From assembly GCA_021776595.1 (NCBI GenBank), contig JAJFFP010000018.1, positions 1 to 64,000 of the forward strand: 64,000 nt of DNA. The letters run 5' to 3'. The translations under genes and the position numbers were made by a program. This DNA comes from Robiginitomaculum sp. Its GTDB lineage: Bacteria; Pseudomonadota; Alphaproteobacteria; Caulobacterales; Maricaulaceae. This document shows positions 1 to 64,000 of the stretch, piece after piece; positions within the stretch are counted from its first letter, which is position 1, and every line of letters starts with the position of its first letter. The notes under the pieces are model-generated. The model made no database searches. It was not told where the DNA came from and saw only the letters and a list, made by a program, of their open reading frames with translations.

Positions 1-1
1 T

Positions 2-283
2 GCGGTTTACAAGGCATTCAAATCTGCCACTAAAGCGGCGCGGGAAACCGGATCACTCATGCCGCCAAAACATATATTGAATGCACCAACCCGGATGATG
101 AAGGATCAGGGCTATGGCAAGGGCTATGCCTATGACCATGATGCGCCAGAGGGTTTTTCCGGGCAAAATTATTTCCCGGATGAAATGGACCGGGCCGAGT
201 TTTATCAACCCTCCGGTCGCGGCTATGAAAAAGCAGTGGCCGAGCGTTTGGCCAAATGGCGGAAATTGCGCGGCAAAAACTAA
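2..283 (+). CDS. rarA: Replication-associated recombination protein A, C-terminal fragment
   Basis: An open frame runs from the window edge to the TAA at 281-283 and gives 93 residues with no internal start needed. The segment contains GSLMPPKHILNAP, GYGKGYAYDHDAP and FYQPSGRGYEKAVAERL. These match the conserved C-terminal MgsA/RarA region of the AAA+ ATPases related to the clamp loader. RarA acts at stalled replication forks. The ATPase core lies upstream of the window. A start at the ATG at 59 would remove conserved residues just before it, so this is the truncated end of a long gene. The gene is convergent with the DPP-IV peptidase across a repeat-filled gap. Confidence 0.88.
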   Translation, partial: AVYKAFKSATKAARETGSLMPPKHILNAPTRMMKDQGYGKGYAYDHDAPEGFSGQNYFPDEMDRAEFYQPSGRGYEKAVAERLAKWRKLRGKN

Positions 284-310
284 CCTCGACAGCATCTTGT
301 TTTATTGCAT

Positions 311-391
311 TGTCATGCCCCGGTTTATCGGGGGTATTCAGTGCGGTTTTGGTGCAGACTCTGGATTACCGGGACAGGCCCGGTAATGACA
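311..391. repeat. Palindromic interspersed repeat, CCGGG/CCCGG type
   Basis: The left arm starts TGTCATGCCCCGG and the right arm ends CCCGGTAATGACA. The arms are imperfect inverted copies about 30 bp long, and each can form its own smaller hairpin. The TGTCATGCCC...TAATGACA layout resembles short palindromic repeats common in alphaproteobacterial intergenic DNA. Sequence type is by eye; copy number in the genome is unknown. Confidence 0.6.
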
Positions 392-403
392 GCCTGTCGA
401 AGG

Positions 404-453
404 ATGGAGGGCAACTTGCCGGTAATATACCCTGCAAGTGCGCCTGTAGGACA
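404..453 (+). repeat. Two-module dispersed repeat, copy A, 50-bp module
   Basis: This stretch matches the reverse complement of 18237-18286 at about 43 of 50 positions by hand count. It lies upstream of the longer module at 594-742. The same order is kept in the second copy, so both modules appear to belong to one compound element. The core is CCGGTAATATACCCTGCAAG. Confidence 0.75.
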
Positions 454-476
454 AGTTTTGTCTGTCCCCCATCCTC

Positions 477-565
477 GTCATCCTCCGGCTTGACCGGAGG
501 ACCCATACTGACTTTTAGTTAAATTGCACTGCCTTATAGACCCTCCGGTCAAGCCGTAGGGTGAC
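477..565. repeat. Inverted-arm repeat with CCTCCGG hairpins
   Basis: The arms at 477-502 and 540-565 are near-perfect inverted copies. The left arm also forms a local hairpin, CCTCCGG/CCGGAGG. The GTCATCCTCCGGCTTGACCG type is a familiar short repeat of alphaproteobacterial intergenic DNA. It sits between the two modules of repeat copy A and is absent from copy B, so it may be a later insertion. Confidence 0.6.
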
Positions 566-593
566 GAAGGGCGGTGTTTGTGATTGTGAATAT

Positions 594-742
594 GTTATCC
601 CGTGCATAGACCTCAATGGTCACACCAAGGGGTAGGGAGTGCCCCTTAATGACCCTCACACTGACCCTCAAATACCCCTTAATTGACCCTTATTACCCTT
701 TTCGGACCCCTTAAATGAGGCTTGTTACCCCTTAATGACCCT
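594..742 (+). repeat. Two-module dispersed repeat, copy A, GACCCT module
   Basis: This 149-bp module pairs with 17902-18050, which is inverted and also 149 bp. The first 18 bases (GTTATCCCGTGCATAGAC) are identical, the next 30 differ, and the last 101 match at about 90 positions without gaps. The conserved part is built from GACCCT units with TTAA spacers, such as CCCCTTAATGACCCT. A short hairpin, AAGGGG/CCCCTT, can form across the variable part of this copy. No coding potential is seen. Confidence 0.85.
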
Positions 743-815
743 GTGTTTTTTAGGGGTTACCCGTAATTATCCCCGCCTACGCAAAGCAGGCTATAATCGT
801 GCCATTTGAAACCAG

Positions 816-3071
816 CTATTCCTTCAAATGACGGTTAAAGAAGGAAAAGAACGTATGCAGCAGGTGTTTGCGTTGAGCTTTTCCACGAACGCCATGACGT
901 TGCCCCGGATAGGTCATCATTTCAAAGGGCAGGTCTTTGGCCTGCAAAGCCGCATAAACCTGTGTAGAGTTTGAAAAGATAACATTATCATCAGCCATGC
1001 CGTGGATCATCAAAAGCGGCGATCGCAGGTCATCCAGATACGTCATGACCGAACCATTTTTGTATCCCAGTGCATTGTTTTGCGGGGTGCCCATAAACCG
1101 CTCGGTATAATGGGTATCATAAAGTGACCAGTCTGATACCGGGGCGCCGGCAATCGAGGCGGCAAAAGGTTCGGGGGCGCGCAAAGTAAGCATTAACGTC
1201 ATATAACCGCCATAACTCCAGCCATGCAGGCCGACCCGCTTGGGATCAACATAGGGCAGGGCGCGGACAAATTTCAGGCCTTGAAGCTGGTCTTCGACCT
1301 CGACTCCGGCCATGGCGTGATAAATCGCATCTTCGAATGCTTTGCCACGATTGTTGGAGCCGCGATTGTCCAGGCGAAAATAAACATACCCTGCCTGGGG
1401 ATAGAGCTGATCGCCCGCGCCGCGCCAGGCCCGGCGCACCAGATGGGTGCCGGGTCCGCCATAAACATTGATAATCGCCGGATATTGTTTGGACGGATCA
1501 AAATTAGCCGGTTTATAAAGCTGATAATATAAATCCGTGCCGTCACTGGCTTTGATGGTGCCAAATTCCGGGGTGATGTGGTCGCTAAGGTATGGAAAAT
1601 ACGGATGTCCTTCAGCCAGCTTGTTTTCTTCTATCCAGGAAAGCCGTTTTGCCTTGAGGTTATAAAGCCCGGTTTGCGGCGGTGTGTCGGGATCAGAATA
1701 GCGGCCAATATAGCGCCGGGCGTTCTTGGCCATGGTTATACCCCAGGTACCACCATCGGGGGTGATTTGGCGAATTTTGGCGTTTTTCTTGTTGATATAG
1801 CTGGTAACAAAAAGATGCGATTCCAGCGGGGTTTTGCGCCAACCGGTAAAATAAACCAGGCCACGTTTTTCATCGATACCGGCAATGGCGCTTACTGGCC
1901 AGTTGCCTTTGGTGATCTGGCGGATCAATTGCCCATTATTGGCATAAAGATAAATATGGCGAAAACCACTTCGCTCAGACGTCCATAAAAAGGCTTTACG
2001 TCTTTTCAGGCTGTGAAAGTCCCTGGAAAGGTTGATCCAGGTTTTGGCAGTTTCGCTCAGCACGGTGCTGGTATTGCCGCTATCGGGGTCAGCGCGCAGC
2101 AGGTCGAGTTTGTTCTGTGCACGATTTTGCCGCTGCACCAGCACAGTGTCACTTTGCGCATCCCAATGAACGCGGGCGAGGTAAATATCAGGATCGTCAC
2201 CAAGATCGATGGTGATATTCCCGCCTTCTTTCAAATCCTTCACCAGAAGTTTGAAGGTAACATTGTTCATGCCGGCGCGTGGGTAGCGCTGGGGCACGAT
2301 GCGTGCGGATTTAGCCCCGATTTCCATGCGGTTGATAATTTCAACCGGGCTTTCATCCACTCGCTCAAAGGCGATATAGCGCTCGTCCGGCGACCACCAG
2401 TATCCGGTGCTGCGGCTCATTTCCTCCTGGGCGACAAACTCGGCCATGCCATTGGAGATAACACCGCCACCATCAGTGGTTATGGCGCGCTCCTGACCTC
2501 TAGTCAGGTCATAAACATATAGATTGCGATCGCGGATATAGGAAACCCAATTGCCTTTGGGGGAAAAGCGGGCATCGGTTTCAAAAGCGGGGGTTTTGGT
2601 AATGCGGCGTACCTGACCGCCGGGAATGCTGACCGTATATACATCCCCGTCAAGCGGCACGAGGATGGCTTTACCCTGCTCATCCCAGCTATAATTGACA
2701 ATGCCGTGCGCGCGGATGCGCTGGCGCTCGCGGCGACCTTTTTCTTCCTCGGATAGTTCCACCTCATCTGGTGACAACACTTTGGAATCAACCAGCAATT
2801 TTGCAACGCCGCCATTGGCAGGCATGAACCATAAGTCCTGTTGCAGATAGTCACTTTGCTTGCCGCGCAAAAAGGTCAACATTTTGCCATCAGGTGAAAA
2901 TTTCAGGCCTCTGGGGGTCGGCCCGGATAAAGCCGGGTCGGAATATACCCGTTCAATCGTTAGCTTTTGGTGCCGGGTTTGCGCTGTGGCATTAATGGAA
3001 ATGCCGGTTAAGGCGAGCATTAATGCCCAGAGCGACAGGAGGGGGGGTATTCTGGCAATGGAAAAATTCAT
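816..3071 (-). CDS. Dipeptidyl-peptidase IV family serine peptidase (S9B)
   Basis: The 751-residue protein has an N-terminal signal peptide (hydrophobic core at about residues 9-30, ending near ATAQT). This is followed by a DPP-IV-type beta-propeller and a C-terminal alpha/beta-hydrolase domain. The nucleophile is Ser619 in GWSYGGYM. The Asp is at about 694 in HGMADDN and the His at about 726 in GQRHG. Such enzymes cleave X-Pro dipeptides from peptide N termini, probably in the periplasm here. The start has a GGAA ribosome site about 9 bases upstream. It is transcribed away from the tRNA gene at 3254. A second, different S9 peptidase lies at the window's right edge. Confidence 0.92.
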   Translation of the reverse strand: MNFSIARIPPLLSLWALMLALTGISINATAQTRHQKLTIERVYSDPALSGPTPRGLKFSPDGKMLTFLRGKQSDYLQQDLWFMPANGGVAKLLVDSKVLSPDEVELSEEEKGRRERQRIRAHGIVNYSWDEQGKAILVPLDGDVYTVSIPGGQVRRITKTPAFETDARFSPKGNWVSYIRDRNLYVYDLTRGQERAITTDGGGVISNGMAEFVAQEEMSRSTGYWWSPDERYIAFERVDESPVEIINRMEIGAKSARIVPQRYPRAGMNNVTFKLLVKDLKEGGNITIDLGDDPDIYLARVHWDAQSDTVLVQRQNRAQNKLDLLRADPDSGNTSTVLSETAKTWINLSRDFHSLKRRKAFLWTSERSGFRHIYLYANNGQLIRQITKGNWPVSAIAGIDEKRGLVYFTGWRKTPLESHLFVTSYINKKNAKIRQITPDGGTWGITMAKNARRYIGRYSDPDTPPQTGLYNLKAKRLSWIEENKLAEGHPYFPYLSDHITPEFGTIKASDGTDLYYQLYKPANFDPSKQYPAIINVYGGPGTHLVRRAWRGAGDQLYPQAGYVYFRLDNRGSNNRGKAFEDAIYHAMAGVEVEDQLQGLKFVRALPYVDPKRVGLHGWSYGGYMTLMLTLRAPEPFAASIAGAPVSDWSLYDTHYTERFMGTPQNNALGYKNGSVMTYLDDLRSPLLMIHGMADDNVIFSNSTQVYAALQAKDLPFEMMTYPGQRHGVRGKAQRKHLLHTFFSFFNRHLKE

Positions 3072-3253
3072 TGTTGGGGTTTCCTTACTACGCCTGTTTG
3101 CTCCTGGATGGCATCAAAGCGTTTCTCTTATAGGCGAAATTGACGAAAAGGGAAAGTTACAAATTAGTGTAGTGAGAAGATTGAAAAAGACCTGTAACAG
3201 GCCTCTTCCCTGCACCGTCCTGTCGGGCTATAGACCGCCTTCTGACCATGTGG

Positions 3254-3330
3254 GGGCCTGTAGCTCAGTTGGTTAGAGCCGGCCGCTCATAACGGTCTGG
3301 TCGTAGGTTCGAGTCCTACCGGGCCCACCA
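3254..3330 (+). tRNA. tRNA with CAT anticodon, probably Ile2
   Basis: The 77-nt cloverleaf has acceptor arms GGGCCTG/CGGGCCC, D-stem GCTC/GAGC, anticodon loop CTCATAA, T-loop GGTTCGAGTCC and an encoded CCA end. The anticodon is CAT, so it is tRNA-Ile2 (lysidine-modified) or elongator Met. The body looks more like Ile2 than the alphaproteobacterial elongator tRNA-Met I recall. It is not initiator-like, since the first base pair is normal. A 51-bp repeat starts within its CCA end. Confidence 0.9.
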
Positions 3331-3376
3331 TTTTCCTTGCGCTATCGCGATGCTGACGCTCGCTATATGAGCGCGG
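3326..3376 (+). repeat. tRNA 3'-end-associated repeat, copy 1
   Basis: The unit begins with the CACCA of the tRNA and runs through TTGCGCTATCGCGATGCTGA to a GCGCGG end. It differs from the reverse complement of 48964-49014 at only about 3 positions over some 50 bases. It contains the palindrome ATCGCGAT and GCGCT/AGCGC ends that could pair in the tRNA trailer. Confidence 0.85.
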
Positions 3377-3441
3377 ATTGCGGTTCGATATTGTATCTGG
3401 AAATTTCATTATTTCATCGAAAATCGTGAAATATCATTGGC

Positions 3442-5028
3442 TTATTCAGGCTCTATGCCTTCGGCAAGAAGAGCTTGTTTGAGCCGCTCTATAGCCTCGC
3501 CATATCTTTTCCAGCGGCCAATGGATGAAGAATAAAGTGGTTGGCGCACTTGCACGGCGCTGGCGGTGGCCACGGGAGCCTGGTTTTGATGAAAGTCCAG
3601 GCAGGCCTCTTCCCAAGGCAGGTTACAGAAATTGATCAGGCGTCTGGTTTGAGTTTCCTGCTCAAAAATGATGTCTTCATAGTTGATTTGCATAAAGCGG
3701 TTTGCTGGAAGGATGGTTTGCCAATGGGCCATAAGGCGAGCAAAATGCGCATAATAGTGTGCCGTATCTTCAAGGCTGTAAGCGTAATTATAATAGGAAT
3801 AGCTGGTGCGAAATAATTGCCGAAAATTACTAAGACAGGCATCCATCGCCCCACGACGCAAACAGATGATACGTGCGTTGGGTATGGCCGCCAAAATGAG
3901 CGGAACATAGAAAAAATTAAGCGGCATTTTATCAACAAATAATGGTGAATTTTTATGTAATCGGGAAGTGGACTGCAGATAGGTTTTTCCTATGGCCGAT
4001 AAATCTATTTCAGGAACCTTGGCAAAGGTTTCAGGGTCCATCACAAAACGAGAAGGGGTGGCCGCCGTTTTTTTGAGGATCATGGCAAACTCAGTAAGCT
4101 CACCAACGGATTTCACCTGACTGTGTGAAGATAAAATTCGGTCCACAAGGGTAGTGCCGGTGCGCGGCATACCAACAACAAATACCGGGGCAGGGGTGGT
4201 GGTTGTCGGGGCTTCAGCAATTTGAAGTTCGGGCAGAGCCTTGGCCGCTGCGAAAAGTTTTTTATCAAATGCCCGGTCATAATTCAGGGTCTTGCGTTTA
4301 TCAGACTTGGCCGCAATAAGCCACTCAAGAGATTGTTTACATTCACTAATATCTTCACAGGATTTTGCAATTGCATGGCCAAGATACAATTTTCCATCAG
4401 GATCATTGCATTGGTTGAACTGCTCTTGCATGGCCGTAATCAGGTTGTTGTCACTGGATTGTTTCTGGAGGGAAACCAGTGAGGAATAGGCTTTATATAA
4501 ATCCGGTGCCAATGCCAGGCAGGTCAGATAAGCACGTTCTGCAGATTTGAAATCGCCGGAAAATTGCAAGGCAGAGCCAAGATTATAGTGATAATTTGCA
4601 TGGTTCGGGGTCTTGGACACTGCCTTTTGAAAAAACGGAACCGCGTCTTTATGCCGGCCAATTCGGGCCAGAACAACGCCTATGGTATCCAGAGTTAAGG
4701 CATCCTTCGGGCCACATTGTGCAGCCTTGTCTGCCGCCTCTGAGGCATCTTGAGAACGATTGATGGCGGTCAGGCATTTTGCCCGCTGGGCATGGTATCG
4801 TGCCTCATTGGAGTTGCCGGCAATCGCACGTTCAAAAAGCTCAACAGCTTTTGCGAAATTTTGGTGATCTGCTGTTAAAACACCAAGCAGATAATATGGT
4901 TTCGGGTGGTTAGGGTCATGTTTAATGGCTTCAATGCAGAGTTGGTGACACTGCTGATAGCGTCTGGCCGCCAGATGCTGCTCTGCGATTTGCAATATCG
5001 CATCAGGGTTTTGGAATTCCAAAGTCAA
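3442..5028 (-). CDS. TPR-containing sulfotransferase
   Basis: The protein has 528 residues. Residues about 7-190 are tetratricopeptide repeats. A PAPS-dependent sulfotransferase domain follows, with the phosphosulfate loop GMPRTGTTL at 286-294 and a downstream ICLRRGAMDACLSNFRQ segment typical of the 3'-phosphate site. Such proteins transfer sulfate from PAPS to a protein or small-molecule acceptor; the acceptor is unknown here. There is no signal peptide, so it is probably cytoplasmic. The start is TTG, supported by an AAGGAAG site 5 bases upstream. It lies downstream of the TonB receptor on the same strand, but a terminator at 5064-5101 separates them. Confidence 0.85.
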   Translation of the reverse strand: MTLEFQNPDAILQIAEQHLAARRYQQCHQLCIEAIKHDPNHPKPYYLLGVLTADHQNFAKAVELFERAIAGNSNEARYHAQRAKCLTAINRSQDASEAADKAAQCGPKDALTLDTIGVVLARIGRHKDAVPFFQKAVSKTPNHANYHYNLGSALQFSGDFKSAERAYLTCLALAPDLYKAYSSLVSLQKQSSDNNLITAMQEQFNQCNDPDGKLYLGHAIAKSCEDISECKQSLEWLIAAKSDKRKTLNYDRAFDKKLFAAAKALPELQIAEAPTTTTPAPVFVVGMPRTGTTLVDRILSSHSQVKSVGELTEFAMILKKTAATPSRFVMDPETFAKVPEIDLSAIGKTYLQSTSRLHKNSPLFVDKMPLNFFYVPLILAAIPNARIICLRRGAMDACLSNFRQLFRTSYSYYNYAYSLEDTAHYYAHFARLMAHWQTILPANRFMQINYEDIIFEQETQTRRLINFCNLPWEEACLDFHQNQAPVATASAVQVRQPLYSSSIGRWKRYGEAIERLKQALLAEGIEPE

Positions 5029-5063
5029 TACAGCTTCCTTATTGGCGCGTCGTTACACCCTAA

Positions 5064-5101
5064 AGAAAAAGGCACCCCGCAGTCAAAACCCGCAGGGTGC
5101 C
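5064..5101 (-). terminator. Rho-independent terminator of the TonB receptor gene
   Basis: Read on the minus strand, GGCACCC pairs with GGGTGCC. A mismatch and further G-C pairs extend the stem, and it is followed by TTTTTCTTT. It lies 38 bases past the receptor stop codon. Confidence 0.85.
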
Positions 5102-5138
5102 TTGTGTTCATTAAACGCAGCCTAAGCTGAGGTCCCGT

Positions 5139-7622
5139 TTAGTTAAAGCGATACCTCAACCGCAGACCAAGTGTGCGTGGTGGCAGAACATTCACACGGA
5201 ATGTGCGCACATTGGATCCACTGATGGTCTGGTTGAATAATTTGGTGCCAACAACACTCGATTCCGAGAAATCATTAAACAGGTTTTCAACATAGGCCGT
5301 CAGAGACCATTGGTCGGCATTATAGCCGATGGAGGCATTGACACGTCCATAGCTTGGCAATGTGAGGCTGCTGCCCCGACCACCGGTGCGTGAGAGGACC
5401 TTGCCCTGCCAGGAATAACCGATATTGGAGATCAGCGACGCGCCGTTGCTAAGGGGGCTTTCAAGACTGCCAAAAATCGAGAATTGAGACTTGGGAGAAC
5501 CAGGTAAACGGTCGCCCTTTTTACCGTCTTCAAATGCAGTGCCAAAGCCCGGAGGCGTTATGGTGCGCACCAATGAGAGCACATCTTCGGTCAGCTTGCT
5601 GTCCGTATAGCTGTAATTGCTGCGCATGGTGAAATAATCTGACAAACGCCAGACGCTTGACAATTCAAAGCCCTTGGAGACCGCTTTACCGGCGTTAACG
5701 GTGATCGGCAGGCTGGCATTAACGGAAGCCGAAGAAACTTGCGGGTTCTTCCAGTCAATATAATACAATGAAGCATTGAAGATGAAATTGCCATCTGCAG
5801 AAGTGGTTTTGGCACCAATTTCATAGTTGGTCACCGTATCCGGGAAATATTCGCGTTCATTAATGGTCGCGATATCACCTGGATTTGGTCCGAACTGTTG
5901 TCCTGGGGTTAGACCACACTGGCCCTGAGGGCCAGGAACAAAAATGTCCGGGCAAGGGGCCAGACCATTGGAAGCGCCAATGCGGTAACCTTCGCTGACC
6001 GTAGCATAGACCATATTGCCGCTGCTGAAATTATAGGATGTGTTGAACTTGAACAAGAATCCATCAAACTTCTGGTTAAGTGCTTGGGTAAAGTTGTCAT
6101 TGATCTGATTGCGCGAGATTTGTCCTGGAAAATCCGGGCCAGTGGAAAAGAGAGGGAAAAACACCGTGGTTTGACCAGGAACAGAGTCTGCTGTGTTTAA
6201 GGTATAGTCATAATACCGGCCACCAACCGTCACCTGCCAGGCGTCAGTAATCTCATAGCCAAACTCACCAAAGAGTGCCCGTTCTTGTAATCTGGAGCGG
6301 CCAAAAGCGGCATATTCCAGATCATTCAGATCCGTCCTTAGACCAGAGAATGCGCCATAACCTGGCGTAAACTCATAGGAAAGACCGGCATTTTTATTCT
6401 GGTTATAAAATGCACCAACGATCCAGTTATACCGGTGGTCGCCTTTGGAAACGAGCCGCACTTCCTGATTGAGAAATTTGTCCTTATTGTCTTCAAACGT
6501 GAAGGCAGTAAAGGTCGGGAAGGATTCATAGCTGTATTCAAGAGTGATCAAAAGATCCGTCTGATCGCGCTGCCCAACGTCCTTGTCGGTGGCATAGCCT
6601 GTGGCCGAAGTTAGTTCGGCAAAGCCTAGATCAGCCGTAATTTCCAGCGAAAGCAATTGCGTGGTGAGCTTGTTGGGCTCGGCCACCCGTAAGGGAGATT
6701 CGTAACGACCAGTTGGCACCGTGCCGCGAATACCGGAAATAGACCGGCCACCAACATCCCGCTGCTGGTAGAAATAGGTCAATGTTGCATCAAAGCGATC
6801 ATTAGGTTGCCAGCGGGCGGCAATGCGACCGGAAACCGCTTCTTCAGAGTTGGCATCTTTAATAGGGCTGAAATTTGCTGCCCTTGCTGCTGGATCGGCA
6901 AAATTTGGATCAGGCTCGGATACGCCAATATTTTGCACAACAAATGGATAGTCAATGTATCCCCGGTCATCCTGGTAATCCAGTGAACCACGAATAGCAA
7001 AAGAATCGGAAATGGGTTTATTGAAGGTAAAGCCAGAATCGGTGCTAATGCCACTGCCGGATTTGTATGAAAACGCATCGGCGCGCACTTCCAGCATGGT
7101 GTCACTAAAGTCCGGCTTGGTCGGAATGTAACGAATCGCCCCGCCCATGGTGCCGGCACCGTAAAGTGTGCCTTGTGGCCCAAGCAAAATTTCAACGCGG
7201 TCCAAATCGTTCAACCTAAGATCGACATAAAGCGGTATTTCACCGATATAGGTGGCTACGGTACCGCCGCCATTATCGCCACCGCCAGAGATCGGGTCGG
7301 CATTCAGGCCACGCACAACAATACGGTTGCCATCACGACCACCCTGATCAGCGATGTTAATGCCTGGCACAAAATCGATCAGTTGTGAGATGTCATCAAA
7401 ACCCTGTTCCTGAATCTGGGCTTTGCCAACGGCGGCAATATTTAGTGGAATATCCTGAACGGAGGCCGCGCGGCGGGTGGCGGTAACGATGATCTCATCT
7501 TCTTTGGCATCGCTTGCGTCCTGGGCAAGAGCTGTGCCGGTAACACACAAGGCCATGGTGCCCAGCACCAGCGCGCTTGATGATGATTTCATCATGTTTT
7601 TGAGTTTGAGGTGATGTCTCAT
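5139..7622 (-). CDS. TonB-dependent outer-membrane receptor
   Basis: The 827-residue protein has a signal peptide (residues about 10-34, cleaved near ALAQD) and a TonB-box-like DEIIVTATRR segment. The plug domain has SQLIDFVPGINI, NRIVVRGLNADP and DRVEILLGPQGTLYGAGTMGGAIRY-type motifs. A long beta-barrel ends LGLRLRYRFN. The terminal residue is Asn, with the usual aromatic one place earlier. It resembles the large receptor groups of Caulobacterales, Hyphomonadales and Sphingomonadales. The ligand cannot be told from sequence; no TonB, ExbBD or siderophore genes are nearby. An AGGGA site lies about 10 bases before the ATG. Confidence 0.92.
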   Translation of the reverse strand: MRHHLKLKNMMKSSSSALVLGTMALCVTGTALAQDASDAKEDEIIVTATRRAASVQDIPLNIAAVGKAQIQEQGFDDISQLIDFVPGINIADQGGRDGNRIVVRGLNADPISGGGDNGGGTVATYIGEIPLYVDLRLNDLDRVEILLGPQGTLYGAGTMGGAIRYIPTKPDFSDTMLEVRADAFSYKSGSGISTDSGFTFNKPISDSFAIRGSLDYQDDRGYIDYPFVVQNIGVSEPDPNFADPAARAANFSPIKDANSEEAVSGRIAARWQPNDRFDATLTYFYQQRDVGGRSISGIRGTVPTGRYESPLRVAEPNKLTTQLLSLEITADLGFAELTSATGYATDKDVGQRDQTDLLITLEYSYESFPTFTAFTFEDNKDKFLNQEVRLVSKGDHRYNWIVGAFYNQNKNAGLSYEFTPGYGAFSGLRTDLNDLEYAAFGRSRLQERALFGEFGYEITDAWQVTVGGRYYDYTLNTADSVPGQTTVFFPLFSTGPDFPGQISRNQINDNFTQALNQKFDGFLFKFNTSYNFSSGNMVYATVSEGYRIGASNGLAPCPDIFVPGPQGQCGLTPGQQFGPNPGDIATINEREYFPDTVTNYEIGAKTTSADGNFIFNASLYYIDWKNPQVSSASVNASLPITVNAGKAVSKGFELSSVWRLSDYFTMRSNYSYTDSKLTEDVLSLVRTITPPGFGTAFEDGKKGDRLPGSPKSQFSIFGSLESPLSNGASLISNIGYSWQGKVLSRTGGRGSSLTLPSYGRVNASIGYNADQWSLTAYVENLFNDFSESSVVGTKLFNQTISGSNVRTFRVNVLPPRTLGLRLRYRFN

Positions 7623-7959
7623 GGTTGAGCTGTCCCTTTTTCTTCTCGGTCGGGTACCAAACTCTTTGGGCCGTCATCCGAATAATTTACCGATAAGAGC
7701 AAATCGATACCAATAATGGCTCAAAACTTTATCGATCACAAAAATTTTACCTGTAGATTGGGAGGAAAAAGCCACAGTGAGGCTTTTACGCAACAGGTTG
7801 CGCTGTAGCCTTACAGAAATTCAATGGGCGATGATCCTGTCATACAGACTTCTCGTCGCAATTGCCTGGGATTTTCGTAAAAACGTTCAGACAAATGGCA
7901 GGTTTTTAAGGTTTTATAGTCATCTTGCCACTGGTATATACAAAGAAGGGTTTCCGCGC
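7623..7959. other. Receptor upstream region, no gene
   Basis: This 337-base gap lies between the TonB receptor start and the 3' end of the GntP permease. It holds a probable terminator for the permease and AT-rich DNA with TATCGAT-containing repeats that probably includes the receptor promoter. A 64-codon plus-strand frame at 7777-7971 has no recognisable features and is not called. Confidence 0.5.
7763..7787 (-). terminator. Probable terminator downstream of the GntP permease
   Basis: On the minus strand AAAAGCC and GGCTTTT form a 7-bp stem with a 7-base loop, followed by TTCC. It lies about 170 bases past the permease stop and before the receptor start, so it could insulate the receptor. 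Confidence 0.5.
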
Positions 7960-9297
7960 TTAAAAAACTGAAAACAGAACCAGTGCCAGGATCACACCCA
8001 CGGCGGGGATGACAACGGTCAAGGCGCCGACGATGCCATAGGCGTCTTTGTGGGTTTCTCCGCAAATGGCGCGGATGGTGGTGACAACATAACCATTATG
8101 GGGAAGGCTGTCCAAACCACCAGAGGCGATAGCCACCACCCGGTGCAGAGCTTCGGGATTTACCGGCTGCGCCGCTTCCGGGCCAACATAAAGCGGAGCC
8201 AGCAAGGGCAAGGCAATCACCTGCCCGCCAGAGGCCGAGCCGGTCAGTCCGCAGATTACCGTTACCGCCAAAGCGGCGGCCACCAATGGCGAGCCGGGCA
8301 TGGATGTCACCGCATCAAGGGCAGCCTGAAAAGCCGGCGAGCCTTTGGCCACAGAGCCAAAACCAACCACGGCACAGGTATTGGCAATGGCAATTACTGC
8401 CCCTGTAGCCCCAAGGGTTAGCGCGCCTCCAAAATCAGTAAAGCGTTTCAGATTAAAAATTGTGGCCACGCCAATGCCGGCGGCCAGCGCGATCACCAGT
8501 GCATATTTGTCATAAGTGCCTTGCAGGGCAAATGAGGTGGAGAGCACGGCGGCAAGTGGCAATAGCGACAAAAAAGGATGCGGCATGGTGCCCGCCGAGC
8601 GCGGTTCCGGGTCATCGGCGCGACCATGAAATTGTTCGCCATTGGCAATGGCTTTTTGCACCATTCTGGAAAGCCAGAAATAACCACTAATGGCCATAAA
8701 TACGGCTACAATCAGGCTAACCTGCCAACCAGCCCAAGGGGTTGTTCCCAGATAGGGAATAGGTATCCAGTTTTGAATTTCCGGTGATCCAGCGGACGTC
8801 ATGGTAAATGTGACTGAGCCAAAGGCGATGGTGCCGGGCAGAAAACGTCGGGGCAAATTGGCTTCGCGAAAAAGGCCCACCGCCATGGGATAGACCGAAA
8901 AGGCTACAATAAATACGGAAACCCCGCCATAAGTGAGGATGGCACAGGCTGCCACGACTGCCAGAACCGCATGGCGAACACCCAGTTTGCTGACAATCCA
9001 GTGGGCCACAGAATGGGCCGCGCCGCTGTCCTCCATGACTTTGCCAAAAATAGCTCCAAGCAGAAACATCAAAAACCAGTCACGGAAAAAACCGGTAAAC
9101 CCGGTCATGTAATTTACGGCAAAACTGGCCTCATGGGTGTCTTTGACCGGCAATAAAGCCAGCCCGGAGGTCAGGGCAATAATAATGGCGCACAGGGGGG
9201 CGGCGATTAAAATACTCATGCCGCGCATGGCCAGATAAACCAAAAGCGCCAATGCCAGCGCCAGCCCGATAATGCTAACCAAATCACTCTCCAACAT
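7960..9297 (-). CDS. GntP-family carboxylate permease
   Basis: This is a highly hydrophobic protein of about 445 residues with roughly 12 membrane segments. It carries GntP-family features: AILTYGGVSVFIVAFSVYP, the repeated glycine-rich helices, and SGGLDSLPHNG near the C terminus. GntP proteins are proton-coupled importers of gluconate or small hydroxy- or keto-acids; substrate is not assignable here. I prefer the ATG at 9297 over the GTG at 9300. It is divergent from the nitrilase gene, with about 110 bases between starts, which may indicate a shared promoter region and a linked substrate. Confidence 0.85.
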   Translation of the reverse strand: MLESDLVSIIGLALALALLVYLAMRGMSILIAAPLCAIIIALTSGLALLPVKDTHEASFAVNYMTGFTGFFRDWFLMFLLGAIFGKVMEDSGAAHSVAHWIVSKLGVRHAVLAVVAACAILTYGGVSVFIVAFSVYPMAVGLFREANLPRRFLPGTIAFGSVTFTMTSAGSPEIQNWIPIPYLGTTPWAGWQVSLIVAVFMAISGYFWLSRMVQKAIANGEQFHGRADDPEPRSAGTMPHPFLSLLPLAAVLSTSFALQGTYDKYALVIALAAGIGVATIFNLKRFTDFGGALTLGATGAVIAIANTCAVVGFGSVAKGSPAFQAALDAVTSMPGSPLVAAALAVTVICGLTGSASGGQVIALPLLAPLYVGPEAAQPVNPEALHRVVAIASGGLDSLPHNGYVVTTIRAICGETHKDAYGIVGALTVVIPAVGVILALVLFSVF

Positions 9298-9410
9298 CAC
9301 GATTGCTGGCGCACTCTTGCACTCAATTGGTCATTAGGTCAAAACCTCATATTGAAGAAACATGTCACCAAGAGCATGGCCATGATAAAATGAAAAAAGG
9401 AAACCAGAGC

Positions 9411-10349
9411 ATGCACCCAAAAATGATCACCGGTGCCGTCGTGCAGGCCGGGTCTTGCCTTTACAATACCCCACGCACCATCGAAAAATTTGAAGATCTG
9501 TTGGCAGATGCCGCGCGCCGTGGTGCTGAACTAATTGTATTTCCTGAGGCTTTCATCGGTGGTTATCCCAAAGGTGCCGATTTTGGCGCTCGTGTTGGTT
9601 CGCGCACCAAAGCGGGACGGGTGGACTATGAGCGTTATTACAACAGCGCCATTGCACTTGATGGCCCGGAACTGGCGCGGATGAGCAAAGCGGTCGCCAA
9701 AGCCGGGGCCAATGTGGTGGTTGGCGTGATGGAAAAGGGCGGTGCAACGCTCTATTGCACGGTGCTTTATTTTGACAAAAGCGGCAATCTGGTTGGCAAG
9801 CACCGTAAACTCATGCCCACGGCGATGGAGCGGCTTGTCTGGGGCTTTGGTGATGGTTCTACCATGGCGGTTCAGGATATGGATGTGGGCAAGGTGGGCG
9901 CGCTGATATGCTGGGAAAATTATATGCCGCTGGCGCGCACCCACATGTATGCACAAGGCGTGGAGTTTTATTGCTCTCCAACCGTTGATGACCGCCCGGT
10001 CTGGACGCCATCCATGCAGCATATCGCCATTGAAGGGCGCTGTTTTGTGCTCAGCGCCGTGCAATATATGCGCCGCGCTGATGCGCCGGATGATTATCTC
10101 TGCGCCGATGGAAATGCGCCAGATACCGTGCTGATCAATGGCGGCTCGTGCATCGTCTCGCCGTTTGGCGAATTGCTGGCCGGGCCGGTATTTGGCGAGT
10201 GCATCATCCTTACCGCTGATCTTGATAAGGCACAAATTACACGCGGTAAATATGATCTGGATACCGTGGGCCATTACGCCCGCCCGGATGTGTTTAGCTT
10301 GCATGTGAACACCGCGCCGCAATACGTAGTGGTGGAGGAGGATATATAG
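9411..10349 (+). CDS. Nitrilase (branch 1 carbon-nitrogen hydrolase)
   Basis: The 312-residue protein has the nitrilase triad: Glu46 (FPEAFIGGYPKG), Lys133 (HRKLMPT) and Cys167 (GALICWENYMPL). The GGYPKG and CWENYMP signatures are those of true nitrilases, which convert nitriles to carboxylic acid and ammonia, rather than amidases. Length is slightly short for the class, usually about 320-360. An AAGG site ends 10 bases before the ATG at 9411. An open frame begins farther upstream at 9303, but its first 36 codons do not resemble the family. The natural nitrile is unknown. Confidence 0.88.
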   Translation: MHPKMITGAVVQAGSCLYNTPRTIEKFEDLLADAARRGAELIVFPEAFIGGYPKGADFGARVGSRTKAGRVDYERYYNSAIALDGPELARMSKAVAKAGANVVVGVMEKGGATLYCTVLYFDKSGNLVGKHRKLMPTAMERLVWGFGDGSTMAVQDMDVGKVGALICWENYMPLARTHMYAQGVEFYCSPTVDDRPVWTPSMQHIAIEGRCFVLSAVQYMRRADAPDDYLCADGNAPDTVLINGGSCIVSPFGELLAGPVFGECIILTADLDKAQITRGKYDLDTVGHYARPDVFSLHVNTAPQYVVVEEDI

Positions 10350-10372
10350 GGTGTCTTGCATAGAATAAAGTC

Positions 10373-10396
10373 GTCACCCCGGCGAAGGCCGGGGTC
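10373..10396. repeat. Short palindromic repeat, ACCCCGGC/GGCCGGGGT
   Basis: A compact hairpin with a GAA loop sits between the convergent nitrilase and GIY-YIG genes. The GTCACCCCGGCGAAGGCCGG type is a common interspersed repeat in alphaproteobacterial genomes. It could also work as a bidirectional transcription barrier, although it lacks a T-tract. Confidence 0.6.
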
Positions 10397-10450
10397 TATT
10401 TTGAGGCATCACTATGGATTGCGGCCTACGCCGCAAAGACGGCATTGGGT

Positions 10451-10756
10451 TTAGCGGCAAACCTCATCATATAAATCAAGCCAGTTTGAGTTATCTTTGA
10501 TGACGCAGTTTATTTTCCAGTCCCGCTTCCAGTTTTTCATCTGTTTCTCTCGCGTAATGGCCGCTAGCATGGTTTCGTGCATTTCATAATACACCAGCAT
10601 ATTGGCATCATATTTTTTGGTAAATCCATCCACCACACCTTGCCGATGCTTCCAAACCCGTTTGGGCAGATCACTTGTTACGCCGACGTATAGTGTACCG
10701 TTTGGCTTACTTGCCAATATATAAACACAAGGGCGTTTTTGCGTGTCTACATTCAA
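10451..10756 (-). CDS. GIY-YIG domain protein (UPF0213-like)
   Basis: This is a 101-residue protein with YILASKPNGTLYVGVTSDL, the GIY-YIG core, followed by KRVWKHRQG and FTKKY. These are typical of the small single-domain GIY-YIG family. The fold is that of structure-specific nucleases, but the function of these small members is unclear. No ATG is in frame near the domain. The best start is the TTG at 10756, 4 bases past the stop of the acyl-CoA ligase and preceded by AGGGG, which suggests coupled translation. Starting farther upstream would add residues read from inside the ligase gene in another frame. Confidence 0.8.
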   Translation of the reverse strand: MNVDTQKRPCVYILASKPNGTLYVGVTSDLPKRVWKHRQGVVDGFTKKYDANMLVYYEMHETMLAAITREKQMKNWKRDWKINCVIKDNSNWLDLYDEVCR

Positions 10757-10760
10757 TGCC

Positions 10761-12389
10761 TTAAACCCCTGGCAGTTTGTAGCCCTTGAACTTCTCGCGC
10801 AATTCCAGCTTGGACACCTTGCCGGTGGGGCCGTGGGGCAGCTCGTCCACAAACACCACATCGTCGGGCATCCACAATTTGGCGATTTTTCCAGTCAGAA
10901 AATTCTTGAAATCCTGAACATCGGCGGACATCCCGTCTTTTAGCACCACGATCAGCAAGGGCCGCTCGTCCCATTTGGGGTGGGGCAGGCCAATGACGGC
11001 GCACTCGGCGGCTTTTGGGTGCCCCATGGCAGCGTTTTCAAGATCAATGGAGGAAATCCACTCCCCACCGGATTTTATGACATCTTTGGAGCGATCGGTG
11101 ATCTGCATATAGCCAAGCGGGTCAATGCTGGCCATATCGCCGGTATCAAACCAGCCCCCTTCATCCAGTATCTGCCCGCCTTCACCGCCAAAATACGCGC
11201 AGGATATGGCCGGGCCACGCACTTTTAATATACCGCTGGCTTTGCCATCGCGTGGCAAATCATTGCCTTCATCATCGGTGATTTTCATTTCCACAATGAG
11301 CGGCGATTTGCCTTGTTTCAAGCGCCAGGAAAGCTGCTCTTCATAGGGCAAATGGGCAATTTCCGGCTCAATATGTGAAACCGTGCCCAAAGGCGAGGTT
11401 TCGGTCATGCCCCAGGCGTGAATGACCTGCACGCCATAATCCTGATCGAAGGTTTCCATAATGGCGCGCGGGCAGGCGGAGCCACCGATCAGCACCCGGT
11501 CTAGGTGGGGAAGTTTATGACCGCTTTCTTCAAGATGGTGCAACAGCATCAGCCACACGGTCGGCACGGCGGCGCTAAAGGTGCATTTTTCACCTTCAAG
11601 AAGCTCGTATATGGATTTGCCGTCCATCATTGGCCCTGGCAGCACCAGCTTCATCCCCACCATGGGCCCGGTAAAGGTTAGTGCCCAGGCATTGGCGTGA
11701 AACATTGGCACCACCATCAGGCAGGTATCGGAACCAGTAGCATTTAGCGCACCGCCCATGGCCGCCGTCATGCCCATCAGCATGTTGGATCGGTGCGAAT
11801 ACAAAACCCCCTTGGGGTTTCCTGTGGTGCCAGAGGTATAGCACAGGCCGCAGGCGGTGTTTTCATCAAACCCGCCCCACTGCACTTCACCATCGCCTTC
11901 ATCCAGCAGGTCCTCATAACAGATGGCACCGCGCAGAGTGGTCTTGGGCATTTCATCGCGGTCGCAATAAATAACGAACACCTCAACGCCTAGTAATTTG
12001 TCTTGTTGCGCTTCCAGCAATTTTACAAATGACAGGTCCAGAAAAATCATCCGGTCGTCGGCATGATTAACAATATATTGTAATTGTTCAGGAAACAGGC
12101 GCGGGTTCAAGGTGTGATAAATCGCGCCAATGCCAATCAGACCATACCAGGTTTCAAGGTGGCGGGCATTATTCCATGCCATGGTGCCGATGCGATCACC
12201 CAGCTTGATACCGCGTTTGACGAGTGCCGATGAGAGTTTGCGGGCGCGGGTCTCAACCTCACCATAATTGGTGCGGGTGATCCGGCCATCAACCTGCCGT
12301 GAGATAATCTCGCGCTGCGGGTGATTGATTTTGGCATGGGTAATAATCTTGTCACACGTTAATGGCCAGTCCTGCATCAAACCTTGCAT
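10761..12389 (-). CDS. Medium/long-chain acyl-CoA ligase (AMP-forming)
   Basis: The 542-residue adenylate-forming enzyme has the phosphate-binding loop [11 protein letters not shown] at 184-194, [19 protein letters not shown] and the C-terminal catalytic Lys region GPTGKVSK. The start [10 protein letters not shown] and the overall order resemble the FadD-like/DmdB group, which activates fatty acids or methylmercaptopropionate. The substrate cannot be separated by eye. I chose the ATG at 12389 because GGGGAAAAG precedes it and family members begin this way; an ATG 5 codons upstream has no ribosome site. It leads a probable two-gene unit with the GIY-YIG gene. Confidence 0.88.
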
Positions 12390-12435
12390 GTATCTTTTCC
12401 CCATTAGGTTGCGTCACTATTTGAACGTCGTTTGC

Positions 12436-13095
12436 TCAAGGGTATAAACGCTTCGTGCTCCAATGTGTAGAGGGATTGGCGCGCAAAAAAACCAGCCGGT
12501 CATGCAGCCGAAACGGGCGGTCGCGCCAGAACTCAATCTGCGTGGGGGCAAGGCGGTAGCCTGACCAAAAAGGCGGGCGCGGCACTTTTCCCAGGCCAAA
12601 TTTAGCGGCCTTTTTTGCGACGCGCTTTTCCAGGGCAAAACGGCTTTCCAGTTCTTGCGATTGTTTACTGGCCCAGGCACCAATGCGGCTGTCTCTGGCG
12701 CGGGAGGCAAAATATTCGTCCGCTTCTGCATCGCTGACCGGTTGAATGTCGCCGCGCACACGCACCTGCCTTCTTATGCTTTTCCAGTGAAATACCAGGG
12801 CGGCTTTGGGATCGGTGGTCAGCTCGCGCCCTTTGGCGCTTTGGGTGTTGGTATAAAACACAAAGCCCTGATCATCAAAATCTTTCAAGAGGACCATGCG
12901 CGCATCGGGCATACCGTCCGCATCTACCGTGGCCAGGCACATGGCGTTGGCGTCATTGGGCTCTTTTTTGTTGGCCATGCGCAGCCAGTTCGCAAACAGG
13001 GCAAACGGGTCCTGATGGGCAAACAAGTCGCCGGCTTCATCATCAGCATGATCGTGATAGTCCGGACCGGGTGGTATCAGTGGGTTATGGCTCAT
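12436..13095 (-). CDS. pdxH: Pyridoxamine 5'-phosphate oxidase
   Basis: The 219-residue FMN enzyme oxidises pyridoxamine- or pyridoxine-5'-phosphate to pyridoxal phosphate. Family landmarks are [50 protein letters not shown] and the C-terminal RLYP. The start at 13095 has GGAAGG about 9 bases upstream; an ATG six codons earlier (13113) covers that site and is less likely. It is divergent from the DnaJ-like gene, with only about 67 bases between starts. Confidence 0.93.
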
Positions 13096-13162
13096 GCGAT
13101 CAGGCCCTTCCATGCTGGCGTTGTTTACGTCTCAATCATTCCTCTGCAATAGCATTTTGTCC

Positions 13163-13966
13163 ATGAGTGATTCGCAATTCAATAATCATTTTATTCTTGG
13201 AATAGAAAATGATGCCAGTGCCGGGGAGGCAAAGGCGGCTTACCGGCGGCTGGCCAAGCGCTTTCATCCTGATGGGCCGGAAGGCGATGCAGAGCGCTTT
13301 TATGCCATAACCGAGGCCCATGCCGCTATCTGTGCCAATCCCGATGCTGCCATGCCGACAAAGCGCCGCAATCTGGTATCTGGCTTCTGGAAGGCTGCCA
13401 GGTCCAAACCATCAACAAGCCATGTAAAGCCTGTGAATGGCAATGATATTCATGCAGTTTTGTATCTGACGCTGGAGGATGCCTTAAAAGGTGCGCATCG
13501 GCGGGTTACGCTGCCATCGGGCAAGGCGCTTGATGTTAACTGCCCGCCCGGATGCTCCAGTGATGATACCATTCGGCTAGCTGGCGCTGGCCAGTCTGGC
13601 AGGTTTGGCGGCAAGTCTGGTGATGCCCTGATCCGCATCGAATTACTACAACATAGCCGCGCCACGCTAAAAGGGCGCGATGTGCATCTGCCTTTATGGA
13701 TGGATCTGGCGCAATTGCGAAATGGAGCCAGGGTTGAAGTGGCAACACCCCATGGCCCTTTGAAAGTGCGTATTCCACCGCTTTCCAGTCATGGTCAGAG
13801 TTTGCGCCTTAAAGGTATGGGGCTGCCTGCGTATAAAAACCAAACGGTCGGGCATTTGTTCTTTACGCTCAAGGCGCGCCGCGCAGCAGGCTTTGCTGTG
13901 GCATTGGGCCGTTTTAGCCGTATCTGGAGCAATCCAATGCGCTCACAAGCGCAAACCAAGGCTTGA
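13163..13966 (+). CDS. DnaJ-like co-chaperone without zinc finger
   Basis: The protein has 267 residues. The N-terminal J domain has the HPD motif at 35-37 (KRFHPDGP). It is followed directly by a DnaJ C-terminal substrate-binding region with two beta subdomains (LEDALKGAHRRVTLP and GPLKVRIPPLSSHGQSLRLKGMG). There is no CXXCXGXG zinc finger, so it is CbpA/class II-like but short. It would recruit DnaK. The start has no clear ribosome site and the ATG at 13163 is chosen because the J domain begins right after it. The gene is followed 30 bases later by aroC. Confidence 0.85.
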   Translation: MSDSQFNNHFILGIENDASAGEAKAAYRRLAKRFHPDGPEGDAERFYAITEAHAAICANPDAAMPTKRRNLVSGFWKAARSKPSTSHVKPVNGNDIHAVLYLTLEDALKGAHRRVTLPSGKALDVNCPPGCSSDDTIRLAGAGQSGRFGGKSGDALIRIELLQHSRATLKGRDVHLPLWMDLAQLRNGARVEVATPHGPLKVRIPPLSSHGQSLRLKGMGLPAYKNQTVGHLFFTLKARRAAGFAVALGRFSRIWSNPMRSQAQTKA

Positions 13967-13996
13967 GGCATAGCGGCAAAGCGCTAAGGTGTGTCC

Positions 13997-15073
13997 ATGT
14001 CACATAACACGTTTGGTCATTTGTTTCGGTTTACTTCATGGGGCGAGAGCCACGGCCCGGCGATCGGGTGTGTGGTGGATGGCTGCCCGCCTGGGTTGTT
14101 GCTGAGCGAAGACATCATTCAGCCATTTCTTGATGCCCGCAAACCTGGCACTTCACGCCATGTGACCCAGCGGCGCGAAGAGGATCGGGTAAAAATTCTC
14201 TCTGGCGTTTTTAATAACCGCACCACCGGCGCGCCGATCAGCCTGTTGATAGAAAACACCGATGCACGCTCCAAAGACTATGGTGACATCAAGGATGCTT
14301 ACCGTCCCGGCCATGCGGATTTTACCTATGATGCCAAATACGGCTTTCGGGATTATCGCGGCGGCGGGCGCGCTTCGGCCCGTGAAACGGCGGTGCGGGT
14401 GGCTGCCGGGGTTGTGGCGCGGCAAATTCTGGGCGATGAAATTTCTGTCGCGGGCGCTTTGGTGCAAATTGGCGATCAGCCGGTGGACCGTTCGGACTGG
14501 AGCTGGGAAGAGGCGAAAAATAACGCGCTTTTCTGCCCCAGCGCGAATACCTTGCCTAAATGGGAAGCATTGCTTGATGAAACTCGTAAAAGCGGCTCTT
14601 CTCTTGGTGCCCTGATCGAAGTGGTGGCCCATGGTGTGCCGGCGGGCTGGGGCGCCCCGGTTTATGGCAAACTGGATGCTGACATTGCCGGGGCGATGAT
14701 GTCAATCCCGGCGGCCAAGGGTGTGGAGATTGGCGCTGGCTTTGGCGTAATTGCCCTTAACGGCGAGCAAAATGCCGATGAAATGCGAAGCGGCCCTGAT
14801 GGCTCGGTTTTCCTTTCCAACAATAATGGTGGGCTATTGGGCGGTATTTCTTCGGGGCAGGATATTATTGTGCGCACGGCATTCAAGCCAACATCGTCCA
14901 TTCTGTCCCCGCGTAAAAGTATAAATCGCAAGGGTGAGGAGTTGGAAGTGCGCACCAAAGGCCGCCACGATCCATGCGTTGGGGTTCGCGCTGCCCCCAT
15001 CGCCGAGGCTATGCTGGCTTGCGTATTGGCCGATCACAAACTGCGCCATCGCGGTCAATGTGGTGAAAATTAA
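13997..15073 (+). CDS. aroC: Chorismate synthase
   Basis: This is a 358-residue enzyme that makes chorismate from 5-enolpyruvylshikimate-3-phosphate in the last step of the shikimate pathway, using reduced FMN. Signatures present are [32 protein letters not shown] (split across the FMN site), GEQNADEMR and GGISSGQDI. The ATG at 13997 has TAAGG at a good distance; a GTG two codons earlier is possible. An AAGCTGA/TCAGCTT hairpin at 15090-15117 may end the transcript. Confidence 0.95.
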
Positions 15074-15186
15074 GGGTATTTTACCCAAACAGAAGCTGAC
15101 GAAGCCCTTCAGCTTTCGTTCAGGCAGGGAATCATAGTCTCTCCTCATCGCTTGAATGAAGCGTTTGAAACCAAGGAGAGATCAAC

Positions 15187-15885
15187 ATGCGTAAAGCACT
15201 CATTACTGCAGCAGCGCTTGGCGCTGCACTCATTCTTCCCGCTACGGCATTTGCCGGGCACAACAGCAATAGCGGCCAGTATCGTTGCAAGAGCGACAAG
15301 GACGACCAGGTTGTTGGCGCTCTGATCGGCGGGGTTCTGGGTGGCCTCCTAGGTAACGAAGTGGCTGGCCGGGGCAATCGTACCGAAGGCGCTGTAGCCG
15401 GTGCCTTACTCGGCGGGGTTGCCGGTGCCGCCATTGCCGATGGTCCGGATTGCAAAAACAAACGCTATGGCAAACGCAAGCGCCATAATCGTTACAGAAA
15501 AGCCGGTTACAATAACGGCTACGTCAATAACAATGGCTACCGTAACAATAACGGCTACCGTAATAATAATGGCTACGGCAATAATACCAGAACCGGTTAT
15601 GGCGATCCCTATGCCAATGAGCGTCGCCAGTATCGCCGTCAAGAGCGTAACGAGCGCCGCCGCTATCGCCGCCATGAGCAACGTGAACGCTATGGCTTTG
15701 GCAATGAGCGTCTGGAAGGCGGTATTGAACGCGCAGCAGCTTATAATACCGGTTATGGCTCCCAGCCCTATCAGGCAAACAAATGCCGTTTTCGCAAAGT
15801 CACCACGCGATTTAATAATGGCACGTATCGTACCCGCAAGGTTAAGGAATGTCGCGGTGTGAACGGGACCTGGAGCCGCCACTAA
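15187..15885 (+). CDS. Secreted glycine-zipper protein with NNGY repeats
   Basis: The 232-residue protein has a clear signal peptide (residues 1-22, ending AFAG). Next comes a glycine-zipper pair, GALIGGVLGGLLGNEVAG and GALLGGVAGAAIADG, as in YMGG/Rick_17kDa-type envelope proteins. A basic stretch follows, then tandem NNNGYR units. Residues about 140-170 are very Arg-rich, and the C terminus has CRFRKVTTRF and KECRGVNGTW with paired cysteines. An AAGGAGAG ribosome site is strong. Role is unknown; an outer-membrane or cell-wall-linked structural role is inference. The gene is a single transcription unit ended by a strong terminator. Confidence 0.75.
   Translation: MRKALITAAALGAALILPATAFAGHNSNSGQYRCKSDKDDQVVGALIGGVLGGLLGNEVAGRGNRTEGAVAGALLGGVAGAAIADGPDCKNKRYGKRKRHNRYRKAGYNNGYVNNNGYRNNNGYRNNNGYGNNTRTGYGDPYANERRQYRRQERNERRRYRRHEQRERYGFGNERLEGGIERAAAYNTGYGSQPYQANKCRFRKVTTRFNNGTYRTRKVKECRGVNGTWSRH
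15505..15586 (+). repeat. In-gene 18-bp tandem repeat encoding GY(R/V/G)NNN
   Basis: Units such as GGCTACCGTAACAATAAC repeat about four times with silent changes between them, so the peptide repeat is kept while codons vary. This favours selection on the protein over recent slippage. Confidence 0.8.
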
Positions 15886-15939
15886 GACCACAACATTGCC
15901 GCGCATCGCAGCCCTTAGGGGGGACGCGCAGGTGGCAGG

Positions 15940-15975
15940 AATGACGGTCAGCGCAAGCTGGCCGTCATTTTTTAT
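15940..15975 (+). terminator. Rho-independent terminator of the glycine-zipper gene
   Basis: A 13-bp stem (AATGACGGTCAGC) closes on a GCAA loop and is followed by a T-run. It is one of the strongest terminators in the window, 55 bases past the stop. It lies between convergent genes. Confidence 0.92.
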
Positions 15976-15994
15976 GCCTTCGCAAAACCGGGTA

Positions 15995-17809
15995 TCAAAT
16001 CGGCGCGCAAACCCGGCGCAGCCAATCGCTCTCCTCTTCATTCAGGGCCATCTCATGTATGGCAAATACGCGTTCATGATAGGTGTTCAGCCAGCCCTTT
16101 TCCTTTTCCGATAAAAGGCTGGCCTGGATCAGGCGATGATCTATGGGGGCCAGGGTCAGGGTTTCAAAACCCAGCATCGGGGTTTCGCCCCCCTCAATGG
16201 CTTCGCAGGTGCTAACCACCTGTAGATTTTCGATGCGAATGCCATAGGCCCCGGTTTTATAATATCCCGGCTCGTTTGAAACGATCATGCCTGGCATGAG
16301 CGGGGTTTCATTCCATGCCCGTGCAATCCGTTGCGGACCTTCATGCACCCCAAGATAAGCACCAACCCCGTGCCCGGTGCCATGGGCATAATCTAGCCCC
16401 GCTTCCCAAAGTGCCGCCCGCGCCAAAATATCAAGATGAGTGCCTGTGGTGCCTTGCGGGAAGCGCACACAGGCAAGCGCAATATGACCTTTAAGCACAC
16501 GGGTGAAACGATCACGCATCTCTTCACTGGGCTCACCAATGGCAATTGTGCGGGTAACATCGGTGGTGCCATCGCGATATTGGCCACCAGAATCAATCAG
16601 ATAGAGCGTATTTCGGTGCAAGGGTGCATTGGTGGCGGTGGTCACGCGATAATGCACAATGGCACCATCGGCACCGGCACCGGAAATGGATTCAAAAGAC
16701 AAATCCTCTAAACACCCGGTTTCCTGACGATAGCTTTCCAGCTTTTGTGCGGCGCTGATCTCGTTCATTTCTCCGCTTTGGCCTTCTTCGCCGGCCATAA
16801 AACACAAAAACCGGGTCAGGGCTGCCCCATCACGAATATGGGCACGGCGCGCCCCTTCAACTTCCACTTCATTCTTGCAGGCCCGTGGCAAGGCGCAGGG
16901 GTCTTGGGCGCGGGTAATGCTGCCGCCTGCCTGGCGCACCCTATCAAACACCCAGGCCGAGGCGGTGGCGGGGTCCAGGCTGACGTCTTTATTATTCAGC
17001 GTTTTTATAGCTTGAGGGAATTCTTCTTCTGTCTTTATGGCTACGCTATTGCCAAGATGCGCACGCACATCGTCAGTAACTTTTTTGGGGTTGATAAATA
17101 GCTCTGCGGTGCCGTTTTCATGAACCAGCGCTGTGCTGAGCGGCAAGGGGGAGCAGGCCACATCACCGCCGCGGATATTAAACAGCCAGGCGATTGAGGC
17201 AGGCGAAGTAATGATGGTGGCATTAGCCCCGCTATCTTTGATTGCCTTGGCGGTTTGTGCAATTTTTTCGCCATGGGGCTGGCCAGAATATTCCAGTCCC
17301 TGCACACGCAATGGTGCTTCGGGCATGGCTGGCCGATCCGCCCAAACCGCATCAAGCGGATTGCTCTCTTGCGCCATAAGAATGGCACCGGCGGCCTTGG
17401 CTGCCTGTTCAATGCCGGCCAGGGCATCGGGGCTGTGCAGGCGTGGATCATAGCCAATTTTATCGCCGCTTTTGGTGTTCGCTTTGATCCATCCTGCAAT
17501 ACCGGTTGCTACAAGGTCTGCAAAATCAAACAGATCGCTATCCACCTGATCGCGAACCTGAAGGGTATAACGCCCATCAGTCAGGATGGCGGCGCAGCCC
17601 TGCATCACTATGGCGGCTCCAGCCGAACCGGTAAATCCGCTTACCCAGGCCAGCCGGTCGGTTGCCGCTGGCAGATATTCATTTTGATATTCATCTTCAT
17701 GAGGAATGATGACGCCATCCAGTTGGCGCTGCGATAATTCGCGGCGCAATAGAGGCAAGTGGGTACGGCCAGCCTGTGGTCCGCCCTTAACGTTAAAATC
17801 TTGAATCAT
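15995..17809 (-). CDS. Xaa-Pro aminopeptidase (M24B)
   Basis: The 604-residue protein has two creatinase-like N-terminal domains and a C-terminal pita-bread metallopeptidase domain. Metal ligands are visible in DSGGQYRDGTTDVTR (two Asp), HGTGHGVG (His), SNEPGYY (Glu) and RIENL (Glu). The length and three-domain plan match the long eukaryote-like aminopeptidase P group rather than the 440-residue E. coli PepP. It removes an N-terminal residue before proline. There is no signal peptide, so it is cytoplasmic, and it could finish peptides released by the S9 enzymes encoded at both ends of the window. Confidence 0.92.
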   Translation of the reverse strand: MIQDFNVKGGPQAGRTHLPLLRRELSQRQLDGVIIPHEDEYQNEYLPAATDRLAWVSGFTGSAGAAIVMQGCAAILTDGRYTLQVRDQVDSDLFDFADLVATGIAGWIKANTKSGDKIGYDPRLHSPDALAGIEQAAKAAGAILMAQESNPLDAVWADRPAMPEAPLRVQGLEYSGQPHGEKIAQTAKAIKDSGANATIITSPASIAWLFNIRGGDVACSPLPLSTALVHENGTAELFINPKKVTDDVRAHLGNSVAIKTEEEFPQAIKTLNNKDVSLDPATASAWVFDRVRQAGGSITRAQDPCALPRACKNEVEVEGARRAHIRDGAALTRFLCFMAGEEGQSGEMNEISAAQKLESYRQETGCLEDLSFESISGAGADGAIVHYRVTTATNAPLHRNTLYLIDSGGQYRDGTTDVTRTIAIGEPSEEMRDRFTRVLKGHIALACVRFPQGTTGTHLDILARAALWEAGLDYAHGTGHGVGAYLGVHEGPQRIARAWNETPLMPGMIVSNEPGYYKTGAYGIRIENLQVVSTCEAIEGGETPMLGFETLTLAPIDHRLIQASLLSEKEKGWLNTYHERVFAIHEMALNEEESDWLRRVCAPI

Positions 17810-17901
17810 GGGTGCAGTCTAGTATTATTTTACCAAACGGGGAACCATATTATCATAGTAAATGCAATGGATAAAAAATCAGTTTTATCCCCGCTTCCCT
17901 G

Positions 17902-18050
17902 AGGGTCAATAAGGGTCAATAAGCCTGATTTAAGGGTCCATAAAAGGGTAATAAGGGTCAATTAAGGGGGTTTTGAGGGTCAGTGTGAGGGTCATTAAGG
18001 GGTAGTTGTGACCCTCAAAATGTCCCTTGTCAGTCTATGCACGGGATAAC
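17902..18050 (-). repeat. Two-module dispersed repeat, copy B, GACCCT module
   Basis: This is the inverted partner of 594-742 with the same 149-bp length. It carries six GACCCT units on the minus strand. Its variable 30-base segment creates a perfect 9-bp inverted repeat, TGAGGGTCA/TGACCCTCA, which copy A lacks. Just outside the module a CGGGGATAAAA end mirrors the GTTATCCCG at the other end, giving weak terminal inverted repeats. Confidence 0.85.
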
Positions 18051-18100
18051 TCCCTCTCTCCCCCAAAAGGAAAGCGGGAGAGGGTCGGGGTGAGGGGTTT
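18051..18100. repeat. Interspersed repeat, CTCACCC-ACCCTCTCCC type
   Basis: The reverse complement reads CCCCTCACCCCGACCCTCTC, related to the copy at 58286-58320. The arms (TCCCTCTCTCCC and GGGAGAGGG) form a hairpin. This repeat type is widespread in proteobacteria. Confidence 0.65.
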
Positions 18101-18236
18101 GTGGGTTGGCAAACGCAACTGCATAGTATGCCTTATAGCGCTCCATCCCCTCATCTTACTCTTCTCACTATGGGAGAAGAAAGCGGCTGGTTTCCTGGCC
18201 GTGTCCTGTTTTCAAACGTGGGGGATTGCCAAACCT

Positions 18237-18286
18237 TGTCCAACGCTGGCGCTTGCAGGGTATATTACCGGCAATTTGCCCTCCAT
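18237..18286 (-). repeat. Two-module dispersed repeat, copy B, 50-bp module
   Basis: This is the inverted partner of 404-453, with about 43 of 50 matching positions. Distance to its GACCCT module is 186 bases against 140 in copy A, and the DNA between the modules is unrelated. Confidence 0.75.
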
Positions 18287-18516
18287 GTTTTGAGGGCGCT
18301 GCGCGCCACCTCAACATGAGGTTGCTATTATACTAAACACCTCATCCTGAGCGCGCTCGAAGGATGGAGAAACGCAAATCAGGATGGATCATAGACAGGC
18401 AAGAAATTAACTTAAATGGCAATGCCCAAATATGACCAATGGCGTTCTCAAGGCGTATTCCCTTTTCTGGCTTGACCATGCTATCCATTTGTGAAGATGG
18501 GGATATAATACCGCTT

Positions 18517-20697
18517 ATGAAAAACCTGTTCGACGAGCTAAAACGCCGTAACGTCATTCGTGTGGCCATTGCCTATGCAGTGGTCGGCTGGTTGTTGATA
18601 CAGGTTATAGGCACGGTGAGTGAACCACTGGGCTTGCCGGCATGGGCGGAAACCTTCTTTATCGTGCTTATCGCCGTTGGTTTTCCCCTTGTACTCCTCT
18701 TTGCCTGGGCGTTTGAGATGACCCCGGAGGGGGTGAAGAAAACTGCGGAAGTCAGCGGCGATACTACTGTGACCACGCAGACGGGACAGAAGATCAATTA
18801 TCTCATTGGCGGGGCGCTGGTGTTGGCGCTGGGCTTCATTGGCTGGCAGAATTTATCGCCCAACGCTGGCCCGGTCGCACCCCCTATTGCTGCAACGCAG
18901 GCCGCCGAGGCCTCGATTGCTGTCCTGCCGTTTGTCGACATGAGCCCGCAAAGTGATCAGGAATATTTCTCGGACGGCATTTCCGAAGAAATACTGAACG
19001 TGCTGGCCCAAATCCCCGAACTTCGCGTTGCCGCCCGCACATCGGCGTTTTCCTTTAAGGGCAAGACCATTGATATTCCTACCATCGCCAAAGCGTTAGG
19101 TGTTGCCCATGTGCTGGAGGGCAGCGTCAGAAAGTCAGGCGCCAGGGTGCGCATCACCGCCCAATTGATCGAGGCCAGCAGCGACAGGCATTTATGGTCC
19201 CAGACCTATGATCGTGACCTTGAGGATGTGTTCAAGGTGCAAGATGAAATCTCGGCGGCCATTGCTGCTGCCCTGAGAGACACATTGGGCCTTGCGGAGC
19301 AAACCGCACCAGCGTCAATCAAGGCCCCGGTTAATACCGAAGCCTATAATGCTTTCTTACTGGGCCAGCATTTGATCCGGCTGCGCACCAAGGCCGATAT
19401 TGAGGCTTCAATCCTTCAGTTTGAGAAGGCCATTGCGCTGGACCCTGCTTACGCCCCGGCCCATGCCTATCTTGGCCTTGCCTGGAAATTATTGCAGACA
19501 GGCCCCACTACATACGGCACGCTAACGCTGGAGGAGATGCTGGCCAAGGCCATGCCATCTGTTGAGCAGGCGCTGGCACTGGACCCGGACCTTGCCATTG
19601 CCCACGGGGTGATGGGGCTGGTTCTTTATGCAAAAGGACAGGCTGAACAGGCCATGGCACAATATGAACAGGCCATACGGTTAAATCCGTCTTTGACCAA
19701 TGTCAGGGTCTGGTATTCGCAGGCACTTGGCAATATGGGACAGGAAAACCAGGCCTTTGAACAGCTCAAAATTGCTTATCAGCTTGATCCCCTGTCGCGC
19801 CTGACCAGTGATAATTATGCCAACGACTTGCGCATCCGTAGACACTATGATGAGTTAGAGTCTGTGCTGAACCAATTGGACCAGATCGAACCGGCCCTTT
19901 CTGCCGCCTACAGGGGGTTGATATTCATGAACCAACATCAGGCCGCCAGGGGGGTAATTGCCCTGTTTCGCGGCGTTGATAACGCCCCCAAAGATCTGCA
20001 GTTGAAGGTCAATGCCGCCTTTGGTCTATTAATTGTGGGTCTTGGGGAAGAGGCAATTAAGGCCTGGCCATATTCCAATGGTGGTTGGCCCATCATTCTG
20101 TTCGGGACCGATTATCAGCGCACATTACAAATGGCGCAGCAAAACTATCAGGATGATCCCAACAATTTGAATACGCTTAAAAATCTTGCCTGGGCTTATT
20201 TCAATACCGGTAATCAACAACAGGCGCAAAAACTGGCCGCGCGGCATCTGGCAAAACTGGGATCAGCCGCCAGACCCATTGCATCAACCAATCTGATTGC
20301 GGTAATGACCGCATGGGCAAAGGGCGATCAGGCAGCCATGGATGCGCGCCTTGCCCCGCTTGAGACCCGTGTGGATGCAGACCTGAAGGCCGGCATAGAT
20401 ACACCATCCGTTCATTGGGAAAAGGCGCAATACGCCTATCTGCAAGGTGATGAAGATGCGGCCTATGACCATGCCAGCCGGGCGCTATCCATGGGGATGC
20501 TTAGGCATTCTGTCCTTGACTTTCCCTACCGTCATCTTGGCTGGAATGACATCCCGCGTTTCAAGGCGCTGCGCGATGACTATGAGGCCTGGCTGGCCAC
20601 TGAGCGGCAAAAACTGCTGGGTGTGGCCTGTGGGGATAATGGCTTTGCAAGCTGGAAACCCACGCCGGAGACCTGCGCCTTGCTGGACGAAAGCTGA
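18517..20697 (+). CDS. Membrane protein with FlgO-like and TPR domains
   Basis: The 726-residue protein starts MKNLFDELKRRNVIRVAIAY. It has three membrane segments (about 14-34, 46-66 and 95-112). A FlgO/TolB-N-like domain follows at about 132-250 (SIAVLPFVDMSPQ, YFSDGISEEILN, LEGSVRKSGARVRITAQLI), then TPR repeats from about 280 to 500. The C-terminal part is less clear. Relatives occur in many copies in alphaproteobacteria, often fused to a winged helix or cyclase domain; neither is present here. The ATG at 18517 is used because family members begin at this motif. Function is unknown; a signalling or envelope-scaffold role is inference. Confidence 0.78.
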   Translation: MKNLFDELKRRNVIRVAIAYAVVGWLLIQVIGTVSEPLGLPAWAETFFIVLIAVGFPLVLLFAWAFEMTPEGVKKTAEVSGDTTVTTQTGQKINYLIGGALVLALGFIGWQNLSPNAGPVAPPIAATQAAEASIAVLPFVDMSPQSDQEYFSDGISEEILNVLAQIPELRVAARTSAFSFKGKTIDIPTIAKALGVAHVLEGSVRKSGARVRITAQLIEASSDRHLWSQTYDRDLEDVFKVQDEISAAIAAALRDTLGLAEQTAPASIKAPVNTEAYNAFLLGQHLIRLRTKADIEASILQFEKAIALDPAYAPAHAYLGLAWKLLQTGPTTYGTLTLEEMLAKAMPSVEQALALDPDLAIAHGVMGLVLYAKGQAEQAMAQYEQAIRLNPSLTNVRVWYSQALGNMGQENQAFEQLKIAYQLDPLSRLTSDNYANDLRIRRHYDELESVLNQLDQIEPALSAAYRGLIFMNQHQAARGVIALFRGVDNAPKDLQLKVNAAFGLLIVGLGEEAIKAWPYSNGGWPIILFGTDYQRTLQMAQQNYQDDPNNLNTLKNLAWAYFNTGNQQQAQKLAARHLAKLGSAARPIASTNLIAVMTAWAKGDQAAMDARLAPLETRVDADLKAGIDTPSVHWEKAQYAYLQGDEDAAYDHASRALSMGMLRHSVLDFPYRHLGWNDIPRFKALRDDYEAWLATERQKLLGVACGDNGFASWKPTPETCALLDES

Positions 20698-20713
20698 GAC
20701 TTGGGGTCAGGTC

Positions 20714-21352
20714 TTAAAACGGCAGGATCAGATTGCGCACAAAATCGTTTAGCCAGGGCTGGCGTTTGCGCAAGCGGCGCTCGGCGGACAAAATCGCCCG
20801 CAAGTCATTCATCGAGCTTTGCACATCCTCATTGACGATCACATAGTGATATTCGCCCCAATGGCTGATCTCATCACGTGCGCGCGCCATACGTTCGGCA
20901 ATCACGCTCTCGCTGTCCTGATCACGTTTGCGCAAGCGCATTTCCAGTTCCGCCAGACTGGGGGGCAGGATAAAGACTTTGACCAGATCGCTGGCGGCGG
21001 CCTGTTTAAGCTGTTGCGCCCCCTGCCAGTCAATATCAAACAAAACATCATGACCTGAGGCCAATGCGGCCTCCACCGCAGCGCGCGGCGTGCCATAAAA
21101 CGCGCCAAAGACTTCGGCCCACTCCATAAACTCGCCGTTTTCTGCCTTTTGGCGAAAGCTGTCCTCGTCGATAAAGTGATAATGCTGGCCATCCACTTCC
21201 CCTTCGCGAGGCGCACGGGTGGTGGCGGAAACCGAAAGCTGCATGTCTTTATATTCATCCAGCAACAGGCGGCTAAGCACGGTTTTGCCGGCGCCAGACG
21301 GGCCGGACAGGATCAGCATCAGGCCGCGCCGGGGGCGTTTCTTATTCAACAT
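20714..21352 (-). CDS. gmk: Guanylate kinase
   Basis: The 212-residue kinase phosphorylates GMP to GDP. The P-loop GPSGAGKT is at 17-24, followed by TTRAPREGEVDGQHYHF (GMP-binding region) and EWAEVFGAFYGTP. The N-terminal 10 residues are a short basic extension. It overlaps the end of the yicC-type gene by 11 bases, so it is translated from the same transcript. The final residues are LILPF. Confidence 0.95.
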   Translation of the reverse strand: MLNKKRPRRGLMLILSGPSGAGKTVLSRLLLDEYKDMQLSVSATTRAPREGEVDGQHYHFIDEDSFRQKAENGEFMEWAEVFGAFYGTPRAAVEAALASGHDVLFDIDWQGAQQLKQAAASDLVKVFILPPSLAELEMRLRKRDQDSESVIAERMARARDEISHWGEYHYVIVNEDVQSSMNDLRAILSAERRLRKRQPWLNDFVRNLILPF

Positions 21353-22226
21353 TGGCCGCTTGCTCCCTTAACTGGTCGATTTTGGTTTTGAGCGCCAGTC
21401 CGGTCCCGGTCAAGGCCATATCAGAAGATTTGGAGCACAATGTATTGGCTTCGCGGTTAAATTCCTGGGCCAGAAATTCAAATTTTCGCCCGACCGCACC
21501 GTCTTGTGCCAGCAATTTGCGCCCGGCCTCAATATGGGCATCCAGGCGATCCAGCTCCTCGCACACATCGGCCTTAACCGCCAATATGGCGGCTTCCTGC
21601 GCCAGCCGCTCCGCATCTATTTCCTGTCCCTGTAGCAGGGTGTTGATCTGTGCCTGCAGTTTGTTTTTTATCGCTTCGGGCTGTGCCCCGGCACACTGGC
21701 GGGCTTTTTGGGTCAGGCTTTCAATCTCGTCCAGTGCCGCGCCGATGATGGCCGCTGTGGCCTTGCCTTCACTATCGCGCGCCACTTTGAGGGCCGCAAT
21801 AAGCCGCGTTATATCTTCACCCACGGCTTCTATTATGGCTTCCATTTGCGCCGGGTCATCATGGATACGCGGCACATCCAATACCCCGCGCACCCCCAGC
21901 AGGCCATCCACCCTTGCCGGACTGGCCAATCCATCCAGAACCAGCGGTTCCAGCGCCAGAACGAGGGCGCGGGCCACCTCTTCATGCACCACCAGATCGG
22001 CGGCTTTGCCAGCGCGTTGATAGCTTAGGCTGATCTGGATATTGCCTCTGGACAGCACCGCCTTGGCCGCCGTGCGCACCGCCGTTTCCAGCGATTCAAA
22101 GCCACCCGGCAGGCGCATACGCACGTCCAGCCCCCGGCCATTGACGCTGCGCGCCTCCCAGACCCAGGCCCAGTCTTCATGGGCACCCTCAAGGCGGGCA
22201 AAGCCGGTCATGCTGGATATGCTCAT
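21342..22226 (-). CDS. YicC/YloC family endoribonuclease-like protein
   Basis: The 294-residue protein begins MSISSMTGFAR and carries EARSVNGRGLDVRMRLP and GRKFEFLAQEFNREANTLCSKS, the conserved ends of YicC/YloC. The family has been reported to have endoribonuclease activity. It overlaps mltG by 4 bases (ATGA type) and gmk by 11, inside the fab-to-gmk run. The link to gmk is common in bacteria. Confidence 0.93.
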   Translation of the reverse strand: MSISSMTGFARLEGAHEDWAWVWEARSVNGRGLDVRMRLPGGFESLETAVRTAAKAVLSRGNIQISLSYQRAGKAADLVVHEEVARALVLALEPLVLDGLASPARVDGLLGVRGVLDVPRIHDDPAQMEAIIEAVGEDITRLIAALKVARDSEGKATAAIIGAALDEIESLTQKARQCAGAQPEAIKNKLQAQINTLLQGQEIDAERLAQEAAILAVKADVCEELDRLDAHIEAGRKLLAQDGAVGRKFEFLAQEFNREANTLCSKSSDMALTGTGLALKTKIDQLREQAANVE

Positions 22227-23311
22227 GGTCTGGCCTGTCCCTTTTTTCTCCGGTCCCTTTTGCGCTGGCGTTCTACTTTACGCCAGTGCGCGACATTACG
22301 CAGATGTTGCCGATAGGTCGAGGCAAACACATGTCCACCCTTGCCATCGGCAACAAAATAAAGGTCTTTGGTTTGCGCCGGCTGCGCCACCGCCATCAGG
22401 GCATCACGCCCCGGATTGCTAATCGGTGTCGGCGGCAAACCATCAATCTGATAGGTATTCCAGGCGGTTTTACGATCAATCTCGGAGCGGCGCAGGCCAC
22501 GGCCCAATGCTTGCCCCCCATTCAGCCCATAAAGGATGGTCGGATCACTTTCCAGCCGCATACCCCGGCGCAAGCGGTTAATGAAAACCGCTGCTACCTG
22601 TGGCCGCTCTGCGGCTATGCCGGTTTCCTTTTCCACGATCGAGGCAAGGATCAGCATTTCCTGTGCATTGGCCAGCGGCAGATCATCCGCTCTGGCCGCC
22701 CAGGCCGCCTCCAGCGCTTTTTGCATATCGCTCTGCATACGTGCAATCAGCTTTTCCCGCGCCGCGCCGCGCGTTACCGAATAGGTTTCCGGCAGGAGAG
22801 TGCCTTCGGGTGGCACGTCTGCAATATCACCGCTAAGCACCGGGCTTTGGCGGACGATTTCCAGCACCTCACGCACGGTGCGCCCTTCAGGAATGGTGAC
22901 AAAATGCTGGACGATTTTTCCGTTTTGCAATTGCTCAAAGATGGCATTGACGCTGGCACGGGGCGCTATGCGATATTCCCCGGCTTTTAAGGTCACGCCC
23001 TCACCGGCAAGCCGGGTTTTAAGACGAAACAGCAAGGCGTTGGCAATGACGCCTTCGGTCTCTAACTGGTCGGCAATGGCGCTGGCCCCGCTTCCCGGTT
23101 TTACGACCAGAACTTTAGGCACCATAGATGGCCCCGGCCTGGCCATGGCCTTGATAACTTTTTCCTGCCATATCAGCCACAATCCACCAGCGGTGGCGGC
23201 AAGCAAAACCAGCACAAATAGCACAATGGCAATTGCCAATTTACCTTTACCGGTTTTGGCTTTGCGCTTTACCGGGTCGGCTTTTTCTGAATTTGATTTC
23301 TCGTCACTCAC
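22223..23311 (-). CDS. mltG: Endolytic murein transglycosylase
   Basis: The 362-residue protein has a cytoplasmic basic N terminus and one membrane segment at about 25-48. A LysM-like and catalytic YceG domain follows. The catalytic Glu lies in ASIVEKETGIAAERP, followed by FINRLRRGMRLESDPTILYG. It cuts nascent glycan strands and sets their length at the inner membrane. The C-terminal 25 residues are strongly basic. The start is GTG, overlapping the fabF stop as GTGA, so translation is coupled to fabF. Confidence 0.94.
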   Translation of the reverse strand: MSDEKSNSEKADPVKRKAKTGKGKLAIAIVLFVLVLLAATAGGLWLIWQEKVIKAMARPGPSMVPKVLVVKPGSGASAIADQLETEGVIANALLFRLKTRLAGEGVTLKAGEYRIAPRASVNAIFEQLQNGKIVQHFVTIPEGRTVREVLEIVRQSPVLSGDIADVPPEGTLLPETYSVTRGAAREKLIARMQSDMQKALEAAWAARADDLPLANAQEMLILASIVEKETGIAAERPQVAAVFINRLRRGMRLESDPTILYGLNGGQALGRGLRRSEIDRKTAWNTYQIDGLPPTPISNPGRDALMAVAQPAQTKDLYFVADGKGGHVFASTYRQHLRNVAHWRKVERQRKRDRRKKGQARP

Positions 23312-24597
23312 GGATAGGCGGTCAGCACCAGCGAGGCATTGGTGCCGCCAAAGCCGAATGAATTGCTAAGCGCCGCCCTGACCGGTTTTTTTACGGCCTT
23401 GTGCGGGGCCAGATTGACCTTGGTTTCAACGGAAGGGTTATCAAGGTTCAATGTCGGTGGACAAACCCCGTCACGAATGGCCAGAGCGCAAAACGCCGCT
23501 TCCACGGCACCGGCGGCCCCCAGCAAATGCCCGATTGAGGATTTGGTAGAGGACATCACCAGATTTTGCGCGGCATCGCCAAACATGCGCTCCACGGCTT
23601 TGAGTTCGATCTCATCGCCCAACGGCGTCGAGGTGCCGTGGGCGTTGACATAATCAATATCCTCTGGCGATAGCCCCGCGCTCTGCAACGCCATTTTCAT
23701 GGACCGGAACCCGCCATTGCCATCGGGAGCCGGTGCGGTGATGTGATAGGCATCGCCGGAAAGGCCATAGCCCTTTACCTCGGCGATAATATTGGCCCCG
23801 CGCGCCAAAGCGTGCTCCAGCTCTTCGAGCACCATAATCCCGGCACCTTCACCCATGACAAAGCCATCGCGGGCCGCATCCCATGGGCGCGATGCCTTTT
23901 GCGGATTATCATTATTGGCCGTGGACAGGGCGCGTGAAGCGGCAAAACAACCTATGCCCAGACGGCAGATGGCCGCCTCGGCCCCACCGGCAACCATCAC
24001 ATCGGCATTATTGTTGCGTATGAAATTGGCGGCATCACCAATGGCATGGGCCCCGGTTGAACAGGCCGTAACCACCGAATGATTCGGTCCCTTGAACCCG
24101 TATCGCATGGACACCTGACCAGAGGCCAGATTGATCAGCATAGAAGGCACCACGAACGGGCTTAGGCGGCGCGCGCCCCTTTCATGAATGGTCAGCGAGG
24201 CTTCATAAACGGTTTGCAGGCCACCAATGCCAGAGCCAATCAGAACCCCGGTGCGCTCACGCGCGGTCTCATCCTCTGGCGTCCATCCGGCCATGGCTAT
24301 GGCTTCATCAGCAGCGGCAATGCCATACAGAATAAACTCGTCCACGCGCTTGCGATCACGCGCCGACATTACGCGGTCCGGGTCAAACGCGCCGACCTGC
24401 CCCTCGGCCCCGCCGCCCTGTCCGTCAATGCGCGGCACATAACCGGCGATTTTGCAGCTCAGGTCGGAAGTATCGAAATTTTCGATCGGGCCAATACCGG
24501 ATTGTCCGCCAATGAGCGCCTCCCACGAAGGCTCAACCCCGGCAGCCAAAGGCGTAACCAGACCCAGTCCCGTTATGACTACGCGGCGATTGCTCAT
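23308..24597 (-). CDS. fabF: Beta-ketoacyl-ACP synthase II
   Basis: The 429-residue condensing enzyme elongates acyl-ACP. The Cys-His-His triad lies in VVTACSTGAHA, NAHGTSTPLGD and SSIGHLLGAAG. The N terminus MSNRRVVITGLGLVTPL is typical. An insert at about 55-75 (DGQGGGAEGQVGAF) makes it slightly longer than the usual 412 residues. It sits 17 bases after acpP and overlaps mltG by 4 bases. Confidence 0.96.
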   Translation of the reverse strand: MSNRRVVITGLGLVTPLAAGVEPSWEALIGGQSGIGPIENFDTSDLSCKIAGYVPRIDGQGGGAEGQVGAFDPDRVMSARDRKRVDEFILYGIAAADEAIAMAGWTPEDETARERTGVLIGSGIGGLQTVYEASLTIHERGARRLSPFVVPSMLINLASGQVSMRYGFKGPNHSVVTACSTGAHAIGDAANFIRNNNADVMVAGGAEAAICRLGIGCFAASRALSTANNDNPQKASRPWDAARDGFVMGEGAGIMVLEELEHALARGANIIAEVKGYGLSGDAYHITAPAPDGNGGFRSMKMALQSAGLSPEDIDYVNAHGTSTPLGDEIELKAVERMFGDAAQNLVMSSTKSSIGHLLGAAGAVEAAFCALAIRDGVCPPTLNLDNPSVETKVNLAPHKAVKKPVRAALSNSFGFGGTNASLVLTAYP

Positions 24598-24614
24598 CTG
24601 TCTGTCCGGCTGGT

Positions 24615-24851
24615 TCAGCCGACTTTTTCAGAAATGAATTTAACCGCATCGCCCACTTTTTGAATATGTTCGGCGGCATCATCGGGAATTTCAATGTCAA
24701 ATTCTTCTTCAAAGGCCATGACCAACTCAACATTATCGAGCGAATCGGCACCAAGATCATCAATAAAGCTGGCGCTTTCTGTAACTTTGCTGTCTTCCAC
24801 GTCCAGGTGTTCAATTACAATCTTTTTAACGCGGTCCAAAATATCTGACAT
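24615..24851 (-). CDS. acpP: Acyl carrier protein
   Basis: The 78-residue acidic protein carries DSLD with the phosphopantetheine Ser37, in [18 protein letters not shown]. It holds growing acyl chains during fatty-acid and lipid A synthesis. It lies between fabG (130-base gap upstream, probably with its own promoter) and fabF. Confidence 0.97.
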
Positions 24852-24984
24852 GCTAGTGCCCTTCCTCTTTTTATAGATACGCCATAAGGGCGCTTTAAAG
24901 TTAATAATTCACGTTTACACGGTTGCGGCGGTGCCTATCACACTTTTTCACGCCGCGCCAAGCGCCAACGTGCGAAAAGGGCAA

Positions 24985-25725
24985 TCAGAACATCGCCATG
25001 CCGCCATTGATATGCAAAGTCTGCCCGGTCATATACCCCGCTTCCTGTGAGGCCAGATAAAGCGCGGCGGCAGCAATATCATCCCCGGTGCCCAGTTTTC
25101 CGGCCGGAATGGTGCTTAAAATCGCTTCGCGTTGTTTGTCGTTCAGCGCATCGGTCATTGGCGAGGTAATAAAGCCCGGCGCGATACAATTGGCGGTAAT
25201 ATTGCGTTTTGCAGTTTCCGCAGCCAGCGCCTTGGTAAAGCCGATCATCCCCGCTTTGGAAGCGGCATAATTGGCCTGCCCCGGATTACCGGTTACGCCA
25301 ACAATAGACGTTATGCCGATTATGCGGCCCCAGCGCGCTTTCATCATGCCCCGCAAGGCGGCGCGCGATAGCCGAAAATAGGCCTCCAGATTGACCTTGA
25401 GCACCAGATCCCAGTCCTCGTCCTTCATCCGCATCAACAGGCCATCGCGGGTCACACCGGCATTGGACACCAGTATATCCAGCCCGCCAAGTGCGTCGGT
25501 CACGCGCCCTGGCAGGGCGTCCACACTATCGGCATCACTCAGATTGGCGGGCAATACGGCCACCCGGTCACCACCCAGTTCAGCAGCCAGTTCGTCCAGT
25601 TTTTCCGCTCGTGTGCCTGAAATGGCCACACTGGCCCCGGCGCTGTGCAGGGCGCGCGCAATTGCACCGCCAAGGCCGCCCGTGGCCCCGGTAACTAACG
25701 CCCGCTTTTCACTTAAATCAAACAT
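24985..25725 (-). CDS. fabG: 3-oxoacyl-ACP reductase
   Basis: The 246-residue short-chain dehydrogenase has the NADP motif TGATGGLG, NNAG-equivalent SNAGVTRDG, and the catalytic Ser/Tyr/Lys in GITSIVGVTG and YAASKAG. It ends GGMAMF, typical of FabG. An AGGA site precedes the start, 9 bases after fabD. Confidence 0.96.
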   Translation of the reverse strand: MFDLSEKRALVTGATGGLGGAIARALHSAGASVAISGTRAEKLDELAAELGGDRVAVLPANLSDADSVDALPGRVTDALGGLDILVSNAGVTRDGLLMRMKDEDWDLVLKVNLEAYFRLSRAALRGMMKARWGRIIGITSIVGVTGNPGQANYAASKAGMIGFTKALAAETAKRNITANCIAPGFITSPMTDALNDKQREAILSTIPAGKLGTGDDIAAAALYLASQEAGYMTGQTLHINGGMAMF

Positions 25726-25734
25726 TTCCTGCCC

Positions 25735-26691
25735 TTATGACTGGTTTTCAGATGAACAGGCATTGGCAAACTCTTCGATGGATTGCGGAGAATTTAGCGC
25801 AATGCCGGTTGATTCTTTGGATATGCGCCGCACCAGCAGGGTCAATACCTTGCCTGAACCTGGCTCGATGAACGTATCCACCCCGTGCCCCACCATCCAG
25901 CTAACGCTTTGCCGCCAATGCACCCGCCCGGTGATTTGCTCGACCAGTTGGCGTCGAATGGTTTGCGGGTTGATCGTCGGCGCGGCGGCAATATTGGTAA
26001 CCACCGGCACCACCGGGGTGCGAATGGTCACATCAGCCAGTGCCTCTTCCATTTCCCGCGCTGCCGGTTCCATCATCGAGGAATGAAACGGTGCCGATAC
26101 CGGCAGGATCACCGCTTTTTTAACACCGTTTTCTTTGGCCGCCGCCGCCGCTGCCTCTATGGCTTTGGTCGCACCGGAAATAACCACCTGACCTGGCGCA
26201 TTATCATTGGCCAGTTCGCAAATGCCATATTCACTGCCGATATTACAAAGCGTGATCGCCTGTTCTTCGCTGGCACCCAGTAGGGCGGCCATGGTGCCCT
26301 CACCTACCGGCACGGCGCGCTGCATGGCCTGGCCGCGATGGCGCAATAATGTTGCCGCATCACTCAGGCTAAGCGCCCCGGCGGCGGCCAGCGCCGTATA
26401 TTCACCCAAAGAATGACCCGCTACGTGCGTGGCAATGTCTACGCCAACGCCAAACTCATCGCGCAAAACCGCCATGACCGCCATGGAAGTGGCCATCAGG
26501 GCTGGCTGCGCATGTTCGGTCAGGGTCAGGGTTTCAAGCGGACCTTCCCATATAATCGTCGAGAGTTTTTCGCCAAGGGCTTCATCCACTTCATCAAATA
26601 CAGCCCTGGCGGTGCCAAAAGACTGCGCCAATTCCTTTCCCATGCCCACGGCCTGACTGCCCTGTCCAGGAAAGGTGAATGCGATTGCCAT
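25735..26691 (-). CDS. fabD: Malonyl-CoA:ACP transacylase
   Basis: The 318-residue enzyme loads malonate onto ACP. It has FPGQGSQAVGMGKEL, the nucleophile Ser in AGHSLGEYTA, and His in SAPFHSSMM. The ATG at 26691 fits the family start MAIAFTFPGQ and has GGGGTT upstream; an earlier start adds eight unrelated residues. It is the first gene of the fab run on this strand and is divergent from rpsF. Confidence 0.95.
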   Translation of the reverse strand: MAIAFTFPGQGSQAVGMGKELAQSFGTARAVFDEVDEALGEKLSTIIWEGPLETLTLTEHAQPALMATSMAVMAVLRDEFGVGVDIATHVAGHSLGEYTALAAAGALSLSDAATLLRHRGQAMQRAVPVGEGTMAALLGASEEQAITLCNIGSEYGICELANDNAPGQVVISGATKAIEAAAAAAKENGVKKAVILPVSAPFHSSMMEPAAREMEEALADVTIRTPVVPVVTNIAAAPTINPQTIRRQLVEQITGRVHWRQSVSWMVGHGVDTFIEPGSGKVLTLLVRRISKESTGIALNSPQSIEEFANACSSENQS

Positions 26692-26800
26692 GCAAGAACC
26701 CCATAATTGTTTCAACCAGCTACAGCGTTATAGCAATTCCGGGCCTGTGTGAATATGCCAATAAAGCGCAGCACATATGCGATTTGTCCGCTTGCACCTC

Positions 26801-26828
26801 TTGCCAGCAAGGGCTTTGCCCCTATAGT
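26801..26828 (+). promoter_or_regulatory. Candidate promoter of rpsF-rpsR-rplI
   Basis: TTGCCA and TATAGT are separated by 16 bases. The distance to the rpsF start leaves a leader of roughly 125 bases, long enough for the S6/S18 feedback structure known in other bacteria. Confidence 0.4.
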
Positions 26829-26960
26829 GCGCCGCCTTAATGGACGCGGTCTTTAATGGCACAAAAGGCGGGCACAGGGCCTGTCTTGCCAGGAAAGAGC
26901 CACCGTGATGCAGAACATACCCTGTCTGTCCTCACGCCGCGCCAAGCATAAGGGAAAGCT

Positions 26961-27314
26961 ATGCCTCTATACGAACACGTCCTCATTGCGCGCCAGGATA
27001 TTTCCTCGGCCGAAGTGGACACCATTAATGAAGGCCTGCAGGCCTTCATCGAAGACAATGGCGGTAAAGTCGGCAAGGTCGAATACTGGGGCCTGCGCTC
27101 CATGGCCTATCGCATGAACAAAAACCGCAAGGGCCATTACACGTTGATGAATATTGAAGCGCCCGCCGAAGTGGTGCAGGAAATGGAACGCAAGCAGCGC
27201 ATTAATGAAGATATTTTGCGCACACTGACCATTCGCGTTGATGAATTCAGCGAAGACCCGTCCCCGATTTTGGTCAAGCGCGAAGAGCGCAAACGCCGCC
27301 ACGAAAGGTATTAG
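26961..27314 (+). CDS. rpsF: 30S ribosomal protein S6
   Basis: The 117-residue protein begins [15 protein letters not shown] and contains [27 protein letters not shown], the S6 signature. It binds the 30S platform with S18. The ribosome site AGGGAAA precedes the ATG. It leads the conserved rpsF-rpsR-rplI operon. Confidence 0.97.
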
Positions 27315-27318
27315 GACC

Positions 27319-27570
27319 ATGAAAATCAATATTACCAATCTGCCGTCAAAACGGCCGTTTGCCCGCCGCCGCAAGGTCTGCCCGTTTTCTTCGGATAAAT
27401 CCCCGAAGATCGACTATAAAGACCCCAAGCTGTTGCTGCGTTATATGTCTGAACGGGGCAAGATTGTCCCCTCACGGATCACCGCTGTGTCCATCAAAAA
27501 GCAACGCCGATTGTCTCGCGCCATTAAACGCGCGCGGTTTTTGGGCCTGTTGCCCTATGCTGTGAAATAG
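27319..27570 (+). CDS. rpsR: 30S ribosomal protein S18
   Basis: The 83-residue basic protein has [32 protein letters not shown] and the closing [13 protein letters not shown]. The ATG at 27319 is 4 bases after the rpsF stop and begins where the family does. A longer frame upstream overlaps rpsF and is not used. Confidence 0.97.
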
Positions 27571-27581
27571 GAGGAACGATT

Positions 27582-28223
27582 ATGGATATTGTTCTTCTTG
27601 AACGCGTTGAAAAGCTGGGTTCCATCGGTGATGTTGTCACCGTAAAGGATGGCTTTGCCCGCAACTTCCTTTTGCCACAAGGAAAAGCCCTTCGCGCCAA
27701 CAAAGCCAACATTGAACGCTTTGAACGCGAACGTGAAGCCATTGAAGCACGTAATGCGGAAAAACGTGCTGATGCCGAAACTTCCGGCAAGGATCTCGAT
27801 GGCAAGCGCTATGTGCTGATCCGCCAGGCCGGCGAGAGCGGTCATCTTTACGGCTCGGTTTCGGCCAAAGATATTGCCGAAGTCATGGATAACGGCATTT
27901 CCCGCTCCCAAGTCGTGCTGAATTCCCCGATCAAGGCCGTTGGTGTTCATGATGTGCGCATCAATCTGCACCCCGAAGTGTTTATCACTATTGGGGTCAA
28001 TGTGGCGCGCACACCCGATGAAGCCACCCGCCAGGAAGCCGGTGAAAACGTCATTGATTCTGCCCGCAACGATGATCGCACCGCTGACAAGGAAATGGCC
28101 GAAGAACAGGCCGCCGCCATGTTTGATCCGGAAGCGGAAATACAAATGGAAGCCACTGGCGAGGACGGCGAAACCATCGTCGTTACCGAAGAAGCCGGTG
28201 AAACCATAGAGGCCAACGAATAG
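27582..28223 (+). CDS. rplI: 50S ribosomal protein L9
   Basis: The 213-residue protein has the N-terminal L9 signature (MDIVLLERVEKLG, VKDGFARNFLLPQGKA) and the C-terminal domain to about residue 150. The last 60 residues form an acidic, low-complexity tail (EMAEEQAAAMFDPEAEIQME and similar). L9 is usually about 150 residues, and longer acidic tails are known in alphaproteobacteria. The ribosome site GGAGGA is 7 bases from the ATG. Confidence 0.96.
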   Translation: MDIVLLERVEKLGSIGDVVTVKDGFARNFLLPQGKALRANKANIERFEREREAIEARNAEKRADAETSGKDLDGKRYVLIRQAGESGHLYGSVSAKDIAEVMDNGISRSQVVLNSPIKAVGVHDVRINLHPEVFITIGVNVARTPDEATRQEAGENVIDSARNDDRTADKEMAEEQAAAMFDPEAEIQMEATGEDGETIVVTEEAGETIEANE

Positions 28224-28251
28224 GCTGGTTTGTCAGTTTCAGAAAACATGA

Positions 28252-28281
28252 AAAGCGGGTCTTTATGGCCCGCTTTTTTTG
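28252..28281 (+). terminator. Terminator of the rpsF operon
   Basis: AAAAGCGGG pairs with CCCGCTTTT around a 9-base interval and runs into seven T residues, 29 bases past rplI. It lies between convergent genes. Confidence 0.9.
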
Positions 28282-28299
28282 TGGGGGTTGGGCAAAGCC

Positions 28300-28944
28300 T
28301 CAAAATGTAAATCTACAGCTCTTGCCACCCCGAACCAGACACTCGGAATGCACAGGTTTTTTACCGGTCAGTTTTTGCATCAGTGTTAAATCGACCTCAC
28401 ATACCATTTCATGTTTTTCTGCCAGCTTGTGAAAAACACAGTTATGGGCCGTGATTTCATTTGCCGCGCTTTGATACGCATCATACCCTATTTCACACAT
28501 CAGGTTTGCCAGCGATTTCAAGGTATCGGGCCCCAGCGATTGCCCCAGTTCTGGTTTTGGCATTTCTAGCTGCAAATCCTCAGCCAGAGACCTTCCCAAT
28601 TCCTGCATTTTCTTTTTGAACTCTTTGTCATCAAGCCCGTCTTTTAGCATCAAGATCATTTTTTCAGAGAACAGGGCATATTGACGGGTAAAAAGCTCGC
28701 GCCCTTCCCTGGAAATTACATACGTAATGGTGGGGCGTCCGCGACGTTTTTGATGGGCAGGCGCAGGATCAGCAATTTGTACATATCCATCCGCCTGCAA
28801 GTTGAGTATGTGTTGCCGCGCTGCCGTTTTGGTTACACCAATCCGGGCTGCAATTTCATCCAGCGACAAAGCCTCAGGGCTGTGCATAAGCACATGAAAC
28901 AAGCTCGTCTGCGTACGCCCCGCAAATGGTAATTCATCGGCCAT
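28300..28944 (-). CDS. SufR-like winged-helix regulator with a cysteine cluster
   Basis: The 214-residue protein has an N-terminal helix-turn-helix (SLDEIAARIGVTKTAARQHI) and a wing with KRRGRPTITYVIS. A C-terminal domain has cysteines 150, 169, 182, 202 and 210. The spacing C169-x12-C182-x27-C210 resembles Fe-S-binding SufR-type repressors (COG2345), where such cysteines hold a cluster. It is inferred to sense Fe-S, redox or metal state. There is no suf gene in the window. It is divergent from the DUF4142-cupredoxin pair across an AT-rich region with ATGTTTT palindromes. AGGAGAG precedes the ATG. Confidence 0.8.
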   Translation of the reverse strand: MADELPFAGRTQTSLFHVLMHSPEALSLDEIAARIGVTKTAARQHILNLQADGYVQIADPAPAHQKRRGRPTITYVISREGRELFTRQYALFSEKMILMLKDGLDDKEFKKKMQELGRSLAEDLQLEMPKPELGQSLGPDTLKSLANLMCEIGYDAYQSAANEITAHNCVFHKLAEKHEMVCEVDLTLMQKLTGKKPVHSECLVRGGKSCRFTF

Positions 28945-28989
28945 GCTCTCTCCTGATTTCCCTCATAAGCTATAATTTGGATAAGGTAT

Positions 28990-29020
28990 ATGTTTTTTAT
29001 AAAACATTTTAATATGTTTT
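28990..29020. promoter_or_regulatory. Candidate operator: alternating ATGTTTT/AAAACAT half-sites
   Basis: Three half-sites occur in a row: ATGTTTT at 28990-28996, AAAACAT at 29001-29007 and ATGTTTT at 29014-29020. The first and second make a perfect palindrome with a 4-base spacer. A TATAAT box at 29030-29035 reads toward the DUF4142 gene. The position between divergent genes suggests binding by the regulator at 28300-28944. Confidence 0.55.
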
Positions 29021-29083
29021 TATTGACTATATAATGTTCCCATGCCATAGGACTGCATGTTCTAACCCGCTAGAGGAAATACA

Positions 29084-29650
29084 ATGAAACCCTACATAAT
29101 CCCGCTTTTTCTTGCTGCCTCATTTGGTTTTTCCGCATGTGAGACCAGTGCTGGCGACACCCCCGCACAGACCAAAGCCATGGCCATGTCACCGGCTGAA
29201 CTGAATGATCTTGAGATTGCCCATGTTGCCTATACCGCAGACAATATTGACATTCGTTATGCCAAGATTGCCCTGAGGCGCTCATCAAATCCGGACATTC
29301 ATGATTTTGCGCAAACCATGATCCGCGATCATACGGCGGTAAACAAACTTGCGCTTGATCTTCTGGACAAGCTGGGTGTCAGTGCGCAGGATAATTTTTT
29401 AAGCCAGATGCTGAATACGGATGCCGAAAAAATAGCGGCAAAGCTAGAAAGTTTGAACGGTCTGGAGTTTGACCAGTTTTACGCCAACAACGAATTGAAT
29501 TACCACATGGCCGTTAACGACCTCATCGAGCACTCTTTTATTCCCAACATTGAAAACGGGGAAGTAAAGGACCTGTTTGAAGCTGGCCTGGGTATTTTCA
29601 AGGGCCACCAGAAACATGCCCATATGATGACAAAAAAGCTTGAGAAATAA
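29084..29650 (+). CDS. DUF4142 lipoprotein
   Basis: This is a 188-residue protein with a lipoprotein-type signal and Cys19 in FGFSAC. The rest is helical, with the DUF4142 pattern (LNDLEIAHVAYTADNIDIRYAKIAL, DFAQTMIRDHTAVNKLALDLL). These are four-helix, ferritin-like folds of unknown role in the envelope, often stress-linked. GAGGAAA precedes the ATG. It is followed 9 bases later by the cupredoxin gene, which suggests an operon. Confidence 0.8.
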   Translation: MKPYIIPLFLAASFGFSACETSAGDTPAQTKAMAMSPAELNDLEIAHVAYTADNIDIRYAKIALRRSSNPDIHDFAQTMIRDHTAVNKLALDLLDKLGVSAQDNFLSQMLNTDAEKIAAKLESLNGLEFDQFYANNELNYHMAVNDLIEHSFIPNIENGEVKDLFEAGLGIFKGHQKHAHMMTKKLEK

Positions 29651-29659
29651 TCGCATATC

Positions 29660-30073
29660 ATGCGTCATAAAAATTATTTCCTGTTTTTTCTGGGTGGAGT
29701 TATAGGGGTTGCAGCCTGCAATCCCGACTCTGCCGGGGCACAAATGTCCCAACCACTACCCCTTCCTTTGCCTGCCACAGACACCTCACAAGTCAGTGAA
29801 CCGGCAAAGCTAAAACGCACACATATAATCGAAATTCATAAGATGGCGTTCCAGACAATAGCACAAGCCATCAGAATTGGCGACAGCATTACCTGGTTAA
29901 ACAGGGATATTGTGCCCCACACGGCAACCGCAAGGGATAAAAGTTGGGATTCAGGAATGTTACGAACCGGTGAGAGTTTTACTCTAAGCATTAACAGCCA
30001 AACCATGCTTGATTATTTTTGTCTCTACCACAGACAGATGCAGGCCAAACTGACTTTGGCTGTTCAGGAGTAA
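29660..30073 (+). CDS. Cupredoxin (plastocyanin/amicyanin-like) lipoprotein
   Basis: The 137-residue protein has a lipoprotein signal ending VAAC at Cys20, then a single blue-copper domain. The expected ligands are His87 (VPHTA), Cys121, His124 and Met127 (CLYHRQM), the amicyanin-type C-x2-H-x2-M loop. It should bind one type 1 copper and carry single electrons at the outer face of a membrane; partner unknown. No strong ribosome site is visible, and translation may depend on the upstream gene. Confidence 0.85.
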   Translation: MRHKNYFLFFLGGVIGVAACNPDSAGAQMSQPLPLPLPATDTSQVSEPAKLKRTHIIEIHKMAFQTIAQAIRIGDSITWLNRDIVPHTATARDKSWDSGMLRTGESFTLSINSQTMLDYFCLYHRQMQAKLTLAVQE

Positions 30074-30147
30074 TGTGTGCGGAACTACACTCGTCATTAT
30101 GGCCGGGATAAGTGTTTTCACACCTTGTCATACAATTTCACACAGAG

Positions 30148-30203
30148 TTATCCACAGGTCATCAGCCCACATTTTTTCACAAAATAAAATGATCTGTGAA
30201 CAA
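30148..30203. promoter_or_regulatory. DnaA-box-like sites upstream of dnaB
   Basis: TTATCCACA at 30148-30156 is a perfect consensus DnaA box. TTTTTCACA at 30173-30181 and, on the minus strand, TTGTTCACA at 30195-30203 each differ at one position. An AT-rich run lies between them. They sit 60-115 bases before the dnaB start. Confidence 0.5.
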
Positions 30204-30262
30204 CAGGAATTGTGACGGCAACGCCTCTCGCCGCCGTGCGACTTCTGCGATACACAATCTTC

Positions 30263-31732
30263 ATGGCTGATGATCCAGAAATTCCGGCAGATAGCGCAAC
30301 CTCTGCCCCGCACAATATTGAGGCGGAACAGGCGTTGCTTGGCGCGCTATTGCTGGACAATGAAATTTATTTTCGCGCTGCCGATTATCTCAAAGCCGAT
30401 CATTTTTATGACCCGGTGCATGGGCAGATATTTGAAGCCATTGCCAAAACCATTGGCAAGGGCCTGCTCGCCGATGCCATCAGCCTGAAAACCACGCTTG
30501 AGCATCATGAGGGGCTGGCGCAAATTGGCGGGCTGGAATATCTGGCGCGCCTGCTGGGCGAAGCGGCAAGCTCGGCCAATGCCCCCGAATACGCCCGCCT
30601 GGTCTATGATCTGGCACTGCGCCGGGATTTGATGCGCATTGGCGACAGCATATTAAAAGAAGCGGTTGATCCGGTGGAGCCAAAATCCGGCCCGGAACTG
30701 ATCGAGGATGCCGAACAACTCTTGTTTTCCCTGGCTGAAACCGGCGGCATATCGCGGGGATTTCGTCCCTTTAACGAGGCCATCAAGGAAAGCATGGACA
30801 TGGCCGCCGCCGCGCACAAGCGCGATGGCGGTCTTTCCGGCGTGGCCAGTGGCCTTGATGATCTGGATCGCAAGCTGGGCGGTATGCACAAGTCGGATCT
30901 GATCATTATTGCCGGGCGCCCGTCTATGGGTAAAACCGCATTGGCCACCAATATCGCCTTTCATGTGGCCAGAAATTACAAATACGAAGTGCGCGATGGC
31001 GAGCGCCATACCACCGATGGTGGCATTGTTGCCTTTTTCAGCCTGGAAATGTCGTCCGAACAATTGGCCACGCGGCTGTTGGCTGAACATTCAGGGATTT
31101 CCTCTTCGACCATTCGCCGGGGCGAGCTGGAAGAAAATGATTTTGATACCCTGCTGGATAGCGCCGCCACCCTGAACGCTATTCCTTTGCACATTGATGA
31201 CACTGGCGGCTTACCCGTCGGGGCGCTGGCAGCGCGGGCAAGGCGCTTGAAGCGCACGTCCAAAGGGCTGGACCTGATTGTGGTGGATTACCTGCAACTG
31301 GTCACCGCCGAATCGCGGCGCAAGGATGGCCGTGTGCAGGAGGTCAGCGAGATCACCCAGCGGCTAAAATCACTAGCCAAGGAACTGGATGTGCCGGTGA
31401 TTGCGCTGTCGCAACTCTCAAGGCAGGTCGAGCAGCGCGAGGATAAAAAGCCGCAACTCTCTGATTTGCGCGAATCCGGTTCGATCGAGCAGGACGCCGA
31501 TGTGGTGATGTTTGTCTATCGCGAGGCCTATTACCTTGGCCGCACTGAACCTACCTATAACACGCCGGAACACGCCGAATGGCAGGTCAAAATGAATGAA
31601 ATGCGCCGCCGTGCAGAGATCATTATTGGCAAACAGCGCCACGGCCCCATTGGCAATGTTGACCTGTCCTTCATCGAGGAACTGACCAAATTTGGTAACC
31701 TTGATAAAATCCATGAAGACAGTGCGCATTAA
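30263..31732 (+). CDS. dnaB: Replicative DNA helicase
   Basis: The 489-residue helicase has the DnaB N-terminal domain (PHNIEAEQALLGALLLDNE) and a RecA-like motor with the Walker A motif GRPSMGKTALATN. It also has VDYLQLV, an arginine-finger region, and LSQLSRQVEQREDKKPQLSDLRESGSIEQDAD. It unwinds DNA at the fork. The ATG at 30263 begins where the family does; a GTG at 30212 would add 17 residues without similarity. No intein is present. Confidence 0.96.
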   Translation: MADDPEIPADSATSAPHNIEAEQALLGALLLDNEIYFRAADYLKADHFYDPVHGQIFEAIAKTIGKGLLADAISLKTTLEHHEGLAQIGGLEYLARLLGEAASSANAPEYARLVYDLALRRDLMRIGDSILKEAVDPVEPKSGPELIEDAEQLLFSLAETGGISRGFRPFNEAIKESMDMAAAAHKRDGGLSGVASGLDDLDRKLGGMHKSDLIIIAGRPSMGKTALATNIAFHVARNYKYEVRDGERHTTDGGIVAFFSLEMSSEQLATRLLAEHSGISSSTIRRGELEENDFDTLLDSAATLNAIPLHIDDTGGLPVGALAARARRLKRTSKGLDLIVVDYLQLVTAESRRKDGRVQEVSEITQRLKSLAKELDVPVIALSQLSRQVEQREDKKPQLSDLRESGSIEQDADVVMFVYREAYYLGRTEPTYNTPEHAEWQVKMNEMRRRAEIIIGKQRHGPIGNVDLSFIEELTKFGNLDKIHEDSAH

Positions 31733-31831
31733 GGTCTGCGCCCAATGACATCAAGGCTTTGGCGCGCTATAGCCTTAGGGTCCTTGCCTCTTCAGATGAT
31801 TGATTTCACGAGGAGAGGTTTATTGATTAAA

Positions 31832-31878
31832 CAGGAGAAAGGATGCAGGAAATATGGGGTATTTTCAAAGCCTTTTGA
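31832..31878 (+). other. Possible 11-codon leader frame before alr
   Basis: After AGGAGAAAGG an ATG at 31842 opens the frame MQEIWGIFKAF and stops at 31875-31877, 28 bases before alr. The strong ribosome site with so short a frame is unusual. It may be chance. Confidence 0.2.
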
Positions 31879-31905
31879 CGCCTTTAAGCAAGAAAGAACC
31901 CTAAC

Positions 31906-32985
31906 ATGAGTGTTGATGCCCCCCTTCCCTCCGCGCCGCGCCTGATCATTGATCTGGATGCTGTGCGGGCCAATTATCAATTGATGGCTGAACATTCCGG
32001 CATCGCCAATACCGGGGCGGCGATCAAGGCCGATAGTTATGGTTTGGGCATGAATGAAATTGCTCCATTATTGCGTGATGCCGGCTGCTCCAGTTTTTTT
32101 TGTGCCCATGTCAGCGAAGCCATGACGGCGCGCCAAATCCTTGGCCATGACGTTGAAATTTTTGTGCTCAACGGTGTATGTTTTGGGGAAGCGCCACTGA
32201 TGCGTCAAAAACAGCTAATCCCGGTGCTGAGCACACCTGAGCACATCGCCCTTTGGGGCGAGGCCGGTGAAAATGCCCCGGCGGCGCTGCATTTTGATAC
32301 GGGTATGAACCGGCTGGGCCTGGCATTTGATGAAAACATCATGACACAGACCAAAGACCTGAACCTAAATTTGCTGATGAGCCATCTGGCTTGCGCCTCT
32401 GAGCCTGCGCATCCCTTGAACCAGATCCAGTGTAAGCGGTTTGAAGATATTAAAAAGGCCTATCCGGGCTTGCGCGCCAGTCTCGCCAATTCCGCCGGTG
32501 TGCTGTTGGGCAAGGCCTATCACCATGACCTGACCCGGCCCGGCATTGCGCTTTATGGTGGCGCGCCTTTGGAGGAAGGCGGCCCGGCACTCACTCCCGT
32601 GGCGCGGATCGAAGCCCCTATATTACAAGTGTGCGTGTTAAAAAAAGGCGAAACGGTGGGCTATGGGGCCAGTTTTACCGCACCAGAAGACATGCGCATT
32701 GCCACCGCCGCCATTGGCTATGCCGATGGCCTGCCACGCGCCGCCAGCCCCGGCGGATTTGGCCGTATAGCGGGCCAGGCCGTGCCTTTGATCGGGCGGG
32801 TATCGATGGATTTAAGCGTATTTGATGTCAGCGCCCTTACCCAACCATTGCAGGCAGGCGATACCGTAATGGTATTGGGCGGGGATCTGGATGCCCTTGC
32901 CAAAACGGCCAAAACCTTGTCATACGAGATACTCACCGGCCTTGGCCCTCGTTTTGTGCGTGAATATAAAGGAAATGGTGCATGA
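31906..32985 (+). CDS. alr: Alanine racemase
   Basis: The 359-residue PLP enzyme makes D-alanine for peptidoglycan. The PLP-binding Lys41 lies in GAAIKADSYGLG. The opposite-face Tyr is in GETVGYGASF, and YADGLPR and LIGRVSMDLSVFDV are conserved. It ends in an ATGA overlap with mlaE. Its place between dnaB and radA is shared by several alphaproteobacteria. Confidence 0.94.
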   Translation: MSVDAPLPSAPRLIIDLDAVRANYQLMAEHSGIANTGAAIKADSYGLGMNEIAPLLRDAGCSSFFCAHVSEAMTARQILGHDVEIFVLNGVCFGEAPLMRQKQLIPVLSTPEHIALWGEAGENAPAALHFDTGMNRLGLAFDENIMTQTKDLNLNLLMSHLACASEPAHPLNQIQCKRFEDIKKAYPGLRASLANSAGVLLGKAYHHDLTRPGIALYGGAPLEEGGPALTPVARIEAPILQVCVLKKGETVGYGASFTAPEDMRIATAAIGYADGLPRAASPGGFGRIAGQAVPLIGRVSMDLSVFDVSALTQPLQAGDTVMVLGGDLDALAKTAKTLSYEILTGLGPRFVREYKGNGA

Positions 32986-33749
32986 ACCCGCTTGCTATTA
33001 TTGGCCATGCCGTCCTCACCCTGGTGCGTGAAGCCGGGGCCATCGGGCTTTTTGCCTGGCGCGGGGTGAGCGCCATTTTGTCCCCGCCCTGGTATGGGAG
33101 CCAATTGAGCGCGCAGCTCATGCGCATTGGTTATTTTTCCCTGCCGGTGGTGGGCCTGACTGCGGTTTTTACCGGGGCGGCGCTGGCGCTGAATATCTAT
33201 ACCGGCGGGGCGCGCTTTAATGCCGAACAATTTGTGCCCAATATTGTGGTGCTTGGTATTACCCGCGAGCTTGGGCCAGTGTTGGCGTCCCTGATGCTGG
33301 CCGGGCGGGTCAGCGCCGCCATGGCCGCTGAAATCGGGGCCATGCGCGTAACCGAGCAAATCGATGCCCTGGAAACCCTGTCCACCGACCCGTTTCGCTT
33401 TCTGGTGGGTCCGCGCATACTGGCCGCGATTATCACCGTGCCCCTTTTGGTGCTGGTGGCCGACATTATCGGTGTCCTTGGTGGCTGGGCGGTATCCACG
33501 CAAATCCTTGGCTTTAACGGGGCCACCTATATCCGCAATACCATTGATTTTGTAACCCGGTGGGATGTGGTTTCCGGCCTGATCAAGGCGGCCACCTTTG
33601 GCTTTATTATCGCATTGATGGGGTGTTATCACGGCTATCGCTCAAAGCGCGGCGCGCAAGGTGTGGGCCGGGCCACCACCAATGCCGTAGTCAGCGCCGC
33701 CATTTTGATCTTTGCCGCCAATTATGTCCTCACCACCTTGTTTGTCTGA
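32982..33749 (+). CDS. mlaE: MlaE-type ABC transporter permease
   Basis: The 255-residue membrane protein has the MlaE signature AALALNIYTGGARFNAEQFVP, ELGPVLASLMLAGRVSAAMAAEIG and MRVTEQIDALETLSTDP. Five or so membrane helices are visible. It forms the inner-membrane permease for phospholipid movement between membranes. AAGGAAAT precedes the ATG, which overlaps alr. The MlaD substrate-binding gene is not adjacent. Confidence 0.92.
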   Translation: MNPLAIIGHAVLTLVREAGAIGLFAWRGVSAILSPPWYGSQLSAQLMRIGYFSLPVVGLTAVFTGAALALNIYTGGARFNAEQFVPNIVVLGITRELGPVLASLMLAGRVSAAMAAEIGAMRVTEQIDALETLSTDPFRFLVGPRILAAIITVPLLVLVADIIGVLGGWAVSTQILGFNGATYIRNTIDFVTRWDVVSGLIKAATFGFIIALMGCYHGYRSKRGAQGVGRATTNAVVSAAILIFAANYVLTTLFV

Positions 33750-33759
33750 TGGCCCTGCT

Positions 33760-34539
33760 ATGACTGAAACCACCGATACCCTCAAAATTGCCATCCGCGA
33801 TGTCCATAAATCCTTTGGCAGCAATCACGTTTTGCGCGGGATTGATCTTGATGTCAGCGCCGGGCGTTCCATGGTGGTGATTGGCGGTTCCGGCACCGGC
33901 AAATCGGTGCTGCTTAAATGTATTTTAGGCCTGATTACCCCCGATAGCGGCAGCATCTGCATTGATGGCCAGCCGGTTACGCATTTAAGCGCGCGCAAGC
34001 GGGCACGGATCATGGCCAAGTTTGGCATGTTGTTTCAGGGCGGGGCCTTGTTTGACTCGCTAAGCGTTTGGGAAAATGTCGCCTTCCGCTTGCTGTATGC
34101 CGATGGCATGGGGCGGGTGGAGGCCAAAAAACAGGCCATTGCCGCGCTTAATCAGGTAAATCTTGGCGCTGAAATCATAAACCTCAGCCCGGCGGAATTA
34201 TCGGGTGGTATGCAAAAACGAGTAGGGCTGGCCCGCGCCATTGTCGCCCGCCCGGAAATTCTATTCTTTGATGAGCCCACCACCGGGCTGGATCCGATTA
34301 CCGCCGATGTGATCGACAATTTAATCCGCCGACAGGTCACCGCCCTTGGCGCCACCGCCGTTTCCATCACCCATGACATGGGGTCGGTCCGTAAAATTGC
34401 CGATGATGTAGCGATGATCCACGAGGGCAAGATCATCTGGCGTGGCCTTGCCAAAGACGTGGACAATTCCGGTAATGCTTATGTTGAGCAATTTGTCACC
34501 GGCAGCGAAAACGGCCCGATCAAGGTGCTGGCGCGTTAA
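33760..34539 (+). CDS. mlaF: MlaF-type ABC transporter ATP-binding protein
   Basis: The 259-residue ATPase has Walker A GGSGTGKSVLLK, signature LSGGMQKRVGLARAI, Walker B EILFFDEPTTGLDP and switch His in SITHDMGSV. It energises the MlaE permease, which ends 10 bases upstream. The ATG at 33760 is preferred; the longer frame starts inside mlaE. The stop overlaps by 4 bases the stop of the convergent SRPBCC gene. Confidence 0.92.
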   Translation: MTETTDTLKIAIRDVHKSFGSNHVLRGIDLDVSAGRSMVVIGGSGTGKSVLLKCILGLITPDSGSICIDGQPVTHLSARKRARIMAKFGMLFQGGALFDSLSVWENVAFRLLYADGMGRVEAKKQAIAALNQVNLGAEIINLSPAELSGGMQKRVGLARAIVARPEILFFDEPTTGLDPITADVIDNLIRRQVTALGATAVSITHDMGSVRKIADDVAMIHEGKIIWRGLAKDVDNSGNAYVEQFVTGSENGPIKVLAR

Positions 34540-34955
34540 GCCTCGACAACTTCACGCAATCTGGCCATGTGCTCATCCCAACCCGTGTCATGACTGGACA
34601 GCATGTTTAGCGCATCTGCCGGGCCGTCGCCCAGGCCTTCATGGGTCAGCGTCAGCTTTGTGCCCCCGGCGCATGGCTCAAGATCAAACGTGACCCTGGT
34701 CTCATGCCCTGCAAGCATAGTATGGGTGAAAGTGTAAACAAGGCGATTTGGCGCCTCCATTTCCAGCACCTCGCCCCAGCATAATTTTTCCCCCGGATGC
34801 TCTTTGGACATCAACGCATAAGCCTTGCCCCCGACAAAATCCTCCCGCCCTTCATGAAACCATTTTTCCAATAGGCTGGCCTTGGTCAGATAGGTAAAAA
34901 CCTTCTGCGGTGCCGCTTTCAATATAATGGTTTTTACCAGGGTCATCTCAGTCAT
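34536..34955 (-). CDS. SRPBCC (AHSA1-like) domain protein
   Basis: The 139-residue protein carries KTIILKAAPQKVFTYLTKASLLEKWF, LCWGEVLEMEAPNRLVYTFTH and TKLTLTHEGLG, as in the activator of Hsp90 ATPase/START-like fold. It makes a hydrophobic pocket; ligand unknown. It overlaps the ArsR gene by 8 bases, the frequent ArsR-SRPBCC pair, in which the regulator controls both genes. Confidence 0.85.
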   Translation of the reverse strand: MTEMTLVKTIILKAAPQKVFTYLTKASLLEKWFHEGREDFVGGKAYALMSKEHPGEKLCWGEVLEMEAPNRLVYTFTHTMLAGHETRVTFDLEPCAGGTKLTLTHEGLGDGPADALNMLSSHDTGWDEHMARLREVVEA

Positions 34956-35262
34956 TATCTTCCTCCAAGGCCTGTTTCAGGGCCTCCAGTTTTTCATCCC
35001 AGAACGCACTCATCTCATCCAGCCAGCGTTGCGCCTGTTGCAGTTTTTCAACGTGCAGATGGTGAATATGCTCCCGCCCCTGCACCTCCATACTGAGCAA
35101 GCCACACCGGCGCATCATCGCCAGATGCTTGGCCACCGCCGGGCGGGATATGCTAAAATTGGCGGCGATCTCTCCCACCCCCAGGCTTTGATGGCGCAAC
35201 ATGCCGACAATCTGTTGCCGGGTCGGGTCACCAATAGCCTTGAAAATCTCTGCGGTTTGCAT
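34948..35262 (-). CDS. ArsR-family transcriptional regulator
   Basis: The 104-residue winged-helix protein has IFKAIGDPTRQQIVGMLRHQ, VGEIAANFSISRPAVAKHLAMMRRCGLL and EGREH-like EVQGREHIHHL. No metal-binding CxC motif is present, so it is not a classic arsenic sensor. It is the first gene of the unit with the SRPBCC gene. Tandem operator-like repeats precede it. Confidence 0.9.
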   Translation of the reverse strand: MQTAEIFKAIGDPTRQQIVGMLRHQSLGVGEIAANFSISRPAVAKHLAMMRRCGLLSMEVQGREHIHHLHVEKLQQAQRWLDEMSAFWDEKLEALKQALEEDND

Positions 35263-35267
35263 AATAG

Positions 35268-35307
35268 GGAACCTTTTCGTTTCCTTTATAAGAAACCTTT
35301 TAGTTCC
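35268..35307. promoter_or_regulatory. Tandem ArsR operator-like repeats
   Basis: Two imperfect palindromes, GGAACCTTTTCGTTTCC at 35268-35284 and GAAACCTTTTAGTTCC at 35292-35307, are spaced about 24 bases apart. They begin 6 bases before the arsR start and lie in the shared gap with the YjbR-type gene, so both could be repressed together. Confidence 0.6.
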
Positions 35308-35357
35308 ATGTCAAGTCTATCTTGCATTTGGTTTGGTTGATGGATAGAATTTTTGCC

Positions 35358-35714
35358 ATGATCGATCATGCCATGTTTCGGGTCATCGCACTGTCTTTGC
35401 CAGGGGCGATAGAAAAGCCACATTTCGACCGAACCTCGTTTCGTGTCGATGGCAAGGGTGGCAAGATATTCGCCACCATGGGTCAAAACGCCAAAAATGC
35501 CAATCTGATATTATTGCGCGATGAGCAGGAAATGTTGATGGGTGCTGAACCTGAAACTTTTACTCGTGTACCCAACAAATGGGGTGAGAATGGCTGCACA
35601 ACAATACACTTTGAGTTTATAGATCACGATACAGCCCGCACAGCCTTAATGATCGCCTGGCGTAATGCAGCACCAAAAAAACTGCTTGCTTTAAAGCAGT
35701 CAACGCGCACTTAA
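35358..35714 (+). CDS. MmcQ/YjbR family protein
   Basis: The protein of about 118 residues has FRVIALSLPGAIEKPHFDRTSFRV, GKIFATM and NKWGENGCTTIHF, the MmcQ/YjbR (CyaY-like fold) pattern. The family is predicted to bind DNA but its role is not settled. The start at 35358 fits the family; ATGs at 35322 and 35340 are also possible. It is divergent from arsR. Confidence 0.75.
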   Translation: MIDHAMFRVIALSLPGAIEKPHFDRTSFRVDGKGGKIFATMGQNAKNANLILLRDEQEMLMGAEPETFTRVPNKWGENGCTTIHFEFIDHDTARTALMIAWRNAAPKKLLALKQSTRT

Positions 35715-35792
35715 TGGAGTTGCTTTAACTCCCTTGCCACCATCATAAAAATACAATAGAACATATCATGAACTTATGGGGTGTGATTCATT

Positions 35793-37190
35793 ATGGTCAA
35801 GCTAGCCACGCTTTTTGTTTGCCAGTCCTGCGGCGAGGCTTATGGCAAATGGGCCGGACGCTGCGAGGCCTGCGGCGGGTGGAATTCACTGGTTGAGGAA
35901 ACCGCAGATAGCGGCCCTGCCTCCACCCGGCCAAAGACGCGGACCACGAAATCGCGCGGCGTGGCGTTTCATGATCTGCAAAGCGCCGAAGCACCCCTTC
36001 CCCGTATGCAGACAAATATTGCCGAATTTGACCGGGTGTGCGGCGGCGGTATTGTCCCCGGCTCCGCCCTGCTGATTGGCGGCGATCCGGGCATTGGTAA
36101 ATCGACGCTTCTGCTACAGGCCGCCGCAAAACTGGCCAAGGGCGGGTCCAAAGTGGCCTATGTCTCTGGCGAGGAGGCCATCGATCAAATCCGCAGTCGC
36201 GCCCAAAGGCTGGGCCTTGCCGACACCGATGTGATGCTGGCCACTGAAACGGCTTTGGGGCCGATACTGGATGCGCTCAAGCGCGAAAAACCGGACTTTG
36301 TGGTAATTGATTCCATCCAAACCCTGTGGAGCGATGCCCTTGGCGCGGCGCCGGGCACCGTCAGTCAGGTGCGCGCCTGTGCACAGGAACTGACCCGGTT
36401 TGCCAAAAAACGTGGTTGCGCTGTGGTGCTGGTCGGCCACGTGACCAAGGATGGTCAGATTGCCGGGCCCCGTGTGATCGAGCATATGGTGGATAGTGTG
36501 CTGTATTTTGAGGGCGAGCGAGGGCACCAGTTTCGCATATTGCGCGCGGTAAAAAACCGCTTTGGACCAACCGATGAAATTGGCGTATTTGAAATGTCTG
36601 ATGCGGGCCTGCGCGAAGTGGCCAACCCGTCGGCACTGTTTCTGGACGGTCGAGAGGACCACACCACCGGCACCGCCGTTTTTGCCGGACTGGAGGGAAC
36701 GCGCCCGGTGCTCACCGAAATTCAGGCGCTGGTGGCCCCCGCCGCCTTTGGCACCCCGCGCCGCGCCGTGGTCGGCTGGGACAATGCGCGTCTGGCCATG
36801 GTGCTGGCGGTGCTGGAAACCCGTTGCGGGTTTTCCTTTGGCGGCAAGGATGTTTATCTCAACGTGGCCGGCGGGCTTAAAATCTCTGAACCGGCGGCGG
36901 ATCTGGCGGTGGCGGCGGCGCTAATATCTTCGGCGCTGGACCTGCCTTTGCCCCCAAAATCAGTGGTTTGCGGAGAGATTGCCCTGTCGGGGGATATTCG
37001 CCCGGTTTCGCGTATGAGCGCGCGTTTGAAAGAAGCCAGCAAGCTGGGTTTTGAGCACGCCATCAGCCCGGCCAATAAAAATGACCGACAAACTGAGCGT
37101 AATTTTGGTTGCACCATTGCGAAAATGGTCAAATTAAGCGATCTTATAGACCTGATCGATACCGGCGAATCGATAACAACCCAGGAGTAA
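35793..37190 (+). CDS. radA: DNA repair protein RadA
   Basis: The 465-residue protein has a four-cysteine zinc finger (C10, C13, C24, C27), a RecA-like core with GGDPGIGKSTLLLQ, the RadA motif KNRFG, and a Lon-like C-terminal domain (CGEIALSGDIRPV). It promotes branch migration in recombination. GGGGTG lies about 9 bases before the ATG. It is followed by cvpA and purF. Confidence 0.96.
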   Translation: MVKLATLFVCQSCGEAYGKWAGRCEACGGWNSLVEETADSGPASTRPKTRTTKSRGVAFHDLQSAEAPLPRMQTNIAEFDRVCGGGIVPGSALLIGGDPGIGKSTLLLQAAAKLAKGGSKVAYVSGEEAIDQIRSRAQRLGLADTDVMLATETALGPILDALKREKPDFVVIDSIQTLWSDALGAAPGTVSQVRACAQELTRFAKKRGCAVVLVGHVTKDGQIAGPRVIEHMVDSVLYFEGERGHQFRILRAVKNRFGPTDEIGVFEMSDAGLREVANPSALFLDGREDHTTGTAVFAGLEGTRPVLTEIQALVAPAAFGTPRRAVVGWDNARLAMVLAVLETRCGFSFGGKDVYLNVAGGLKISEPAADLAVAAALISSALDLPLPPKSVVCGEIALSGDIRPVSRMSARLKEASKLGFEHAISPANKNDRQTERNFGCTIAKMVKLSDLIDLIDTGESITTQE

Positions 37191-37194
37191 GGGT

Positions 37195-37863
37195 TTGGAT
37201 GGTAGCTCTGTAACCGCTTTTGATGCCTTTGCGCTTGGGCTTTTGTTTTTGTCCGGCATTTTGGCGTTGACGCGTGGCTTCGTTCGCGAGGCCTTGTCTG
37301 TCACGGCTTTTGTCGTGGCGGCACTGGCCACCATATTCACCTATCCCACTTTCAAAATTCCCATGCGCGGCCTGATTACACCGGGCTGGGCGGCTGATGC
37401 GTTTACCATCGCCGGCGTGTTCATACTGGTTTACATGGCCGTTACGCTGGTGACACACCATTTCACCGAACGGTTGCGCGGCGGATCCGATGTCGGCACG
37501 CTGGACCGCAGCGCCGGGTTTGTTTTTGGTATTGTCCGTGGCATGGCGTTACTTGGGCTGGCGCTGATCCTTTTTAACCAGCTCACGCCGCGTGACCGCA
37601 TGCCCCGCTGGCTGGTCCATGCCAAACTTTATCCCGCAATCAATGCTACGGCGCGGGCACTGCAAGCCCTGGCCCCGGCCTCGGCCCCGGTTAACAAGCG
37701 CGCGGTTAGCGCCTCGGCAGACGCCGTGCCGGAAAAATCACTTGATAAAGATCGGCAGGACAAGGATCAGGGCTATGGTCGTGGCGAGCGCCAGAGCCTT
37801 GACCAGCTTATCACCACGTCCACCGAAAATGATGACAAAAAACCTGCCAAGGATAAAAAGTGA
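37195..37863 (+). CDS. cvpA: CvpA family membrane protein
   Basis: The 222-residue protein has four membrane segments in the first 140 residues and a polar, charged C-terminal tail (KSLDKDRQDKDQGYGRGE region). The start is TTG, supported by AGGAG 7 bases before it. CvpA was named for colicin V production and is linked to envelope stability. It overlaps purF at the stop/start junction TGATG, the gene pair also found in E. coli. Confidence 0.9.
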   Translation: MDGSSVTAFDAFALGLLFLSGILALTRGFVREALSVTAFVVAALATIFTYPTFKIPMRGLITPGWAADAFTIAGVFILVYMAVTLVTHHFTERLRGGSDVGTLDRSAGFVFGIVRGMALLGLALILFNQLTPRDRMPRWLVHAKLYPAINATARALQALAPASAPVNKRAVSASADAVPEKSLDKDRQDKDQGYGRGERQSLDQLITTSTENDDKKPAKDKK

Positions 37864-39350
37864 TGCACCGCCAAAACCATCATGCCTGGCCCTCATTGCT
37901 GATCGACCCCTATGAAGATAAACCTCGCGAGGAATGCGGGGTTTTTGGTGTTTTTGGTCTGCAAGACGCCGCCGCCCTGAGCGTGCTTGGCCTTCATGGC
38001 CTGCAACACCGGGGCCAGGAAGCCTGTGGCATTACCGCCTATGATGGCAAGCGCTTTCACTCGGAACGCCATATGGGGCTGGTCAGTGACAATTTTGCTG
38101 GCACCGATGTCGCCGCCCGATTGCCTGGAGATGCTGCCATTGGTCATGTGCGCTATTCGACCCAGGGTGAAACGGCGCTACGCAATGTGCAGCCGCTTTA
38201 TGCAGATCTGAAATCCGGCGGCATTGCCGTAGCCCATAATGGCAATCTGACCAATGCACGCGCCCTGCGCGAAACCCTGGTCAGCAATGGTGCAATATTT
38301 CAATCCACCTCAGATACCGAAGTGGTGCTGCAATTGGTGGCCCGCTCCCGCCGCACCAATCTTGTGCACCGCTTTATTGATGCCCTGAAACAGATCGAGG
38401 GTGCTTATGCACTGGTGGCGCTGACCAATAAAAAACTGATCGGCGCGCGCGACCCTTATGGCATTCGCCCGCTGGTGCTGGGCCTTCTGGATGGCGCGCC
38501 GGTGCTGGCCTCCGAAACGTGCGCGCTGGATATGATCGGGGCGACTTTTGAGCGCAATATTGAACCTGGCGAAGTGGTGGTGATCACCAAAGACGGGGTG
38601 GAAAGTTACCAGCCCTTTGCCAAGGTCCGCCCGCGCCCCTGTGTTTTTGAGTTTGTTTATTTTGCCCGGCCTGATTCCATTGTAGACGGCAAAAGCGTTT
38701 ACGAAGTGCGCAAGCGCATGGGCCAGAGACTGGCCATTGAGCACCCTGCGGATGTGGATGTGATTGTGCCGGTGCCGGATTCTGGCGTTCCAGCCGCTCT
38801 TGGGTTTTCACAAGGGGCCAATATTCCGTTTGAACTTGGCATAATCCGCAACCATTATGTAGGCCGCACCTTTATCCAGCCCAGCCAGTCGATCCGCGAC
38901 CTTGGCGTACGCCTTAAACATGCCGCCAACCGCGCAGTATTAAAAGACAAGCGGGTTTTACTGGTTGATGATTCCATTGTGCGGGGCACGACCTCCTTGA
39001 AAATTGTGCGCATGGTACGCGAAGCCGGGGCCAGTGAAGTGCATTTTCGCTCTGCCAGTCCACAAATCCGTTTCCCTGATTTTTATGGCATTGATTTGCC
39101 CGATGCCGAGCGCCTGTTGGCAGCCCGCCATAATCATGCTGCCATGGAAAAAATGCTGGAGGTAGACAGCCTCGGCTTTCTTTCCGTTGATGGCCTTTAT
39201 TGGGCCATGGGTGAAGAACGCCGAAATGATGATGCCCCGGCCTATTCAGACCATTATTTTACCGGGGATTACCCCACACGTTTAACCGATTTTGAACATC
39301 ACAATTCTGACAAGGCCAAGCAGTTATCGCTGCTTTCCGAAGTCGCATAA
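37863..39350 (+). CDS. purF: Amidophosphoribosyltransferase
   Basis: The 495-residue enzyme makes phosphoribosylamine from PRPP and glutamine, the first step of purine synthesis. The catalytic Cys is in PREECGVFGVFG at residue 25, so a propeptide of 24 residues must be removed. GLQHRGQE, YSTQGE and the PRPP loop VLLVDDSIVRGTTS are present. The ATG at 37863 follows cvpA directly. Confidence 0.96.
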   Translation: MHRQNHHAWPSLLIDPYEDKPREECGVFGVFGLQDAAALSVLGLHGLQHRGQEACGITAYDGKRFHSERHMGLVSDNFAGTDVAARLPGDAAIGHVRYSTQGETALRNVQPLYADLKSGGIAVAHNGNLTNARALRETLVSNGAIFQSTSDTEVVLQLVARSRRTNLVHRFIDALKQIEGAYALVALTNKKLIGARDPYGIRPLVLGLLDGAPVLASETCALDMIGATFERNIEPGEVVVITKDGVESYQPFAKVRPRPCVFEFVYFARPDSIVDGKSVYEVRKRMGQRLAIEHPADVDVIVPVPDSGVPAALGFSQGANIPFELGIIRNHYVGRTFIQPSQSIRDLGVRLKHAANRAVLKDKRVLLVDDSIVRGTTSLKIVRMVREAGASEVHFRSASPQIRFPDFYGIDLPDAERLLAARHNHAAMEKMLEVDSLGFLSVDGLYWAMGEERRNDDAPAYSDHYFTGDYPTRLTDFEHHNSDKAKQLSLLSEVA

Positions 39351-39358
39351 GGCCAGAC

Positions 39359-40096
39359 ATGACAAATCCAGAACATAATTTCGAGGGAAAAGTCGCCCTT
39401 GTCACCGGTGCCACACGCGGCATTGGCCGCGCCGTTGCTCTGGCCTTGGCCGAACGTGGTGCCCATATCATTGCCGTCGGGCGCACCCAGGGCGCCCTGG
39501 AAGCACTGGATGATGCCATCGCGGGCACACCAGGTTCCGCCTCATTGGTGCCCGTGGACCTGACTGATATGGAGGCGATTGATCGCCTTGGCGGGGTCAT
39601 TGCCCAACGCTGGGGCCATCTTGATATTCTGATCGGCAATGCCGGCCAGTTGGGCATGGTCGGCCCCACCGCCCATATTGATCCCAAAACCTGGGAGGAT
39701 GTCATGGCGGTGAATGTCAATGCCAACTGGCGGCTGATCCGCTCCATGGACCCGCTATTACGCGCGGCACCAGCGGGGCGGGCGATATTTGTCACCTCAG
39801 GTGCTGCCCGTAGCCAGCGCCCGTTTTTCGCGCTTTACAGTGCTTCAAAAGCGGCCCTAGATGCCCTGATTACCTGCTATGTCAAAGAAGTTGAAAAGCT
39901 GCCCTTACGGGTCAATTTGGTAAACCCAGGCCCCACACGCACCGCTATGCGGCAAAAGGCCATGCCCGGCGAGGACCCGCAAAGTGTGCCCGCCCCGGAG
40001 GGGATCACACCGCTGTTTCTGGAATTATCCAGCGCCGATTGCACACGACACGGAGAATGGGTGGATTTTGCCGATTGGAAAGCGGCGCAAGGTTAA
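39359..40096 (+). CDS. Short-chain dehydrogenase/reductase
   Basis: The 245-residue protein has TGATRGIGRAVA (NAD(P) site), GNAGQLG and catalytic Ser and Tyr/Lys in VTSGAAR and YSASKAALDAL. It is 8 bases after purF. The substrate is not known. The stop overlaps the hemN stop by 4 bases, convergent. Confidence 0.9.
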   Translation: MTNPEHNFEGKVALVTGATRGIGRAVALALAERGAHIIAVGRTQGALEALDDAIAGTPGSASLVPVDLTDMEAIDRLGGVIAQRWGHLDILIGNAGQLGMVGPTAHIDPKTWEDVMAVNVNANWRLIRSMDPLLRAAPAGRAIFVTSGAARSQRPFFALYSASKAALDALITCYVKEVEKLPLRVNLVNPGPTRTAMRQKAMPGEDPQSVPAPEGITPLFLELSSADCTRHGEWVDFADWKAAQG

Positions 40097-41445
40097 ACCG
40101 CGCGCGAATGGCGTTTAGCACTGGCCTGCCAGTGGGTGTCAAAACAGGCAGCAATATTGCGCACAAACATACGTCCCTGCGCCGTAACCGTGATCTTTTT
40201 TCCCTGAATATTTATCAGACCATCTGCCGCCAGCACGCGCAGTTTTTCAAGGGCATCGTCCAGCGCCTCTGGCGCAGCGTTAAAGGCATGGGTATGGGCA
40301 TCCAAATCCAGCTTCATCGTGCTCATGATCTGCATAATGGCAGCGCGGCGCATGGCATCTTCACCTTGCAACACCACCCCGCGCACGATGGGCAGTTGTC
40401 CGGCTGAAATGGCCTTGCGCCACTGATCAAGAGAAGGCGCATTTTGCACATAACCCGGCCCAAGCGCACCAATGGATGACGCCCCAAGGCCCAGTAAAAT
40501 GCCGGCTGTATCGGTGGTGTAGCCCTGAAAATTACGGCGCAACGTGCCTGCGCTCACCGCTTTGGCCATGTCATCTTCGGGGTGCGCATAATGATCAAAG
40601 CCCACCGCCACATACCCGGCGCCTTCCAGCACCCGGCCCACTTCACAGGCCTCACCATAGCGCTCTTCCATGCCCGGCAAATCCTCCTGACGGATCATTT
40701 CCTGGTGCTTTTTGAACCAGGGCACATGGGCATAGCCAAATACGGCGAGACGGTCAGGCCGCAGGGAAATCGCCAGCTCCGTGCTGCGGCGAACGTCCTC
40801 GATGCGTTGTCCGGGCAAGCCATAAATCAGGTCAAAATTGATGGCGTCTATGCCCTTCGCGCGAAGCCATTCCACAGTTTGTTTGACCATGGCAAAGGGC
40901 TGGATTCGGTTGATTTTCTCCTGCACGTGGAGGTTAAAATCCTGCACACCCAATGAGGCCCGTGTAACACCGGCCTTTGCCAGGGCCTTCGCCTTGTGCG
41001 CGCTCATGGTGCGCGGATCAATCTCAACGGCCAGTTCCATATTCGGCAAAGAGCCAAAAATGGATCTTATTTTGGCGCATAGTGCGGTAAAATCCTCATC
41101 ATCAAGCATAGTGGGGCTGCCCCCGCCAAAATGCACATGGGCCAGACCGGCATGATGATCCGGCAGGGCCGCCGCCAGCAAATCCATCTCGGCCATCAGA
41201 TATTTTGCATAGGCACCAACCCGGTCATAGGTGTGGGCAATGGTCGTATGACACCCGCAATACCAGCACATTTTCTGGCAAAACGGGATGTGCACATAAA
41301 GCGAAAGCGGCTCGTCCGGTGCCATTTGCGAGAGCCAGCGGCGATAGTCCGCCGCGCCTACGTCTTTGCTAAACTGCACCGCCGTAGGGTAACTGGTATA
41401 GCGCGGCACTTCGGCCAAGGCATATTTTCCAAGCACAGGTTTCAT
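40093..41445 (-). CDS. hemN: Oxygen-independent coproporphyrinogen III dehydrogenase
   Basis: The protein of about 450 residues is a radical-SAM enzyme that makes protoporphyrinogen IX without oxygen. The cluster motif is in HIPFCQKMCWYCGCHT, with the extra Cys typical of true HemN. HFGGGSPTML, EIDPRTMS and the HemN C-terminal domain are present. The N-terminal PRYTSYPTA supports the ATG at 41445; an in-frame ATG at 41529 overlaps der. Neither has a clear ribosome site. The organism is thus equipped for haem synthesis at low oxygen. Confidence 0.92.
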   Translation of the reverse strand: MKPVLGKYALAEVPRYTSYPTAVQFSKDVGAADYRRWLSQMAPDEPLSLYVHIPFCQKMCWYCGCHTTIAHTYDRVGAYAKYLMAEMDLLAAALPDHHAGLAHVHFGGGSPTMLDDEDFTALCAKIRSIFGSLPNMELAVEIDPRTMSAHKAKALAKAGVTRASLGVQDFNLHVQEKINRIQPFAMVKQTVEWLRAKGIDAINFDLIYGLPGQRIEDVRRSTELAISLRPDRLAVFGYAHVPWFKKHQEMIRQEDLPGMEERYGEACEVGRVLEGAGYVAVGFDHYAHPEDDMAKAVSAGTLRRNFQGYTTDTAGILLGLGASSIGALGPGYVQNAPSLDQWRKAISAGQLPIVRGVVLQGEDAMRRAAIMQIMSTMKLDLDAHTHAFNAAPEALDDALEKLRVLAADGLINIQGKKITVTAQGRMFVRNIAACFDTHWQASAKRHSRAV

Positions 41446-41506
41446 ATTATCTGTGTGCACTGCAATACCGCCATTGCCAATGCGACCTTTTGGCTCCGGG
41501 CGCGCC

Positions 41507-42868
41507 TTAATCGGGCTTTTTATCCTCATAAGGGTTTTTACCGGCTTTTACGATCAGGCGGATGGGAACCCCCATCAGATCGAAATCATCGCGTAACCCA
41601 TTGATCAGATAGCGCTTATAGGCCGAAGGTAAATGTTTGGCCCGTGAACACATCAGCACAAAAGTAGGCGGGCGTGATTTGGTTTGGCTGATATAGCGCG
41701 GTTTGATCCGCCTTCCCTGCACGGCGGGGGGGGGATGGCGCTGAATTTGCGCATGGAGCCAGTCATTCAGATCACGGGTCTTGATTTTGGCATTCCAGTC
41801 TTTGTGGATGCTTTCAATCGCGGGCATAAGTCGTCTTAGGCCTCGGCCCGTTAAGCCTGATAGCGTTACCAATGGCGCGCCACGTAATTGCGGCAACAAG
41901 CGATCGAGGCGTTCTTTCAAATGCGCCAGCAAGGCCGCCTTGTCCTTGACCAGATCCCACTTTGTCACCGCAAAAACCACGGCGCGGCCCTCGCGCTCGG
42001 CAAGGTCCGCCAATTGCAAATCCTGTTTATCCAGCGGGCTTATCGCATCCATAACCACCACCACGACTTCGGCGAACATGATGGCTTTGAGGCTGTCACT
42101 AACCGCCATTTTTTCCAGATTGTCCGTAATCTTGGCTCTTTTTCGCATGCCTGCCGTATCGGCAAGCCGCACCGGGCGACCATCCCAGGACCAGTCAACG
42201 GCGATTGAATCGCGCGTGACCCCGGCTTCCGGCCCGGTGATCAGGCGCTCCTCGCCAATCAGGCTGTTAATCAATGTGGATTTACCCGCATTGGGCCGCC
42301 CAATGACAGCAATACGCAAGGGTTTTTCCTGATCCGACTCATCCTGATCACCTGATGGAGAGGCATCAAGACCTGCCGCTTCGGCAACCGAGACAATGGC
42401 GCTAAATAACTCGCCCATGCCTTCATTATGCTCCGCCGAGACGGCCACCGGTTCTCCAAGCCCCAGCGAATACGCATCCAGCAGGCCATCGCGACCGGCC
42501 CGGCCTTCGGTTTTATTGGCCACCAGCACAACCGGCCTGCCGGATTTTCGTAAAATGTCGGCAAATACCTCATCCAGCGGGGTAATGCCGGTGCGCGCAT
42601 CCACCAAAAACAGACAGACATCCGCGTCCCCCACCGCCTGCAGGGTTTGCACGCGCATGTCCGCTTCCAGCCCGCTTTTAGCGGTTTCCAGACCGGCGGT
42701 ATCAACCAGCGTTAAATCCATGTCGCCAAAACGGCCAAAACCTTCACGCCGGTCACGCGTCACACCAGGGCGATCATGCACCAGTGCCAGCTTGCGCCCG
42801 GCCAGGCGGTTAAACAGGGTCGATTTACCCACATTGGGACGCCCGGTTATGACCAGTTTAAAAGACAT
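41507..42868 (-). CDS. der: GTPase Der (EngA)
   Basis: The 453-residue protein has tandem GTPase domains with GRPNVGKSTLFN and GRPNAGKSTLIN, DTAGLETA and DTAGMRKRAK, and a KH-like C-terminal domain. It acts in 50S ribosome assembly. It lies 24 bases after bamB, the same order as in E. coli. Confidence 0.96.
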   Translation of the reverse strand: MSFKLVITGRPNVGKSTLFNRLAGRKLALVHDRPGVTRDRREGFGRFGDMDLTLVDTAGLETAKSGLEADMRVQTLQAVGDADVCLFLVDARTGITPLDEVFADILRKSGRPVVLVANKTEGRAGRDGLLDAYSLGLGEPVAVSAEHNEGMGELFSAIVSVAEAAGLDASPSGDQDESDQEKPLRIAVIGRPNAGKSTLINSLIGEERLITGPEAGVTRDSIAVDWSWDGRPVRLADTAGMRKRAKITDNLEKMAVSDSLKAIMFAEVVVVVMDAISPLDKQDLQLADLAEREGRAVVFAVTKWDLVKDKAALLAHLKERLDRLLPQLRGAPLVTLSGLTGRGLRRLMPAIESIHKDWNAKIKTRDLNDWLHAQIQRHPPPAVQGRRIKPRYISQTKSRPPTFVLMCSRAKHLPSAYKRYLINGLRDDFDLMGVPIRLIVKAGKNPYEDKKPD

Positions 42869-42892
42869 AATTATACCATCAATGTGTTGGCG

Positions 42893-44335
42893 TTAGCGCA
42901 ACTTATAAAGGACCGCCTTGTCCGAAAGCAGATAGATATTCTTGTTTGCCACGACCGGGGTAATGAAAAACGAGTCCTTGAAATGCTCCTCGGCAACGAT
43001 AAAACCGGTTTCCGGCTCAACCAATACTACATCACCCTGTGAGGAAACCAGCACCAGCTTGCCCCCGGCCAACACCGGACCAGACCAGGAAATACGCCCT
43101 TTGCGCTTTTTCTCTTTTTTATAACGCGGCAGATCATGCACCCAGATCACGCGCCCGTCATGGCGTGACAAGGCAGAAACCTGGCCGTCATTGGTGACGA
43201 TAAACAAAGTATCGCCCGCCAGCCAGGGCATATTAATGCCGCCAACCTGGCGCGCCCAGACGCGGCTGCCAGAGCGCATATCCACTGCCGCCAGCAAACC
43301 AGAATGACTAATGGCATAAACCGTGCGGTCAAAAATAACCGGCGGGCCGGCAATGTCATTCAACTCGGCAAGGGCCGTCATACCGGACTGACGGGTCAGG
43401 GCCTCATTCCACATATTGCGGCCATTTTGCACCCGCAGTGCGACCAGTTCGCCAGAGGCAAACGGGGCAACAACAATTTCGCCATAAACCGCAGGGCTGG
43501 ATGCGGCCAGAATACGCGCGGGTTCAGATATGCCCTGATACGTCCAAAGAACTTCGCCCGTTTCTGTATCAAAGGTATAAAGTTCATCATCCTGGGTTAC
43601 GGCAAACATGCGCCCTTCGGCAACACTGGGGGCACTGTGAATCGGGGTCGGTGTTTCTTTGACCCAGATCGGCTCACCGGTATTCACATCCAAAGCTGCG
43701 GCCAGACCATGCCCGGATACCATGAATAGCTTGCCGCCGGAAACCGCAAGTCCGCCGCCATACCCTTCATGGGAAGGGAAAAGGCCCAGTTTCAGAACCC
43801 CGCGCCAGCCGGCAGCAAATCGGCCACGACGATCTTCCTTGGGTAATTTGCGCTTGGCAGGCAATACCAGTTTTCGCCATTTGGTTTTGCCGTTTTGCAC
43901 ATCTATGGCCCGCACCATCCCCTTGGCATCCAGCACATAAAGCATGCCACCAGCCACCACAGGCGGGGCGACAATACGCCCGCGCGTATAACTGGATCGT
44001 CCAATCTTATGCTTCCACACTTTTTCCAACGCCACATTGGCGCTTAAATGCTGTGGGGCGTGACTGGGAAAAGCGCCTGATTGTGCCCAGTCAGCATTTA
44101 CATAAGGTGGCGGCAGGGTGATCGTTGTGCTGGCCGCATCGGTATCGACTTGCAAAGTCTGCTCAAATGTCAGAATTGAAATTCGCCGTTCTTCATCGGG
44201 CAAAATCCCTTGTTTGGCTTTTTTCTTTTCTTCATTGCCCCCGACAAAAGGGATGACATTGGCCACCTTGCTGACAGTCGAACACCCGCCAAGAAATATC
44301 ATAAGACCAAACAAACCTAAAACGATGCGCTTCAT
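42893..44335 (-). CDS. bamB: Outer-membrane assembly lipoprotein BamB
   Basis: The 480-residue protein has the lipobox FLGGC with Cys18, followed by a low-complexity linker and PQQ-type beta-propeller blades (for example GGMLYVLDAKGMVRAIDVQNG and FAVTQDDELYTFDTETGEV). BamB is a scaffold of the BAM complex, which inserts outer-membrane proteins. It overlaps the upstream TPR gene by 4 bases. It is longer than the 392-residue E. coli protein, mainly from an N-terminal stretch. Confidence 0.92.
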   Translation of the reverse strand: MKRIVLGLFGLMIFLGGCSTVSKVANVIPFVGGNEEKKKAKQGILPDEERRISILTFEQTLQVDTDAASTTITLPPPYVNADWAQSGAFPSHAPQHLSANVALEKVWKHKIGRSSYTRGRIVAPPVVAGGMLYVLDAKGMVRAIDVQNGKTKWRKLVLPAKRKLPKEDRRGRFAAGWRGVLKLGLFPSHEGYGGGLAVSGGKLFMVSGHGLAAALDVNTGEPIWVKETPTPIHSAPSVAEGRMFAVTQDDELYTFDTETGEVLWTYQGISEPARILAASSPAVYGEIVVAPFASGELVALRVQNGRNMWNEALTRQSGMTALAELNDIAGPPVIFDRTVYAISHSGLLAAVDMRSGSRVWARQVGGINMPWLAGDTLFIVTNDGQVSALSRHDGRVIWVHDLPRYKKEKKRKGRISWSGPVLAGGKLVLVSSQGDVVLVEPETGFIVAEEHFKDSFFITPVVANKNIYLLSDKAVLYKLR

Positions 44336-45075
44336 TGTCCGGTTTCCTCATTCTTGTCTTCTGTATTGGTAGCTGTCGCGCCTGTTTGTGATGTATTCCC
44401 GGCCTCATCTTGCGTTGCCGGTTTTACCTCTGGCGCCGGCCCCAGCAAGGCCAGAGCCTGCCCGGCACGGGTGCGCGCACCGGTGGGGGCATCCAGCGCG
44501 AATGAAAGGTAATTATATTCATCACGGGCGCGGCTTAAATCACCTTCTTCAAAGGCCTTTGCCGCCAGTAATTCTCTGGCGGTAAAGCGAAACGGGCGAC
44601 CAGGGCCGGCAAGTGGTGCCAGCTTGGCGTCAAGGTCCCCAAGGGTCAGTTCATCCGCAACCGCCATCACCGCCTTTAGTGCCGCAAGGTCCTGATATAG
44701 CGGGTCGTTAAATTGCGTGGAGGCTTGTGTATACAATTGCGCAGCTTCAGCGGCTTTACCTTGTTGCACCTTCACTGCCGCCTGTTCCATCAACGCCAGG
44801 GCAACATAGCCTTTGGGTGCACTTTTTACAAAATCGCCCAACGCCTTGTCTGCAGCCTCCAGATCACCTTTTTTAAGCAATTCAATCACCGCATTAAAAC
44901 TTTCGGCAGCGCGGGCCTGTTTTTGCAGGCTATACCATTGCCAGCCCTTAAAGCCACTCACCCCAAGCACAATGGCAAGGGTCACAGCAATCATTAGCGG
45001 GCGATAGCGGGTAAACAGTTCACTGGCCTTGTCGCGGCGCAGTTCTTCATCAACTTCATTAAATACGTCTGACAC
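44332..45075 (-). CDS. YfgM-like TPR membrane protein
   Basis: The 247-residue protein has a charged N terminus, a membrane segment at about 26-46 and TPR_21-type helices (AESFNAVIELLKKGDLEAADKAL). The C-terminal tail is Thr/Glu-rich. YfgM in E. coli works with the Sec translocon and periplasmic chaperones. The start is GTG and the gene is coupled to bamB. Confidence 0.85.
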   Translation of the reverse strand: MSDVFNEVDEELRRDKASELFTRYRPLMIAVTLAIVLGVSGFKGWQWYSLQKQARAAESFNAVIELLKKGDLEAADKALGDFVKSAPKGYVALALMEQAAVKVQQGKAAEAAQLYTQASTQFNDPLYQDLAALKAVMAVADELTLGDLDAKLAPLAGPGRPFRFTARELLAAKAFEEGDLSRARDEYNYLSFALDAPTGARTRAGQALALLGPAPEVKPATQDEAGNTSQTGATATNTEDKNEETGQ

Positions 45076-45172
45076 GGATTATACTCTGCAATTCTAACCG
45101 GCACCCAAAGTGGCACCTGTTGGCGAGCGAACCTACCCGCACAACGACCAAGCTGCAACCACGTAAAAGCGG

Positions 45173-45505
45173 TCAGATACGCCTTCCTGGCAGGACATAA
45201 ATAAATGTCCCCGCCACCAGCGTAAATACGATCGCCACCACACTTTGCGTGCCGACAAGATCAAAGAATTGTGTCAATAGTGGGTTATGAAACTGCAACC
45301 CGTCGGCCAGCCTTTCCAACTGGCTGGCGGCAATCGCAGAACCACTGGCCCCGGCACCGCCAAGCACCATGGTTCGAGAGTTAAGCGGCTTGCCCAAGCG
45401 ACTTTCCACATGCCGGGTAAAGTGCGCGTCCGGCGTAATATTGGCGTCGGCCTTTTCAAAGGCCGTGCGCAGTCGGGCTTCAAATCCATCTTCGGGGGTC
45501 ATCAT
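45173..45505 (-). CDS. Small membrane protein, candidate anti-sigma factor
   Basis: This is a 110-residue protein with a soluble N-terminal half and one membrane segment at about 88-106 (VVAIVFTLVAGTFIYVLPG). It overlaps the sigma factor stop by 4 bases, the place of an anti-sigma gene. The N-terminal helix region (EARLRTAFEKADANITPD) could bind sigma, but no zinc-binding HxxxCxxC motif is present. The role rests on position only. Confidence 0.6.
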   Translation of the reverse strand: MMTPEDGFEARLRTAFEKADANITPDAHFTRHVESRLGKPLNSRTMVLGGAGASGSAIAASQLERLADGLQFHNPLLTQFFDLVGTQSVVAIVFTLVAGTFIYVLPGRRI

Positions 45506-46050
45506 ACCTGCACAGCCTCCTTTGTTTCCAGCAAAGCGCGCATTTTCGCTTTGCCACGATTAATATGGGACTTCACCGTGCCTAATGGCAAGCCCGTTAC
45601 TTCGGCGGCTTCACTATGGCTCATGCCCGATGAAAAACACAATACAATCACCGTTCGCTCAACCTCACTAAGTTCTGCCAGCGCCCGGTCAAGGTCCATG
45701 GCATCACCAGAGTCCCATTTGGCACTACGTTCTTCCATATCCTGATGCGCCTTGTAACGCTCCATCGCCGCCGCCGCCGCTTTACGTTTGCGCAGGGATT
45801 GCAAAAACTCGGTATAGGCAATTTTGCATAACCAGCTTTTGAAACTTCCCTTGCCGGTAAATGTGCCAATCTTGCGATAAGCCTTGATAAAGGCTTCCTG
45901 AGCCAGATCATCGGCCAACGCATGATTGCCTGTCATCCGGGTCAGCATGGCCCGCACCAGGGTTTGATAGCGCTCGACCAGTTGGCCAAAGGCGTGCCGG
46001 TCGCCGGTTGCGACGACCAGCCCCACCAATTCCAGATCGTGCGCGGCCAT
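45502..46050 (-). CDS. ECF-type RNA polymerase sigma factor
   Basis: The 182-residue protein has region 2 (ADDLAQEAFIKAYRKIGTF, FKSWLCKIAYTEFLQSL) and region 4 helix-turn-helix (GMSHSEAAEVTGLPLGTVKSHINRG), with no region 3. It would direct RNA polymerase to a stress regulon, perhaps including its own operon. It lies 24 bases after the DUF6249 gene and overlaps the candidate anti-sigma gene. Confidence 0.92.
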   Translation of the reverse strand: MAAHDLELVGLVVATGDRHAFGQLVERYQTLVRAMLTRMTGNHALADDLAQEAFIKAYRKIGTFTGKGSFKSWLCKIAYTEFLQSLRKRKAAAAAMERYKAHQDMEERSAKWDSGDAMDLDRALAELSEVERTVIVLCFSSGMSHSEAAEVTGLPLGTVKSHINRGKAKMRALLETKEAVQV

Positions 46051-46074
46051 TCCCCAGAATCCCTTTACACGCGT

Positions 46075-46449
46075 TCAGGTGTTATCTTTTTTGATAAAAA
46101 AGTGCATGCCCAGTAACGCCAGTCCGATAAATCCGGGAATCGCGGCAACGCCAGCCATAATAGCAAACATGTCCTCTTCACCTGAAGCTATGCCCACACT
46201 GCTGCCCAGCACAATCAGACCCAGAGCAATGGCAATCAAAATCAAACCACCACGCAGATCGCTATGTTGGCTGCGCTCTCTTACGCCGAGCGCACGTATG
46301 GTGTCGGGATTCAATTCCACACCTTTGTCGATGGCTTTTTGCACGGTTTTTTGTATGGCTGCATTGGTTTTGGCACGAGACCAGGAGGTCAGCCAAACGA
46401 TGCCAACCACCATGGTAAAAACTGCTATCGGCACTAAAATATCTTCCAT
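46075..46449 (-). CDS. DUF6249-like membrane protein
   Basis: The 124-residue protein has three hydrophobic segments (about 4-24, 66-87 and 93-116) around a helical loop (AIQKTVQKAIDKGVELNPDTI). Such proteins are often beside ECF sigma genes. I chose the ATG at 46449 because the GGAGATAAGA before it is an ideal ribosome site. The ATG four codons earlier lies inside that site. Function is unknown. Confidence 0.75.
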   Translation of the reverse strand: MEDILVPIAVFTMVVGIVWLTSWSRAKTNAAIQKTVQKAIDKGVELNPDTIRALGVRERSQHSDLRGGLILIAIALGLIVLGSSVGIASGEEDMFAIMAGVAAIPGFIGLALLGMHFFIKKDNT

Positions 46450-46468
46450 TCTTATCTCCATTGTTCAC

Positions 46469-46483
46469 ACGGCTATGTGCCGT
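46469..46483. promoter_or_regulatory. Small palindrome upstream of the sigma operon
   Basis: ACGGC and GCCGT flank TATGT, about 20 bases before the DUF6249 start. It may be a 5'-leader hairpin or an operator; no ECF promoter motif was recognised with confidence. Confidence 0.3.
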
Positions 46484-46630
46484 ATAACCATATGATGCAC
46501 CCATCAGCGAATTGGATGCAGAGCATAGAAGAAAAAACAGAAAAGGCGAAGAGTTAACTGTGAACACAACCCATGCTGCCGACCATGTGTCCATGGAAGC
46601 ATAACACAGTCTGCACATCAGAAGAAAAAT

Positions 46631-47137
46631 TTACAGACGATAGCGGATATGGTCGGTCCAGAAGCGTTCCAGACGCATCAAGGCACCGTTCAATGATGTC
46701 AGTTCATCGCCGCCCAGATTGGCCACCGGCCCCAGACTTTTTAGCTGTCGGTCAAAAAGTTCGCTAACCATCAAGCAAACTTTAGCCCCGTCTTCGGTCA
46801 GACGCACCCGCACCGCGCGTTTATCAGCAGCAGAGCGTTCATGGCTAAGATAGCCACCATCGACCAGTTTTTTGAGATTATAGGACACATTCGAGCCAAG
46901 ATAATGCCCGCGTGTGCGCAATTCACCCGCCGTGAGTTCATCTTCACCGATATTGAACAAGAGCAGCGCTTGCACACTGTTTATGTCATCGCGGCGCATC
47001 CGGTCCAGCTCATCCTTGACCACATCCAGTAGCTGTCTATGCAGGCGCTCCACCAGCATTAACGTACGCAAATAGCCCTGCTGCATTCCCTGATCTTTGT
47101 GTTCCACTGACGTTTGCGATTTCTGCGCGAGCATCAT
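46631..47137 (-). CDS. MarR-family regulator, LdtR-like
   Basis: The 168-residue winged-helix protein has INSVQALLLFNIGEDELTAGEL, GHYLGSNVSYNLKKLVDGGYL and RSAADKRAVRVRLTEDG. The LGSNVSYNLKKL recognition helix closely resembles LdtR of rhizobia, which responds to phenolic ligands and affects L,D-transpeptidase expression. It is divergent from aidB with about 105 bases between starts. Two ATGs in a row begin it. Confidence 0.85.
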   Translation of the reverse strand: MMLAQKSQTSVEHKDQGMQQGYLRTLMLVERLHRQLLDVVKDELDRMRRDDINSVQALLLFNIGEDELTAGELRTRGHYLGSNVSYNLKKLVDGGYLSHERSAADKRAVRVRLTEDGAKVCLMVSELFDRQLKSLGPVANLGGDELTSLNGALMRLERFWTDHIRYRL

Positions 47138-47242
47138 GGTTTCCCCTTATTTTTATTATTTGATGCCATATAATCACAGAAGATATAAAATCCTCTTAAA
47201 GCCAGCCAGGGCCTTCCTGTAACCATAGTTGAGATAATTTTC

Positions 47243-48907
47243 ATGAACCAGTTTCACCCCCGCGCCACTCTCGCCACCCATGAGGTCAATAATCAACCAA
47301 ACCCGCTGGGCGATGTTGCCATCATGGCCGATCCGGCTATGCGTGACGCCGTAAAAGGCGCCTTTTCCCGTCTTGGCACCAACAATCCAGGCTTCAAGGA
47401 GGCAAACCGGCACGCACAAAGCGATCATCTTGATCAGTTTGGCAGACTGGCGGGGTGTGAACAGGCGCGCGAATGGGGTCGCCTGGCCGATGAAAACACG
47501 CCAAAACTCAAAGCCTTTAATGGGCGCGGCGAGCGCATTGACGAAATAGAATTTCACCCCGCCTGGCACCAATTGCTGGACCTTGGCCTTAAAAACGGGG
47601 TGTCCAGCCGTGCCTGGACGCATCCCGATGGCGGCCATATTACCCACGGTGCATTGATGGCAATGATGGCCTGGACAGATGGCGGGGTGTGCTGCCCGTT
47701 ATCCATGACTTATGCGGTTTCATCGGTGCTCAAGGGGCATGACTGGACCCGCGAGGAATGGCTGCCCCGTGCCACCACGCCGGCCTATGATGCGCGGGTT
47801 TTACCCGCTGCACAAAAAGCGGCAGCAACCCTGGGCATGGCCATGACTGAAAAGCAGGGTGGCTCGGACCTGCGCGCCAATTCCACCCGCGCGGTGGCCA
47901 TTGACGATAACAATACCGGTGAAGTGGAACTAACCGGCCACAAGTGGTTTTGCTCTGCGCCCATGTGCGATGCTTTTTTGACCCTGGCTTATGAGGATGA
48001 GGGTCTTAGCTGTTTTCTGGTGCCCCGCTGGCGCCCGGACGGCAGCCGCAATGCCATGGAAATACAACGCCTGAAAGACAAGATGGGCGATCGCTCGAAC
48101 GCCTCCAGCGAGATTGAATATCGTGGTGCCTGGGCAAAACGCGTAGGCGAGCCGGGGCGTGGCATACCCACCATCATCATCATGGCGCACCATACCCGTT
48201 ATGACTGCATTACCGGCTCGGCCGGGGCCATGCGCAAAGCCGTTATCATGGCCGCCCATCATGTAAGCCAACGCACCGCCTTTCAAAAAAAGCTGATCGA
48301 TCAACCCCTCATGCGCCATGTGCTGGCCGATCTGGCTCTTGAATCCGAAGCAGCGCTGGCGCTCGCCTTTCGCGTAGGCGCCAGCTTTGATGCCGCCAAA
48401 GACCCACACGAAGCGGCGCTCTCGCGCGTGCTCACGCCAATTGCCAAATACTGGATCTGCAAGCGCCAACCTGCGCTCATCAATGAAGCACTGGAATGCT
48501 TTGGCGGCATCGGCTTCGTTGAAGAAGTGGGCATGGCCCGAATGTATCGCGGCGCACCCTTAAATGCGATCTGGGAAGGCTCTGGCAATGTCATCGCGCT
48601 GGATATTGTTCGCGCCCTTGGCAATGAAAAGGTCAAGGCCGCCTTTGATCTGGAAATTGCGCGCCTTGGTGAGAACATTCCCACCTTGCAAGCCTTGACC
48701 GACTGGTTGCGCGATCATCAAGATGCCGACCCGCGCCTTTTTGCCGAAAGAGCCGCCTTGGTATTTTCTACCGATGCGCTGCCCGCCGGGCCATTGCGCG
48801 ATGCTTATATCCAGTTGCGTCTGATGGCCCCGTCGCATCTTTGGGGTGCCAATGCCAGCCAGATTGATTGCGAATTACTGATTAAGCGCGCCACCAATTG
48901 GGTTTAA
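47243..48907 (+). CDS. aidB: AidB-like acyl-CoA dehydrogenase
   Basis: This is a 554-residue flavoprotein of the AidB subfamily. The long N-terminal region, MTEKQGGSDLRANSTRAV, LTGHKWFCSAPMCDAFL, the LKDKMGDRSNASSEIEY segment and ECFGGIGFVEE all fit. AidB of E. coli belongs to the adaptive response to alkylating agents and binds DNA. Ada and alkB are absent here. No clear ribosome site precedes the ATG. Confidence 0.9.
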   Translation: MNQFHPRATLATHEVNNQPNPLGDVAIMADPAMRDAVKGAFSRLGTNNPGFKEANRHAQSDHLDQFGRLAGCEQAREWGRLADENTPKLKAFNGRGERIDEIEFHPAWHQLLDLGLKNGVSSRAWTHPDGGHITHGALMAMMAWTDGGVCCPLSMTYAVSSVLKGHDWTREEWLPRATTPAYDARVLPAAQKAAATLGMAMTEKQGGSDLRANSTRAVAIDDNNTGEVELTGHKWFCSAPMCDAFLTLAYEDEGLSCFLVPRWRPDGSRNAMEIQRLKDKMGDRSNASSEIEYRGAWAKRVGEPGRGIPTIIIMAHHTRYDCITGSAGAMRKAVIMAAHHVSQRTAFQKKLIDQPLMRHVLADLALESEAALALAFRVGASFDAAKDPHEAALSRVLTPIAKYWICKRQPALINEALECFGGIGFVEEVGMARMYRGAPLNAIWEGSGNVIALDIVRALGNEKVKAAFDLEIARLGENIPTLQALTDWLRDHQDADPRLFAERAALVFSTDALPAGPLRDAYIQLRLMAPSHLWGANASQIDCELLIKRATNWV

Positions 48908-48909
48908 TA

Positions 48910-48960
48910 CCGCGCTCAAATAGCGAGCGTCAGCATCGTGGTAGCGCAAAGATAATGGTG
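48910..48960 (-). repeat. tRNA 3'-end-associated repeat, copy 2
   Basis: This is a duplicate of copy 3 offset by 54 bases and starting 3 bases after the aidB stop. It ends in TGGTG, so it even includes the CACCA pentamer of the neighbouring tRNA, although no tRNA body follows here. It differs from copy 3 at a few positions. Confidence 0.85.
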
Positions 48961-48963
48961 GAA

Positions 48964-49014
48964 CCGCGCTCAAATAGCGAGCGTCAGCATCGCGATAGCG
49001 CAAAGATAATGGTG
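48964..49014 (-). repeat. tRNA 3'-end-associated repeat, copy 3
   Basis: The unit overlaps the CACCA end of tRNA-Arg by five bases and continues away from the tRNA. It is nearly identical to copy 1 at tRNA(CAT). The tandem array of copies 2 and 3 fills the whole gap between aidB and the tRNA. Confidence 0.88.
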
Positions 49015-49086
49015 ACCCCGGAAGGACTCGAACCTTCAACCTGCCGCTTAGAAGGCGGCTGCTCTATCCAGTTGAGCTACGGGACC
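49010..49086 (-). tRNA. tRNA-Arg (TCT)
   Basis: The 77-nt cloverleaf has anticodon loop CTTCTAA, stem GCCGC/GCGGC, acceptor GGTCCCG/CGGGGTC with wobble pairs, T-arm GGTTCGAGTCC and an encoded CCA. It decodes AGA codons. Confidence 0.96.
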
Positions 49087-49108
49087 GTTTCAGGAAAATC
49101 CGGGCCTG

Positions 49109-49414
49109 CTAATGCGTCCAGCTTTGTCTTCGATCCGGGCGAAAATTATCCGAATAGCTTTTGGAAAGCCTGCGCCGTGGTGCCGTGGCAATAATTTCAT
49201 ATTCAAGGCCATGATCTTTGGCGAAGCGTTCGGCCTCGGCGCAGGAATTGAATTTCATGGTGATCTGGCCGCTGGTATCCGTGGTGCCAGTCCAGCCCAT
49301 CAGCGGGTCGATATTGCGCCGGGCCGATGGCTCGAACTTCAATACCCAGTTTCTGGTACCGGCACGGCCGGACTGCATGGCATTTTTTGCAGGCTGAAAG
49401 ATCAGAGCTGTCAT
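49109..49414 (-). CDS. Complex I accessory subunit (NDUFS4-like)
   Basis: The 101-residue protein has RNWVLKFEPSARRNIDPLMGWTG and SAEAERFAKDHGLEYEI-type sequence, the ETC complex I subunit family PF04800. It is an alphaproteobacterial accessory subunit of NADH dehydrogenase and homolog of mitochondrial NDUFS4. The ATG at 49414 has AGGAAGG 6 bases upstream. A longer frame to 49507 overlaps the tRNA-Pro terminator and is rejected. Confidence 0.92.
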   Translation of the reverse strand: MTALIFQPAKNAMQSGRAGTRNWVLKFEPSARRNIDPLMGWTGTTDTSGQITMKFNSCAEAERFAKDHGLEYEIIATAPRRRLSKSYSDNFRPDRRQSWTH

Positions 49415-49482
49415 CTTGGCCTTCCTGTCATCTGACCATTTATAGGAACCATTTATACGTTGGTTTGCCGGTGGGTCAAACC

Positions 49483-49522
49483 ACTGAAAACACAAACGGC
49501 CGACCACGTGGTGATCGGCCGT
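49483..49522 (-). terminator. Terminator downstream of tRNA-Pro
   Basis: On the minus strand ACGGCCGA pairs with TCGGCCGT and is followed by a T-rich TTGTGTTTT tail, directly after the tRNA. Confidence 0.75.
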
Positions 49523-49526
49523 CTAA

Positions 49527-49603
<77 letters not shown>

Positions 49604-49619
49604 TCAGAACTTACTTGAA

Positions 49620-50162
49620 TTACTCTGGCGCTCTCTTAGGTGCGTTGGCGGTGCCCGGCAAGTCTTTGGCTGCATCTTCCTGCGCCACAATTGCATTACC
49701 AAACATTTCATGACGCACCAGATCGCCACGATTAATACCAAGGGCGCGGGCGCGGCCACCACCAATTTCCAGCACCGCCGCCGCCAGCCCGCCGGACGGG
49801 ATAGAGCGCAAGGATTTTGGTCGCGCATTTCGGGCAATGGAAATCACCCGGCCATGTTCATCAATAAAGATCATATCGAGTTTTATCAGCGTGTTTTTCA
49901 TCCACATATTGACCTGGCGCGGGCCTTCAAAATCAAACAACATACCCGCCTCATCGGCCAGTACGGTGCGAAACATCAGGCCCCTTGCGCGCTCTTCATC
50001 ATTATCGGCAAACTCAACCTGCAAGGTCACCGGTCCGCCTTGCGTTTCTATGACCAGGGCTTGCGACGGGCCAAAATCGACAACGGTTTCGCTCTCCTCC
50101 CCTGCAATCGCAGATAAAGGAAATAAAACCAGGGCGAACAACACGTAAATAATATTCTTCAT
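49620..50162 (-). CDS. Secreted DUF192 protein
   Basis: The 180-residue protein has a signal peptide (residues 1-20, ending AIAG). A single DUF192 domain follows with [38 protein letters not shown] and [12 protein letters not shown]. This small beta-barrel family is widespread and uncharacterised. The gene precedes tRNA-Pro by 16 bases. Confidence 0.88.
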
Positions 50163-50300
50163 GAGGGCGGTTTAACGTAACCAGGCTGAACGATCAATGA
50201 ACGATTCTCATTCATGCTTTGCCCCCGGCCTGGTTGCGCCTGTTCCGCAAACTGGATACAGAACAGCACAATAAGTATATATCAGTTTCGGAGTGTTTTG

Positions 50301-51350
50301 GTGAAATATCTGATTACCGGTGGCGCAGGCTTTATAGGCTCGGCGGCGGTGCGCCATCTGGTGGCTGCCGGGCACAGTGTGCTGAACATCGATAAACTGA
50401 CCTATGCCGGTGATTTACGCACCCTGGCCGATGTTGCCGGTGCACCGGGTTATCAGTTTTTCCACGCCGATATTGCCGATACAAAAGCCATGAGCCAGGC
50501 GTTCACAGATTTTGCACCCGATGTGGTGTTGCATCTGGCCGCAGAAAGCCATGTGGATCGCTCGATCGATGGACCGGGCGCTTTTATTGAGACCAATATC
50601 AGGGGCACATTTGTCCTTCTGGATGCCGCCCTGCAATACTGGAAAAACCTGTCCGGTAAGCCGCGCGATCATTTTCGCTTTTTGAATGTCTCCACCGATG
50701 AGGTTTATGGCGCATTGGGGGCTACTGGCAGCTTTTGTGAAACCACACCCTATCAACCCAACTCCCCCTATGCAGCCAGCAAGGCGTCGGCCGACCACCT
50801 TACCCGCGCCTGGTGCGAAACCTTTGATTTACCGACCATAATCACTAATTGCTCCAACAATTACGGCCCGTTTCAAAATGGCGAGAAGTTCCTGCCCACC
50901 ATTATCCGCAATGCCCTGATGGACCGCGCAATCCCGATTTATGGACGCGGGGAAAATGTGCGGGACTGGCTTTACGTGGATGATCATGTTTCCGCATTAT
51001 TGTGTATCGCCCAAAACGGAAAAATCGGCGAAAAGTATAATGTTGGCGGCAATGCGGAGGTTTCCAATCTTGATCTGGCCAACCGGATTTGCGCCATACT
51101 AGACGAGGTTCTCCCGCGCGCCGATGGCAAGTCCTATGCAAACCAAATGGCCTTTACCAAAGACCGGCCAGGCCATGATTTTCGCTATGCCATTGATGCC
51201 AGCAAAATTAAAACCGAACTGGGCTGGTGCCCCGTGCTGAGCTTTGAACAGGGTATGCGCAAAATGGTCATGTGGTATCTTGATAACCAGGACTGGTGGC
51301 GGGACGGCGCAAACGATATAAAACGCCTGGGCCTTGGGCAAAAAGCGTAA
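50301..51350 (+). CDS. rfbB: dTDP-glucose 4,6-dehydratase
   Basis: The 349-residue extended SDR has the NAD motif GGAGFIG, AAESHVDRSIDGP, the catalytic STDEVYG and YAASKAS. It forms dTDP-4-keto-6-deoxyglucose, the branch point to rhamnose and other deoxysugars for surface polysaccharide. The start GTG at 50301 has CGGAG 8 bases upstream; the frame also opens at 50214 but the added residues are unrelated. It is followed by rfbA, with no rfbC or rfbD. Confidence 0.94.
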   Translation: MKYLITGGAGFIGSAAVRHLVAAGHSVLNIDKLTYAGDLRTLADVAGAPGYQFFHADIADTKAMSQAFTDFAPDVVLHLAAESHVDRSIDGPGAFIETNIRGTFVLLDAALQYWKNLSGKPRDHFRFLNVSTDEVYGALGATGSFCETTPYQPNSPYAASKASADHLTRAWCETFDLPTIITNCSNNYGPFQNGEKFLPTIIRNALMDRAIPIYGRGENVRDWLYVDDHVSALLCIAQNGKIGEKYNVGGNAEVSNLDLANRICAILDEVLPRADGKSYANQMAFTKDRPGHDFRYAIDASKIKTELGWCPVLSFEQGMRKMVMWYLDNQDWWRDGANDIKRLGLGQKA

Positions 51351-51362
51351 CGGAAGCCGATT

Positions 51363-52244
51363 ATGGGAAAACCCTGGAAAACCATTATACTGGCAGGTGG
51401 CACAGGCAGCCGACTTTACCCGCTTACCCATGCGGTCAACAAACATTTGCTGCCCATCTATGACAAACCGATGATCTATTACCCCTTGAGCATTATGATG
51501 CTGGCCGGGATGCAGGACTTTATCGTAATTTCATCGCCGGGCGACCTGCCGCAACTGGAACGACTGTTGGGCGATGGCAAACCCTGGGGCGTTAATTTTA
51601 CCTATCGGGCGCAGGAAAAACCGGGGGGCATTGCCCAGTGCTTTGAAATTGCCGCCGAAGATATTGCCGGGTGTAATGTGGCGTTGATTCTTGGCGATAA
51701 TATATTTTACGGCAGCGGCCTGCCAGAGCTGATATCCTTGGCGCTGGATAATGATGGGGCCACCATTTTTGGCTATGAGGTCGCTGACCCCAGTGCCTTT
51801 GGCGTGGTTACACTGGACAAGAACGGCAAGCCGGTTTGCCTGGAAGAAAAGCCAAAAGCACCAAAATCAAAATTCGCAGTGCCTGGGCTATATTTTTATG
51901 ATGATCAGGTGTTGGAAATATCCCGCAACCTGACCCCATCCGCCCGTGGGGAGCTGGAAATCACTGACGTTAACAAGGCCTATCTTGCAAATGGCGCACT
52001 AAACGTCATACCGCTTAACCGGGGCACCGCCTGGCTGGATGGTGGCTCCCATGCCAGCCTTTATGAAGCGGGGCAGTTCATCAAGGTGGTTGAGGACCGC
52101 ACCGGCCTTAAAATCGCCTGCCCGGAGGAAATCGCCTATCGCAAGGGCTTTATCGGCAAGGCGGCATTCAAGGCGCTCATTGACGATGGTCTGGATACGC
52201 AATATCAGGATTATTTGCGCCGCATTGCCAAAGAAATTGGCTGA
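51363..52244 (+). CDS. rfbA: Glucose-1-phosphate thymidylyltransferase
   Basis: The 293-residue nucleotidyltransferase has LAGGTGSRLYPLT, KPMIYYPLSIMM, LGDNIFYG and TAWLDGGSH. It makes dTDP-glucose, the substrate of RfbB. It lies 12 bases after rfbB. Confidence 0.95.
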   Translation: MGKPWKTIILAGGTGSRLYPLTHAVNKHLLPIYDKPMIYYPLSIMMLAGMQDFIVISSPGDLPQLERLLGDGKPWGVNFTYRAQEKPGGIAQCFEIAAEDIAGCNVALILGDNIFYGSGLPELISLALDNDGATIFGYEVADPSAFGVVTLDKNGKPVCLEEKPKAPKSKFAVPGLYFYDDQVLEISRNLTPSARGELEITDVNKAYLANGALNVIPLNRGTAWLDGGSHASLYEAGQFIKVVEDRTGLKIACPEEIAYRKGFIGKAAFKALIDDGLDTQYQDYLRRIAKEIG

Positions 52245-52255
52245 TCGGAATACAC

Positions 52256-53644
52256 ATGACCAATGCCCGCGCTTTTGAAGTAAACGCACTTAAAGCCGAT
52301 TTGAGCGCTTTTCTTGGGGATCGCCTGAGCACATCACAGGCCGTGCGCGAACAACATGGGCAGGACGAATCCTTCCACCCTTGCGCCGCACCGGACCTTG
52401 TAGCCTTTGCACACAATACCGATGAGGTTTCCCGTATTGTTAAAGCCTGCGCCCGCCATAAAGCCCCCGTTATTGCCTTTGGCGCCGGCACTTCGCTGGA
52501 AGGACACGTCAATGCCATTATGGGCGGGGTTTGCATTGATCTGTCGCAGATGGATAAAGTTCTATCGGTGCAAGGCGAAGATCTGGATGTAACGGTAGAG
52601 GCCGGCGTGAGACGGCGGCAACTGGACGAATATTTGCGTGATACCGGTCTTCATTTTCCGGTGGATCCGGGGGCAGATGCCACCCTTGGCGGCATGGCGG
52701 CCACTGGCGCTTCGGGCACCACCACCTTGCGCTACGGTGCCATGCGCGAAAATGTGCTGGCGATAAAGGCGGTGCTGGCGGATGGATCTATTGTTGAGCT
52801 TGGCAACCGGGCGCGCAAATCTTCGGCAGGTTATGACCTGCTGCATCTACTGATCGGGTCCGAAGGTACGCTTGGCATCATTACAGAACTGACATTGCGG
52901 TTATATGGGCGGCCAGAGGTCGAAGCCTCCGGTGTTTGTGCCTTTGATAGTGTGCAGAACATGGTCGATGCAGTGACCTTGGCCATCCAGTGCGAAATCC
53001 CGCTGGCGCGTATGGAATTGATGGACGAGCTGGCCATATATGCGGTGAACCATTATGCCGGGCTGGAAAATGAAGTCGCGCCCACCCTGTTTCTGGAATT
53101 TCACGGCACAACGGCCAGTGTTGCCGATGATCAGCAACGATTTGCCGATATTGCCAATGAGTTAGGGGGAAAGGGCTTTAGGGCTTCCACCAGCCCGGAA
53201 GAACGCAAAAAACTCTGGCGTGCCCGCCATGAAGCGCTTTACGCTGCCAAGGCCCTGAACCCCGGCAAAAAAGGCCTGATCACCGATGTCTGTGTGCCAA
53301 TCTCAAAGCTCGCGCAAAGCATAGCCGATACGCGCAAAGACTTTGATGAACACGGCATTCTGGCCGCCGTGGTGGGCCATGTGGGCGATGGTAATTACCA
53401 CACCACCTTGTGGGTGGAACCGGACGATGAAGCGGCCTTGAAAACTGCCGAAGGCGCGGTAAAACGTATGGTGGAACGGGCCATAGCCGTTGGTGGCACT
53501 TGCACAGGTGAACATGGCATTGGCATTGGCAAGCGATTGTTTTTACAACAAGAACACCCAAGCGCCATGACCATGATGTGCACCATCAAGCGCGCGCTTG
53601 ACCCGGATAACATCATGAATCCGGGTAAAGTGGTTGAAGTTTAA
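52256..53644 (+). CDS. FAD-linked D-2-hydroxyacid dehydrogenase (D-lactate/glycolate type)
   Basis: The 462-residue protein has a PCMH-type FAD domain (AFGAGTSLEGHVN, GLHFPVDPGADATLGGMAAT) and a C-terminal substrate domain ending CTGEHGIGIGKR and ALDPDNIMNPGKVV. It resembles LDHD/GlcD enzymes that oxidise D-lactate or related acids with a cytochrome or quinone acceptor. It is 11 bases after rfbA, but no functional link to dTDP sugars is evident. GGAA precedes the ATG. Confidence 0.9.
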   Translation: MTNARAFEVNALKADLSAFLGDRLSTSQAVREQHGQDESFHPCAAPDLVAFAHNTDEVSRIVKACARHKAPVIAFGAGTSLEGHVNAIMGGVCIDLSQMDKVLSVQGEDLDVTVEAGVRRRQLDEYLRDTGLHFPVDPGADATLGGMAATGASGTTTLRYGAMRENVLAIKAVLADGSIVELGNRARKSSAGYDLLHLLIGSEGTLGIITELTLRLYGRPEVEASGVCAFDSVQNMVDAVTLAIQCEIPLARMELMDELAIYAVNHYAGLENEVAPTLFLEFHGTTASVADDQQRFADIANELGGKGFRASTSPEERKKLWRARHEALYAAKALNPGKKGLITDVCVPISKLAQSIADTRKDFDEHGILAAVVGHVGDGNYHTTLWVEPDDEAALKTAEGAVKRMVERAIAVGGTCTGEHGIGIGKRLFLQQEHPSAMTMMCTIKRALDPDNIMNPGKVVEV

Positions 53645-53713
53645 GTCCAGGGGGCAGGACTCATTGCGTATTCGACCTTGCAAAGCCTTAAATTTTACCG
53701 GCCCACACCGGGT

Positions 53714-55213
53714 TCATTTCAATCTTTGATAATCATCCATATGAAATCTTTTACGTGAAAAAATAAAATGGATTAACGATTCCGGGGACAGGCTGGTCAC
53801 TTCACCCGTCATCCCTTTCCTGTAAAATGACTTACATTCTCCGGCTTGCCATACCGTTGATTTCATTAACTTTTTAATATTTTCAACATACTTCATTTGA
53901 ACATCGTTTTTAACGTCGATAGCCCGAACCGTTTTGTCCCGCTTTACGGCGCTAATGGCATTAACCGTGTAATTGACCATAGTCTGCATGTATGAGATTT
54001 GCGAGCTATGACCAGTGCCGGTATTGGGGCCGTTTATTTTGAAATAATTGGGATAGCCCGAAATGGTAATGCCTTGATAGGACGCAATTTGTGTTTCCCA
54101 TTCATTGTTCAAATTGCGACCGCCTTTGCCGTAAACCTGAAACGAGAGCATTTTTTGCGCATTTGAATAGGCATAAAACCCTGTTGCATAAACAATGATA
54201 TCCAAAGGTATATCTTTGCCATCGTTCGTTTGAACTCCGGTTGGCGTAATCTTTTCTATTCCACTGATATCAACGTCAACATTTTCACGAGAAAGGGCCG
54301 GCAGGTAAACATTTGTGGGTATGAGGCGTCTTGAACCCAATTCATAATCAGGCATCATATGGCGGCGCACATTGTCGTCTGCGATATATTTTACAAGATT
54401 TTTTTTCAGGGTTCGGGCATATAAATATTTGAAAAAACGGCTGATTTTTACCGTAAACGGAATGCGGCGAAAGCCGATAAAGCGCGCCTCATGGACGCAA
54501 AATGTGATAAAGCGGTTAATGTGGCGTATGCCGGGAAGGCTCAATGCCAAGCGCTCTATAGACCCGTAATGCCTGTCTGAACGTGGAATGATCCATTCTG
54601 CCGTTCCCATGAACAGGTTTAGCCTGTCCACCTGGCTGGCTATGGCTGAAACCACCTGAACCCCTGAACACCCCGAACCAATTACCCCAACGCGTTTGCC
54701 TTTATAGGAAACATTATGGTCCCACTGTGCGGTATGAAATTTTGCGCCTTGAAAAAATTCAGCGCCCTTTATGCAAGGGGTTTTCGGGTTTGCCAGCACC
54801 CCGCTGGTATCGATAATAAAGCGTGCGCTGTATGCCTCACCTGAGGCCACCTCAATGTGCCACAAACATGCACTTTCATTATAAGTCAGCTTGGTGACGT
54901 CCTGATTGGTTTTTGCGTCTTTGCGTATCTCATATTTTTCTATGATGTGGTTTGTATAGGCAAGCAACTCGCTTTGGGGGGCATATTTTTTGCTAAACTG
55001 GTAAGGAATAAAGGAAATGGAATACAGGCCGGTAGGCACATCCACCTCGGCACCCGGATACGAATTTTGCTGCCAGGTTCCCCCTAATTCTGCGCTTCTT
55101 TCCAGCAAGATAAAATCATTAAAATTCTTTTTTTTCAGCCCTATAGCCGATAGCAAGCCTGAAAACCCTGTGCCTATAATCACAGTTTCAAAATATTGAA
55201 CATCTTTTTTCAT
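53714..55213 (-). CDS. Flavin-containing monooxygenase (Baeyer-Villiger type)
   Basis: The 499-residue protein has the FAD Rossmann motif GTGFSG at 14-19 and an NADPH motif GSGCSG at 179-184. The Baeyer-Villiger fingerprint FQGAKFHTAQWD at 154-165 fits FxGxxxHxxxW with D instead of P at the end, as some type I enzymes have. It would insert oxygen into a ketone or oxidise a heteroatom. The gene is visibly richer in A and T, with many AAA and TTT codons, than its neighbours. It is a single gene on the minus strand, possibly acquired by transfer. Confidence 0.85.
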   Translation of the reverse strand: MKKDVQYFETVIIGTGFSGLLSAIGLKKKNFNDFILLERSAELGGTWQQNSYPGAEVDVPTGLYSISFIPYQFSKKYAPQSELLAYTNHIIEKYEIRKDAKTNQDVTKLTYNESACLWHIEVASGEAYSARFIIDTSGVLANPKTPCIKGAEFFQGAKFHTAQWDHNVSYKGKRVGVIGSGCSGVQVVSAIASQVDRLNLFMGTAEWIIPRSDRHYGSIERLALSLPGIRHINRFITFCVHEARFIGFRRIPFTVKISRFFKYLYARTLKKNLVKYIADDNVRRHMMPDYELGSRRLIPTNVYLPALSRENVDVDISGIEKITPTGVQTNDGKDIPLDIIVYATGFYAYSNAQKMLSFQVYGKGGRNLNNEWETQIASYQGITISGYPNYFKINGPNTGTGHSSQISYMQTMVNYTVNAISAVKRDKTVRAIDVKNDVQMKYVENIKKLMKSTVWQAGECKSFYRKGMTGEVTSLSPESLIHFIFSRKRFHMDDYQRLK

Positions 55214-55345
55214 ATTAAGACTCTAGGAGATGTTGGGTCATTTTAGAGACGCGTTTCAATCCATTATAAAGTCACGCTTTATGGGAATGGATCACCCGCT
55301 CATATAACCATAAACAGGGTCATTATGGCGGGTTAAAGGCAGACG

Positions 55346-56911
55346 TTATATCTCTGCCACAATGAGTTGCGGGCCCTCTGCATTGTTGCTGGCTTTCAGC
55401 GCATCCTGCAATGCCTTATCAAATTGCCCAACGGTTCTGGCCCGCACCGCCGGCACGCCGAAGCCTTCGGATAGTTTCACCCAATCCATCTTCGGGTTGG
55501 ACAAGTCCAGCATGGCCTTGGCCGCCGGCCCAGGCTCGCCCGCACCCACCCGGTCAAGCTCGAAATTCAGCACCAGATATGAATGATTGGCAAATACGAC
55601 GTTGATAACATTTTGTTTTTCGCGGGCCTGCGTCCACAAGGCCTGCAAGGTGTAAGCCGCCGCGCCATCCCCGCAAAGTGCAAATACCTGGCTGTCCGGT
55701 GCCCCAAAGGCGGCGCCAACCGCCAAGGGCATACCCATGCCAATGGCACCACCGGTCAGGCACAGCCATTCATGCGGCGGCCCGTTTTCCAGCCAGGGAT
55801 AAATGCCCATCCCCGATGTGGTGGCATCATCACAAATTACCGAATCATCGGGCATATGCCGCCAGAGCGATAAGCCCACATAGCCAGGGTTTAATGGCTC
55901 ATCCTCATTAATCAGGTCAGGAGCGAAATTACGCTCTGGCAGCGTAGGCGCAGCCGGCGCTTCGATACGCACCGCAACCTCTTCAAGCGCGGCCGTAATA
56001 TCATCAGCGGGCCCACCAAGGTGAACCAGTTTAGCCCCTTCTGGCGTCAGCTTACTCTCTACACCCGGATAGGCAAAAAAGCTGACCGGTGATTTGGAGC
56101 CCGCGACCAGCAAGAGATCGCAATCCTTCAAATCCTCGGCTGCCTGCTCGGCGAAATAATTCAAACGGGTGGTGGAAACCCGCCCCGCCCCGCGCGAAAC
56201 CCGTGGCGCAAAGGTTTCCATTACAAGGCGACAATCCAGCTTTTCGGCAATACGCCCCGCCGCCTGCAATCCAGCATCAAGACATGCCGTGCCGCCAACG
56301 TAAATGATCGGGTTTTTTGCATTTTTTAGCGCCTCAGCCGCTTTGCTGGTAACGTTCCCAGGCACCGGGTTTAACGGCGGCATTTCTGCTTTTGGTAAAA
56401 CATCGGGCTCATCATTTGACCAGGCGCAATCGGCAGGCAGCACTAAACTCGCCACACCGCGTGCCGGTCCATAGGATTGGCGCACCGCCTCTATTGCCAT
56501 GGTGGAAACCTCGGCGGAGGATTTCACCGTGCCAACCCAGCGTGACATGGGCGCGCAAACCGCCTCGACATCCGAAGTTAGCGGGGCATCCAGAGGGCGG
56601 TGGGCAATGGCGTGATCGCCGACAATGTTGAGCACAGGCGCAAAAGCGCGTTTGGCGTTGTGCAGATTGGCCAGCCCATTGGCCAGCCCCGGCCCAAGGT
56701 GCAACAAGGTGCAGGCGGGTTTACCGCTCATGCGGGCATAGCCATCGGCGGCACCCGTAGCCACCCCTTCAAACAGGCAGAGCACGGATTGCATACCCTC
56801 AACCCGATCAAGCGCCGCCACCATGTGCATTTCTGACGTTCCAGGATTGGTGAAACACAACTCCACACCCTGATTAATCAGGGTTCTGACCATGCTCTCA
56901 GCAGCAAACAT
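55346..56911 (-). CDS. TPP-dependent decarboxylase (benzoylformate decarboxylase/ALS-like)
   Basis: The 521-residue enzyme has the cofactor Glu48 (LCLFEGVATGAADGYAR) and the C-terminal TPP motif GDGAAAYTLQALW...NVVFANHS. Acetolactate synthase is the nearest common label. However, His71 in LLHLGPGLAN matches the position of the active-site His70 of benzoylformate decarboxylase, and Thr25 stands near Ser26. A match for its His281 is not seen. It is translated from AGAGGAAAAA 11 bases after the FMN enzyme, so the two are probably co-expressed. Substrate is inferred to be a 2-oxoacid. Confidence 0.85.
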   Translation of the reverse strand: MFAAESMVRTLINQGVELCFTNPGTSEMHMVAALDRVEGMQSVLCLFEGVATGAADGYARMSGKPACTLLHLGPGLANGLANLHNAKRAFAPVLNIVGDHAIAHRPLDAPLTSDVEAVCAPMSRWVGTVKSSAEVSTMAIEAVRQSYGPARGVASLVLPADCAWSNDEPDVLPKAEMPPLNPVPGNVTSKAAEALKNAKNPIIYVGGTACLDAGLQAAGRIAEKLDCRLVMETFAPRVSRGAGRVSTTRLNYFAEQAAEDLKDCDLLLVAGSKSPVSFFAYPGVESKLTPEGAKLVHLGGPADDITAALEEVAVRIEAPAAPTLPERNFAPDLINEDEPLNPGYVGLSLWRHMPDDSVICDDATTSGMGIYPWLENGPPHEWLCLTGGAIGMGMPLAVGAAFGAPDSQVFALCGDGAAAYTLQALWTQAREKQNVINVVFANHSYLVLNFELDRVGAGEPGPAAKAMLDLSNPKMDWVKLSEGFGVPAVRARTVGQFDKALQDALKASNNAEGPQLIVAEI

Positions 56912-56922
56912 TTGTTTTTCCT

Positions 56923-58080
56923 CTAATTTTTACAAGCCTGTATACATTTCTTATTCACATCGGCAAGGCTGATGCAGCCCATCAGCGCCATGGTGCGGTT
57001 AAATTCTTCGCTAAACAGGGAAAGAACACGCGCAATGCCAGCCTCTCCACCCGCAGCAAGACCATAAAGATATGGCCGTCCGATTGAGCAGGCATCCGCG
57101 CCCAGCGCCAGGGCCTTGACCATATGCGCGCCACGGCGCACCCCGCCATCAACTACCAGATCCAGCGCATTGCCAACGACATCACGTATAGGTGCCACCA
57201 TATCAATGGGGGCCGGGGCGCCATCCAGTTGCCGCCCGCCATGATTGGAAATCATCACCCCGCAAGCCCCAATATCTTGCGCCCGCAAGGCATCTTCTGG
57301 TGTCATTATCCCCTTGATTACAAATGGCCCGCACCACTCTTGCGCAATTTTTCTGGCCCCGTCCCAGGTCAGGCTTTGCTCGAACCGCGCATCAATATAA
57401 GCCGCCGCCCCGCCGCCAGCGCTATCTGAATTGGCTTCCACCCAATTCGCGATATTTTCCATACGGATTTTACCGCCCTTGATCTTGCCTAATAGCCATT
57501 TTGGATGCGTTGCTATGCTGAGCTTGCTGGCCAGTGTCAGTTTTGGCGGCATGGACATGCCGGTAATCAGATCGCGTTCACGATTACCGCCAACAGCGGT
57601 ATCCACCGTAAGACACAAAACATTAAAGCCTGCGGTTTTGGCACGATTAATCAAGTCATTGGTAAGCCCCGGATCCTTGAACACATAAAGCTGAAACAGT
57701 TTTGGCCCGCCCGTATGCGCGGCAAAATCCTCGATACTGGTGGTTCCCACGGTAGAAAGGGAAGCCATAAGCCCGGCATTAGCCGCCGCGCGGGCCACCG
57801 CCAACTCTTTTTCATGGTGAAACATTTGAACGCCGCCGGTTGGCGAGAGCAATAACGGCATGGCCATGGGCTGTCCAAAAAGCGTTGTGCCGGTATCTAT
57901 TTTTCGGACGTCAACCAATGCCCGTGGCAGTAATTCATAGCGATCAAAAGCAGAAGTATTATTGGCCAGTGACCATTCATTATCCGCCCCACCATCAAGA
58001 TAATGAAACATCGGCGAAGGCAAAGCGCGTTTGGCAAGGGCGCGAAAGCCTTGCACATTATGACAGCGTTTTATTGGCAT
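56923..58080 (-). CDS. FMN-dependent alpha-hydroxyacid dehydrogenase/oxidase (LldD-like)
   Basis: The TIM-barrel protein of about 385 residues has LLLSPTGGVQMFHHEKELAVA, QLYVFKDPGLTNDLINRA, FVIKGIM (substrate Lys) and the catalytic SNHGGRQLDGAPA His-Arg pair. It oxidises an L-2-hydroxyacid such as lactate or mandelate to the 2-oxoacid. The ATG at 58080 begins where the family does (MPIKRCHNVQGF); an in-frame ATG at 58143 begins in repeat-like DNA. It leads the unit with the TPP decarboxylase. Confidence 0.88.
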   Translation of the reverse strand: MPIKRCHNVQGFRALAKRALPSPMFHYLDGGADNEWSLANNTSAFDRYELLPRALVDVRKIDTGTTLFGQPMAMPLLLSPTGGVQMFHHEKELAVARAAANAGLMASLSTVGTTSIEDFAAHTGGPKLFQLYVFKDPGLTNDLINRAKTAGFNVLCLTVDTAVGGNRERDLITGMSMPPKLTLASKLSIATHPKWLLGKIKGGKIRMENIANWVEANSDSAGGGAAAYIDARFEQSLTWDGARKIAQEWCGPFVIKGIMTPEDALRAQDIGACGVMISNHGGRQLDGAPAPIDMVAPIRDVVGNALDLVVDGGVRRGAHMVKALALGADACSIGRPYLYGLAAGGEAGIARVLSLFSEEFNRTMALMGCISLADVNKKCIQACKN

Positions 58081-58133
58081 CAGAGAATATTTTCCAAACC
58101 ATAATCCACATGGACCTTGCATCATAACCGGCT

Positions 58134-58157
58134 CCCGGATCAAGTCCGGGGTGACAA
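58134..58157. repeat. Short repeat, CCCGGATCAAGTCCGG type
   Basis: A near palindrome (CCCGGATCAAGTCCGGGG) followed by TGACAATGA sits at the start of the FMN enzyme's leader. This sequence type is a common interspersed repeat in alphaproteobacteria. Confidence 0.6.
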
Positions 58158-58285
58158 TGATTTATGATTGAACAGGCCGCACCTCTTTCGATGGAACCCT
58201 ATCCATAAAACCCAATACACAAAGAAAAAGGCGTTTCTCAAATGATAATGTGGGAACGATAAGAATGTCACAATGGTCTTCTACT

Positions 58286-58320
58286 ACCCCTCACCCTAAC
58301 CCTCTCCCCAGGGAGAGGGA
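58286..58320. repeat. Interspersed repeat, CTCACCCTAACCCTCTCC type
   Basis: ACCCTCTCCCC followed by GGGAGAGGG gives a hairpin. It is related to 18051-18100 in the opposite orientation. Confidence 0.7.
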
Positions 58321-58354
58321 AAATAGCTTGAGGAAAACATTGTTCCATAAACAG

Positions 58355-58386
58355 ACAAAGAAAAAGGGCGACCCGAAGGCCGCCCT
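58355..58386 (-). terminator. Terminator of the secreted-protein gene
   Basis: On the minus strand AGGGCGGCC and GGTCGCCCT close on a TTCG tetraloop and are followed by TTTTTCTTT, 30 bases past the stop. Such a stable terminator fits a highly transcribed gene. Confidence 0.9.
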
Positions 58387-58415
58387 AAATCGTAAGCTAG
58401 ATAAGTCGGTAAGAC

Positions 58416-59882
58416 TTAGTCTCCAACTGCACCACCTGGTGCAAAGTTGCCATCATCACCAAAGTTTGAAAGCACATCATTGCGAAGCATCAGGCGATCA
58501 ACATCGCCTGTTACAGCCACGTCTGAGAACAGACGGAAAGTAACATCACAACGCCCAAAATTCGGATTAAGTGAGTCGATTGTCACATTCCCACTACCAC
58601 CAGCGGTGTGGTTCAGCATTTGACCTTCGCCATTTACAGTATTCAGTGTGAATGGACCAAAAGAACCATTTTGACCTGAACTACAATTGGCAAAATCAAT
58701 TTCACCAGCAATCGCATCAGCATTCATGCCGGTGAAACGGAAAATATGGCGACCGGCTTTAGTAGCATCACCTACCCAGTCAAACGGGCCAAATGTCGTA
58801 CCTTCACGTTGCAATGCATCAAGAGCAGAGCCAGTAAAGGATTCAGAGGTAATGAAATCAACTGCAGGGGGCCCGACCCGGTCTGTAAAGGTGGCCGTCA
58901 TGGAACCAAGAGTAACGGTCTGGCTGGCAATAGAAGTGGCACCATCAATGGTAACCACCACAGTATCATTAGCACCATCGGTAAGTGTGGTGACATCACC
59001 ACCCGTTGCACTAATTGAGAACACATTACCAACAGGGCCTGTTGCAGCAATACCACCAACTGTCACACCAGTAATACCAGTAACGGGACCACTGAACGTA
59101 ATATCAAAGCCAATTGAAGCTATATCACCTGGCAGAAGAGGATCCGCCGGAGCACCGGTATTTACCAACGTAACATTCTGAGCACCAATAGCACCAGAAG
59201 TAGCACCAAGCGTAGCGGTTGTAATGGTATCGCCAACAGCTGGAGTAGAGAAGTTAATGAAGTTACCGGTCAACTCAAGAATTGAGTCCACACCATCAGC
59301 ACCGGCACCAAGTGCCAAAGCCTGTCCACATGTTACAAGATTGGTGGCCAGAGCAATAGGTGTGCTGCCGTTAGAACCGCCATTTTCAATTGGCGTATTG
59401 TTTTCGGTAGAAAGACCAATATTAATACCACCCGGTGAGGCACAAAAGCCTGCAGGCAAGGTCAGCGGCAAACGTAGACCAATGGAGTCTTCTGTCAGCG
59501 CCGTGTCAATAAGGAAGGTTACTGTAGTTCCACCAGCACCACCACCCACACTCACGAGAGCTGAGTTGGAGGCAACGGCATCATCACCAATTGTAACCGC
59601 GCTTGAAGCAAGGGAAGTTGTAAAGGTTACGCCAGCCGGCAATGAAACAGACAGCTTCACATTGTCCGCAGCCGGAATTGCTGTGGTGGTATTGACCAGG
59701 AATTCAAAAACACCTGTCGTTCCACCAGCACCAAGATTTACTTCAGTAGCCAGAGTTGGGTTGGCTTCAATAGCATCGCCGACAGAAGCATTTGAGTCAC
59801 CCTGTGTAACGCCAAGTGCATTGGCACTTGTGGCCGCCAGGGCAGCGATCGCTGTAGTAGCGAGAAGTTTTTTAATCGTCAT
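58416..59882 (-). CDS. Secreted protein of unknown function, surface-protein-like
   Basis: The 488-residue protein has a signal peptide (MTIKKLLATTAIAALAATSA, cleaved near NALG). The rest is rich in Gly, Thr, Val, Ala, Ser and Asn, with beta-strand-like segments and almost no charged residues except Asp and Glu, so it is acidic. Four cysteines lie in AGFCAS, LVTCGQ, FANCSS and FGRCDV, giving two possible disulfides. No membrane anchor or known domain was recognised. The start at 59882 has GGAAA 7 bases before it. A strong terminator follows. A surface-layer, fibre or abundant extracellular protein is inference. Confidence 0.7.
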   Translation of the reverse strand: MTIKKLLATTAIAALAATSANALGVTQGDSNASVGDAIEANPTLATEVNLGAGGTTGVFEFLVNTTTAIPAADNVKLSVSLPAGVTFTTSLASSAVTIGDDAVASNSALVSVGGGAGGTTVTFLIDTALTEDSIGLRLPLTLPAGFCASPGGINIGLSTENNTPIENGGSNGSTPIALATNLVTCGQALALGAGADGVDSILELTGNFINFSTPAVGDTITTATLGATSGAIGAQNVTLVNTGAPADPLLPGDIASIGFDITFSGPVTGITGVTVGGIAATGPVGNVFSISATGGDVTTLTDGANDTVVVTIDGATSIASQTVTLGSMTATFTDRVGPPAVDFITSESFTGSALDALQREGTTFGPFDWVGDATKAGRHIFRFTGMNADAIAGEIDFANCSSGQNGSFGPFTLNTVNGEGQMLNHTAGGSGNVTIDSLNPNFGRCDVTFRLFSDVAVTGDVDRLMLRNDVLSNFGDDGNFAPGGAVGD

Positions 59883-60482
59883 GAGTGTTTCCAATCATTA
59901 AAAGGTTTACGTGTAATCACTGGGCACACCATACCTGGAGGCCATAGCTAAATTTACTTACTGTATCTAGGGCACCCTCTAAACCTCAGCCCCCCGGATT
60001 ACGTCAAGCAGGATTGGTTTTACAGTTTGCTTGACCGCACTGTCAACTGTTTTGATAAAAAACTTGTGCTTATCTGTGTGTTTACCCGAATTTTGCCAGA
60101 ACCCTTATGCGGAAAGGTGGTTTCCCTGTATTTTTCCCGCTTTTTCCCCTCACAAGCGAGCGCCTATTGCCCAACACATGTGGCATAACCGCAACAGAAT
60201 GCGGCAAGCCAATGGTTAACCTGTGCCTTGCCAGTGCTTTGCCTGCGCCTTGCCCGAGCTTTAATAGACAAATGCCTCGCCAGAATCGCATCCATAAAAG
60301 CGGCGTGTCTTTATAATCCAGCACTTTGTCAGCATATTTTACCCCTGTTCGTCGATAAACCATGCCCACAGGAGTGAATTTTTCTCCTTGCAGTCCATTT
60401 AGGCTGTGCCATACCTGTGTGCAAGGCAAGCCATGAAAATGGTGATATACGCCATTATTATTTATACCGCAGGAATATGAGT
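59883..60482. other. Divergent regulatory gap, no gene
   Basis: The 600-base gap separates the starts of the secreted protein and xthA genes. I see no convincing frame. It holds a candidate promoter for the secreted protein, a leader of about 130 bases, and DNA for the xthA promoter. Confidence 0.5.
60019..60046 (-). promoter_or_regulatory. Candidate promoter of the secreted-protein gene
   Basis: On the minus strand a perfect TTGACA (60046-60041) is separated by 16 bases from TGTAAA (60024-60019). Transcription would begin near 60012 and leave a leader of about 130 bases. Confidence 0.35.
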
Positions 60483-61265
60483 ATGAAAATTGCGACCTGG
60501 AATGTAAACTCGGTGCGGACCCGCCTCCCTACTTTGCTTGACTGGTTTGAAAGCGCGCAACCGGACATCGCCTGCCTGCAGGAAATCAAATGCCAGAATG
60601 AGCAATTCCCCCGTGCCGAGTTTGAAGCGCTTGGCTATAACTGTGCCGTGCACGGGCAGAAAAGTTATAATGGCGTTGCCATACTTTCACGTTATGAGAT
60701 TGAGGAAAGTATAAATGGCCTGCCCGGTAATAAAAATGATGACCATGCCCGTTATATCGAAGCCGTAATCAATGCCCCAAAAGGACCCCTGCGCGTGGCC
60801 AGCATCTATCTGCCCAATGGCAATCCGGTGGATAGCGATAAATTTACCTATAAGCTGGAATGGATGCAGCGGCTGCACGCCCATGCGAAACAACTTCTTG
60901 CCTATGAGGAAAAACTGGTGCTGGCCGGGGATTATAATGTCATCTACCGCGATGTTGATTGTTGGGACCCTTTGGTATGGGCCAATGATGCGCTTTATGC
61001 CAAAGAGGTGCGCGATGCCTTCGCCTCTTTGATGTGGGAAGGCCTGACCGATGCGTATCTGGCCAAAGACGGGCGGGCGCATCAATACACTTTTTGGGAT
61101 TATCAACGCGGCGCCTGGCAGCGCGGGCACGGCATCCACATTGACCATATCCTGCTGTCCCCACAGGCCGCCGATGTTCTGGAAAGTGTTACAATACATA
61201 AAGAAGCCCGTGCCATGGAAAAACCATCGGACCATGTGCCGGTGGTCGCCGCGCTGGACGCCTGA
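60483..61265 (+). CDS. xthA: Exodeoxyribonuclease III
   Basis: The 260-residue enzyme is an AP endonuclease of base-excision repair. It has MKIATWNVNSVR, LQEIKCQNEQFP (metal Glu), YNGVAILSR, GDYNV and KPSDHVPVVA (catalytic Asp-His). The AGGA site is 8 bases before the ATG at 60483 and only 2 from an ATG two codons earlier, so the later start is favoured. Confidence 0.95.
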   Translation: MKIATWNVNSVRTRLPTLLDWFESAQPDIACLQEIKCQNEQFPRAEFEALGYNCAVHGQKSYNGVAILSRYEIEESINGLPGNKNDDHARYIEAVINAPKGPLRVASIYLPNGNPVDSDKFTYKLEWMQRLHAHAKQLLAYEEKLVLAGDYNVIYRDVDCWDPLVWANDALYAKEVRDAFASLMWEGLTDAYLAKDGRAHQYTFWDYQRGAWQRGHGIHIDHILLSPQAADVLESVTIHKEARAMEKPSDHVPVVAALDA

Positions 61266-61269
61266 ACCC

Positions 61270-61938
61270 ATGGGCATGATGCAAAAGCCTGCGGACAGGT
61301 GGATTGAAAACCTGTGGCTGGGCACCGCAGCCATTCTGGCTCTGGCCTATTTGCTGGTACCGGATCAACTTGGTGGCGTTTTGGCTGCCGGGGTAAAATC
61401 CCTGCCCATCTGGATACTGGCCTGGCTGGCATATAATGCCGGTAATGTGGCGGCACATCGTGCGTTGGCTCTGGCGTTTTTATTCTCCGGCTTTGGCGAT
61501 CTGTTCCTGTCCCTGTCTTTTGGCAATAATTTTGCCTTTGGCATGGGGGCATTCCTGCTGGCGCAAATTGCTTTTATCATTTGCTTCTGGCCACAGCGGC
61601 AAGGACTGTCTGCACTGTCCATGCCAGGAAAAGCCATCATGGTGCTGGTTATACTTTTGGCGATAACCCTGGGCGCATGGCTGTTACCGTTGGCTGGCCC
61701 GCTGGCCCCGGCATTGATGGTTTACTTTGGTGCGCTCACCCTCATGGTTTTGCTGGCGCTTGGTGGAAAGGTCTCCAATATCGCCAAAATCGGGGCGGTT
61801 CTATTTTTGCTTTCCGATAGCCTGATCGGCATTGATCGTTTTGCGCACCCCCTGCCTGAACGGCATTTACTGGTCATGGGCAGTTATTATCTGGCACAGA
61901 TGTTCCTGTTTTGGGGTATGGTGCAAAAAAGAGCCTGA
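61270..61938 (+). CDS. YhhN family membrane protein
   Basis: The 222-residue protein has about eight membrane segments with SGFGDLFLSLSFG and FLLSDSLIGIDRF. These Asp-containing motifs mark the YhhN/TMEM86 family, in which the mammalian members are lysoplasmalogenases. It begins 4 bases after xthA. Whether this member hydrolyses lipids is unknown. Confidence 0.85.
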   Translation: MGMMQKPADRWIENLWLGTAAILALAYLLVPDQLGGVLAAGVKSLPIWILAWLAYNAGNVAAHRALALAFLFSGFGDLFLSLSFGNNFAFGMGAFLLAQIAFIICFWPQRQGLSALSMPGKAIMVLVILLAITLGAWLLPLAGPLAPALMVYFGALTLMVLLALGGKVSNIAKIGAVLFLLSDSLIGIDRFAHPLPERHLLVMGSYYLAQMFLFWGMVQKRA

Positions 61939-61947
61939 TCGCGTGGT

Positions 61948-62895
61948 TCAGGGATTTTTTTTATTGCCAATCACGCCATCGACAAGATCAAAAATGCCCA
62001 AAAACGCGTATGCTGTCTCACGGGCTGCATTTTTCACGCCTTGGGTATTATCAGCAAAGTCTGGATAGAAACCATCACCGCCAGTGATAGAAACCATAAC
62101 CGATTGTTCAAAAAACACGGCTTGTAGCTCACGATTTTTGTTCTTTCGCTCCAGTTTCAACAACCCCTCCATAAACAGGGGGTCAACCAGATAACGCCCT
62201 TCCACCTGATCCGTTGAATAGACTTCAAATATTTTCTCAAACATTGGATCCACAAGACCAACGCGTTTCAATCCTTTTGCCGGACCTGACCGTTTATTAA
62301 AAAAGCCGGCATCCCTGGCAATCAGGGTATGGCCTGCAAAATGACGATGATAGGGGATATGCAATAATTGGCCGAAAAATACCGGAATCCACGTCACTGT
62401 TTTATTTTTACCTGAGCCGCTTTCAACGCGGCTTTCCAGATAAGCCTCAAACATGCTGAACGGTACGCCATGACGTTCCCCCGTAACCAATTCAGTAAAT
62501 TTCGCCCGGTCATGATCCGGGACCAGCTTTGCGCGCTTCAAACGATTAAAATGCGGGGGCGTAAAGCCATCCTCCTGATATGTCAGGCCCAAAAATCGAG
62601 ATACCAGTGTGACAATAGAATCCCTGAATGAAGTTTCTGCCTCTGACATTTTCAAAAAACCGGGTGCCATTCCAAGAAGCAACACCAGCACAAAAGCGAC
62701 CAATGCCCAAATCCATGACTGGAAGAACACAAAAATTGCAAGCCCCAGGCCCGCTCCTGCCAGAAAGCCTGTCAGCCCCCCCTTTTTCAGCTGCGCCTTA
62801 CCAGCATTGCGCTCCACCAATGTGGCCTTGAACAACGGCAAAAGGCGTTCATCTACAAAGGCATCAAAGCCTTCCATGATTGGTTTATCAGCCAT
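61948..62895 (-). CDS. DUF3137 membrane protein
   Basis: The 315-residue protein has two adjacent membrane segments at about 42-75 followed by a soluble domain (GERHGVPFSMFEAYLESR, LVDPMFEKIFEVYSTDQVEGRYLVDPLFME). The DQVEGRYL..P.FME pattern is that of DUF3137, function unknown. It is 17 bases after the S9 peptidase on the same strand. Confidence 0.8.
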   Translation of the reverse strand: MADKPIMEGFDAFVDERLLPLFKATLVERNAGKAQLKKGGLTGFLAGAGLGLAIFVFFQSWIWALVAFVLVLLLGMAPGFLKMSEAETSFRDSIVTLVSRFLGLTYQEDGFTPPHFNRLKRAKLVPDHDRAKFTELVTGERHGVPFSMFEAYLESRVESGSGKNKTVTWIPVFFGQLLHIPYHRHFAGHTLIARDAGFFNKRSGPAKGLKRVGLVDPMFEKIFEVYSTDQVEGRYLVDPLFMEGLLKLERKNKNRELQAVFFEQSVMVSITGGDGFYPDFADNTQGVKNAARETAYAFLGIFDLVDGVIGNKKNP

Positions 62896-62912
62896 GGTTA
62901 TCTGACAAAATA

Positions 62913-64000
62913 TCAGGGTGCTGATTTCAGGTGCTTGTCCAAAAACGCAAGATAGGCCTCCGAGGCGGCAATGCGATTTTTACGGTTGCGAAAGCCATGT
63001 CCCTCATCGGGGAACACCAGATATTCCACCTCGACGCCATTGGCCCTGACTTTTTCAACCAGCTCATCGCTCTCGATTTTAAGCACCCGTGGGTCATTCA
63101 CGCCTTGCACCACCAGCAAGGGCTTGACGATGTTTTGCGTATGAAACAGCGGCGAAATACGTTTGTGGCGCTCTTCATCCGTGGCCGGATCGCCCATCTC
63201 GTCATAAAGCGCGACTTTGAAAGATTCCCACCAGGGCGGAATGGACTTTAAGGTGCGCACCCAATTGGTGACGCCAAAAATATCCACCCCCGCATCAAAC
63301 ACATCCGGCTCAAACGCCAGCGCCGCCGCCACCATATAGCCGCCATAAGAGCCGCCCATAATGGCAATATTGCCGCCGTCCACCCAATCCTGACTTTCCA
63401 GGTATTTACGGGCGTAAACTATGTCCTGCAAATCCACTTCGCCATGGCGTTTATCATCCATGTGGTTAAAGGTTTTGCCATAACCGGACGAGCCGCGATT
63501 ATTGGCCGCCAGCACGGTAAAACCATGGTTCACCAGATGCTGCACCAGCGGGTTATACCCAGTGCGGCTTTGCCCGCCCGGCCCACCATGCACCAGCACA
63601 ATGGCAGGCACTTTGATGTCCGCACTTGCCATTTTCGGGCGATACAAAATACCAGGGATTTTCAAGCCATCAAAGCTCTCATACCGCACCACCTGGCTAT
63701 CCACCAGCGAAGATTGTGCGATGGCCGGGTTCAGCGCCTTGGTCAGCGCCTTATCGGTGCCGGCGACCAGATCAATAATATGCACATTTGACGGGCTGGT
63801 ATCGGCGTTTAGCAAGAATGCAATTTTGCTGTCATCTCTGGAAAAGCGAACACTGCGAATATCGCCCGGCGGCAGATCTGGCAGAGCCAGTGCCGCACCG
63901 GTTTTAGCATCGCTCAGGCTGACTTTGGTGCGCGCATCGGCATTGACGCCGCTCACCCGGTATTTGCCGCTTTTGGATGTGGTGGTGAAGGAAACATCCC
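62913..64000 (-). CDS. S9 family peptidase, N-terminally truncated by the window
   Basis: The visible 362 residues hold the end of a beta-propeller (RFSRDDSKIAFLLNAD) and a complete alpha/beta-hydrolase domain. The nucleophile Ser is in GGSYGGYM, Asp is in VNDPRV and His in PDEGHGF. The frame stays open to 64000 with no start needed. It belongs to the prolyl oligopeptidase/acylaminoacyl-peptidase group, different from the DPP-IV type at 816-3071. Whether it is secreted cannot be seen. Confidence 0.9.
   Translation of the reverse strand, partial: DVSFTTTSKSGKYRVSGVNADARTKVSLSDAKTGAALALPDLPPGDIRSVRFSRDDSKIAFLLNADTSPSNVHIIDLVAGTDKALTKALNPAIAQSSLVDSQVVRYESFDGLKIPGILYRPKMASADIKVPAIVLVHGGPGGQSRTGYNPLVQHLVNHGFTVLAANNRGSSGYGKTFNHMDDKRHGEVDLQDIVYARKYLESQDWVDGGNIAIMGGSYGGYMVAAALAFEPDVFDAGVDIFGVTNWVRTLKSIPPWWESFKVALYDEMGDPATDEERHKRISPLFHTQNIVKPLLVVQGVNDPRVLKIESDELVEKVRANGVEVEYLVFPDEGHGFRNRKNRIAASEAYLAFLDKHLKSAP

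Follow-up and report, generated by a model that had tools for sequence, protein, structure and literature searches.

Two copies of the element in the window

The window analysed here comprises 64,000 nucleotides, positions 1 to 64,000 of contig JAJFFP010000018.1 from Robiginitomaculum sp. (assembly GCA_021776595.1, hereafter G000), and contains two copies of a short non-coding element in inverted orientation, the only ones reported in it among the profile matches listed (Table 1). Between the right end of copy 1 and the stop codon of a convergent gene (816-3071) there are 7 bp, and the right end of copy 2 is located upstream of an M24 peptidase gene (15995-17809, minus strand). Both inverted pairs of the initial annotation were recovered by a repeat finder, namely 642-742 against 17902-18002 (101 nt, 89%) and 397-471 against 18219-18293 (75 nt, 81%), and its hand-counted match values for a 50-bp module and for 101 bases of a longer one agree with these pairs. 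The limits it had drawn, 404-742 and 17902-18286, were too narrow, as copy 1 extends on to 808 and copy 2 to about 17844. The middles of the copies indeed differ, with a palindrome of the CCGGCTTGACCGG type in copy 1 and one of the CTCTCCC type in copy 2.

Table 1 Features of the two element copies in the window
Feature	Positions	Strand	Basis and remarks
Copy 1, whole element	412-808	+	Ends by motif scan; homology limits by eye
Copy 1 left end, facing outward, TTGTCC-N19-TATATT-N4-GCAAGTTG	412-454	-	End scan (locus L079), left score 9.0, spacing 19
Copy 1 middle cassette, palindrome with 33-nt arms, 85% complementary	475-567		Repeat finder; other copies carry alternative cassettes
Copy 1 array (module B), with GACCCT/ACCCCTTAATG boxes phased at about 10.75 bp	591-742	+
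Copy 1 right end, TTATCC (767-772)-N19-TATAAT (792-797)-N3-GCCATTTG (801-808)	767-808	+	End scan
Copy 2, whole element, divergent genes on either side	17844-18278	-
Copy 2 right end, degenerate, TTATCC-N19-TATGGT, lacking GCAATTTG	17844-17874	-	End scan (locus L072)
Copy 2 phased array (module B)	17902-18051	-	Match to profile R1, E 1.7e-34
Copy 2 middle, CTCTCCC-type palindromic cassette	18052-18235		By eye (L072)
Copy 2 left end, facing outward, TTGTCC-N19-TATATT-N4-GCAATTTG	18236-18278	+	End scan (L072), left score 9.8
Hairpin repeat abutting the copy 2 left end, CTCATGTTGAGG...CCTCGAAACATGG type	18279-18325		By eye; beside many copies

Comparing the copies side by side shows that the unit consists of two ends of about 43 bp that face outward, the array and, in many copies, a captured hairpin cassette. 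The same motif, TTATCC-N19-TATAAT-N3/4-GCAATTTG, is found at both ends facing outward; the 50-bp module first described is the left end read backwards, and the left end of copy 1 corresponds to the inner half of that module. The minimal form, seen at locus L145 with the motif at both ends and no cassette between them, measures about 270 bp, copy 1 has 397 bp, and the element as a whole ranges from about 270 to 450 bp and is without coding capacity. As had been claimed, no gene was called inside it at any of 37 G000 loci, two called frames overlapping an edge.

The middle cassette folds strongly (z -5.5 for region 472-590). One cassette type has 21 matches in G000, 13 of which lie by position in elements and eight elsewhere, so that the cassettes are repeats in their own right which were caught in the element; the motif rules used for typing left 36 of 74 loci unclassified. 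Eighteen of 41 G000 loci and 11 of 33 loci in a relative of another species (G010) have a hairpin motif of the type abutting copy 2 on their left. At locus L048, at the start of contig C62, the left end is followed by a palindrome arm that stops short where other sequence begins, perhaps an inserted transposon.

Copy number and range

The G000 assembly (2.63 Mb, 95 contigs) was searched with R1, a sequence-only model of the 150-bp GACCCT module (module B) built from 35 training sequences of G000 and its relatives, which gave 42 matches, the copies found including the training set. A DNA search of the same genome with window positions 404-742 as the query returned 58 matching pieces, and in the copies aligned by eye the order of the 50-bp module (module A), a variable middle and module B is kept. 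The family is therefore real and much larger than the two copies first reported, and the picture of a single old duplication with two products was not borne out. Five pairs of G000 contig ends overlap by 113 bases and split some copies in two, and thus the number of distinct copies differs slightly from the number of matches.

With strict filters, under which weak matches can be lost, R1 detected module B in 13 of the 18 genomes belonging to the genus (Robiginitomaculum or close to it), with up to 39 matches in a relative and 16 in another (G017); the same search gave no match in the other five genus members or in any of 23 genomes of other genera. A plain DNA search found matches in eight of 61 genomes, the one outside the genus being of 21 bp only and receiving no confirmation from the family profiles. 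Judging by lysyl-tRNA synthetase, the closest named genomes are the Robiginitomaculum sp. MAGs OFTM139 (87%) and OFTM333 (86%). The GACCCT elements form a family of short intergenic DNA specific to the genus, of which no account was found in the open-licence literature on Robiginitomaculum, Hyphomonadaceae or Caulobacterales repeats. A phage-type integrase gene with a diverged array copy upstream was also noted (L147:3121-4380).

For locus comparisons, 41 G000 loci were combined with 33 of the 39 copies of G010 into a set of 74, and array counts use 70 of these, with copies at contig ends consisting of module A only being left out.

Helical phasing of the array

The GACCCT units described in the initial annotation are real and exceed chance, each module having 8.9 CCC runs where single-base shuffles give 3.1 (70 copies, two genomes), and the units share the consensus TG(A/C)CCCTTA when anchored on CCT in both genomes. 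Distances between pairs of CCC runs peak at 11, 21-22, 32, 43 and 54 bp with almost none in between (70 copies from G000 and G010), and in each genome a period of 10.75 bp fits best, with R of 0.90 in G000 (37 copies) and 0.86 in G010 (33 copies). Module lengths are mostly 135-142 or 147-152, about one helical turn apart. Being phase-locked at 10.75 bp, the CCC runs place the boxes on one face of the helix, which supports the suggestion of a binding-site array made earlier.

In 300 simulations with independent spacings the phase concentration reached 0.795 at most, a comparison that is not a full test since the copies are of common ancestry and not independent of each other. Descent from one ancestor could account for part of the phasing; G010 arrays are just 62% alike, yet the phase is kept in them.

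Conserved motif at the ends

Ends were scored with a scan covering spacings of 18-20, with 19 favoured by 0.5 point, and 69 of the 74 loci were included for right ends. A score of at least 8 was obtained for 39 of the 69 right ends (37 with spacing 19 and two with 20) and for 20 of 73 left ends, all with spacing 19, the left end being weak in G010. The highest score among 40 shuffled right flanks was 7.3, so the right end of copy 2, which scores 7.2, is not above this null. TTATCC-N19-TATAAT with at most one mismatch has 59 matches in G000 against six for the reversed control, and 37 of these matches coincide by position with ends of copies. Terminal inverted repeats are thus present, though imperfect.

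Shared sites, movement and homogenisation

Comparison of the flanks of the 41 G000 and 33 G010 loci gave 17 copy pairs in which a gene adjoining the element is common to both copies, with side and strand agreeing; in five pairs this applies to both flanks. Each species contributes 16 copies, with L045 and L055 counted as one. In most pairs a single flank is common, which is partly due to G000 contigs ending at that point, and the gene distances are often nearly equal (83/65, 94/94, 55/54 and 146/139). Copy 2 of the window belongs to one such pair (L072/L132). Copy 1 forms an 18th, as the last 43 residues of its right-hand gene are found 87 bp to the right of the G010 locus L142 on the same strand. 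This C-terminal remnant (L142:2679-2806, 43 residues matched) belongs to a gene that is intact beside copy 1, and its sequence suggests that the gene beside L142 decayed while the element stayed.

In further pairs, e.g. L043/L140, L047/L133 and L051/L136, the element is inverted relative to the common neighbour gene. Copy L127 has its left gene in common with L060 and its right gene in common with L077; by this one case of flank exchange, in which the left neighbour of one locus is joined to the right neighbour of another, the breakpoints fall at the element.

The flanks of thirteen other loci were sought in G010, and at three of these loci (L052, L061 and L066) both flanks are in place with no element between them; array and left-end profiles gave no match at these sites at E up to 1. 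For the remaining loci the flanks are apart or one only was found, and a weak array match (E 0.0014) lies beside the L047 ortholog (L249). For L066, the lysS site, seven named relatives were examined, and no array was found at E below 0.05 in any of them. Empty sites in a relative do exist, then, and these absences could represent loss in G010 rather than gain in G000.

Array identity is 0.74 within G000 and 0.62 within G010. Pairs at orthologous sites stand at 0.618 (16 pairs), practically level with the 0.613 of other pairs between the species, and array identity was for this reason rejected as a sign of common descent of the orthologous pairs. Since the G000 copies resemble each other and orthologous pairs are no closer than others, the G000 copies were homogenised, old sites included; this holds for G000 only, as identity within G010 is no higher than between the species, and outside G000 the copies have just the phased consensus in common.

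Among the 20 elements with both ends defined, none has a target-site duplication of 3 bp or more exactly at its boundary. If 3 bp of slack is allowed, three of the 20 share 4 bp, where 1.3 are expected, and 52 of 500 permutations attained as much. Inspection by eye of the G000 end lists revealed no transposase with such ends on either side. Y1-type transposases are the kind that moves REP hairpins; G000 has one match to such a gene above the cut-off and one below, with no link to the element ends shown in that genome. The initial proposal of a non-autonomous element is accordingly borne out in part, namely by the dispersal, the matching ends and the three element-free sites, and not by target-site duplication or an autonomous partner. 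Because neither of the latter was found, the element is not filed as a MITE.

Proposed explanation

The reading we favour, to which we would give an even chance, is that of a MITE-like intergenic element that spread as mobile DNA, was homogenised by recombination and carries a helically phased protein-binding array. A DNA-binding protein arranged head to tail every 11 bp would coat one face of the array and, once bound, would direct an activity at the adjacent right end, which might be either recognition of that end by a trans-acting recombinase during movement of the element or a transcription start at TATAAT. Head-to-tail binding at 11 bp is the geometry of PhoB/OmpR-type regulators. The arrays resemble PhoB/OmpR box arrays in this step, a likeness of spacing only, and differ from them in having more boxes and in their number of loci, about 40, most of which adjoin the 3′ end of a gene; no binding protein or regulator was identified for them. 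After its spread as MITE-like mobile DNA the family would have been homogenised by recombination between copies, and the element would be tolerated or used beside gene 3′ ends. Some element ends may have become promoters, to judge by the boxA-like leaders that follow four copies.

Non-coding repeats of bacteria are usually read as decaying transposon debris or hairpins. In the present family the helical phase, the ends of fixed spacing and the old sites are kept while the rest of the sequence is scrambled, which points to a bound protein, and the family may offer a genus-wide test case of how mobile DNA joins chromosome regulation or structure.

Genomic placement and alternative functions

Placement was counted from the calls of a home-made gene caller. 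Unlikely, though the strongest of the alternatives, is the possibility that the element is a promoter cassette, in which the array would be an upstream activating region and the ends promoters (TTATCC-N19-TATAAT) for neighbour genes or small RNAs. A -10-like hexamer does occur at a fixed spacing in both ends, and of 57 right-hand genes 16 are directed away from the element, some at nearly equal distance in both species. The other 41, however, converge on it, and a right end scoring at least 8 is found at 26 of these 41 against six of the 16 pointing away (p 0.027); with the motif better kept at convergent genes than at those it could drive, it is not simply a gene promoter. The spacing of 19 differs from the N17 read by eye in the promoter before 16S in G014 and G008, and copy 1 showed no sigma-70 consensus, which together make a housekeeping promoter unlikely at a typical end. 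The right-hand genes scanned also have no family in common.

In favour of the same possibility, four right ends run into a boxA-like GGCTCTTTGACA leader, as in true rRNA leaders. These leaders lie beyond the right end at L053, L065 and L067/L234 in G000 and at L105:1726 (minus strand) in the relative G002, and no rRNA was found by Rfam at L053, L065 or L067. An rRNA upstream activating region, considered on account of these leaders, was rejected as no array precedes 16S in G014 or G008; likewise rejected were tRNA promoters, the tRNAs adjoining L057 and L065 being on the opposite strand. At L105 the leader is followed by a long inverted repeat, possibly a small RNA, and faces a convergent gene also found beside L074 (79% identity over 416 residues), which has no match among the genes behind the G000 boxA copies.

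Somewhat less probable still is that the elements are chromosome-organising or gene-boundary sites, arrays bound by a putative nucleoid protein which would insulate convergent genes or structure the chromosome. Convergent gene pairs flank 22 of the 47 copies with both neighbours called, compared with nine of 54 control gaps, taken from elsewhere and measuring 100 bp or more (p 0.0013). The distance from the right end to the convergent stop codon has a median of 13 bp, 20 of 26 cases falling within -5 to 40 bp; right ends scoring at least 8 with a gene within 200 bp were used, and four of 30 convergent cases beyond that distance were left out. At L145 and L117, in both species, the element end and the convergent gene overlap over the gene's final codons including the stop (-12 bp), and thus the element appears to supply the stop codon.

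Further support for boundary sites comes from their conservation between species and from spacing, which was tested in G010, G014 and G012. The 39 copies in G010 are placed more evenly than expected by chance (mean 73 kb, CV 0.60 against 0.96 expected, p 0.0005; p 0.002 for the smaller set of 33 copies), as are the 26 in G014 (p 0.03), whereas for 38 copies in G012 the result was not significant (p 0.085, with one of 39 matches left out for lying at the same place on the opposite strand). The regular spacing may, however, merely reflect recombinational loss between near copies, five genus genomes have no matches, and element-free sites exist. Orientation along the G010 contigs, inspected by eye, is mixed rather than fixed; FtsK/KOPS-like polar signals were rejected for that mixed orientation.

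A bolder and less likely view is that of a former mobile element that has become a chromosome-wide architectural system, with about 40 evenly spaced one-sided filament platforms and a candidate dedicated protein, serving as boundaries of convergent genes or as nucleoid anchors. In this view the arrays would be placed at gene ends and kept at the same sites across species; it is speculative and to be regarded as doubtful.

Rho-dependent termination is improbable. The C-rich, G-poor strand of the array (32% C, 17% G) would then act as a rut site for the upstream gene; it is unstructured with regularly spaced YC steps, and 36 of the 58 left-hand genes counted point into it. The other 22 point away, though, and a GACCCT consensus, a helical phase kept over five turns and paired outward ends, all of which are found here, are not requirements of rut sites.

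A structured non-coding RNA, as initially suggested, or a G-quadruplex element is hardly credible: strong folding is confined to the middle cassette, whereas the covariance check of the array (35 sequences) gave five consensus pairs with no compensatory changes, its folding is near that of shuffles on both strands (z -0.39 and -0.19), Rfam finds tRNAs only in the window and the 16 loci scanned, and the G4 motif, present in two of 70 copies, led to rejection of a G-quadruplex array.

Comparison with known intergenic elements

Among known systems, BrickBuilt of Porphyromonas gingivalis is the nearest in design and Correia of Neisseria the next. In the available part of its description, BrickBuilt is a MITE containing a 23-nt tandem array without spacers, a leader and a tail, with bidirectional promoter activity measured in E. 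coli and short flanking duplications in three of the four copies examined (PMC4596501). As far as that description goes, the GACCCT element is likewise an intergenic MITE-like element with an internal direct-repeat array, and differs in its unit of about 10.75 bp rather than 23 nt, in having no flanking duplication that could be found and in its occurrence across a genus, beside the same genes in two species.

Correia is a short dispersed non-coding element with sigma-70-like promoter sequences, for which inversion has been reported and which lies predominantly upstream of genes, according to the part of a review available (PMC10969869). The GACCCT element is similarly short, dispersed and non-coding, its copies may also be turned round relative to a neighbour gene, and it has outward promoter-like motifs, known here from sequence alone; this likeness is drawn from the description of Correia and not from its end sequences. 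In contrast to Correia so described, the GACCCT copies are mostly located beside 3′ ends and have a phased array, a feature that the available parts of the Correia accounts do not mention.

The RIME/ABC and REP/BIME repeats are palindromic, mosaic intergenic repeats. The middle and left-flank cassettes of the GACCCT element are palindromes of that sort, but its conserved core, unlike REP and RIME, is a non-palindromic array with outward ends, and its palindromes vary or are absent, as at L145.

Other repeats in the window

Two tandem 52-bp copies are located at 48909-49014 beside a tRNA gene (49013-49086), and the same 52-bp sequence is also found inverted at 3320-3376 beside another tRNA gene (3254-3327). 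Judging by their position, these copies probably represent a duplicated tRNA with downstream sequence. In addition, tandem 18-bp repeats of the GTTACAATAACGGCTACC type at 15506-15595 overlap predicted ORFs.
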